Assembly (NCBI RefSeq): GCF_016901035.1
Contig: NZ_JAFEUF010000052.1
Location: 3,369 to 35,989 of the forward strand
Direction of reading: 5' to 3'
DNA length: 32,621 bases
Origin: Streptomyces durocortorensis
Lineage (GTDB): Bacteria > Actinomycetota > Actinomycetes > Streptomycetales > Streptomycetaceae
Within the stretch, counting starts at the first letter, position 1. Each line of letters begins with the position of its first letter. The notes under the pieces are model-generated. The model did not search any database, had not been told where the DNA came from, and saw nothing but the letters and a program-made list of their open reading frames with translations. The position numbers and the translations under genes are program-made. Shown here one piece after another: positions 1 to 32,621 of this stretch.

Positions 1-84
1 GGGGCGGCCGCCGGGGGGGGGGGGGCGGCCCGGCCGGCGCCCCCCCCCCCCGCCCCCCCCCCCCCCCCCCCCGCCCCCGGGGGC
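1..84. other. G/C homopolymer-rich edge sequence
   Basis: The first 84 bases are almost only long runs of G and C, with no coding signal. The last part (73-84) is a perfect GCCCCC/GGGGGC palindrome that could be the remains of a terminator for the minus-strand terD gene. The long C runs look more like a low-quality contig end than genuine genome sequence. Confidence 0.5.
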
Positions 85-118
85 TCCGGTGAAACTGGTG
101 TGCGCTCGGGGCGAGGCG

Positions 119-694
119 TCAGAGGTTGACGCCGAAGTCCTGGGCGATGCCGCGCAGACCGGAGGCGTACCCCTGGCCGACCGCGCGGAACTTCCACTCT
201 GCGCCGTTGCGGTAGAGCTCGCCGAAGACCATGGCGGTCTCGGTGGCGGCGTCCTCGCTGAGGTCGTAGCGGGCGATCTCGGTGCCGCCGGCCTGGTTGA
301 CCACGCGGATGAACGCGTTGCGGACCTGGCCGAAGTTCTGGCTGCGGGTCTCGGCGTCGTAGATGGAGACCGGGAAGACGATCTTGTCCACGTCGGCCGG
401 CAGGCCCGCCAGGTTGACGTTGATCTGCTCGTCGTCGCCCTCGCCCTCACCCGTGACGTTGTCACCGGTGTGCACGATGGTCTGGTCCGGCGTCGACTTG
501 TTGTTGAAGAAGACGAAGTGACCGTCCGAGACGACCTTCCCCGTCGGGTTGACCGCGATCGCCGAGGCGTCGAGGTCGAAGTCGGTGCCGGTGGTGGTGC
601 GGACGTCCCAGCCGAGGCCGACCGTGACGGCGGTAAGGCCCGGTGCCTCCTTGGTGAGCGAGACGTTGCCGCCCTTGGACAGGCTTACTGCCAT
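119..694 (-). CDS. terD: TerD family protein (tellurium resistance/stress)
   Basis: A 191-residue protein that is one complete TerD domain. It opens with the typical [13 protein letters not shown] start and has the conserved GLGWD and DFDLDAS segments (about residues 27-45), acidic residues that bind calcium in this family. The FVFFNNK and [10 protein letters not shown] segments follow, with a C-terminal RAVGQGY..GL..IA.DFGV. TerD proteins are cytoplasmic Ca2+-binding proteins linked to tellurite resistance and general stress. In Streptomyces they occur in many copies and affect differentiation. AAAGGGAC lies just upstream of the ATG. It is divergent from arfB across 184 bp. No other ter gene is in view, so a single stand-alone copy is likely. 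Family assignment is very secure; the physiological role is inferred. Confidence 0.95.
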
Positions 695-878
695 GGGAAG
701 TCCCTTTCCTCGTCGTGTGCGGGCTTCGTGCCATCACGAAAGCTACCGTCACCCGTCCTAACGCAAGCAGCAGACCATGAGGTTCCTGGTCCCTTTACTT
801 TCTTTACGAACTTCCTTCGGACGAGGGGAGGCGGAGCGGTGCAAAAGAAGGTGACGGGCGGGGTGCGGGGGAGGGACC

Positions 879-1313
879 ATGGGTGTCATGTCCGGGCCCT
901 ATGTCATCCGCGGCTCGGTCTCCCTCCCGGAGGCCGAGCTCATGTGGCGTTTCTCGCGGTCCTCCGGGCCCGGCGGCCAGCACGTCAACACCAGCGACTC
1001 CCAGGTGGAGCTGCGCTTCGACCTGGCGGCGACCGACGCGCTCCCCGAGGTGTGGAAGGCGCGGGCGCTGGAGCGGCTCGCGGGCCGGCTGGTGGGCGGG
1101 GTGGTCTCCGTACGGGCCTCCGAGCACCGCTCCCAGTGGCGCAACCGCGAGACGGCCGCCGTGCGGCTCGCCGCCCTCCTGGCCGAGGCGACCGCACCGC
1201 CGCCCAAGCCCCGGATCAAGCGGAAGATCCCGCGCGGGATCAACGAGCGCAGGCTGCGCGAGAAGAAGCAGCGCGGCGACACCAAGCGCGGGCGCTCCGG
1301 CCGCGACTGGTAG
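879..1313 (+). CDS. arfB: Peptidyl-tRNA hydrolase ArfB (ribosome rescue)
   Basis: A 144-residue protein of the ArfB/YaeJ group of class I release-factor-like hydrolases. These release the nascent peptide from ribosomes stalled without a stop codon. The catalytic GGQ is at residues 32-34 within SSGPGGQHVN. The C-terminal tail (about residues 105-144) is rich in Lys and Arg (KPRIKRKIP, LREKKQRGDTKRGRSGR), matching the tail that enters the empty mRNA channel. The length fits the family. GGGGGAGGGACC before the ATG is a good ribosome-binding site; an internal ATG at 888 is a possible alternative. The codon-recognition domain of RF1/RF2 is absent, as expected. It is divergent from terD and convergent with the flavin reductase. 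Confidence 0.93.
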   Translation: MGVMSGPYVIRGSVSLPEAELMWRFSRSSGPGGQHVNTSDSQVELRFDLAATDALPEVWKARALERLAGRLVGGVVSVRASEHRSQWRNRETAAVRLAALLAEATAPPPKPRIKRKIPRGINERRLREKKQRGDTKRGRSGRDW

Positions 1314-1388
1314 CCCCCGCGGCGAGTGGCCAAGGGCGGGACGGGCAGGTGGCGGGCGCCCCGGGCGTACGAGGGCGGGGGCGGGGCG

Positions 1389-1952
1389 TCAGCCCAGCTG
1401 CCGGTAGCGCCCCTTGAAGTACGTCAGCGGGTCGCCCTCCGGGCTCGGCAGCTCCGCCGTGAGCACCCGCCCGATCACCAGGGTGTGGTCCCCGGCCACC
1501 ACGCGCTGTTCGGTGCGGCACTCCAGCGTCGCCAGCGCCCCGCCGATCAGCGGAGCGTGCGTCACCTCGCCCCGTACGTACGCGACGTCCTCGAACAGCA
1601 GCCGGTCGCTGATCCGGCCCTTCATGGCGAACCGGCCCGCGATGTGCCGCTGGCTCGCGGCCAGGACGGAGACCGCCCACAGCGGCTGCTCGTCCAGCAG
1701 GTCGTCCATCCGGGAGCCGTTGCGCAGGCTCACCATCACCAGGGGCGGTTCCAGGGACACGGACATGAAGGCGGTCGCCGTCATGCCCACGTCCTCGCCC
1801 CGGCCGTCCTCGTCGAGGGGCGGCTCCTGGGCGGTGACCAGCACCACCCCGGCGGCCAGCCGCGCGAGGGCGGCGCGGAACTCGTCGTTGCTCACTCCCT
1901 CAGCATGAGGGACGGTCTCGGGGCGCGGGGTGGGGGGCTTCGTCTGGAGCAC
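1389..1952 (-). CDS. Flavin reductase family protein
   Basis: A 187-residue protein with a flavin reductase-like (split-barrel FMN-binding) domain. It has GVVLVTAQEP near residue 34, MTATAFMSVSLEPPLVMVSL at about 57-76, and the C-terminal DHTLVIGRVL with a final PLTYFKGRYRQLG. Such proteins reduce FMN or FAD with NAD(P)H, often supplying a two-component monooxygenase, and some bind flavin for other uses. No oxygenase partner is adjacent, so its client is unknown. The GTG at 1952 is used because the N-terminal extension before VSNDEFRAAL resembles homologues as I recall them. GTG 1895 is the alternative, with GAGGGA almost touching it. It is convergent with arfB and divergent from cdgB. Confidence 0.85.
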   Translation of the reverse strand: MLQTKPPTPRPETVPHAEGVSNDEFRAALARLAAGVVLVTAQEPPLDEDGRGEDVGMTATAFMSVSLEPPLVMVSLRNGSRMDDLLDEQPLWAVSVLAASQRHIAGRFAMKGRISDRLLFEDVAYVRGEVTHAPLIGGALATLECRTEQRVVAGDHTLVIGRVLTAELPSPEGDPLTYFKGRYRQLG

Positions 1953-2280
1953 ACCCCGACGCTAACGGCGGGGCCGGGCGGCCGCATCGGGCCAGGGGAC
2001 CAGGCGGGTCCTAGGACCCCGGAAGGGGAACGGGCGAGAGGGGGCGTGCGCGGGCGCACACAACGGGAATCCGTTCCTCCCGGTGACCACCGAACGATCG
2101 GCGTCGCCGTGCGTCACCGCCACCACCTGGGCATCTGTTGTGACTTGAGTCACAGAGTCCATTTTCTGCTGACCCTGTGTACCGGGTGCACAGCTCACTG
2201 TGATTCAGTGGCCGTGACACTGCAACAAGTACGTCGATATGAAACCTGGAGTTGCTGTCGAGGTCCCGGGGGTGCGAGCG
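1953..2280. promoter_or_regulatory. Divergent intergenic region with palindromes upstream of cdgB
   Basis: This 328-bp stretch has no credible gene and drops in G+C toward cdgB. It holds a perfect palindrome GTGACT-TG-AGTCAC (2140-2153), a BldD-like box (2170-2182), a short palindrome TCAC-T-GTGA (2195-2203) and a weaker BldD-like sequence (2215-2227). The cluster suggests several regulators act on cdgB. An upstream ATG at 2239 would add 14 residues to CdgB but lacks a ribosome-binding site. Confidence 0.6.
2170..2182. promoter_or_regulatory. BldD-like operator upstream of cdgB
   Basis: TGACCCTGTGTAC matches the BldD consensus TNACNC(A/T)GNGTNA at every fixed position except the last. BldD with bound c-di-GMP is known to repress cdgB in S. 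coelicolor, so a site here is expected from family knowledge. A second sequence at 2215-2227 (TGACACTGCAACA) matches at 7 of 9 fixed positions and is less convincing. Confidence 0.6.
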
Positions 2281-3936
2281 ATGGAGGCCGAGTCGGAGCC
2301 CTACGTCCGCCTTGCGACCATGCGGCAGCTGCATCAGGCCGTCGCTGATCTCAACACGGCGCGGAGTCTGGCGGACACGCTGCAGACCGTGGCCGACGGA
2401 ATCGTCGCCGGTCTCGGCTACGAGCTGGGCTGCGTCAACCTGGTCCGGCCGGACGGCGACCTCGTCATCGCCGCCTTCGCGGGCAACGCCGCCGCCGAGG
2501 CCCTGATCACCGGCCGCGTCGGCTCCCGCGCCTCCTGGGAACGCCGGCTCTCCATGGGCGAGGCCTGGGACGACCTCCGGTTCATCCCGCACACCGAGGG
2601 CTGGGTCCTCCTCGACGACGACGTACCGCAGTGGCACACCGAGGGGCCCGAACCCCGGTTCGAGGACGAGTGGCACCCGCTCGACCGGCTCTACGCCCCG
2701 ATGTACGCGTCCGGCAGCGGCCGGGACCTCCTCGGGGTCATATCCGTCGACCGGCCGCGCAACGGACGACGCCCCGGCGCATGGGGGCGCGAAGCGCTCC
2801 AGATGTACGCCTCCCAGGCCGCCATCGCCATCAGCAACGCCCGTCTGCGGGCCAACATGCAGCGCGCGCTGGTCCGCCTGGAGCGCGAGCAGCAGGCACT
2901 GCGGGCCAGCGAGGAGTCGTTCCGGCAGGCCTTCGAGTACGCGCCCAGCGGCATGGCCATCGCCGAGATGGGCGGCGACCAGCACGGCCGGCTGCTGCGC
3001 ACCAACGACGCCCTGTGCCGACTGCTCGGCCGCCCCGCCTCCGTGCTGCGCCGCTACTCCTTCGCCGACCTGGTCCACCCCGAGGACATCGGCACCCTGC
3101 TGCGCACCTCCGCCGAGGGCGGCCGGGCCGAGCTGCGCCTCAGCCGCCGGGACGGCACGTACCTCTGGGTCTCGCTGCGCAACTCCGTCGTCGCGGACAC
3201 CGCGGACGGGCCGCGCTTCCTGCTCACCCATGTCGAGGACATAGAGGAGCGCAAGCGCCATGAGCTGAACCTCGCCCACCGGGCCTCGCACGACGCGCTG
3301 ACCGGGCTGCCCAACAGCGCCGAGCTGAAGGCGCGGCTCTCCGCCCGGATCTGCGAGCGGCCGCACTCCCCGGCCGCCACCGCGATCGAGGCGCTGGACG
3401 CGGCGTACGGGGACGTCGAGTCCTCCCTCACCCACGGCTACCAGCCCGACGGCTACGAGGGCGAGGCGGTCCCCGGCGGCGGGCCCTTCGACCACCATGT
3501 GCACACGGTGGCCCCGGACCCGGAGCACGACGACGGGACGAAGGGGCTCGCGGTCCTCTTCTGCGACCTCGACGGTTTCAAGTCCATCAACGACCGCTTC
3601 GGGCACCACACCGGCGACGCCGTGCTCATCGAGGTCGCCCGGCGGCTGAGCACCTGTGTGCGGGACGGTGACACCGTCGCCCGGCTCGGGGGTGACGAAT
3701 TCGTCGTTCTCGCCGACGGCCTCGGAGCGGCGGACGCCGCTGACCTGGCCGTTCGTCTGCGAAATGCCATCATTCCGCCCATAAGGGTCGATGGTCGCGC
3801 GGTCCGGGTCGGGGCGAGTTTCGGCATCGGCTGGGCCGAGTGCGGCATGAGCGTCGAAGAGGTCCTGCGCTCCGCCGACCAGCGGATGTATGTCGAAAAA
3901 CGCTCCCGGTCGAAGGTTCACCGCAGGGCCGGATGA
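2281..3936 (+). CDS. cdgB: GAF-PAS-GGDEF diguanylate cyclase (CdgB-like)
   Basis: A 551-residue soluble signalling protein making c-di-GMP from two GTP. Domains in order: GAF (about 15-190), PAS (about 215-325, from FRQAFEYAPSGMAIAEM to THVEDIEERKR), and GGDEF (about 330-545). The catalytic GGDEF motif is intact at about residues 470-474. RDGD lies exactly five residues before it, a complete RxxD inhibitory site, so product feedback is expected. A roughly 60-residue acidic, His-containing insert (about 365-425) sits inside the GGDEF domain after ALTGLPNSAEL. No EAL domain is present. The domain order and sequence match S. coelicolor CdgB, which acts on development through c-di-GMP and BldD. 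The ATG at 2281 has GGGGG 8 nt upstream; ATG 2239 in the same frame is the alternative. Confidence 0.92.
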   Translation: MEAESEPYVRLATMRQLHQAVADLNTARSLADTLQTVADGIVAGLGYELGCVNLVRPDGDLVIAAFAGNAAAEALITGRVGSRASWERRLSMGEAWDDLRFIPHTEGWVLLDDDVPQWHTEGPEPRFEDEWHPLDRLYAPMYASGSGRDLLGVISVDRPRNGRRPGAWGREALQMYASQAAIAISNARLRANMQRALVRLEREQQALRASEESFRQAFEYAPSGMAIAEMGGDQHGRLLRTNDALCRLLGRPASVLRRYSFADLVHPEDIGTLLRTSAEGGRAELRLSRRDGTYLWVSLRNSVVADTADGPRFLLTHVEDIEERKRHELNLAHRASHDALTGLPNSAELKARLSARICERPHSPAATAIEALDAAYGDVESSLTHGYQPDGYEGEAVPGGGPFDHHVHTVAPDPEHDDGTKGLAVLFCDLDGFKSINDRFGHHTGDAVLIEVARRLSTCVRDGDTVARLGGDEFVVLADGLGAADAADLAVRLRNAIIPPIRVDGRAVRVGASFGIGWAECGMSVEEVLRSADQRMYVEKRSRSKVHRRAG

Positions 3937-4028
3937 CGTTCACGGACCGTTCCTCCCCCTACCCCGTACCTGTTCCCCGGGGCCCGTCCCGGTGGGTGAT
4001 CGCAATTCGGGGGCTGCTCCGTTCGAGG

Positions 4029-4034
4029 TAGGCT
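4029..4034 (+). promoter_or_regulatory. Putative -10 element for the downstream membrane-protein gene
   Basis: TAGGCT has the TAnnnT form of a vegetative sigma (HrdB) -10 box. It lies 46 nt before the chosen ATG at 4081, leaving a leader of about 40 nt with a GGTGAGGAG ribosome-binding site. No good -35 hexamer is visible. Confidence 0.35.
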
Positions 4035-4080
4035 CGGCCGGTCGGCGACGGCTGGCGAGATGGTGAGGAGTGACCCAGGG

Positions 4081-5079
4081 ATGACGGCCGGAAACAACGG
4101 CGCGAGCAAGCCCGAGGACGACGATCCGTTCGGCTATCTGTACGCGGACGGACAGGCGGCAGGCGCCCAGGCGCCCGGCCAGGGCGGCTACGGCTACCCG
4201 GGTCCGGCCACGCAGCCGGGCGTGCCCAGAACGTCCTACAACCAGGTGCGTGCCGTCGGCGAGCGCCAGTACGGCCAGCAGCAGGGCGGGTACGGCTACC
4301 CGCCCCAGCAGGCGTACGGCCAGCCCGCGCAGCAGTACAACCGGCCGAACCCGCAGTACGCGGCCCCCGAGACCTACCCCGGCGGCGCGTCCCACGGGCA
4401 GCCTCCGGCCCAGGGCGGCCACGGTGGCGGAGGCACGGGCCGCGGCGGCCCGAACACGAAGGCGCTCCTGATCGCGGCGGTCGCCGTGGTCGCGGTCGTC
4501 CTCATCGGCATCGGCGCCGCCCTGCTCACGGGCGACGACGGCGACAAGGACGACAAGAAGAACGAGGCGTCGTCCTCGGAGGGCCCCGCCGGCGAGGTCG
4601 AGGAGTCGAAGAAGCCGGAGGAGAAGCCGAAGGAGACCCCGAAGCCGGTCGAGCTGCCGAAGCAGGACGCGGCGACGCTGACGCTGGGCGGCACGGCGGC
4701 CCTGGACTCCACGGTGAAGGGCGCCAAGGGCGCGAACGGCAACTACATCAACCTGAACGAGGTAGGCCGGTCGGCCACCTGGTCGGTGGAGGTGCCCGAG
4801 GCCGGCGCGTACACCCTGTACGTGACCTACGGCGTGCCCGGCAAGGACGCGAAGACGACCCTGACGGTCAACGACCAGGAGCCCCGCTCCATCAACATGA
4901 AGAACTTCGCGCAGGCCGAAGAGGGCGACCTGGAGAAGGGCTGGACGAACACCTACGCGTACGTCCAGCTCGACAAGGGCGCCAACACCCTCAAGCTGTC
5001 CTGCGAGGAAGGCGACCAGTGCGACGCCAACCTCGACCAGCTGGAGCTGAAGGCGGGCCACATCCAGAAGAACGGCTGA
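4081..5079 (+). CDS. Single-pass membrane protein with C-terminal carbohydrate-binding-like domain
   Basis: A 332-residue protein in three parts. Residues 1-126 are a disordered cytoplasmic segment rich in Gly, Gln, Pro and Tyr (repeated GGYGYP, QQAYGQP). One hydrophobic span follows at about 127-150. Outside comes an acidic/Lys/Pro linker (KKPEEKPKETPKPVELPK), then a beta-rich domain (about 195-330). That domain resembles CBM6/CBM35-like modules: GGTAALDSTVKG, ATWSVEVPEAGAYTLYVTY, NTYAYVQLDKGANTLKLSCE, NLDQLEL. It has two Cys (in SCEEGDQC) that may pair. Topology predicts an anchored surface protein binding a sugar polymer; the ligand is unknown. ATG 4081 is chosen for the GAGGAG upstream; ATG 4060 is an alternative. 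It is followed by a bidirectional terminator. Confidence 0.75.
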   Translation: MTAGNNGASKPEDDDPFGYLYADGQAAGAQAPGQGGYGYPGPATQPGVPRTSYNQVRAVGERQYGQQQGGYGYPPQQAYGQPAQQYNRPNPQYAAPETYPGGASHGQPPAQGGHGGGGTGRGGPNTKALLIAAVAVVAVVLIGIGAALLTGDDGDKDDKKNEASSSEGPAGEVEESKKPEEKPKETPKPVELPKQDAATLTLGGTAALDSTVKGAKGANGNYINLNEVGRSATWSVEVPEAGAYTLYVTYGVPGKDAKTTLTVNDQEPRSINMKNFAQAEEGDLEKGWTNTYAYVQLDKGANTLKLSCEEGDQCDANLDQLELKAGHIQKNG

Positions 5080-5097
5080 CGGCCGCTCCCTCCGCTC

Positions 5098-5130
5098 ACG
5101 CCCTGATCACCGGTCCGGTGGTCAGGGCGT
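5098..5130. terminator. Bidirectional terminator between convergent genes
   Basis: ACGCCCTGATCACCGG and its complement form a 16-bp stem with one T:G wobble and a single unpaired base at the centre. It lies between the stop of the membrane-protein gene and the pfkB-family gene, and includes the pfkB stop codon (5122-5124). It can end transcription from both sides. Confidence 0.75.
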
Positions 5131-6048
5131 CGGCGTGTACGGCTCCACCGTGACGCGCGGCAGCAGCTCCGCGTAGGCCGCCGCGTCGAACTCGCCGGCC
5201 GTCGGGGCCAGCACCGTCGCCGTCGACAGGGCCACCGCCCGGGCCAGCCGCTCCGGCCAGGGCAGCCCCTCGGCCAGGGCGGACAGCAGCCCGGCGACGG
5301 CGGAGTCGCCCGCGCCGGTCGGGTTGCCGCGCACAGGGGCGGGCGGGGCGGCCCGCCAGACGCCGTCCGGGGTGAGCGCGAGCACGCCCTCCGGGCCGAG
5401 CGAGGCGATCACCGCGTGGGCCCCCCGGCGGCGGGCGTCGCCGGCAGCGCGCAGCGGGTCGCGGGAGCCGGTCAGCTGCGCCAGCTCCTCGGCGTTCGGC
5501 TTGACCAGGTCGGGGCGGGCGGCGATGCCCCGGCGCAGCGGTTCGCCGCTGGTGTCCAGCAGCACGGGTACGGCGGCGGCGCGGGCGATCCGGACCAGTT
5601 CGGCGTACGCCCCGACATGGATGCCGGGCGGCAGGGAGCCGCAGAGCGCGACCGCGTCGGCCCCGGCGACCAGCTCCTCGTACGTCCCCAGGAAGGCGGC
5701 CCATTCGGCGGGGCTGACCTGCGGTCCGGGTTCGTTGAGCTGGGTGGTGTCTCCGGTCGAGCGGTCGGTGATCGCGAGGGTGCGGCGGGTGTTCTCGGCG
5801 ACGGTCACGAGGGCATCGCGCGGCGGGAGCGGGGCGAGGAGGCCGCGCAGGACGCCTCCGGTCGCGCCGCCGACGAAGCCGGTGACGACGGCGTCGTGGC
5901 CCAGCGCCCCCAGCACCCGGGCGACGTTGAGCCCCTTGCCGCCGGGGCGCTCGGTGACCTCGCCGACCCGGTGGCTGCCGTGCGGGACGAGCGCGTCGAC
6001 GGTGTACGTCACGTCGAGCGCGGTGTTCAGGGTGACGGTCAGGATCAC
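5122..6048 (-). CDS. PfkB-family hexose kinase (1-phosphofructokinase-like)
   Basis: A 308-residue ribokinase-fold sugar kinase. It begins ILTVTLNTALDVTY, typical of the 1-phosphofructokinase/tagatose-6-phosphate kinase subgroup. It has the N-terminal signature with GGKGLNVARVLGALG (about residues 38-52) and the C-terminal ATP/anion-hole signature GNPTGAGDSAVAGLL with its catalytic Asp. It probably phosphorylates a sugar phosphate, with the exact substrate unknown. It lies downstream of nagA on the same strand, but a strong hairpin (6130-6175) separates them, so it is probably transcribed separately. The GTG at 6048 is chosen because GGGAGGGAC precedes it and the family begins here; the frame runs 20 residues further upstream. 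A role in amino-sugar or related sugar use is inferred from position only. Confidence 0.85.
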   Translation of the reverse strand: MILTVTLNTALDVTYTVDALVPHGSHRVGEVTERPGGKGLNVARVLGALGHDAVVTGFVGGATGGVLRGLLAPLPPRDALVTVAENTRRTLAITDRSTGDTTQLNEPGPQVSPAEWAAFLGTYEELVAGADAVALCGSLPPGIHVGAYAELVRIARAAAVPVLLDTSGEPLRRGIAARPDLVKPNAEELAQLTGSRDPLRAAGDARRRGAHAVIASLGPEGVLALTPDGVWRAAPPAPVRGNPTGAGDSAVAGLLSALAEGLPWPERLARAVALSTATVLAPTAGEFDAAAYAELLPRVTVEPYTPTP

Positions 6049-6129
6049 CTGGTCCGGTCCCTCCCTCGTTGCGTGGCCCCAGCGGTGCACGCCTGCCGCT
6101 CGCGGCACGCGATGCCGATGATCATGTCA

Positions 6130-6175
6130 AAGCGATGGCGGTCGGCCCAGTCCCGGGCGCCGACCGCCATCGCTT
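6130..6175 (-). terminator. Strong hairpin terminator after nagA
   Basis: A perfect 17-bp stem (6130-6146 with 6159-6175) and a 12-base loop lie 50 bp past the nagA stop. On the minus strand TTTGACAT follows. It should end the nagK-nagA transcript before the pfkB-family gene. Confidence 0.8.
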
Positions 6176-6186
6176 CGTTACGTGTT

Positions 6187-6230
6187 CAACGGCCCGGAGG
6201 CCTCGGTTCCAACGGCCCGGGGGCCTCAGG
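6187..6230. repeat. Tandem near-repeat at the nagA 3' end
   Basis: CAACGGCCCGGAGGCCTC at 6187 recurs 23 bases on at 6210 with one mismatch in 18. Each copy holds a GGCC/GGCC palindrome. It overlaps the last codons of nagA and ends just before the terminator hairpin. It may be a local duplication with no function. Confidence 0.5.
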
Positions 6231-7383
6231 CCGTCTTCGGCTCGATGATCCACTCGCCCCGGCGCATGACGCCCTTCAGGACGAAGTCCTCGTCGAGCAC
6301 CACCAGGTCGGCGTCCTTGCCCGCATCCAGCGAGCCGACCCGGTCGTAGACGCCGAGCAGCCGCGCCGGGTTGGCGGAGATGGACCGGACGACATCCTCG
6401 ACGGGGATCTCGTCGAGGGTGACCGCCCGGCGGAACGCGGTGTCCAGGGTGAGGGTCGAGCCCGCGATCGAGCCGCCCTCCACCAGCCGGGCGACGCCGT
6501 CCTTGACCTCGACCGCGAGCGGCCCGAGGTCGTAGGAGCCGTCGCCGAAACCGGCCGCGTCCATCGCGTCGGTGATCAGCGCGACCCGGCCCGCGCCCTT
6601 GTGGCGGTAGGCCAGCTCCAGGACCGCCGGGTGCAGATGCGTACCGTCGTTGATCAGCTCGACGGTGATCCGGTCGTCCTCCAGGAGGGCGGCGATCGGG
6701 CCGGGCTCGCGGTGGGCGAGCGGCGGCATCGCGTTGAACAGGTGCGTGGCGACGGTCGCGCCCGCGTCGATGGCCTCCACCGTCTGCTCGTACGTCGCGT
6801 CCGTGTGGCCGATGGCGGCGATGACCCCCAGCTCGGCGAGCAGCCGCACGGAGTCGAGGCCGCCGGGCAGTTCGGTGGCGAGGGTGACCATCCGGGCGGT
6901 GCCGCGCCCGGCGTCGACCAGCTTGCGGACCTCGGTCGGGTCCGGGTAGCGCAGCAGCTGCTCGCTGTGGGCGCCCTTGCGGCACGGCGAGATGAAGGGG
7001 CCCTCGAAGTGGATCCCGGCCAGGTCGCCCTGCTCGACCAGCTCGGACAGCTCGCCCGCGCGCCGGGCGAGGAAGTCCATCTCGCCGGTGACGGTGGAGG
7101 CGACCATCGTGGTGGTGCCGTGCTCGCGGTGCGTACGGATGCCGGTGAGGACCTCGTCCACGGTGCCGGAGGTGAAGGACGCCCCGCCGCCGCCGTGGTT
7201 GTGCATGTCCACGAAGCCGGGGACCACCCAGTGGCCCGAGAGGTCGACGACCCGGGCGCCCTCGGGTGCGGAGGCGGCGATACGGGCGCCCTCGACGGTC
7301 ACCCGGCCGTTCTCGACCGTGCCGGTGGGGAGCACCACCCGGGCGCCGGCGAGAACGGTGCTGTCTGCTGCGCGTGGGGCCAT
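6226..7383 (-). CDS. nagA: N-acetylglucosamine-6-phosphate deacetylase
   Basis: A 385-residue amidohydrolase that converts GlcNAc-6-phosphate to glucosamine-6-phosphate and acetate. Visible marks are the metal motif in VVPGFVDMHNHGGGG (about residues 50-64), HFEGPFIS with the metal-binding Glu, the two His-containing segments IGHTDATYEQ and THLFNAMPPL, and the catalytic Asp in ITDAMDAAG. The length fits the family. The ATG at 7383 overlaps the nagK stop as TGATG, so the two are translationally coupled. The frame extends 19 codons upstream into nagK, but that part is not NagA-like. With NagK it feeds amino sugars into central metabolism. This pair is under DasR control in S. coelicolor. Confidence 0.97.
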   Translation of the reverse strand: MAPRAADSTVLAGARVVLPTGTVENGRVTVEGARIAASAPEGARVVDLSGHWVVPGFVDMHNHGGGGASFTSGTVDEVLTGIRTHREHGTTTMVASTVTGEMDFLARRAGELSELVEQGDLAGIHFEGPFISPCRKGAHSEQLLRYPDPTEVRKLVDAGRGTARMVTLATELPGGLDSVRLLAELGVIAAIGHTDATYEQTVEAIDAGATVATHLFNAMPPLAHREPGPIAALLEDDRITVELINDGTHLHPAVLELAYRHKGAGRVALITDAMDAAGFGDGSYDLGPLAVEVKDGVARLVEGGSIAGSTLTLDTAFRRAVTLDEIPVEDVVRSISANPARLLGVYDRVGSLDAGKDADLVVLDEDFVLKGVMRRGEWIIEPKTA

Positions 7384-8315
7384 CAGGCGGAAACCTCCGT
7401 GGAGAGTAGATCCCAGGCGAGCAGCCCCGCGCCCAGGCATCCGGCGGTGTCCCCGAGGGCCGCCGGGACGATGTGGGGCGGCTTCTGGAACGTGATGCGT
7501 TCCTCGACGGCCGCACGCAGTGGTGTGAACAAGGTTTCCCCGGCTTCGGCGAGACCGCCACCGATGATGAGCGTGCCCGGGTCGAGGAGGGTGAGCGCGG
7601 TGACGAGGCCGGCGGCGAGTGCGTCGACCGCGTTCTGCCAGACCTCGATCGCCGCCGGGTCGCCCGACTCGACGGCCTTCGCGCAGTCCGCGGCGTCCGC
7701 CCCGGGATCCCCGGAGGCGGCGGCCCAGGCCCGGGTCACCGCGGCGGCGGAGGCCAGCGTCTCCAGACAGCCGCGCTGCCCGCAGCTGCAGTCGGGTCCT
7801 TCCGGGCGGACGACGATGTGGCCGATCTCGCCCGCGTCCCCGTGGGCGCCCGCCTCGATCGTGCCCGCGATGCCGATGGCCCCGGCGATCCCGGTGCCCA
7901 GCGGGACGAACAGGAAGCGGTCCGTGCCGCGCCCGGCGCCGATCCGGCCCTCGGCGAGCCCGCCGGTGCGGACGTCGTGGCCGAGGGCGACCGGGACGGA
8001 GCCGAGCCGCTCGGCGAGCAGGGCGCGCAGCGGTACGTCGCGCCAGCCCAGGTTCGCGGCGTACACCGCGATGCCCTTGGCGGAGTCGACGATGCCGGGC
8101 ACGGCGACCCCGGCGGCGACGGCGCTCTCGCCGAGGTGCTCCTCGCCGTGGGCCCGCAGATCCGCCGCGAACGCGAGGATCGACTCGATGACCGCTTCGG
8201 CGCCGCGCTCCCGGTCGGTGGCCCGCCGCGCCTCGTGAAGGAGGGTGCCGTCGGTCCCGACCAGTGCGGCCTTCATTCCGGTGCCGCCCACATCGAGGGC
8301 GATGACATGTCTCAC
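7383..8315 (-). CDS. nagK: ROK-family N-acetylglucosamine kinase
   Basis: A 310-residue ROK sugar kinase that phosphorylates GlcNAc with ATP. It opens with the ATP-binding DVGGTGMKAALVG (residues 6-18). The ROK zinc motif is complete, with CSCGQRGCLETLAS (C-x-C-x4-C, about residues 174-187) and an upstream His in GHIVVRPEG. It also has the sugar-binding GTGIAGAIG and GHDVRTGG segments. It shares a TGATG stop/start junction with nagA, giving a nagK-nagA operon. A dre-type palindrome (8344-8359) lies 29 bp upstream of the ATG. Its cognate in S. coelicolor is the demonstrated GlcNAc kinase. Glucose kinase is another ROK activity, but linkage to nagA favours GlcNAc. Confidence 0.93.
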   Translation of the reverse strand: MRHVIALDVGGTGMKAALVGTDGTLLHEARRATDRERGAEAVIESILAFAADLRAHGEEHLGESAVAAGVAVPGIVDSAKGIAVYAANLGWRDVPLRALLAERLGSVPVALGHDVRTGGLAEGRIGAGRGTDRFLFVPLGTGIAGAIGIAGTIEAGAHGDAGEIGHIVVRPEGPDCSCGQRGCLETLASAAAVTRAWAAASGDPGADAADCAKAVESGDPAAIEVWQNAVDALAAGLVTALTLLDPGTLIIGGGLAEAGETLFTPLRAAVEERITFQKPPHIVPAALGDTAGCLGAGLLAWDLLSTEVSA

Positions 8316-8343
8316 GGGAGACAGTTTCGCCCGCCGACCCCCA

Positions 8344-8359
8344 AAAGGTCTAGTCCACT
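8344..8359. promoter_or_regulatory. dre site (DasR operator) upstream of nagK-nagA
   Basis: AAAGGTCTAGTCCACT matches the DasR element ACTGGTCTAGACCACT at 13 of 16 positions, including the GGTCTAG core. It sits 29 bp upstream of nagK, a position compatible with repression released by amino-sugar phosphates. The match is direct; binding is inferred from the known regulation of this operon. Confidence 0.85.
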
Positions 8360-8466
8360 AGCGCGGTTTGTTGCGCACCCATACAAAATGATGAACGGGT
8401 GAAGAACGGACCTTTTTATTCCGGAAGGTCACGTATGGGAACCCCGGGTCGGCGGGAATCCGGGCT

Positions 8467-8482
8467 AAAGGTCTGGACCAAG
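8467..8482. promoter_or_regulatory. Second dre-like site, upstream of the sugar-binding lipoprotein gene
   Basis: AAAGGTCTGGACCAAG carries a symmetric GGTC-TG-GACC core and matches the dre consensus at 11 of 16 positions. It lies about 240 bp upstream of the lipoprotein start. It may place that gene in the DasR regulon, or allow cooperative binding with the site at 8344. Confidence 0.5.
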
Positions 8483-8722
8483 ATACGGTCCGGGGCCTCC
8501 GACTTCCAGTACCCGCAAGCCAGTTATGGCCTCCAGGGCCCGTATACGTTGCCGAAGCGATACGCCGGTGGTGTAGACCTTCGCGTCGGCAATGGGGGAA
8601 AATCGCAGTTCATCCGGACGGTGTCCAGGACAGGGCGGCACAGCCGCGGCCGAGCGAGGCCGCCGGCCGACGCCGTGCGCACCGTCCGTGGGCAAGGCGT
8701 ACCGACGAGGATGGGCGAGGCT

Positions 8723-9988
8723 GTGCAGCGGCGCTTTTTGGGTCTGACCGCGGCGGTGGCCGCGCTGGGTATGACGGCAACGTTGTCGGCCTGCGGGGGT
8801 GATGCCGCTTCGGGCGACGTCACGCTGAAACTGGTCGCCGCGGACTACGGCACCGGTCCGGAGAACAGCTCCGAGAAATACTGGAGCGGGGTCGCCTCGG
8901 GCTTCGAGAAGGAGCACCCCGGCATCAAGGTCGATGTCACCGTCCTCTCCTGGAAGGACGTCGACCGCGAGGTCGCCGCGATGGTCAAGGACGGCAACGC
9001 CCCGGACATCGCCCAGATCGGCGCGTACGCGGACTACGCCAAGGCGGGCAAGCTCTACACCGCCGACGAGACGCTCGCGATCCGCACCGCGGCCAACTTC
9101 CTGCCCTCGCTCACCGACGCGGGCAAGGTCGACGGCACGCTGTACGGCCTGCCCTTCGTCGCCAGCACCCGGCTGCTCTTCTACAACCAGCAGCTCTTCG
9201 ACCAGGCGGGCCTGGACGCACCCGAGACCTGGGACGACATCAGCAGCGACGCCGCGGCCCTCAAGGCGAAGGGCGTCGACTACCCCTTCGCCCTGCCGCT
9301 CGGCCAGGAGGAGGCCCAGGCCGAGACCCTGATGTGGCTGCTCAGCGGGGGCGGCGGCTACACCGACGACGTCGGCTCGTACGACATCGACTCGGCCGAG
9401 AACGTCGCCACGTTCCGCTGGCTGCGGGACAACCTCGTCGGCAAGGGCCTCACCGGCCCGGTCGCGCCGGGCAAGCTGGACCGGGCGAAGGCGTTCGAGG
9501 CGTTCACCGCCGGCAAGGTCGGCATGCTCAACGGCCACCCCACCCTGATGGACGAGGCCGAGGCCAAGGGCGTCAAGGTCGGCATGGTGCCGCTGCCCGG
9601 CGCCGACGGCCCGACCAAGGGCTCCATGGGCGTCGCCGACTGGATGATGGGCTTCAAGGAGAACGGCCACCGCAAGGAGATCGGCAAGTTCCTCGACTAC
9701 GCCTACTCCGACGAGAACGTGCTGGAGTTCGCCGAGGAGTACGACCTCCTCCCGGTGACCGGCAGCGCCTCGGCCGCCATGGAGACCGACAAGAAGCACA
9801 AGAAGCTGCACGAGTTCCTGGCCGCGCTGCCCAACTCCAGCCTGCCCCCGTTCGGCAAGACGTCCTGGGCCACGGTCAGCGACGCGATCAAGAAGAACAT
9901 CGGCAGCGCGGTCGCGCCGGGCAGCAACCCCGAGAGCATCCTCGGAGGGATAGCTTCCGAGGCGACGCAGGCGGAGGCCGCCGAATAG
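8723..9988 (+). CDS. Sugar ABC transporter substrate-binding lipoprotein (orphan)
   Basis: A 421-residue extracellular solute-binding protein of family 1, the sugar type. It has a lipoprotein signal peptide: n-region QRRFLG, hydrophobic stretch, and lipobox LSAC with the modified Cys at residue 24. The mature part shows the family-1 pattern, including GVASGFEKEHPGIKVDVTVLSW, APDIAQIGAYADYAKAGKL, DGTLYGLPFVASTRLLFYN and GKVGMLNGHPTL. It should bind an oligosaccharide outside the membrane for an ABC permease, but no permease or ATPase gene is adjacent. GTG 8723 is chosen because CGAGGA lies about 11 nt upstream and it gives a standard signal peptide; ATG 8711 is possible. Position beside nagKA suggests an amino-sugar ligand, which is inference. 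Confidence 0.88.
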   Translation: MQRRFLGLTAAVAALGMTATLSACGGDAASGDVTLKLVAADYGTGPENSSEKYWSGVASGFEKEHPGIKVDVTVLSWKDVDREVAAMVKDGNAPDIAQIGAYADYAKAGKLYTADETLAIRTAANFLPSLTDAGKVDGTLYGLPFVASTRLLFYNQQLFDQAGLDAPETWDDISSDAAALKAKGVDYPFALPLGQEEAQAETLMWLLSGGGGYTDDVGSYDIDSAENVATFRWLRDNLVGKGLTGPVAPGKLDRAKAFEAFTAGKVGMLNGHPTLMDEAEAKGVKVGMVPLPGADGPTKGSMGVADWMMGFKENGHRKEIGKFLDYAYSDENVLEFAEEYDLLPVTGSASAAMETDKKHKKLHEFLAALPNSSLPPFGKTSWATVSDAIKKNIGSAVAPGSNPESILGGIASEATQAEAAE

Positions 9989-10041
9989 GAGGCCGCCGAA
10001 CAGCGGACGCGGGGCGGGCGTGCGGTGTCGGGGGTGGGCAT

Positions 10042-10047
10042 TAGGTT
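10042..10047 (+). promoter_or_regulatory. -10 element for a probable leaderless transcript (DUF3263 gene)
   Basis: TAGGTT (TAnnnT) ends 7 nt before the ATG at 10055, and there is no ribosome-binding site between. This spacing puts the transcription start at or next to the start codon, as in leaderless Streptomyces mRNAs. Confidence 0.5.
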
Positions 10048-10054
10048 GGTTGAT

Positions 10055-10348
10055 ATGACCGCCCCCGGCCCTGATCCCGACCCCGATCACCACGACGCCC
10101 CGTCCGCGCCCGTGCCCGGTGCGGACGAGCTGTCCGTACGGGACAGGGCGCTGCTGGCCCTGGAGCGGCGGTCCTGGGCGGGGCCCGGGGCGAAGGAGCG
10201 GGCGATCCGCGAGGAGCTCGGGATCTCGCCGGTCCGCTATTACCAGCTGCTGAACGCGCTGATCGAGGACGAGCGGGCGCTGCGGGTGGATCCGGTCACG
10301 GTGAACCGGCTGCGGCGGGTACGGGACGCGCGGCGCGGGCGGCGCTGA
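10055..10348 (+). CDS. DUF3263 small protein
   Basis: A 97-residue protein. A disordered Asp/Pro-rich head (about 1-30) precedes a DUF3263 domain: LSVRDRALLALERRSWAGPGAKERAIREELGISPVRYYQLLNALI (about 33-80). The GISPVRYYQLLN part resembles a helix-turn-helix recognition segment. The tail is basic (RRVRDARRGRR). This family is conserved in actinobacteria and of unknown function; DNA binding is a guess from the helix-turn-helix look. The ATG at 10055 fits a leaderless start; upstream in-frame codons to 10025 lack any signal. It follows the sugar-binding lipoprotein gene by 66 bp but seems to have its own promoter. Confidence 0.85.
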   Translation: MTAPGPDPDPDHHDAPSAPVPGADELSVRDRALLALERRSWAGPGAKERAIREELGISPVRYYQLLNALIEDERALRVDPVTVNRLRRVRDARRGRR

Positions 10349-10357
10349 GGTTCCTGC

Positions 10358-10408
10358 TCTGGGGCTCCGCCCCCGCACCCCCGCTCCTCAATCGCCGGAG
10401 GGGCTTGA
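10358..10408. repeat. Streptomyces-type dispersed intergenic element with hairpin
   Basis: The stretch starts with a GGGGC-TCC-GCCCC hairpin (10361-10373) and continues with CTCAATCGCCGGAGGGGCTT. I recognise this as a sequence found between many Streptomyces genes. It lies between the convergent DUF3263 and kinase genes and may act as a terminator. Copy number in this genome cannot be seen here. Confidence 0.6.
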
Positions 10409-10414
10409 CTTCCC

Positions 10415-11098
10415 TCAGGTGCTGGATTGGTCCAGCACCACGTCCACCGCCTCGTCCAAGCGGCCCCGTTCGGCCTCCGTCAGGTGCGGGTTCTGCTGCT
10501 GGCGGGTCCGGGCCGGCGCCAGATCGGCGGCCGACACGCCCCCGTCGTCGGCGAGTTCCGCCAGGAGCGCCGCCAGCAGCGGCCGTACGTCGGCCCCGGC
10601 CGGGAGCGCCGGGTCCAGCGCGATCCGGGCCAGGGTCAGCGCCGACATCGCCCGGTCCAGGCCGGGCGGGCCCTCCGTCGCGGTGGACCAGTCGATCACC
10701 ACCGCGCCCCCCGCCGTGAGCACCACGTTCTCCGGATGCAGGTCCAGGTGGAGCACGCAGTCCTCCGGGTTCGTCGAGACCCGGGGCGGTATCGCGTGCA
10801 GCTCGCGCAGCAGCCGGGCGAGCAGCGCCCCCGCCTCGGCCGCCCCCAGCCGCCCCGCCACCAGGGCCTCGGCCAGGGTCGGGCCGGTCAGCCGCTGGAG
10901 CACCAGGTCCGTTGGGCGGGCCCCTTCGGCGGGCGGACCGATGCGCGGCACCGGGAAGCCGAAGGCGCCGACGTAACTCATCACGGCCAGCTCCTCCGTG
11001 GTGTCGGTGCCGTCCCGGTAGCGGCGAAGGACCCAGGGGCCGTCGAGTGCGTACACGTCGGCGGTGCGTCCCGAGCCCAGAAGTTGCCCTGTGTGCAT
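10415..11098 (-). CDS. Aminoglycoside phosphotransferase-fold kinase
   Basis: A 227-residue protein of the APH/choline kinase fold. The N-terminal nucleotide loop is LLGSGRTADVYALDG (about 5-19) with LRRYR carrying a probable ATP-contacting basic residue. The catalytic loop is VLHLDLHPENVVL (HxDxxxxN, about 121-133), followed by AVVIDWSTA with the metal-binding Asp. The protein is shorter than resistance enzymes (about 260-300 residues), and nothing marks it as a resistance determinant. It most likely phosphorylates a small metabolite of unknown identity. ATG 11098 (MHTGQLLGSGR) is chosen because the upstream in-frame codons encode low-complexity sequence. It is divergent from sprC with 196 bp between. 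Confidence 0.8.
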   Translation of the reverse strand: MHTGQLLGSGRTADVYALDGPWVLRRYRDGTDTTEELAVMSYVGAFGFPVPRIGPPAEGARPTDLVLQRLTGPTLAEALVAGRLGAAEAGALLARLLRELHAIPPRVSTNPEDCVLHLDLHPENVVLTAGGAVVIDWSTATEGPPGLDRAMSALTLARIALDPALPAGADVRPLLAALLAELADDGGVSAADLAPARTRQQQNPHLTEAERGRLDEAVDVVLDQSST

Positions 11099-11294
11099 GA
11101 GGGCGAACCTACCCGGGCGCCCCGCCGAAGGGGAGACGGCTTCCCCCTCGGAGGGGGTCCGGCCCCATAACGCGGAGGGAGGGGGCGAACGGGATCTCCT
11201 GCGCCGGGTGTCACCGCCGCTACGGTTTCGGCAATTCCCTGGTCCGGACCAACCCCCGCCGGACCCGGACACCCCCTGAACCAAGGAGAGTTAC

Positions 11295-12674
11295 GTGGAG
11301 AGAACCACGCTCCGCAGACGCGCCCTCGCCGCCGGCACCGCCACGGTGGCCGTGGGTGCGCTCGCCCTCGCCGGGCTGACCGGCGTGGCGTCCGCCGACC
11401 CCGCGGGCACCACCGCCCCGCCGGTCTCCGCCGACAGCCTGTCGCCCGGACTGCTGGCCGCCATGGAACGCGACCTCGGCCTGGACGCGGACGACGCGCG
11501 CAGCCGGATAGCCGGCGAGTACCGCGCCGCGGCCGTCGCCGCGGGTCTGGAGAAGTCCCTCGGCGCCGACTTCGCCGGAGCCCGGGTCAGCGGCACGAAG
11601 GCGACCCTGACCGTCTCCACCACCGACGCCTCCCAGGCCGCCCGGATCACCGGGGCCGGGGCGAAGGCCGAGGTCGTCGCGCACAGCCTGGACCGGCTCG
11701 AAGGCGTCATGGATGCCCTCGACAAGTCCGCGCTGCGCAAGGCGCCCAAGGAGGTGCCCGTCTGGTACGTCGACGTCGAGGCCAACCGTGTCGTCGTGAA
11801 CGCCGCGAGCACCGCCGCCGGAACGGCGTTCCTCAAGGCGGCCGGGGTCGACGGCGGCCTCGTCACCGTGGCCCGCTCCGCCGAGAAGCCCCGCACCTTC
11901 GCCGACCTCCGGGGCGGCGACGCGTACTACATGAACGGCTCCGGCCGCTGCTCCATCGGCTTCTCCGTCAAGCGCGGCACCCAGAACGGCTTCGCCACCG
12001 CGGGCCACTGCGGCCGGGTCGGCACGACCACCAACGGCTTCAACCAGCAGGCCCAGGGCACCTTCCAGGGCTCCACCTTCCCCGGCCGCGACTACGCCTG
12101 GGTCGCCACCAACGCCAACTGGACCCCGCGCCCGACGGTCAACGGATACGGGCGGGGCGACGTCACCGTCGCCGGATCCACCGCGTCCGTCGTCGGCGCC
12201 TCGGTCTGCCGCTCCGGCTCCACCACCGGCTGGCACTGCGGCACCGTCCAGCAGCTCAACACCAGCGTCACCTACCCGGAGGGCACCATCTCCGGCGTGA
12301 CCCGCACCAGTGTCTGCGCGGAGCCCGGCGACTCCGGCGGCTCGTACATCTCCGGCAACCAGGCGCAGGGCGTCACCTCCGGCGGCTCGGGCAACTGCTC
12401 GTCGGGCGGTACGACGTACTTCCAGCCACTCAACCCGCTGCTCCAGGCGTACGGGCTGACCCTGGTCACCAGCGGTACGCCCACCGACCCGCCCACCACG
12501 CCGCCGACGGACCCGCCCACCGACCCGCCGGGCGGCACCTGGGCGGCCGGCACCGCGTACGCCGCCGGAGCCACGGTGACGTACGGCGGAGCCACCTACC
12601 GCTGCCTCCAGGCGCACACGGCGCAGCCCGGCTGGACCCCCGCGGCCGTCCCGGCGCTCTGGCAGCGGGTCTGA
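11295..12674 (+). CDS. sprC: Streptogrisin C-type serine protease with chitin-binding module
   Basis: A 459-residue secreted chymotrypsin-fold (S1, alpha-lytic/streptogrisin group) preproprotease. It has a signal peptide (RRRALAAGTATVAVGALALAGLTGVASA), a long propeptide to about residue 202, then the mature protease from ADLRGGDAYYMNG. The catalytic triad is His238 (TAGHCG), Asp266 (GRDYAW) and Ser347 (GDSGG). A Pro/Thr linker (TDPPTTPPTDPPTDPP) leads to a ChtBD3/CBM5-12 module (about 413-459) with YRCLQAHTAQPGWTP. This architecture and sequence closely match streptogrisin C, whose precursor is about the same length as I recall. The protease cleaves protein outside the cell, probably tethered to chitin. 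Translation starts at GTG with AAGGAG upstream. The next gene, 56 bp on, is likely co-transcribed. Confidence 0.95.
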   Translation: MERTTLRRRALAAGTATVAVGALALAGLTGVASADPAGTTAPPVSADSLSPGLLAAMERDLGLDADDARSRIAGEYRAAAVAAGLEKSLGADFAGARVSGTKATLTVSTTDASQAARITGAGAKAEVVAHSLDRLEGVMDALDKSALRKAPKEVPVWYVDVEANRVVVNAASTAAGTAFLKAAGVDGGLVTVARSAEKPRTFADLRGGDAYYMNGSGRCSIGFSVKRGTQNGFATAGHCGRVGTTTNGFNQQAQGTFQGSTFPGRDYAWVATNANWTPRPTVNGYGRGDVTVAGSTASVVGASVCRSGSTTGWHCGTVQQLNTSVTYPEGTISGVTRTSVCAEPGDSGGSYISGNQAQGVTSGGSGNCSSGGTTYFQPLNPLLQAYGLTLVTSGTPTDPPTTPPTDPPTDPPGGTWAAGTAYAAGATVTYGGATYRCLQAHTAQPGWTPAAVPALWQRV

Positions 12675-12730
12675 CCCGACCGACCCCGAATCTCTCCGCC
12701 TCCCCGCACCGAGGATTCCGAGGAACTGTC

Positions 12731-13603
12731 ATGACCCCACAAATGGACAGCCCAACCCCCCACGACCCGGACGGCTTCGACGAGACGCCGGGGGACCGGC
12801 GGCGCATCAGCCGCAAAGGTCTCCTGAAGGCCGCGCTCGTCGCGAGCGCCGCACCGCTGCTCGCCGGAGGAGGCGTCGCGCTCGCCCGCGTCGCCGCCTC
12901 CGCCGGGAACGGGCCCCTGGCCCCCACCCCGGAGTGCGACGACGGCGACGACACGACACCGCCGCAGATGGAGGGCCCGTACTTCAAGCCCAACTCCCCG
13001 CGCCGCACCAGCCTGGTGACCCCGGGCACCCCCGGCGTACCGCTCACCGTGAGCGGTTACGTCTTCGGCCGGGCCTGCCGGCCCGTCGCCGGGGCCCTGC
13101 TCGACTTCTGGCAGGCGGACACCAACGGGTCGTACGACATGGCCAGGTTCGCCTTCCGGGGACACCAACTCACGGGAGCCGACGGGTCGTTCAGCCTCAC
13201 CACCGTGGTGCCGGGTCTCTATCCGGGCCGTACGCGCCACCTCCACGTGAAGGCGCAGGCGCCCGGCGGCCGCATCCTCACCACCCAGCTCTACTTCCCG
13301 AACGAGCCGCGCAACAACACCGACGCCCTGTTCGACCCCGAGCTGCTGATGAACGTCCGCAACGTCGGGAACGGGCGTCAGGGCACCTTCGACTTCGTCC
13401 TGGACGTCGCCCAGACGCCCAAGCCGACCGATCCGCCGACCTCTCCGCCCACCGAGCCGGGGACCACCTGGGCCTCCGGCACCTCCTACCGCGCGGGTGA
13501 CCGCGTGACCTACGGCGGGGTCGCCTACCGCTGTCTGCAGGCGCACCAGGCCGTCTCCGGCTGGGAGCCGCCGCACGTCCCCGCGTTGTGGGAACGCGGG
13601 TAG
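12731..13603 (+). CDS. Secreted intradiol ring-cleavage dioxygenase with chitin-binding module
   Basis: A 290-residue protein. The N terminus has RRRISRKGLLKAALVASAAPLLAGG, a Tat-like signal (Arg-Lys rather than Arg-Arg in the SRxxLLK position). An intradiol dioxygenase domain follows, with MEGPYFKP, DFWQADTNGSYD and VPGLYPGRTRHLHVK. All four Fe(III) ligands can be assigned: Tyr135, Tyr164, His170 and His172. After a PT-rich linker (PKPTDPPTSPPTEP), a ChtBD3/CBM5-12 module (about 245-290) closes the protein. Such enzymes open catechol rings between the hydroxyls. A secreted dioxygenase with this added module is known from Streptomyces sp. SirexAA-E (SACTE_2871), proposed to act on lignin-derived aromatics. 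Its module strongly resembles that of the upstream protease. It is probably co-transcribed with sprC. Confidence 0.9.
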   Translation: MTPQMDSPTPHDPDGFDETPGDRRRISRKGLLKAALVASAAPLLAGGGVALARVAASAGNGPLAPTPECDDGDDTTPPQMEGPYFKPNSPRRTSLVTPGTPGVPLTVSGYVFGRACRPVAGALLDFWQADTNGSYDMARFAFRGHQLTGADGSFSLTTVVPGLYPGRTRHLHVKAQAPGGRILTTQLYFPNEPRNNTDALFDPELLMNVRNVGNGRQGTFDFVLDVAQTPKPTDPPTSPPTEPGTTWASGTSYRAGDRVTYGGVAYRCLQAHQAVSGWEPPHVPALWERG

Positions 13604-13696
13604 ACGACGGGAACAGCGAGCGCGTACCACCGCCCGCGCCCCGTTCACGCCGTCCGGCGCGTGAGGGGGGCGCTTCCCGTCGCCCTGTCCGGACGG

Positions 13697-15391
13697 TCAC
13701 TTCGCGTCCGCGTACCGCTCCACCACCGCCACCGTGAAGGGGAAGCGCACCGGCGTCTCCCCGAAGGCGGTCCGCCCGGCCAGCTCGCCCGCAGCGCGGA
13801 TCGCCTCGGTGACGGCGGCGCTCTCCTCGGCCGGACAGTGCACGATCACCTCGTCGTGCTGGAAGAACACCAGCCGCGCCCGCAGCCCCTGCTCGAAGAG
13901 CGTCCGGCGCAGCCCGGCCAGGAGCAGCAGCGCCCAGTCGGCGGCGCTGCCCTGCACCACGAAGTTTCGGGTGAAGCGCCCCCGGGCCCGTGCCGCACCG
14001 CCACCGGACCCGCCCCCGGGGTCCCCGGCGTCTCCGGCGCCCTCCGGGTCCTCCTGGGGGATGCCCGCCTCCTCGTCCTGGCCCGCCGAGACGACCGGCG
14101 GGCTGGTGCGGCCCAGCCAGGTCCGCACCACGCGGCCCTCCTCGCCCGCCCGCGCCGCGTCGTCCACGTAGGCGACGGCCAGCGGGAAGCGGCGGCGCAG
14201 CGCGGCCAGGTTCTTCAGCCCGTCCCCGGAGGTCTGGCCGTAGACCGCGCCGAGCAGCGCCAGCTTGGCGTGCTCGCGGTCGCCGGAGAACGCCCGGTCG
14301 GACAGGGCCTTGTAGAGGTCGCCGTCATGACCGGCCACCTCCATCAGGCCCCGGTCGCGGGAGATCGCCGCCAGCACCCGGGGCTCCATCTGGTCGGCGT
14401 CCGCGACGACGAGCCGCCACCCCGGATCGGCGATCACGGCCTGCCGTATCACCTTGGGGATCTGGAGGGCCCCGCCGCCGTTGGTCGTCCAGCGGCCGCT
14501 GACCGTGCCGCCCGGCTGGTACTCCGGGCGGAAGCGGCCCTCGCGCACCCAGTCCTGGAGCCAGGACCAGCCGTGCGCGGTCCAGATCCGGTACAGCTTC
14601 TTGTACGCGATCAGGGGCTCGACCGCCGGATGGTCCACCTCCTCCAGCTCCCACCGCCGGGTCGACTTCACCGGCATCCCCGCCTGCGCGAACGCCTTCA
14701 CCACATCGGCGGGGAGGTCGGGGCGGACCCGTCTGCCGAACGCGGCCGACACCTCGTCCGCCAGCTCGGCGAGTCTGCGGGGCTCGCCGCCGCCCGCGTA
14801 CCGCTCGCCCAGCAGCCCGTTCAGCAGGTCCCGGTGGACGTCGGCGCGCCAGGGCAGCCCGGCCCGGTGCATCTCGGCGGCCACGAGCATCCCCGCCGAC
14901 TCCGACGCGGTCAGCAGCCGCATCCGGTCGGGGTGCTCCGCCGCGTCGTGGCGGCGCAGCTGGTCCGCGTAGACCCGCAGGAGGCCCTCGAACGGCACGC
15001 CGGTCCCCGACGACGGCTCGAAGAGGGAGGACTGCGCCCCCGGCTCGGCGGACCGGGCGGGCGGGTCCGGCGGCACCGGCGCGTTGTCGAGGCGGGCCAG
15101 CGCGGCGGCGGCCGACCGGGGCTCGCCGAGGCGCCCGGCGTGCCCGAGCAGCAGCAGCTCGGCGCACTCGATGTCGTAACACCGCTCGACCCGGACCCCG
15201 GCGGCGAGCAGCCGGGGGTAGACCTCGGCGGTCGAGCGCCACACCCAGCGCACCACGTCGGGGCGGGAGCGGACCGCCTCGACGAGGTCGGGCTCGGCGA
15301 GGACCGGCCCCGCGGGCGTGCCGTCCCGCGCGAGCGGCGCGAGCAGCGCCCCGCCCCCGTCCACGGCCGCCACCGCCCACCGTTCGGTCAT
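13697..15391 (-). CDS. PolA-like family A DNA polymerase, degenerate exonuclease domain
   Basis: A 564-residue protein equal to a Klenow-like fragment without a 5' nuclease. Polymerase motifs: A, VVADADQMEPRVLAAI (about 328-343; Asp-based like DYSQIELR); B, EHAKLALLGAVYGQ with Lys near 376 and YG; C, FFQHDEVIVH (HDE near 512-514). The N-terminal 200 residues align by pattern with the 3'-5' exonuclease domain but lack its acidic triad: VDGGG replaces the DxE motif, and the Asp of motif II is missing. A Gly/Asp/Pro-rich insert (about 434-470) interrupts the palm/fingers region. Homologues are often labelled bifunctional exonuclease/polymerase. The role is unknown; repair or tolerance synthesis is plausible, since the main PolI is a different gene. 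ATG 15391 is chosen over GTG 15421. Confidence 0.88.
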   Translation of the reverse strand: MTERWAVAAVDGGGALLAPLARDGTPAGPVLAEPDLVEAVRSRPDVVRWVWRSTAEVYPRLLAAGVRVERCYDIECAELLLLGHAGRLGEPRSAAAALARLDNAPVPPDPPARSAEPGAQSSLFEPSSGTGVPFEGLLRVYADQLRRHDAAEHPDRMRLLTASESAGMLVAAEMHRAGLPWRADVHRDLLNGLLGERYAGGGEPRRLAELADEVSAAFGRRVRPDLPADVVKAFAQAGMPVKSTRRWELEEVDHPAVEPLIAYKKLYRIWTAHGWSWLQDWVREGRFRPEYQPGGTVSGRWTTNGGGALQIPKVIRQAVIADPGWRLVVADADQMEPRVLAAISRDRGLMEVAGHDGDLYKALSDRAFSGDREHAKLALLGAVYGQTSGDGLKNLAALRRRFPLAVAYVDDAARAGEEGRVVRTWLGRTSPPVVSAGQDEEAGIPQEDPEGAGDAGDPGGGSGGGAARARGRFTRNFVVQGSAADWALLLLAGLRRTLFEQGLRARLVFFQHDEVIVHCPAEESAAVTEAIRAAGELAGRTAFGETPVRFPFTVAVVERYADAK

Positions 15392-15455
15392 GGGTGCGAG
15401 TCTGGCACCCACCACTGACAACGCCCGGGAGCCGTCCCGCGACCGGACCCGCCGC

Positions 15456-15499
15456 CCGGAAGCGGTCCGCCCGGAAGCGGTCCGCCGGAAGTGCTCCGC
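15456..15499. repeat. Three tandem 15-bp CGGA-N5-TCCG repeats in a promoter
   Basis: CCGGAAGCGGTCCGC occurs twice without a gap (15456-15470, 15471-15485), then a diverged third copy follows (CGGAAGTGCTCCGC, 15486-15499). Each contains the inverted repeat CGGA/TCCG five bases apart. The array ends one base before the -10 element of the DUF2786 gene, so it covers the -35 region. Confidence 0.8.
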
Positions 15500-15500
15500 C

Positions 15501-15506
15501 TACCCT
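15501..15506 (+). promoter_or_regulatory. -10 element for a probable leaderless transcript (DUF2786 gene)
   Basis: TACCCT (TAnnnT) ends 7 nt before the ATG at 15514, with no ribosome-binding site between. The three 15-bp repeats lie directly upstream. Confidence 0.55.
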
Positions 15507-15513
15507 TGGCCGG

Positions 15514-16686
15514 ATGGAATCCGTGATCGACCGGGCGTGCGCGGCGGCCCTCTACGCGGAGGGCGACGCCGCCCTGGACACCGGCGCGTCCCTGCTCGCC
15601 GCCGCCCCGGACGCCGACGCGGAGGCGCACCTGCGCGGCGAGGAGTTCGTGCGCCGGGCGTGGGACCGGGGCTGGCACCCCGCCGACCTGGTCCGGTTCG
15701 TCCGCCGCGAGCTGGACGAGCGGAGGGCGGCGCTGGCCGCGACCCTGATCGCCGCCGAGACCGCCCGGTACGCGGAGCTGCCGCCCCGCTGGCTCCAGCA
15801 GCTCGCCGAGCTTCCGCCGCCCCTGCCCCGCAACCGCCCCGACCGGTTCAGTTACGCCGCCGATCTCCTTGAGCTCTACCGGGTGCTGCTGCGGCTGCCC
15901 GCCATCGAGCCCGTGGGCCCGCCGCCCGGCGCGGCCGCCGACCACCTGCACCGGCCGCCCGCCGCCGACGAGCCCCGGATGCTCACCCGGATCCGGGCGC
16001 TGCTGGCGAAGGCGGAGGCGACCGGCTTCCCGGAGGAGGCCGAGGCGCTGACCACCAAGGCGCAGGAGCTGATGGCCCGGCACACCATCGACGAGGCCCT
16101 CCTCGCCGCCCGGACGCACAGCAGCGAGACGCCGGGGGCCTGCCGGATCGGGGTGGAGCCCCCGTACGAGAGCGCCAAGGCGATCCTGCTGGACGCCGTC
16201 GCCTCCGCGAACCGCTGCCGGGCCGTGTGGAACGAAGACCTCGGCTTCTCCACGGTCGTCGGCTTCGAGGCGGACCTGGAGGCCGTCGAGCTGCTGTTCA
16301 CCTCGCTGCTCGTCCAGGGGACGGCCGCGATGACCCGGGCGGAGGCCGGCCAGCGCGCCGGAGGCCGTAAACGGACCAAGACCTTCCGGCAGGCGTTCCT
16401 GATGGGGTACGCCCAGCGCCTCGGCCGCCGGCTGTCCGCCGACGCCGAGCGGGTCACGGCGGCGGCCGAATCCGACACCGGACAGGGCGGCGGCGGGCTG
16501 CTCCCCGTCCTCGCCGCCCGGGACGTCGCGGTCGCCGACACCGCCGAGCGGATGTTCCCGAGGACCACGACCACCCGGCTCCGCGGCGTGTCCGACCTGG
16601 CCGGCTGGACGCACGGCACCGAGGCAGCTGACCGGGCCCGCATGGGCGGGGCGTCCCCCCGACCCGACGGAGAAATCACGTCATAA
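15514..16686 (+). CDS. DUF2786 domain protein
   Basis: A 390-residue soluble protein. The first 145 residues are rich in Ala, Leu and Arg, with FVRRAWDRGWHPADLVRFVRRELDERR. The DUF2786 domain runs from about residue 155 to 195 (MLTRIRALLAKAEATGFPEEAEALTTKAQELMARHTID), predicted to be helical. The C-terminal part (about 215-350) contains AILLDAVASANRCRAVWNEDLGFSTVVGFEADLEAVELLFTSLL and RQAFLMGYAQRLGRRL, as in related phage and bacterial proteins. The function of the family is not known. ATG 15514 is supported by its position just after a -10 element. It is divergent from the PolA-like gene across 122 bp that hold three palindromic repeats, so autoregulation or joint control with that polymerase is possible. 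Confidence 0.85.
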   Translation: MESVIDRACAAALYAEGDAALDTGASLLAAAPDADAEAHLRGEEFVRRAWDRGWHPADLVRFVRRELDERRAALAATLIAAETARYAELPPRWLQQLAELPPPLPRNRPDRFSYAADLLELYRVLLRLPAIEPVGPPPGAAADHLHRPPAADEPRMLTRIRALLAKAEATGFPEEAEALTTKAQELMARHTIDEALLAARTHSSETPGACRIGVEPPYESAKAILLDAVASANRCRAVWNEDLGFSTVVGFEADLEAVELLFTSLLVQGTAAMTRAEAGQRAGGRKRTKTFRQAFLMGYAQRLGRRLSADAERVTAAAESDTGQGGGGLLPVLAARDVAVADTAERMFPRTTTTRLRGVSDLAGWTHGTEAADRARMGGASPRPDGEITS

Positions 16687-16723
16687 GCGAGTAATAAGTC
16701 GAGCTTGTCCGAGATTGCACGGT

Positions 16724-16729
16724 TAGGCT
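16724..16729 (+). promoter_or_regulatory. -10 element for a probable leaderless transcript (FUSC gene)
   Basis: TAGGCT (TAnnnT) ends 6 nt before the ATG at 16736, with no ribosome-binding site between. The arrangement matches the two other leaderless-type starts in this window. Confidence 0.55.
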
Positions 16730-16735
16730 CGGCCC

Positions 16736-18862
16736 ATGAGCTGGCTCCGGGCGCTGAAGGAGACCGCCCGCTCGGGGCTGGAGATCGAGCGGCAGAGGCT
16801 GGAACCCCTCATCGCCTTTCGCGGTGCGGCCGGCCTCGCCCTCGTCATCGGCACCAGCCTCGTGCTGTTCGGGCCGGAGATCGCGGCGAGCTCCGCGTTC
16901 GGCGCGTTCCAGGCGGCCATCGCCACCTTCCAGCGCAGTTGGCGCCCGCGCCCCGTCCTCGCCCTGGTCTCCGGCGCCAGCCTCGCCGTCTCGACCTTCG
17001 TCGGCTACGTCAGCGGCGCGCACGTCGTCCTCTTCCTCTGCCTGCTCGGCCTCTGGACCTTCCTCGCCGGGCTCGCCTGGGCGGCCGGTCCCACGGGCGG
17101 GATCATCGCCTCGTCCAACGTCGCGATCATGCTGGTGACGATCACCCTGCCCACCTCGGTCGTGGACGCCGCCGCCCACGCGGGGATGATCGCCGTCGGC
17201 GGCCTCGTGCAGGCGGCGCTCATCGTCCTCTTCCCGGTCCGCAGATGGGGCGCCCAGCGCGACGCGCTCGCCGACGCCCTCGCCGCCGAGGCCGACTACG
17301 CCCGCCGGCTGCGCCACGACCCGGTCGCCCCCTTCGACCCATTGCCCCTGATGACCGCCCGCAGCGCCGCCGCCGTCACCCCGCGCGAGGCCCGCCGCCG
17401 CCCCGCCGAACTGCACGGGGCGCGGGGCGTGGCCGAGCGGCTGCGCCCGGTGCTGGCCTCGCTGGCGGACCCGGCGATGGGCGTGCCCGGCGACGGCCTG
17501 GAGCGGCTCTGGGTGAACGAGCTGCTCGGCGCGGCCGGCTCGGTCCTGGACGCCGCCGCGCGGGCCGTCCGGCACGGCGAGCCCGTCCACCTCTCCGCCA
17601 CCGACCTGGGCGTCCTGAAGACCCCCGACAACGACGTGATCCTCGTCGGCCCCGCCCGCCGCGCCGCCGACCGGCTCTCCGCCCTGCTCGACGACGTCCT
17701 GGAGATCGCGGAGGGCACCGGGACCGACAGCGGGGTGCCGTCCGACCTCGCCCCGGACACCCGGCAGCGGCCCACGCTCCTGCAACTGGTCCCGGTGGTG
17801 CTGGCCGCGATGCGCCGCGAGCTGCACCACGGCTCGCCGATCATGCGCCACGCGATCCGGGTCGCGGTGGTCGCCGTCTCCGGGTACTTCGTGGGCGAGG
17901 CCGTCCCGCTCGGCCACGGCTACTGGGCGCCGATGACCGCCGTCATGGTGATGCGGCCGGAGTTCTCGCAGACGTACGCCCGTGCCGCGGGACGTTTCGG
18001 CGGCACCCTGGTCGGCGTCGGGCTCGCCACCGCGATCGTGCAGACCGCCCACCCCGACGCCCGGCTCTCCGCGCTCCTGGCGGTGGTCTGCGCCGGGCTG
18101 ATGTACCTGCTGATGCGGACCGGCTACGCGGTCGGCCAGGTCTGCGTCGCCGCGTACGTCGTCTTCCTGCTCGGCATGGCCGGCGACGACTGGTCCCAGA
18201 CCGTCACCGAACGCATCGTGCTGACGCTGGTCGGCGGGCTCCTCGCGATGATCTCGTACGCCGTCTACCCGGCCTGGGAGACCCCGAGGCTGCGCAACCG
18301 GCTGGCCGAGTGGCTGGTGGCGGACGGGCGGTACGCGGCCACGGTCGTCGACCGGTACGCCGACCCCACCGCCCGCGACAACGAGGACGTCCGGGACGCG
18401 CTGATCGCCACCCGGGAGGCCCGTGTGGCGTGGCAGGAGGCGCTGGCGACCGCCCAGCACGAACCCGTACGCCACCGGGGCATCTCCCGGGCCGCCGCCA
18501 CCGACGCCCAGCACGCGCTGGCCCAGCTCGGCCGGTCCGCGATGGTCCTGGAGGCCCATCTGCCCGCCCGGTCGGCCGACCCGGTGCCCGGCGCCGCCCA
18601 GTTGGCCGAGGCGCTGCGCCGGGCCACCGAGAAGGGCGCCAAGGCGGTACGGGAGCGGCGGCTGCCCGACTGGCAGCCGGTGGTGGACGCGGTGGCCCAC
18701 TGGGACATGCCCACACCGACGGACGACGGCACGACACCGGTCGGCGACCCGGTGGTGCGCCGGGGTGCGGCGCTGCTCCTGGACGCGCTGGAGGAGTTCA
18801 CCCGCGCCCTGGACGAGCGCGGCGGCTCCACCCGCGTCAGCAGCACCCTCGCCGAGGGCTGA
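16736..18862 (+). CDS. FUSC-family integral membrane protein (putative aromatic-acid exporter type)
   Basis: A 708-residue membrane protein with two hydrophobic halves, at about residues 22-170 and 369-525. A cytoplasmic helical region of about 190 residues separates them, and another soluble region follows. The second half has the FUSC signature GHGYWAPMTAVMVMRPEFSQTYARAAGRFGGTLVG. The family includes the AaeB efflux proteins for aromatic carboxylic acids and fusaric-acid resistance proteins, though the substrate of actinobacterial members is generally unknown. It lies 49 bp after the DUF2786 gene but has its own -10 element. No membrane-fusion partner is nearby, as expected for a single-membrane organism. 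Family identity is firm; export function is inferred. Confidence 0.88.
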   Translation: MSWLRALKETARSGLEIERQRLEPLIAFRGAAGLALVIGTSLVLFGPEIAASSAFGAFQAAIATFQRSWRPRPVLALVSGASLAVSTFVGYVSGAHVVLFLCLLGLWTFLAGLAWAAGPTGGIIASSNVAIMLVTITLPTSVVDAAAHAGMIAVGGLVQAALIVLFPVRRWGAQRDALADALAAEADYARRLRHDPVAPFDPLPLMTARSAAAVTPREARRRPAELHGARGVAERLRPVLASLADPAMGVPGDGLERLWVNELLGAAGSVLDAAARAVRHGEPVHLSATDLGVLKTPDNDVILVGPARRAADRLSALLDDVLEIAEGTGTDSGVPSDLAPDTRQRPTLLQLVPVVLAAMRRELHHGSPIMRHAIRVAVVAVSGYFVGEAVPLGHGYWAPMTAVMVMRPEFSQTYARAAGRFGGTLVGVGLATAIVQTAHPDARLSALLAVVCAGLMYLLMRTGYAVGQVCVAAYVVFLLGMAGDDWSQTVTERIVLTLVGGLLAMISYAVYPAWETPRLRNRLAEWLVADGRYAATVVDRYADPTARDNEDVRDALIATREARVAWQEALATAQHEPVRHRGISRAAATDAQHALAQLGRSAMVLEAHLPARSADPVPGAAQLAEALRRATEKGAKAVRERRLPDWQPVVDAVAHWDMPTPTDDGTTPVGDPVVRRGAALLLDALEEFTRALDERGGSTRVSSTLAEG

Positions 18863-18908
18863 AGTCTCCGAGCCGAGAGCTGAACGCCCCCGACGTCCCG
18901 GGCCTGCC

Positions 18909-19421
18909 TTACGGGGCGGGCAGGTCCGGGAGGTCGGGCATGTCGGGGAGCGAGGGCATGCCGCTCGGCAGCTTGCCCGCCTCCGCCTTGGCGAGGGTGT
19001 CCTTGGCCCCGCCGTCCCAGGAGACGACCAGCTTCGAGCCGTCGACGGAGTCGATCGCGCCCATCGTGCGGTCGGTGCCGCCGTCGGTGCACTTCAGCGC
19101 CAGCATCGGTTCGCCGCCCATGTCCTTCACCTCGCCCTGGCACACGGACTGGTCGGCGACGAGGGCGACCTGGCGGGCGGCGATGGAGACGGTGACGTTC
19201 TTGCCGTCCGTCAGCCCCACCCAGGTGCCCTCCAGTGCGGCGGCGTCGACGTCCCCGCCCCCGGCGGACTCCCCGGAGTCCTCGCCGCCGCCGGGCGTCG
19301 CGCTCGCCGAGGCGTCCGTGCCGGAGCCCTTGTCCGCGTCGTCGCTGCCGCAGGCGGTCAGCGCGAACGACGCGGCCAGAGCGGCGACCGCGAAGGCGCC
19401 GGTGCGTAGAGACCTGGTCAC
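18909..19421 (-). CDS. Hypothetical lipoprotein
   Basis: A 170-residue secreted lipoprotein. The signal peptide RSLRTGAFAVAALAASFALTAC ends in a lipobox with Cys24. A disordered Ser/Asp/Gly linker follows (about 25-60). The folded part (about 61-150) has beta-like segments LEGTWVGLTDGKNVTVSIAARQVALV, CQGEVKDMGGEPMLALKCTDG and KLVVSWDGGAKDTL, and two Cys that may form a disulfide. The tail is rich in Pro, Leu and Asp (PSLPDMPDLPDLPAP). I do not recognise a characterised family. It is convergent with the FUSC gene and divergent from the DUF397 gene. Confidence 0.82.
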   Translation of the reverse strand: MTRSLRTGAFAVAALAASFALTACGSDDADKGSGTDASASATPGGGEDSGESAGGGDVDAAALEGTWVGLTDGKNVTVSIAARQVALVADQSVCQGEVKDMGGEPMLALKCTDGGTDRTMGAIDSVDGSKLVVSWDGGAKDTLAKAEAGKLPSGMPSLPDMPDLPDLPAP

Positions 19422-19547
19422 GTGGAGTTCCCCCTTGCTGTTTTCCGGTCGAAAGACCGCGCCACGTTACCAAGGTCCGCAACGATCAACTCCGGTAAGC
19501 GGGAGCGAAATAGGCGCCCCGTTCGTCTTGTAATCAAAGGAACACCC

Positions 19548-19566
19548 CGCGTGCACGTGCATCTGC
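19548..19566 (+). repeat. Left copy of a 19-bp inverted repeat (putative operator)
   Basis: CGCGTGCACGTGCATCTGC lies 75 bp upstream of the DUF397 start. Its exact reverse complement is at 20581-20599, upstream of the ATPase gene. It contains the perfect palindrome TGCACGTGCA (19552-19561). Partial similarity continues downstream, with a further TGCAT in both copies. Confidence 0.85.
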
Positions 19567-19591
19567 TCATGCATTGGCATATGAACAGAGC

Positions 19592-19597
19592 TATGAT
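19592..19597 (+). promoter_or_regulatory. Putative -10 element of the DUF397 gene
   Basis: TATGAT is a good -10 hexamer, 44 nt before the GTG start and 25 bp after the 19-bp repeat. No matching -35 at normal spacing is seen. An alternative -35-like TTGACA lies at 19607. A regulator on the 19-bp repeat would sit at or just upstream of the -35 region. Confidence 0.4.
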
Positions 19598-19641
19598 CCG
19601 AGCTAGTTGACACTTGCACCTTGCAACTCGGGGAGCGTCCT

Positions 19642-19884
19642 GTGCACCACGTGTACAACGGCATGGCGGCCACAGAGCTTCGCGGAGTCGTCTGGCAGAA
19701 GAGCAGGCACAGCAACTCCCAGGGATCCTGCGTGGAGTTCGCGCGGCTGCCCGGAGGGAATGTGGCGATGCGGAACTCCCGTCACCCCGACGGGCCCGCC
19801 CTCGTCTATACGCCCGCGGAGATCGAGGCGTTGCTGCTGGGCGTCAAGGACGGCGAGTTCGACCATCTCGCGGCCGGCGCCTGA
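19642..19884 (+). CDS. DUF397 domain small protein (whiJ-cluster type)
   Basis: An 80-residue protein that is almost entirely one DUF397 domain: VVWQKSRHSNSQGSCVEFARLPGGNVAMRNSRHPDGPALVYTPAEIEALLLGVKDGEFD. In Streptomyces such small proteins are encoded beside XRE/DUF5753 regulators, often with an RsbW-like ATPase. In the whiJ locus the small protein opposes or modulates its regulator (established for WhiJ and its neighbour). The same three gene types are all present here within 2 kb. GTG 19642 is chosen for the GGGGAGC six bases upstream; TTG 19621 is less likely. It is convergent with the ATPase gene, with a 25-bp palindrome at the junction. Confidence 0.92.
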   Translation: MHHVYNGMAATELRGVVWQKSRHSNSQGSCVEFARLPGGNVAMRNSRHPDGPALVYTPAEIEALLLGVKDGEFDHLAAGA

Positions 19885-19931
19885 CGCCGGGCCCGGCCCA
19901 CGAAGGACCGGACCGGGGCTCTTCGTGAGCC

Positions 19932-20450
19932 CTACTTCCCCTTTTCCGGCAGCCGGAAAAGGGCCCAGACGACCTTGCCGTACAGCGGCCCGGAAGGCAG
20001 TTCTCCGAGCGGCGCGGGAGAGGGGTGCCAGCCCCAGCTGTCACTGACGCATTCCACCAGGAACAGCCCCCGGCCCGATTCGGCGGAATCCGCCGCCTCG
20101 CCCGCCACCGGGCTCTCCCGGCTGGGATCGCGCACCGCGCACACCAGCCGCGAGGTCCACCGCATCAGATGCAGGCGCACCGGCGGGTCCTGGAACTCCC
20201 GGGGCGGGTCACCGGGCAGCGCGTGGCGCAGGGCGTTGGTGACGAGTTCGGACACCACCAGGGCGACATCGTCGAACCGGTCTCCCAGCTCCCACCGCTC
20301 CAGCGTGGTCCGGGTGAACTTCCGTGCGCCGCCGACCGCTTCGTAACGCGCGGGCAGAGCGCAGGAAGCCGATCCGGCAACCCCTGAGGGGTCGGTGGGG
20401 GGAAGCCCCTGCCGTAACGGCTCGAGCATCGTCGATCCATTCGTCCCCAT
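19932..20450 (-). CDS. RsbW-like ATP-binding regulatory protein
   Basis: A 172-residue single-domain protein with a GHKL/HATPase fold of the anti-sigma-factor type. The N box is DVALVVSELVTNALRHA with Glu68 and Asn72, the Asp-containing ATP contact is VCAVRDPS (about 103-110), and the G box is SGRGLFL (about 125-131). There is no histidine kinase dimerisation domain. Such proteins bind ATP and may hold a partner sigma factor or regulator. In Streptomyces they are part of whiJ/abaA-type clusters. ATG 20450 has GGGAG 8 nt upstream; the longer frame to 20567 adds Pro/Cys-rich sequence from the repeat region and is rejected. A copy of the 19-bp repeat lies about 130 bp upstream. Confidence 0.9.
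   Translation of the reverse strand: MGTNGSTMLEPLRQGLPPTDPSGVAGSASCALPARYEAVGGARKFTRTTLERWELGDRFDDVALVVSELVTNALRHALPGDPPREFQDPPVRLHLMRWTSRLVCAVRDPSRESPVAGEAADSAESGRGLFLVECVSDSWGWHPSPAPLGELPSGPLYGKVVWALFRLPEKGK
19939..19963. terminator. Palindrome at the convergent DUF397/ATPase gene ends
   Basis: A perfect inverted repeat of CCCTTTTCCGGC around one central A, inside the last codons of the ATPase gene and 55 bp after the DUF397 stop. Its place between convergent genes suggests a terminator for the DUF397 transcript. Confidence 0.55.
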
Positions 20451-20474
20451 ACGAGGCACTCCCGGGATTCGCGG

Positions 20475-20504
20475 CTGTAGCGGCACTGCCTGTAGCGGTA
20501 CTGC
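20475..20504. repeat. Tandem 15-bp repeats in the ATPase gene leader
   Basis: CTGTAGCGGCACTGC is followed directly by CTGTAGCGGTACTGC (one mismatch). A partial third copy, TACAGCGGCAC, starts at 20511. They lie 25-70 bp upstream of the ATPase ATG. Confidence 0.75.
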
Positions 20505-20580
20505 GGGGGGTACAGCGGCACAACACGAGCACGCAGGTGCGCGGGGACCATGGTTCCGAATGCGCACAGCAGATGCAAGG

Positions 20581-20599
20581 GCAGATGCACGTGCACGCG
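20581..20599 (-). repeat. Right copy of the 19-bp inverted repeat (putative operator)
   Basis: GCAGATGCACGTGCACGCG is the exact reverse complement of 19548-19566. Read on the minus strand toward the ATPase gene it has the same orientation as the left copy has toward the DUF397 gene. A further TTGCATCTGC follows it, as a direct repeat of its own end. Confidence 0.85.
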
Positions 20600-20786
20600 C
20601 CGGACCTGCCCGATACCGTGGTGGTTACGGGGCATTTCTTCCCGGGGTCAGTTTCGGAGCTTTCCGGACGTCTTCCCATTTCCGTAATCGAATGAGTACG
20701 GGCTGAAGCGTTTTGGTGGCAGAATCCGGCACTCCGGGGTTCGGGGGGCCCCGGTGCCAGGGAAGGCGATGGGGAGGGTCGGGCCA

Positions 20787-21650
20787 GTGTCGGCAGGCGA
20801 GTCGAGTGGATCGGTGGTGCGGCGCATCCTCCTGGGCTCTCAGCTCAGGAGACTGCGGGAGTCGCGCGGAATCACCCGTGAGGCGGCCGGCTACTCGATC
20901 CGGGCCTCCGAATCGAAGATCAGCCGCATGGAGTTGGGACGGGTGAGCTTCAAGGCCAGGGACGTCGAGGATCTGCTCACGCTCTACGGAGTGGCCGACG
21001 AGGCGGAGCGGGACTCCCTTCTCGGTCTGGCCCGCGAGGCCAACGTGGCGGGCTGGTGGCACAGTTACGGTGACGTGCTGCCCGGCTGGTTCCAGACGTA
21101 CATCGGCCTGGAGGGCGCCGCCTCCCTCATCCGCATCTACGAAGTCCAGTTCGTGCACGGGCTGTTGCAGACCGAGGCGTACGCCCACGCCGTCGTCTCG
21201 CGCGGAATGCGCGGCGCCTCGCCCGCCGAGATCGACCGCCGCGTCGCCCTGCGCCTGGAGCGCCAGAAGGCCCTCGTGTCCGAGCGCGCCCCGGCGTTCC
21301 ACGCCGTGCTCGACGAGGCGGCGCTCCGCCGCCCGTACGGCGAACGCGAGGTCATGCGCGCCCAATTGCGGCATCTGATCGATATGTCGGAGCAGCCCAA
21401 CATCACGCTCCAGGTCATGCCCTTCGGTCACGGCGGCCATGCGGGCGAGAGCGGCGCATTCACCATGCTGCGTTTCCCGGAATCCGATCTGTCGGACATC
21501 GTCTATTTGGAGCAGCTGACGAGCGCGCTCTATCTGGACAAGCCCGAAGAAGTCGCGCAGTACGAAAAGGCGATGGCGGCTCTCGCTCAGGAGAGTCCGG
21601 CGCCGGAGGAGAGCCGGGATCTTCTGCGCGGTCTACTCCAACTGACGTAA
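20787..21650 (+). CDS. XRE-family regulator with DUF5753 (WhiJ-like)
   Basis: A 287-residue DNA-binding protein. The N-terminal helix-turn-helix (about 18-70) reads LGSQLRRLRESRGITREAAGYSIRASESKISRMELGRVSFKARDVEDLLTLYGV. The remainder is a DUF5753 domain (about 95-275), with IRIYEVQFVHGLLQTEAYAHAV, LRLERQKAL, LDEAALRRPYG and NITLQVMPFGHGGHAGESGAFTMLRFPE. This is the architecture of WhiJ and its many Streptomyces paralogues, which work with adjacent DUF397 proteins in developmental and antibiotic control. GTG 20787 is chosen because GGGGAGGG lies 8 nt upstream; ATG 20754 and 20769 are in frame. It is divergent from the ATPase gene. It is the natural candidate for binding the 19-bp repeats, an inference. 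Confidence 0.92.
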   Translation: MSAGESSGSVVRRILLGSQLRRLRESRGITREAAGYSIRASESKISRMELGRVSFKARDVEDLLTLYGVADEAERDSLLGLAREANVAGWWHSYGDVLPGWFQTYIGLEGAASLIRIYEVQFVHGLLQTEAYAHAVVSRGMRGASPAEIDRRVALRLERQKALVSERAPAFHAVLDEAALRRPYGEREVMRAQLRHLIDMSEQPNITLQVMPFGHGGHAGESGAFTMLRFPESDLSDIVYLEQLTSALYLDKPEEVAQYEKAMAALAQESPAPEESRDLLRGLLQLT

Positions 21651-21708
21651 ATTCTCGTTACGATGACGTCGCATCAGGAGTCTGCGAACGCCTGCAGTAA
21701 GGGATTGC

Positions 21709-23166
21709 ATGTCCTTCTTCCATGAACTGGCCCACCAGTACATCGACGGCGAGTGGCTGACCGGCAGCGGCTCGTGGGACATCATCGATTTCAATCCCTA
21801 CAACGGTGAGAAACTCGCCGCCGTCACCGTGGCCACCGCGCTGGAGGTCGACCGGGCCTACCGGGCCGCCGAGCGGGCGCAGCAGGAGTGGGCCGCGATC
21901 AACCCCTACGAGCGGCGCGCCGTCCTCGAACGCGCGCTCCGCGTCACCGGCGAGCGTGCCGAGGAGATCGCCGAAGCGATCACCGACGAACTGGGCGGCA
22001 CCCGGGAGCGGGCGCGGTACGAGATCGGCAGCGCCACCGAGTTCCTGCGGGAGGCGGTCCGTCAGGCGCTGCGGCCCACCGGGCGGCTGCTGCCCGCCGT
22101 GGGGGACGGCCGGGAGAACCGGCTCTACCGGCTGCCGGTCGGCGTCGTCGGGGTCATCAGCGCCTTCAACTTCCCCTTCCTGGTGACGATGAAGTCCGTC
22201 GCGCCCGCCCTCGCGCTCGGCAACGCGGTCGTCGTGAAGCCCCATCAGAACGCCCCGGTCGTCGGCGGCGGTCTGATAGCGAAGATATTCGAGGACGCGG
22301 GGCTGCCCGCCGGGCTGCTCAACGTCGTCATCACCGACAGCGCCGAGATCGGCGACGCGTTCATCGAGCACCCCGTGCCCAAGGTCATCTCGTTCACCGG
22401 CTCCGACCGGGTCGGCCGGCACATCGCCGCCACCGCGGCCGGCGCCTTCAAGCGGACCGTCCTCGAACTGAGTGGCAACAGCGCCCTGGTGGTGCTGGAG
22501 GACGCCGATCTCGACCACGCGGTCCGGGCGGCCGTCTTCAGCCGCTTCCTGCACCAGGGGCAGGTCAGCATGGCGGCCAACCGGATCCTGGTGGACCGGT
22601 CGGTGGCCGCCGAGTTCACCGAGCGGTTCACCGCCGAGGTGGCCGCCCTCCCGGCCGGCGACCCGCGGGATCCGGAGACCCGGATCGGTCCGGTCATCAA
22701 CGCCTTCCAGGCCGACGCGCTGGACGCCCTCGTCGAGCGGGCGGTCGCGGACGGCGCGACGGCCCTCGTCCGGGGCCGGACCGTCGGCAACGTCGTCGGC
22801 CCGACCGTCCTCACCGGCCTCGCGGAGGACTCCCCGCTGCTCCATCAGGAGATCCTCGGCCCGGTGGCCCTGCTGATGACGTTCGACGGCGAGGAGGAGG
22901 CCGTACGGATCGTCAACGAGGGCCCTTACGGCCTCAGCGGCGCGGTCCACACCCGGGACGCGGAGCGCGGCGTGAAGTTCGCGCAGCGCATCGTCAGCGG
23001 GATGTTCCACGTCAACGACTCCACCGTGCAGGACGATCCGCTGGTCGCGTTCGGCGGCGAGAAGACGTCCGGGGTGGGGCGGTTGAACGGCGAGGCGGTG
23101 GTGGAGGCCTTCACCACGCAGAAGTGGATGTCGATCCAGCACGGGCGCACGGTCTTCCCGTTCTGA
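21709..23166 (+). CDS. Aldehyde dehydrogenase family protein lacking the catalytic cysteine
   Basis: A 485-residue protein of the ALDH superfamily, nearest in pattern to benzaldehyde/vanillin-type dehydrogenases. Conserved parts are GVISAFNFPF, ALGNAVVVKPHQNAPV, SFTGSDRVGRH, the general-base region VLELSGNSALVVLEDADLD (Glu253), and EILGPVALLMTFDGEEEAVRIVN. The nucleophile region reads FLHQGQVSMAANRILV, with Ser287 (AGC) where the family has Cys. LELSG also departs from the usual LELGG (Ser255). The frame is otherwise intact and full length. The protein may have lost dehydrogenase activity, kept another one, or the base may be a sequencing error. ATG is preceded by AAGGGA. It follows the XRE gene by 58 bp and is convergent with the GlxA-type regulator. 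Confidence 0.92.
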   Translation: MSFFHELAHQYIDGEWLTGSGSWDIIDFNPYNGEKLAAVTVATALEVDRAYRAAERAQQEWAAINPYERRAVLERALRVTGERAEEIAEAITDELGGTRERARYEIGSATEFLREAVRQALRPTGRLLPAVGDGRENRLYRLPVGVVGVISAFNFPFLVTMKSVAPALALGNAVVVKPHQNAPVVGGGLIAKIFEDAGLPAGLLNVVITDSAEIGDAFIEHPVPKVISFTGSDRVGRHIAATAAGAFKRTVLELSGNSALVVLEDADLDHAVRAAVFSRFLHQGQVSMAANRILVDRSVAAEFTERFTAEVAALPAGDPRDPETRIGPVINAFQADALDALVERAVADGATALVRGRTVGNVVGPTVLTGLAEDSPLLHQEILGPVALLMTFDGEEEAVRIVNEGPYGLSGAVHTRDAERGVKFAQRIVSGMFHVNDSTVQDDPLVAFGGEKTSGVGRLNGEAVVEAFTTQKWMSIQHGRTVFPF

Positions 23167-23186
23167 CGGCCGCCCCCCGCCTCGCC

Positions 23187-24182
23187 TCAGCTCCCCGGCC
23201 CCCGGAACGTGGTCCGGTAGGCGCTCGGCGAGACACCCAGCGCCGTATGGAAGTGCCGGCGCAGATTGGCCGCCGTGCCGAGCCCGGCGCGGGCCGCCAC
23301 CTGCTCCACGGGCGTGTCCGACTCCTCCAGCAACTCCCGTGCCAGCTCGATGCGCTGCCGGGTCAGCCAGTCCATGGGCGTCAGGCCGACCTCCTCCCGG
23401 AACCGCCGGGTGAAGTGCCGTACGCTCATCGACTCCCGGGCCGCCAACTGCTCCAGCGTGATGGGGTCCTGGAGCCGCCGCAACGCCCAGTCGCGGGCCG
23501 CCGAGGTCCCCGGGGCCGACCGCCCGGGCACCGGCCGCCGGATGTACTGCACCTGGCCGCCCTCGCGGTGCGGCGGCACGACCGTGCGCCGGGCCACGTC
23601 GTTGGCCACGGCCGTCCCGTGGTCGCGCCGGATCATGTGCAGGCACAGGTCGATCCCGGCGGCACACCCCGCCGAGGTCAGCACGGACCCCCCGTCCGTG
23701 TAGAGCACGTCCGGGTCCAGCTCGACGCGGGGGAAGAGCCGGGCGAACTGCTCCGTGTACCGCCAGTGCGTGGTGGCCGGGCGCCCGTCGAGGAGCCCGG
23801 CCGAGGCCAGCAGATACGCGCCGGTGCAGATCGAGGCCACCCGCACGCCGGGCCGGATCAGCGCGAGCGCCTCCGCCGCCGGGGCCGGGAGGTCGGGCGT
23901 CTCCTGGACGTAGTCCTCGTACGACGAGAGCACGATCACCGTGTCGGCCTCGGCCAGCGCCTCGGGCCCGTGCGCGACGGCCACCGTGAAGTCGCCGTCC
24001 GTCCGCACGTCACCGGGCGTCGGGGAGCAGGTGGCCACCTCGTACAGCGGCTCGCCGTCCGCCGACGCCCCCTGCCGCGCCTGGCCGAAGAGCTGGTGGA
24101 CGATGCCCAGCTCGATGGGGAGCAGGACCTCGCGGGCGAGCACGGCGACGCGGTGTCGCCCGGGATGGGTGAAGACCGTCAT
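23187..24182 (-). CDS. GlxA/FtrA-type AraC-family regulator
   Basis: A 331-residue transcription factor. The N-terminal half (about 5-185) is a DJ-1/PfpI amidotransferase-like domain with REVLLPIELGIVHQLFG, ADTVIVLSSYED, and the nucleophile-elbow-like VASICTGAYLLASAGLLDGRPATTHW. The C-terminal half (about 225-325) carries two AraC helix-turn-helix motifs, with LEQLAARESMSVRHFTRRFREEVGLTPMDWLTRQRIELARELLE and VEQVAARAGLGTAANLRRHFHTALGVSPSAYRTTF. ATG 24182 has AAGGA 8 nt upstream; ATG 24188 and 24209 are alternatives. It is divergent from the MFS transporter across 70 bp, a typical regulator/target layout, so it may control that transporter. The effector is unknown. Confidence 0.93.
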   Translation of the reverse strand: MTVFTHPGRHRVAVLAREVLLPIELGIVHQLFGQARQGASADGEPLYEVATCSPTPGDVRTDGDFTVAVAHGPEALAEADTVIVLSSYEDYVQETPDLPAPAAEALALIRPGVRVASICTGAYLLASAGLLDGRPATTHWRYTEQFARLFPRVELDPDVLYTDGGSVLTSAGCAAGIDLCLHMIRRDHGTAVANDVARRTVVPPHREGGQVQYIRRPVPGRSAPGTSAARDWALRRLQDPITLEQLAARESMSVRHFTRRFREEVGLTPMDWLTRQRIELARELLEESDTPVEQVAARAGLGTAANLRRHFHTALGVSPSAYRTTFRGPGS

Positions 24183-24252
24183 GGCCATATCCTTGCGCAC
24201 CTGGTCCATCGGGACACTCGTGAGGGCGCTCCCCGCTCGCCAGGCTGCTCGT

Positions 24253-25575
24253 ATGGCTTCTCCGACCTCGACCTCGTACGAACCGTCGACGCGCCGCCCG
24301 CGCCGTATCCACCGCGCGTGGCTGACGGCCGCCGTCGCGGGCGCGGCCATCGTCACGGCGGGCGCGTTCACCACCGTGCCCGGCCTGCTGGTGACGCCCC
24401 TGCACGAGGAGTACGGCTGGGAGCGCGGGCAGATCGCGCTCGCCGCCTCGGTGAACATGGTGCTCTTCGGTCTCACCGCCCCGTTCGCGGCGGCGCTGAT
24501 GGACCGGATCGGGGCCCGCCGGGTGGTCATGGGCGCCCTGCTGCTGGTCGCGGCCGGGGCGCTGCTGACCGGGGTGATGACACGGCCGTGGCAGCTGGTC
24601 GCGTACTGGGGGGTGCTGATCGGCCTCGGCAGCGGCTGCCTGACCATGACGTTCGCCGCCGGGGTCACCGCCCGCTGGTTCGACCGGCGGCGCTCGCTGG
24701 TGACCGGGGCGCTCAGCTCCTCCAGCCACCTGGGCCAGCTGCTGTTCCTCCCCCTCCTCGCCTGGTCCGTCGACCGCCACGGCTGGCGTCCGCCGGTGGT
24801 GACGCTGGCGCTCGTGGCCCTGGCGGTGGCCGCCCCGGTCTTCCTGCTGCTGCGCGACCACCCGGCCGACGCGGGCGTAAAGCCTTACGGGGCGCGGGAG
24901 TTCGTCCCGAGGCCGCCGAAGGCTTCCGGAGCGGCGGCGCGCACCCTGAAGGTCCTCCTGCGGGCGGCGCGCACCGGCCCGTTCTGGCTGCTGGCCGGGG
25001 CGTTCGCGCTCTGCGGGGCGTCCACCAACGGCATCATGTGGTCCAACTGGGCCCCCGCCGCGCACGATCACGGCATGCGGGCCACGGCGGCGGCCTCGCT
25101 GCTCTCCCTGATCGGGATCTTCTCCGCCCTCGGCGCGCTGCTGGCCGGCTGGCTGACCGACCGGTTCGACCCGCGCCGCGTGCTGACCGTCTGCTTCGCC
25201 GTCCGCGCGCTGACCCTCCTCGCTCTGCCCCTGGTGTTCGCCTCCACGGTCACGGCCCCGATGCTGCTGTTCACGGCGGTCTACGGACTCGTCGACGTGG
25301 CGACCGTGCCGCCCGTCATCGAGCTGACCCGCCGCGTGTACGGGGAGGACGGCCCCATCGTCTTCGGCTGGTCGAACGCCGCCCACCAACTGGGCGCGGG
25401 AGCCTCGGCGTTCCTCGGCGCCACCGCGCGGGACGTGTTCGGCAGTTACGACGTGGTGTGGGCGGCGCTGGCGGCCGGATGCCTCGTCGCGGCGCTGCTG
25501 GCCCCGGCCGTACGAATGCGAGGTCACACCTGCCGCCCGGACGCAAGCCGGCGGGGCTACCCTAGTCAAAGTTGA
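24253..25575 (+). CDS. MFS transporter
   Basis: A 440-residue major facilitator with about 12 hydrophobic spans. The loop 2-3 motif is present as DRIGARRVVMG and repeated in the second half as DRFDPRRVLTV, with a long central cytoplasmic loop (LLRDHPADAGVKPYGAREFVPRPPKAS). The pattern resembles the oxalate/formate and monocarboxylate group more than drug exporters, which is a loose judgement. There is no clear ribosome-binding site; CAGGCT six bases before the ATG could be a -10 element for a leaderless message. It is divergent from the GlxA-type regulator. The stop codon overlaps a PadR-type operator and lies 17 bp before padR, so read-through into that gene is possible. Confidence 0.9.
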   Translation: MASPTSTSYEPSTRRPRRIHRAWLTAAVAGAAIVTAGAFTTVPGLLVTPLHEEYGWERGQIALAASVNMVLFGLTAPFAAALMDRIGARRVVMGALLLVAAGALLTGVMTRPWQLVAYWGVLIGLGSGCLTMTFAAGVTARWFDRRRSLVTGALSSSSHLGQLLFLPLLAWSVDRHGWRPPVVTLALVALAVAAPVFLLLRDHPADAGVKPYGAREFVPRPPKASGAAARTLKVLLRAARTGPFWLLAGAFALCGASTNGIMWSNWAPAAHDHGMRATAAASLLSLIGIFSALGALLAGWLTDRFDPRRVLTVCFAVRALTLLALPLVFASTVTAPMLLFTAVYGLVDVATVPPVIELTRRVYGEDGPIVFGWSNAAHQLGAGASAFLGATARDVFGSYDVVWAALAAGCLVAALLAPAVRMRGHTCRPDASRRGYPSQS

Positions 25576-25578
25576 ATA
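25563..25578. promoter_or_regulatory. Operator-like palindrome upstream of padR (site 1)
   Basis: TAGTCAA-AG-TTGAATA is an inverted repeat with 6 of 7 arm positions paired. It lies 14 bp before the padR ATG and across the MFS stop codon. It has the same form as the two sites before the ABC transporter, suggesting PadR autoregulation. Confidence 0.7.
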
Positions 25579-25592
25579 CGAAGAGGAGTGCC

Positions 25593-26234
25593 ATGTCCGC
25601 GATCCGGCTGCTGGTCCTCGGCGCCGTGCGCATGCACGGCCGCGCGCACGGCTACCAGGTCCGCAACGACCTGGAGTACTGGGGCGCGCACGAGTGGTCC
25701 AACGCCAAGCCCGGGTCGATCTACCACGCCCTGAAGCAGATGGCGAAGCAGGGACTGCTCCGCGCGCACGAGACGGCCCCCTCCACGGTCGGCGGCCCGC
25801 CGCGCACCGAGTACGAGGTCACCGACGAGGGCCTGGAGGAGTACCGCACCCTCCTGCGGGACGCCATCCGCTCCTACGACCAGGACATGGACGTCCTCTC
25901 GGCGGCGGTCGGCTTCATCGTCGACCTGCCCCGCGAGGAGGCGGTCGCGCTGCTCAAGGAGCGGGTCGAGGCCATGAAGGGGTGGCGGGACGAGGTCACC
26001 GAGTACTACACGCCCGACGACGGCCCCGAATCCCTCGGCCACATCGGCGAGATCATGAACCTGTGGGTGCACTCGGCCGACGCCGGCGCGGAGTGGACCC
26101 GGGGCCTGATCGAGCGCATCGAGGGCGGCGCGTACACCTTCGCGGGCGAGGGCGACCCGTTCGTCGGGGTGCTCGCCGAGGGCGAGGAGAACCCCTACGC
26201 CACCGGTGTGCCCGACCCCGGGGACCACGACTAA
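25593..26234 (+). CDS. PadR-family transcriptional regulator
   Basis: A 213-residue regulator. The N-terminal winged helix (about 1-85) reads IRLLVLGAVRMHGRAHGYQVRNDLEYW...PGSIYHALKQMAKQGLLRAHE...RTEYEVTDEGLEEYRTLL. A helical C-terminal part (about 95-190) includes DVLSAAVGFIVDLPREEAVALLKERVEAMKGWRDEV. PadR proteins are usually repressors released by a ligand and often control a neighbouring multidrug ABC exporter, as here. GAGGAG is 4 nt before ATG 25593; a TTG frame extension to 25572 is rejected. Matching TAGTCAA/TTGACTA palindromes precede both this gene and the exporter genes. The inducer is likely a compound handled by the exporter (inference). Confidence 0.93.
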   Translation: MSAIRLLVLGAVRMHGRAHGYQVRNDLEYWGAHEWSNAKPGSIYHALKQMAKQGLLRAHETAPSTVGGPPRTEYEVTDEGLEEYRTLLRDAIRSYDQDMDVLSAAVGFIVDLPREEAVALLKERVEAMKGWRDEVTEYYTPDDGPESLGHIGEIMNLWVHSADAGAEWTRGLIERIEGGAYTFAGEGDPFVGVLAEGEENPYATGVPDPGDHD

Positions 26235-26247
26235 TCAAGTTTGACGA
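26232..26247. promoter_or_regulatory. Operator-like palindrome upstream of the ABC exporter (site 2)
   Basis: TAATCAA-GT-TTGACGA is an imperfect copy of the perfect palindrome 46 bp downstream. It overlaps the padR stop codon. Two sites in tandem would allow cooperative binding. Confidence 0.65.
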
Positions 26248-26277
26248 ATGCCGGATCCGGGTTTACCTTCGACCTGC

Positions 26278-26293
26278 TAGTCAAGTTTGACTA
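26278..26293. promoter_or_regulatory. Perfect operator-like palindrome upstream of the ABC exporter (site 3)
   Basis: TAGTCAA-GT-TTGACTA has perfect 7-bp arms around GT, 49 bp before the chosen drrA start. It resembles site 1 upstream of padR, so both transcripts are probably repressed by the same PadR protein. Confidence 0.8.
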
Positions 26294-26342
26294 CAAGGTG
26301 GGAGCGCAAGGGGTGCGAAGGCGTGGAAGGGCGGCGGGGAGT

Positions 26343-27308
26343 GTGACCGAAGCGATCGTGATGGACGGCGTGCACAAGCGGTACGGGGAGAAGCGCGCCC
26401 TGGACGGACTGGACCTGGCCGTCGCGGGCGGCACCGTGCACGGAGTCCTCGGCCCCAACGGGGCGGGCAAGACCACCGCCGTACGGATCATGTCGACGCT
26501 GCTGCGCCACGACGCGGGCCGGGTCACCGTCTCCGGCCTCGACGTCCGCGAGCGGGCGGGCGAGGTGCGGCGCAGGATCGGGCTGCTCGGGCAGCACGCG
26601 GCGGTGGACGAACAGCTCGGCGGGCGGCAGAACCTGGAGATGTTCGGGCGGCTGTACCACCTGGGCGCACGCCGGGCGGGCAGCCGGGCGGACGAGCTGC
26701 TGGAACGGTTCGGCCTCGCGGACACCGGCCGCAAGGCGGTCAAGCAGTACAGCGGCGGCATGCGCAGGCGGCTCGACCTCGCCGCGTCGCTGATCACCGA
26801 CCCGGACGTGCTGTTCCTGGACGAGCCGACGACCGGCCTCGACCCGCGCGGCCGGACCGAGGTGTGGGACGCGGTGCGGTCCCTGGTCGGCGGCGGCACC
26901 ACCGTCCTGCTGACCACCCAGTATCTGGACGAGGCGGACCAGCTGGCCGACCGGATCTCCCTGATCGACCACGGCCGGGCGGTCGCCGAGGGCACCCCCG
27001 ACGAGCTGAAGGCCCGCGTCGGCGGCGACCGGATCGACGTCGTCCTGCGCGACGCGGCCCGGCTGACGGAGGCAGCGGCCCTGATCGGCGGCGAGGGCCT
27101 GGCGCTCGACCCCGACCGGCGGCTGATCGGCGCGCCCGCCCCGGACCGGATGGCGGCCCTGACCCGGACGGTGCGGGTGCTGGCGGAGGCGGGCATCGAG
27201 GCGGAGGACATCGCGGTGCGCCGCCCGACCCTGGACGAGGTGTTCCTGTCCCTGACCGGGCGGCCCGCCGAGGAGCGGCGTTCGGAGAAGGCGGAGGTGG
27301 CGGCATGA
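26343..27308 (+). CDS. DrrA-type ABC transporter ATP-binding protein
   Basis: A 321-residue ABC ATPase of the DrrA (daunorubicin resistance) group. Walker A is GPNGAGKT (37-44), the Q loop Gln is near 84, the signature is YSGGM (136-140), Walker B is VLFLDEPT (156-163), and a [15 protein letters not shown] switch region follows. The C-terminal extension ends in [19 protein letters not shown], the DrrA tail motif. It powers export by the membrane protein encoded next, which starts within its stop codon (ATGA). The GTG at 26343 fits family N termini ([14 protein letters not shown]), but GTG 26313 has a better spaced GGGAG and could be used. It is under a pair of PadR-type operators. The substrate is unknown. 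Confidence 0.93.
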
Positions 27309-28162
27309 GCGCGGCGACGACGACGGCGGTACCGGGTCCGGGCGGTGGCGAGCACGTGCCCGGACCCGGCGGGGTGTCCTCCCGGCTCGGCTGGGCGCTG
27401 GCCGACTCCTGGACGATGACCCGCCGCGAACTGGCGCACTGGGCCCGGCAGCCCGTGGCGGTCCTCGTCAACCTGGCGTTCCCGGTGATGCTGCTCCTGA
27501 TGTTCACCTATCTGGTGGGCGGCGGCCGGGGCGTGGACGGCGACCCCACCGACTTCCTGGTCCCCGGGATGCTCGCGCTGACCATGGCCTTCGGCCTGGA
27601 GGCCACGATGCTCGCGGTCACCCAGGACCTCGGCAAGGGCGTCATCGACCGGTTCCGCTCGATGCCGATGGTCCCCGGTGCGGTGCTGGTCGGCCGCAGC
27701 GCTGCGGACATGCTCCAGTCGGTGGTCTCGCTCGCGGTGATGACCGGGGTGGGTTACGCGGTCGGCTGGCGCTGGCGGTCCGGGGCGGCGGCCGCGCTGG
27801 GGGCGGTGGGGCTGCTGCTCCTGCTGAGGTTCGCGATGCTCTGGGTCGGCATCCACCTGGCCATGGTCGCGGGCAAGCCGGAGATGGTCGCGGCGGTCCA
27901 GATCCTGGTCTGGCCGGTCGGCTTCCTCTCCAACGTGTTCGCCACCCCCGCGTCGATGCCGGGCTGGCTGGGCGCGGTGGTCGAGTGGAACCCCATGTCC
28001 GCGACCGCCACCGCCGTACGGGAGTTGTTCGGCAACCCGGGCGGCGCGACCGGCTCCTGGGCCGCCGAGCACGCCCAACTCCTCGCGGTGCTCTGGCCGG
28101 TTGCGCTCATCGCGGTGTTCTTCCCGCTGGCGGTACGGAAGTTCGCGGCGCTCAGCAGGTAG
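27305..28162 (+). CDS. DrrB-type ABC-2 transporter permease
   Basis: A 285-residue ABC-2 membrane protein, partner of the preceding ATPase, with a 4-base ATGA overlap. A Gly/Pro-rich cytoplasmic head precedes the amphipathic [16 protein letters not shown] (about 35-50) and the first span (about 51-72). Five further spans follow, with the family pieces [40 protein letters not shown] and [22 protein letters not shown]-2 exporters of this type move drugs or lipids outward. The usual architecture is six spans, consistent with what is seen. No biosynthetic genes are adjacent, so resistance to an outside compound is more likely than self-resistance (inference). Confidence 0.93.
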
Positions 28163-28184
28163 CGCCGGGCCGATGGCTCGCGCG

Positions 28185-29000
28185 TCAGGCGGTGCGGCCC
28201 GGATCGTGGATCGGGGAGTCGTGGACGTCGACGACCTCCCCGATCACCACGCCGGGTGCCGGCTTCGCCAAGTCCAGTCCGGAGAGGTGTTTTTTCAGGC
28301 GCTTCGCCATGGGGCGGAAGGTCGCGAGGGTGAGCCCACCGGAGACCACGGCTCCGACGACGGGAATTGCCTTCGAGACGGACTTCGCGAAAGTCTGCTT
28401 CGTCATCTGGACGCCGAGATAGGCCGCGACCTTCTTGACCACGGGGTAGACGACCCCCTGGGTGAGTGCCTTCTGCGGCAGCTTCCTGGCGACCTCGCGC
28501 GACATCATGGTCGCGACCTTCCCGACTGCGGTGTTCGCCGACTGGGTACCGAACATCACACCGACGAAGAGCGTGAGGACACTCCTGGTCGCGTCGTCGA
28601 GGCCGGCGTCCTCCGAGAACAGATCCGGCCAGCTGTAGAGATAGGCGAGCTTCTGGGCGACGCGCAGCACATGGCCGGTGTACTGCGCCAGGTCGGCGGG
28701 CACCGTGGCGGGAAGGGCGAGGATGCCCGGCATGCCCGCTGCCGCGGAGAAGGCGCTCACCTTGGCGGTCTCATAGGTGATGGACTCGTTGGCCACCCGG
28801 TCCAGGACCTCCAGGGGGATGCCGGCCGCCGCGGGGCTCAGCTCGATCGCCCTTTCGACCTCCACCTCGGTGCAGTGGCGGGCCAGAGCCCTGCGCAGAT
28901 ACGAGGCCCGGTCGATCCGAACGCCTGGAAGCCGCGTCGCGCTCCCGAGTATCGCGGAGAATCGCGACTCGGGGTTCCCCAGGTCTTTGCTCGTGGACAT
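28185..29000 (-). CDS. EcsC-like protein
   Basis: A 271-residue protein, judged to be of the EcsC family by its pattern. Features are a helical N-terminal half with ESITYETAKVSAFSAAAGMPGILALPATVPADLAQYTGHVLRVAQKLAYLYSWPDLF (about 85-140) and a second half with GKVATMMSREVARKLPQKALTQGVVYPVVKKVAAYLGVQMTKQTFAKSVSKAIPVVGAVVSGGLTLATFRPMAKRLKKHL. The two moderately hydrophobic stretches (about 95-115 and 218-235) suggest membrane association. Its function is not established. ATG 29000 is chosen; the ribosome-binding site is weak. It is convergent with drrB and separated from gadB by 72 bp on the same strand. Confidence 0.8.
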   Translation of the reverse strand: MSTSKDLGNPESRFSAILGSATRLPGVRIDRASYLRRALARHCTEVEVERAIELSPAAAGIPLEVLDRVANESITYETAKVSAFSAAAGMPGILALPATVPADLAQYTGHVLRVAQKLAYLYSWPDLFSEDAGLDDATRSVLTLFVGVMFGTQSANTAVGKVATMMSREVARKLPQKALTQGVVYPVVKKVAAYLGVQMTKQTFAKSVSKAIPVVGAVVSGGLTLATFRPMAKRLKKHLSGLDLAKPAPGVVIGEVVDVHDSPIHDPGRTA

Positions 29001-29072
29001 GGCAGGGAACCTACAGCAGGGCTGAGGCACCCTGCCCCGCTTTCGGCCGAGCTGTGGCAGGCCGGGTCCGCC

Positions 29073-30500
29073 TCAGTGGTGAAAGGCCGTCGGGGCCGAC
29101 CGGTCATGGCTCAACGGATGCTTCTGCGACCGCAGTTCGGGCAGCAGCGACTTCAGGTCCTCGATCAGCAGCTCGGCCAGGTCGGAGGAGAACCCGTTGC
29201 GGCACACCACCCGCAGCACCGACAGGTCCTGCCGGTTGGCGGGGAAGGTGTACGCGGGCACCAGCCAGCCGCGCTCCCGCAGCCGGCGCGACACGTCGAA
29301 CACGTCGTACGCGTGGACGTCGGCGGTCGTCGTGAACGCGAACACCGGCAACTCGTCGCCCCGGGTGAGCAATCGGAAGTCCCCGAGGTCCTCCACCGCA
29401 CGCGCCAGTGAGCAGGCCACGTCCCGGGAGGCCTGCTGGACCGCCCGGTAACCGTCGTGCCCGAGGCGCAGGAACGTGTAGTACTGCGCGACCACCTGCG
29501 CCCCGGGCCGGGAGAAGTTCAGCGCGAACGTCGGCATGTCGCCGCCCAGGTAGTTGACCCGGAAGACCAGCTCCTCCGGCAGATCGTCCGCCGTACGCCA
29601 CAGCGCCCAGCCGACCCCCGGGTAGACGAGGCCGTACTTGTGCCCCGAGGTGTTGATCGACGACACCCGCGGCAGCCGGAAGTCCCACACCAGCTCCGGG
29701 TCGAGGAAGGGCGCCACCATCGCGCCGGACGCCCCGTCCACATGGACCGGGATGTCGAGGCCGGTGCGCTCCTGGAGGGCGTCCAGGGCCGCGCAGAGGT
29801 CGGCGATCGGCTCGTAGGAGCCGTCGAAGGTGGAGCCGAGTACGCCGACGACCCCGATGGTGTTCTCGTCGCACAGCTCGGCGGCGGCCGCCGGGTCCAG
29901 GTGGAACCGCTCGCCCTCCATCGGGACGAGCCGTGCCTCCACCTCCCAGAAGTTGCAGAACTTCTCCCAGCAGACCTGCACGTTGACGCCCATCACCAGA
30001 TTGGGCCGCGCCGTCGCCGGATAGCGGTCCGCGTTCCGCCGCGCCCAGCGCCGCTTCAGGGCGAGCCCCGCGAGCATGCACGCCTCGCTCGACCCGGTGG
30101 TCGAACACCCCACGGTCGACCGCGGATCGGGGGCGTTCCACAGGTCGGCGAGCATCGCCACACAGCGCCGCTCCAGCTCGGCGGTGCGCGGGTACTCGTC
30201 CTTGTCGATCATGTTCTTGTCCCGGCACTCGCCCATCAGGACGCCGGCCTGCGGCTCCATCCAGGTGGTGACGAACGTGGCCAGGTTGAGCCGGGAGTTG
30301 CCGTCGAGCATCAGCTCGTCATGGACCAGCCGGTACGCGGTGAGCGGCGGCAGCGGCCCGTCCGGCAGCCGGTGCCGGGGCGGCGCGGTGTTCATCGCGG
30401 CCGTCGGGTCCGCCTCGCCGAAGAACGGGTTCAGGGCGAGCCTGCGCCGCTCGTCGGAGGGTTCGTCCTGCTCCGGGTGGGCACCGCGGTGGAGCGGCAT
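29073..30500 (-). CDS. gadB: Glutamate decarboxylase
   Basis: A 475-residue PLP enzyme that converts glutamate to GABA and CO2 while consuming a proton. PLP-binding Lys288 lies in SSINTSGHKYGLVYPGVGW. Other family marks are FVTTWMEPQAGVLMGECRDKNMIDKDEYP (about 75-103), STTGSSEACMLAGLALKRRW, VHVDGASGAMVAPF with the PLP-pairing Asp, and NYLGGDMPTFALNFSRPGAQVVAQYY. The length fits bacterial GadA/B. The C terminus is long (KHPLSHDRSAPTAFHH) and may close the active site at neutral pH as in E. coli. The ATG has a GAAGGG ribosome-binding site. It lies 55 bp after wrbA on the same strand, so co-transcription is likely. No glutamate/GABA antiporter gene is visible in this window. Confidence 0.97.
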   Translation of the reverse strand: MPLHRGAHPEQDEPSDERRRLALNPFFGEADPTAAMNTAPPRHRLPDGPLPPLTAYRLVHDELMLDGNSRLNLATFVTTWMEPQAGVLMGECRDKNMIDKDEYPRTAELERRCVAMLADLWNAPDPRSTVGCSTTGSSEACMLAGLALKRRWARRNADRYPATARPNLVMGVNVQVCWEKFCNFWEVEARLVPMEGERFHLDPAAAAELCDENTIGVVGVLGSTFDGSYEPIADLCAALDALQERTGLDIPVHVDGASGAMVAPFLDPELVWDFRLPRVSSINTSGHKYGLVYPGVGWALWRTADDLPEELVFRVNYLGGDMPTFALNFSRPGAQVVAQYYTFLRLGHDGYRAVQQASRDVACSLARAVEDLGDFRLLTRGDELPVFAFTTTADVHAYDVFDVSRRLRERGWLVPAYTFPANRQDLSVLRVVCRNGFSSDLAELLIEDLKSLLPELRSQKHPLSHDRSAPTAFHH

Positions 30501-30555
30501 GGTGGGGGAGGCCCTTCTCTCGGACGGCGGGGTCGGTGCGCGTCGCTGTGCGGGG

Positions 30556-31179
30556 TCAGTTCTCGGCGGCCAGGCCCGCCTTGATGGCCCGGGTGAACTT
30601 CACGACCCGCTCGGCCTGCACGCGTGCGGCGGTCAGGGTCTGCTCGCCGACCGGGATGTCGCCCTGCCCGGCGACGTGGGAGGTGCCGTACGGGTTGCCG
30701 TCGACGAACTTCGTGGGGTCGGTGTACCCGGGGGTGACGAGGATCCCGCCGAAGTGGTGGATCGTGTTGTACAGCGCGAGCAGCGTGGACTCCTGGCCGC
30801 CGTGGGCGGTGGCGCTGGAGGTGAAGCCGCTGTAGACCTTGTCGGCGAGCTGCCCCGCCTGCCACATGCCGCCCAGCGTGTCGATGAACTGCTTGAGCTG
30901 GGCGGTGACGTTCCCGTACCGGGTCGGCGAACCGAAGATCACCGCGTCCGCCCACGCCATGTCGTCCGGCGAGACCTCGGGGATGTCCGCGGTCGCGCGG
31001 GCGTTCTCGGCCCAGGCGGGGTTGGAGTCGATGGCCGCCTGCGGGGCCAGCTCCGCCGCCCGCCGCAGCCGCACCTGCGCCCCGGCCCGCTCCGCGTCCT
31101 CGGCCATCGCCTTCGCGATCGTGGCGACGGTGCCGGTGGAGGAGTAGTAGACGACGGCGACGTTGACGGGCGTGGGCAT
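30556..31179 (-). CDS. wrbA: NAD(P)H:quinone oxidoreductase WrbA type
   Basis: A 207-residue flavodoxin-fold enzyme using FMN to reduce quinones by two electrons, limiting semiquinone formation. The FMN phosphate loop is VYYSSTGTVATIA (about 10-22). The SPTRYGNVTAQLKQFIDTLGGMW segment (about 84-106) and the TSSATAHGGQESTLLALYNTIHHFGGILVTPGY segment (about 120-152) are characteristic of WrbA. The protein is cytoplasmic. ACGGAGGTCTCC before the ATG is a strong ribosome-binding site, and a TATCGT -10-like sequence lies about 60 nt upstream. It precedes gadB on the same strand and may form a two-gene stress operon with it. Confidence 0.95.
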   Translation of the reverse strand: MPTPVNVAVVYYSSTGTVATIAKAMAEDAERAGAQVRLRRAAELAPQAAIDSNPAWAENARATADIPEVSPDDMAWADAVIFGSPTRYGNVTAQLKQFIDTLGGMWQAGQLADKVYSGFTSSATAHGGQESTLLALYNTIHHFGGILVTPGYTDPTKFVDGNPYGTSHVAGQGDIPVGEQTLTAARVQAERVVKFTRAIKAGLAAEN

Positions 31180-31361
31180 GGGGAGACCTCCGTCGGAACT
31201 TTCAGGACAAAGTGGTGTGAAACCGCACGAAGGAGACGATACGGAGGTTCAGCGGGTCCGGCGCGCCGGACAGGGCCTTCTCCGTGACCGGGTACGCCGC
31301 CCGCTTGCCGCGGCGGATGCGTGCGCCGCCCGTCCACGCGGCCGGCGCGTACGTCGCCCGC
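31180..31361. promoter_or_regulatory. Intergenic region upstream of wrbA
   Basis: The 182 bp between the ClC-type gene and wrbA, both on the minus strand, hold no credible gene. The wrbA-proximal 60 bp are relatively A/T-rich and contain the wrbA ribosome-binding site and a TATCGT -10-like hexamer. The remainder is G/C-rich and shows no repeat I could recognise. Confidence 0.5.
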
Positions 31362-32621
31362 TCACCGCAGCGCCTTCCCGTCCCCGTCCAGCTGCATCTG
31401 GGCCCGCCCGGTGACCAGCAGCCAGGCGGGCAGGGTGGCCGCGCACAGCAACGGCAGCACAGACGCGTCGCTGACCAGTACCGCCGCGGTGAACAGGCTC
31501 ACCCACCCCTGCCGGGTGACGGCGAGCAGTACGCCCAGCACCGCACAGGACACCGCCAGCGACAGCGGTACCGCGTCGACCAGGGCGTGGGCGCAGAGCC
31601 CGAGCGACACCCCCGCGAAGACCGCCGGGAAGATCCGCCCGCCCCGGAATCCGCAGGACGCCGCGATCACCAGGGCGGCCATCTTCACCGCCGCCATCCC
31701 CGCGAACTCCCCGGCCGACCACCCGTCCGGATCCCCCGCGATCACCTTCACCTCGTCGAGCCCCTTGAACAGGGTGAGATGGCCGCCCAGCGCGCCGAGC
31801 AGCCCCAGTGCCAGCCCGCCCGCCGTCAGGGCGAGCACCGGATGCCGCAGCGCCGTGAAGACCCGGTGCGCCACCGGGAACGCGTACACCGCGAGCAGCC
31901 CGAGAAGCGCGCCCGCCGAGGCGATCAGCAGGGCGGAGAGCAGATCGCCCCAGTGCGGTCCGGTGTACGCGGGGAGGGACAGGTCGAAGCTGGGCTCCGC
32001 GATCAGCGACATGGTCAGCGCCCCCGCCGTGCCGGCCGCGAGCGGGGCGAACAGCCGGTCCCAGAACGCCCCGGGGCCCGGCTGCGAGGCCAGTACCTCG
32101 GAGAGGATCAGCGCGGCGGCCACCGGGGTGCCGAAGAGCGCCCCGACCGTCCCGGCCGCCGCGAGCGCCACCCACAGCTCGCCGGGCGCGCCGGGCGCGA
32201 ACCGCCGGCCGAGCCAGAAGGCCAGCGCGATGTTGGCCGCGGTGATCGGGTTCTCCGGCCCGAGGCTCACCCCGCCCGCCAGCGCCAGTGCGGTCACCAG
32301 GAGCAGCCCGGGCACGATGCCGGGCCGCATCGGGGCGTCGACCAGTCCGGTGGTGGCCGGATCCGGCCCTCCGTGGCCGGGGACGGCCCGCAGGACGAGC
32401 CCCACCGCGAGGCCGGTCGCGGTGAGCATCACGACCATCCACACCGAGGAGAACCGCCCCACCCCGAGCGTGTCGGGCAGGGTCTCCCAGAGCACGTCCT
32501 GGAGCCGCTCGGCCAGCACGCTCACCCCGGGCAGGATCAGCGCGCAGACGACGCCGACGACGATCGCGGGCAGGACGAGCGGCAGAAGCCGCCGGGCCGG
32601 GGCGGCGGGAGGGTGCGGGGG
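31362..32621 (-). CDS. ClC-family ion transporter, 5' end beyond the window
   Basis: An integral membrane protein of the chloride channel/transporter family; 420 codons including the stop are in view, and the frame is still open at the window edge. In-frame sequence upstream of GTG 32525 encodes a hydrophobic span (LLPLVLPAIVVGVVCALIL), so the true start lies further out. Family marks are GHGGPDPATTGL (selectivity-filter region like GSGIP), SLGPENPITAANIALAF (like GREGP) and GTPVAAALILSEV (like the helix with the internal proton Glu). Both the gating Glu and the internal Glu of H+/Cl- antiporters have counterparts, suggesting exchange rather than a channel. It is followed by wrbA and gadB on the same strand. 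Confidence 0.85.
   Translation of the reverse strand, partial: PPHPPAAPARRLLPLVLPAIVVGVVCALILPGVSVLAERLQDVLWETLPDTLGVGRFSSVWMVVMLTATGLAVGLVLRAVPGHGGPDPATTGLVDAPMRPGIVPGLLLVTALALAGGVSLGPENPITAANIALAFWLGRRFAPGAPGELWVALAAAGTVGALFGTPVAAALILSEVLASQPGPGAFWDRLFAPLAAGTAGALTMSLIAEPSFDLSLPAYTGPHWGDLLSALLIASAGALLGLLAVYAFPVAHRVFTALRHPVLALTAGGLALGLLGALGGHLTLFKGLDEVKVIAGDPDGWSAGEFAGMAAVKMAALVIAASCGFRGGRIFPAVFAGVSLGLCAHALVDAVPLSLAVSCAVLGVLLAVTRQGWVSLFTAAVLVSDASVLPLLCAATLPAWLLVTGRAQMQLDGDGKALR

What the first reader, a model, noticed from the sequence alone, without database searches (positions are those of the whole stretch)
19548..20599. Perfect 19-bp inverted pair flanking two convergent genes of a whiJ-type trio
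CGCGTGCACGTGCATCTGC sits upstream of the DUF397 gene and, in exact reverse complement 1 kb away, upstream of the convergent ATPase gene. Each copy faces its own gene and has extra TGCAT/TGCATCTGC similarity beyond it. A chance 19-bp match so placed is very unlikely. The simplest reading is one operator used twice, so that one regulator, likely the adjacent XRE/DUF5753 protein, sets the ratio of DUF397 protein to ATPase. Promoter-proximal operators of whiJ paralogue systems are, as far as I know, poorly defined. An alternative is an invertible 1-kb segment, which would swap gene neighbours but keep both promoters pointing inward.
Basis: partly seen in the sequence, partly recalled or inferred. 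Interest (0 to 1): 0.78.

Follow-up and report, generated by a model that had tools for sequence, protein, structure and literature searches.

The report
Twin switch sites before partner genes
Nearly the same short DNA sequence stands in front of two partner genes in almost all Streptomyces loci compared and goes with those genes in related bacteria, so it is likely the landing site through which the neighbouring regulator protein would switch both genes together.

Summary
In detail: a perfect 19-bp inverted pair (19548-19566 +, 20581-20599 -) stands upstream of a DUF397 gene and a convergent HATPase gene. It is no chance repeat. In 80 named loci, nearly all Streptomyces, the 15-bp core is exact on the ATPase side in 80 and on the DUF397 side in 66 (13 at one, 1 at two mismatches). 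Near matches elsewhere in the genome do not exceed a reversed-pattern control. Among 65 XRE loci with a partner gene, 63 from other genera, 61 carry TGCACGTGCA at up to one mismatch; 59 other palindromes of the same letters average 2.9. XREs without partners: 2 of 17. The site follows the genes: 32 of 32 DUF397 genes apart from the XRE have one, against 3 of 12 directly behind it. Each site is an array of TGC units whose nearest unit lies on the predicted -35 box. Best reading: private operator of a WhiJ-like (SCO3421-type) regulator, predicted to repress both partners; binding and sign untested. No inverted arrangement in 110 distinct loci. WhiJ9's published operator has other letters. New variant of a known kind.

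The parts
19548..19579 (+). Operator array in front of the DUF397 gene: palindrome TGCACGTGCA followed by further TGC units; includes the reported repeat 19548-19566
   Evidence: conserved in 80 named loci
19592..19597 (+). Predicted -10 box TATGAT of the DUF397 promoter, 40 bp from the first base of the core; the predicted -35 position (ATGCAT, 19569-19574) is the last repeat unit
   Evidence: the promoter is predicted, no transcript data
19642..19884 (+). DUF397 (BldB/SCO4542-like) gene, 80 aa, likely GTG start
   Evidence: Pfam PF04149, E 6.8e-20
19932..20450 (-). HATPase_c_2 (AbaA/anti-sigma-like) gene, likely start ATG 20450; TTA leucine codon at 20415-20417
   Evidence: Pfam PF13581, E 8.2e-12 (translated from 20567); start, stop and TTA checked; TTA in 78 of 80 orthologous frames
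20550..20555 (-). Predicted -10 position (AACCAT, a weak match) of the ATPase promoter, in the same register (+40) as on the DUF397 side; predicted -35 TTGCAT at 20573-20578
   Evidence: TTGCAT there in 77 of 80 and AACCAT in 61 of 80 named loci
20569..20599 (-). Operator array in front of the ATPase gene, inside the ATPase-XRE divergent intergenic region; includes the reported repeat 20581-20599
20769..21650 (+). XRE regulator (HTH_31 + DUF5753), WhiJ-like; the start is uncertain (GTG 20754, ATG 20769 or GTG 20787)
   Evidence: Pfam PF19054 E 7.3e-61, PF13560 E 8.7e-16 (translated from 20754); matches at E up to 1e-50 in 197 of 197 genomes of the order

Best explanation
The inverted pair is two copies of one conserved repeat array, one at each predicted promoter of the DUF397 and ATPase genes, and it is likely the private operator at which the neighbouring WhiJ-like XRE/DUF5753 protein would bind and, as predicted, repress both partner genes together by covering their -35 boxes. 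Shown: the sites, their conservation, their near-exclusive presence at this locus, and the fact that they follow the partner genes when the gene order changes. Inferred: that the XRE is the binder (it is the constant neighbour, and XREs without partner genes mostly lack a site), the promoters, and the sign. In 77 of 80 DUF397-side arrays the unit nearest the gene lies 22-23 bp before a TATGAT box, i.e. on the -35 position, and on the ATPase side TTGCAT lies at the same place, so bound protein and RNA polymerase would compete. By analogy with published WhiJ/BldB work the DUF397 protein would then modulate the XRE, giving feedback, while the ATPase, probably an anti-sigma-like effector, would need relief of repression and also the bldA tRNA for its TTA codon.
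For: Core exact on the ATPase side in 80 of 80 and on the DUF397 side in 66 of 80 named loci (13 at one, 1 at two mismatches); no other site at up to one mismatch in any of these 6-8-kb loci; all 37 same-genus genomes are hit; of 69 exact matches 67 lie at this locus, 1 is at a contig end and cannot be assigned, 1 is elsewhere. Own genome at up to 2 mismatches: 27 matches against 55 for the reversed pattern. Loci with a partner gene: 61 of 65 carry the core at up to one mismatch against a mean of 2.9 (largest 13) for 59 other palindromes of the same letters; exact 53 against 0.12 (largest 3). Site before DUF397 in 32 of 32 loci where it stands apart from the XRE, 3 of 12 where it directly follows it. 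No exact core in the 20 stretches that hold 21 of the 23 other XRE matches of this genome. The DUF397-side array grows in steps of about 12 bp while the nearest unit keeps its distance to the -10.
Against: No binding or expression data. The only characterised relative with a mapped operator, WhiJ9, is required for iosA activation (PMC10294661), so activation is quite possible; the distal units lie just upstream of the predicted -35 box, where activators also bind. The -10 boxes are consensus matches: AACCAT is weak, and outside the 80 loci a TA-N3-T box near the site was seen in 11 of 24 DUF397-side and 4 of 24 ATPase-side stretches listed (a part of the loci). Four of 65 loci with partners lack the site (L161, L181, L310, L320), and XREs with the same ESK helix but no partners (L145, L146, L303, L304, L306, L308) have no local site. 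Counts across species are not phylogenetically independent. The upstream limit was widened from 420 to 450 bp, which adds L165 (424 bp). The 24 other two-mismatch places in the own genome were not looked at one by one.
Confidence: 0.66

Rival explanations
1. Same operator and same XRE binder, but the protein activates both promoters, as WhiJ9 is thought to do at iosA, from sites just upstream of poor -35 boxes.
For: WhiJ9 is required for iosA activation in the bldB mutant and likely acts directly (PMC10294661); both promoters have poor -35 hexamers (ATGCAT, TTGCAT); the nearest unit is 22-23 bp from the -10 in 77 of 80 loci, 21 in one.
Against: The nearest unit lies on the -35 box itself, which suits occlusion; the offset between core and -10-like box differs between families (+40, +29, +23, few loci), which an activator would tolerate less well.
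Confidence: 0.27
2. Invertible 1-kb segment: the inverted pair is a recombination site and the segment flips.
For: A perfect inverted pair exists.
Against: No flipped order in 80 named loci or 36 loci incl. the window, 110 distinct; sites without an inverted partner exist where DUF397 follows the XRE; the site stays with its gene in other gene orders.
Confidence: 0.01
3. The site belongs to a global regulator unrelated to the XRE (for example a sigma factor or a developmental master regulator).
For: A published sigma-E target list includes sco3424 (PMC6767563 passage) and SCO3423 is named in a second sigma-E study (PMC10771440 passage), so other inputs may reach this locus.
Against: A global site should occur at many loci; the own genome shows no excess beyond this locus and 67 of 69 exact matches in 37 genomes are here. 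XREs without partners have the site in 2 of 17, so it goes with the trio.
Confidence: 0.05
4. Terminal repeats of a transposon-like element carrying the DUF397 and ATPase genes.
For: Inverted ends about 1 kb apart around two genes.
Against: Same gene order around the pair in 80 of 80 named loci; the two genes between the repeats are DUF397 and HATPase, not transposase; sites at trio genes in other gene orders. Empty sites were not searched for.
Confidence: 0.01

Closest known systems
iosA-whiJ9-bldB9 locus of Streptomyces venezuelae (WhiJ9 operator)
   Same: A WhiJ-family XRE next to a DUF397 gene; repeated units in the intergenic region before a partner gene; three 10-bp direct repeats held in a 34-bp oligonucleotide (PMC10294661, section read).
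   Different: The published repeat CGXXCTCAAC does not occur in the arrays here (read). There, one site 113 bp upstream of the iosA start site, with WhiJ9 required for activation; here, two sites, one per partner gene, with a palindromic core.
SCO3421-SCO3423-SCO3424 cluster of S. coelicolor
   Same: [quoted passage not shown] SCO3424 is listed as similar to AbaA and BldB (PMC6767563 passage). The trio here fits.
   Different: No operator in the passages seen. Orthology is inferred: no S. coelicolor sequence was compared, and the sigma-E string printed for sco3424 was not found.
whiJ (SCO4543)-SCO4542-SCO4544 locus
   Same: Same three gene families; published model of a repressing XRE relieved by its DUF397 partner (PMC4255298 and PMC6262351 passages).
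   Different: SCO4543 is found in few streptomycetes, and its targets are not known according to the same review passage.

Membership tests
whiJ-type cluster (WhiJ/BldB/AbaA paralogue trio) | XRE regulator with HTH plus DUF5753 | tested here: met
   HTH_31 and DUF5753 over cut-off
whiJ-type cluster (WhiJ/BldB/AbaA paralogue trio) | Neighbouring DUF397 gene | tested here: met
   PF04149 over cut-off
whiJ-type cluster (WhiJ/BldB/AbaA paralogue trio) | Neighbouring HATPase (AbaA-like) gene | tested here: met
   PF13581 over cut-off
whiJ-type cluster (WhiJ/BldB/AbaA paralogue trio) | DUF397 gene directly behind the XRE (common order, not obligatory) | tested here: not met
   Order here is DUF397+ ATPase- XRE+, and in 80 of 80 named relatives; at least 18 of the 23 other XRE matches of this genome have DUF397 right behind
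SCO3421 cluster | AbaA-like gene carrying a TTA codon | tested here: met
   TTA at 20415-20417; 78 of 80 relatives
SCO3421 cluster | Orthology to the S. coelicolor genes by sequence | tested here: inconclusive
   Sigma-E string of sco3424 not found in genome contigs or in the same-genus loci; no S. coelicolor record compared
WhiJ9-type operator | Direct repeats CGXXCTCAAC | tested here: not met
   Letters of both arrays read; published consensus
WhiJ9-type operator | Phased repeat units bound by the neighbouring XRE | tested here: inconclusive
   Phased units present; binding not testable here
Invertible DNA segment | Both orientations found in relatives | tested here: not met
   0 of 110 distinct loci
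Type II toxin-antitoxin system | Toxic DUF397 protein neutralised by the XRE | not testable with these tools
   Needs expression; [quoted passage not shown]

The most novel reading that the evidence does not exclude
A closed three-gene circuit: one WhiJ-like XRE whose only near-consensus sites in the genome are the promoters of its own DUF397 and ATPase partners, kept across at least nine actinomycete families, with an operator that moves with the genes and whose length in front of DUF397 changes by whole repeat units, as an evolvable rheostat, while the ATPase output is doubly gated by the operator and by the bldA tRNA. In one clade the operator letters shift with the recognition helix (SHAK helix with CTTAC in place of CTTGC on the ATPase side).
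Probability: 0.45. Interest if true: 0.77.

Novelty: new variant of a known kind. Interest (0 to 1): 0.63.

Why it matters
whiJ/bldB/abaA-type clusters are very numerous in Streptomyces, yet little is known of their targets. This gives, for what is likely one of the most widely conserved of these clusters, a precise operator that can be put straight into SPR, gel-shift or reporter tests, predicts that both partners are switched together and that the near-consensus regulon is this locus, and shows a way (follow the site as the gene order changes) to look for operators of other paralogues.

Tried and rejected
Invertible segment and transposon ends: rejected by constant gene order in the genus and by single or re-ordered sites elsewhere. 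Empty sites were not searched for.

A general rule that every paralogous trio of this genome has twin sites: not found. In 10 trios the best ungapped match between the ATPase-XRE region and the DUF397 upstream region scored 7-12 (this locus, with its exact 19-bp pair, was not run in that script); an 11th trio had no DUF397. No exact core in the 20 paralogue stretches, three one-mismatch matches; two of the 23 other XRE matches (on C209 and C8) were not fetched.

Linking to S. coelicolor through the sigma-E site printed for sco3424: no match in genome contigs or in the same-genus loci. Left as inference.

Solved structures: no hit for XRE or ATPase at E 0.01; for DUF397 one unconvincing hit at E 0.26. 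A fold prediction was planned, but both alignments meant for it stopped with errors because coordinates ran over an upstream stop; no prediction was made. A protein search with DUF397 (1214 proteins, 120 listed) was not used further.

Literature: TGCACGTGCA was found in 21 held papers, 20 listed, none of those titles on an actinomycete. Searches on DUF397/XRE/operator, SCO3421-SCO3424, whiJ/bldA/abaA, DUF5753, SCO3423/abaA7 and XRE with DAP-seq (listings) led to no operator for this cluster; passages of nine papers at most were seen. Subscription papers, such as the 2010 whiJ paper, were not seen.

One search placed ATPase sites wrongly because open frames ran past the site; it was redone as and its site counts are not used. 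One search used an ATPase query in the wrong frame, so only its DUF397 and XRE positions are used.

Full report
Observation. The 19-bp sequence is present exactly as described, at 19548-19566 (+) and 20581-20599 (-); 0 of 100 dinucleotide shuffles of the window gave two matches at up to three mismatches. In the whole genome (7.96 Mb, 616 contigs) the 15-bp core TGCACGTGCATCTGC occurs once on each strand, both here. The genes are DUF397 (+), HATPase_c_2 (-) and HTH_31/DUF5753 (+), followed by an aldehyde dehydrogenase.

Anatomy. Each copy is the start of an array. On the strand of its gene the DUF397 side reads TGCACG TGCATC TGCTCA TGCATT GGCATA ... TATGAT and the ATPase side TGCACG TGCATC TGCCCT TGCATC TGC ... 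AACCAT. The first ten bases are a perfect palindrome; a further TGCA unit begins 18 bp in. A -10-like box begins 40 bp from the first base on both sides (TATGAT is good, AACCAT weak), so the last unit lies on the -35 position (ATGCAT on the DUF397 side, TTGCAT on the ATPase side, 17 bp before the -10). These promoters are predicted, not measured.

Conservation in the genus. The pattern TGCACGTGCATNTGC hit 37 of 37 same-genus genomes, 31 of them on both strands; of 69 exact matches 67 lie at this locus, one is at a contig end without genes (G001), one is at a place with none of the three genes (G027, L071). The reversed pattern gave 8 matches in the same 37 genomes. Aligned on the site (36 loci incl. 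the window; L056 dropped because no gene was found on its fragment), both promoters reach 2.0 bits per column over the first ten bases; the outer DUF397-side flanks fall to 0.2-0.35, while the ATPase-side upstream flank, which leads to the XRE promoter region, stays at 0.7-1.1 in most ten-base blocks. In these 36 loci the DUF397-side core has 0, 1 or 2 mismatches in 25, 10 and 1, the ATPase-side core 0 or 1 in 35 and 1. In 80 named loci from another scan (best 80 of 591; one record is labelled Microtetraspora glauca, one a MAG; six of the 80 are the same contigs as in the first set) the ATPase-side core is exact in 80, the DUF397-side core in 66, with 13 at one mismatch and 1 at two; gene order is DUF397+ ATPase- XRE+ in 80; spacing is 995-1643 bp, median 1077; none has another site at up to one mismatch; 78 of 80 ATPase frames contain a TTA codon. 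Of two divergent same-genus loci fetched later, L154 has both sites and L155 has the ATPase-side site with no DUF397 found.

Array growth. The TATGAT box is at +40 in 67 of 80 named loci, at 39 or 41 in 4, at 52-54 in 8 (five at exactly 52) and at 64 in 1; the longer ones hold one or two extra units of about 12 bp. In 77 of 80 the nearest TGC[AG] unit is 22 or 23 bp before the box, in 1 it is 21, in 2 none was found.

Beyond the genus. XRE matches at E up to 1e-50 were found in 197 of 197 genomes of the order (at that cut-off paralogues count too) and at E up to 1e-75 in 75 of 246 genomes drawn from the class (22 of the 75 are same-genus). I fetched 80 XRE loci (78 from other genera, two same-genus) plus two found through the pattern search, 82 loci from 57 genomes and nine families, several loci from the same genome. 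They were chosen from the listed matches and are not all of them. With at most one mismatch to TGCACGTGCA within 450 bp upstream of a trio gene, 61 of 65 loci with a DUF397 or ATPase partner have a site, and 2 of 17 without partner. Fifty-nine other palindromes made of the same letters reach 2.9 loci on average and 13 at most; for exact matches 53 loci against 0.12 on average, 3 at most. For the first 40 loci, first-order Markov resampling gave 0.3 exact cores (largest 2 in 30 runs) and 47 were observed. Site-bearing loci occur in all nine families.

The site follows the genes. Where DUF397 stands apart from the XRE, in either orientation, 32 of 32 have a site before DUF397; where it directly follows the XRE, 3 of 12; where it directly precedes it, 12 of 14. 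In the first 42 loci, with a limit of 420 bp, the figures were 19 of 20, 0 of 8 and 6 of 7; the limit was then set to 450 bp, which takes in L165 at 424 bp. Fisher tests give 3e-7 for apart against behind and 5e-11 for partners against no partners, but related genomes are not independent, so these are descriptive. Where DUF397 is behind the XRE, 8 of 12 have the site in front of the ATPase or XRE gene instead. This is what one operator per transcription unit predicts and what a transposon end or invertible segment does not.

Who binds. The constant companion is the XRE. The helix IRx[ST]ESKISR is present in 38 of the 63 loci with a site and close variants (ESKM, HAK, HSK, GSK and others) in most of the rest (my count), while the paralogues of the same genome whose helix could be read differ and lack the exact core (several segments were not the helix). 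In one family, helix SHAK...GQ goes with CTTAC instead of the commoner CTTGC in the third unit on the ATPase side in 8 of 8 site-bearing loci (L176, L178, L179, L281-L284, L288), but on the DUF397 side only 3 of 6 have TTAC, and four other loci with an HAK helix (L181, L309, L310, L317) have no site; this may be one event. Matches at up to two mismatches in the own genome number 27 against 55 for the reversed pattern; two are the exact pair, one the neighbouring array unit, and the other 24 were not looked at one by one. So the near-consensus regulon appears to be this locus; degenerate sites cannot be excluded.

Sign. I commit to repression by occupying the -35 box, at about 0.7 against 0.3 for activation. 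For: the last unit coincides with the -35 position in both promoters, and in some other families a -10-like box appears at other offsets (+29, +23) that again put a TGCA unit near -35 (a box was seen in 11 of 24 DUF397-side and 4 of 24 ATPase-side stretches listed, so this is thin). The published whiJ model is one of repression relieved by the DUF397 partner (PMC4255298, PMC6262351, passages). Against: WhiJ9 is required for iosA activation (PMC10294661; abstract, introduction, two results sections and discussion read), and five abaA paralogues rise in a bldB mutant, which may mean release of an activator.

Known and new. WhiJ9 binds direct repeats CGXXCTCAAC, so repeat-array operators of WhiJ-family proteins are a known kind. 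The letters, the palindromic core, the two copies serving two partners, the near-single-locus regulon and the conservation across families were not met in the searches named in Tried and rejected. The cluster fits the published description of SCO3421-SCO3424 (PMC4255298; PMC6767563); this assignment is inferred.

Noticed in passing
window 20475-20504: A 15-bp tandem repeat (CTGTAGCGGCACTGC / CTGTAGCGGTACTGC, 14 of 15 alike) lies in the predicted leader of the ATPase mRNA, between operator and start codon (read).
   Followed up: no
window 19885-19960: The DUF397 and ATPase genes converge with 47 bp between their ends and GC-rich sequence there, possibly a shared two-way terminator as reported for many XRE-DUF397 units in S. 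clavuligerus (PMC8269248 passage).
   Followed up: no
L145, L146, L303, L304, L306, L308: XRE genes with the same ESKISR helix but no DUF397 or ATPase neighbour found and no local site; they might act on operators elsewhere in the same genome.
   Followed up: partly
L176, L178, L179, L281-L284, L288: SHAK recognition helix goes together with CTTAC instead of CTTGC in the third unit of the ATPase-side array in 8 of 8 loci, all of one family; the DUF397 side is mixed.
   Followed up: partly
L129 (own genome), intergenic region of another trio: A 12-bp direct repeat TTGGAACTCTCA twice, 14 bp apart, in the ATPase-XRE gap of a paralogous trio: a candidate operator of that paralogue.
   Followed up: no
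L311, L312, L315: Three loci have the site between XRE and a downstream DUF397, against the general pattern for that gene order.
   Followed up: no
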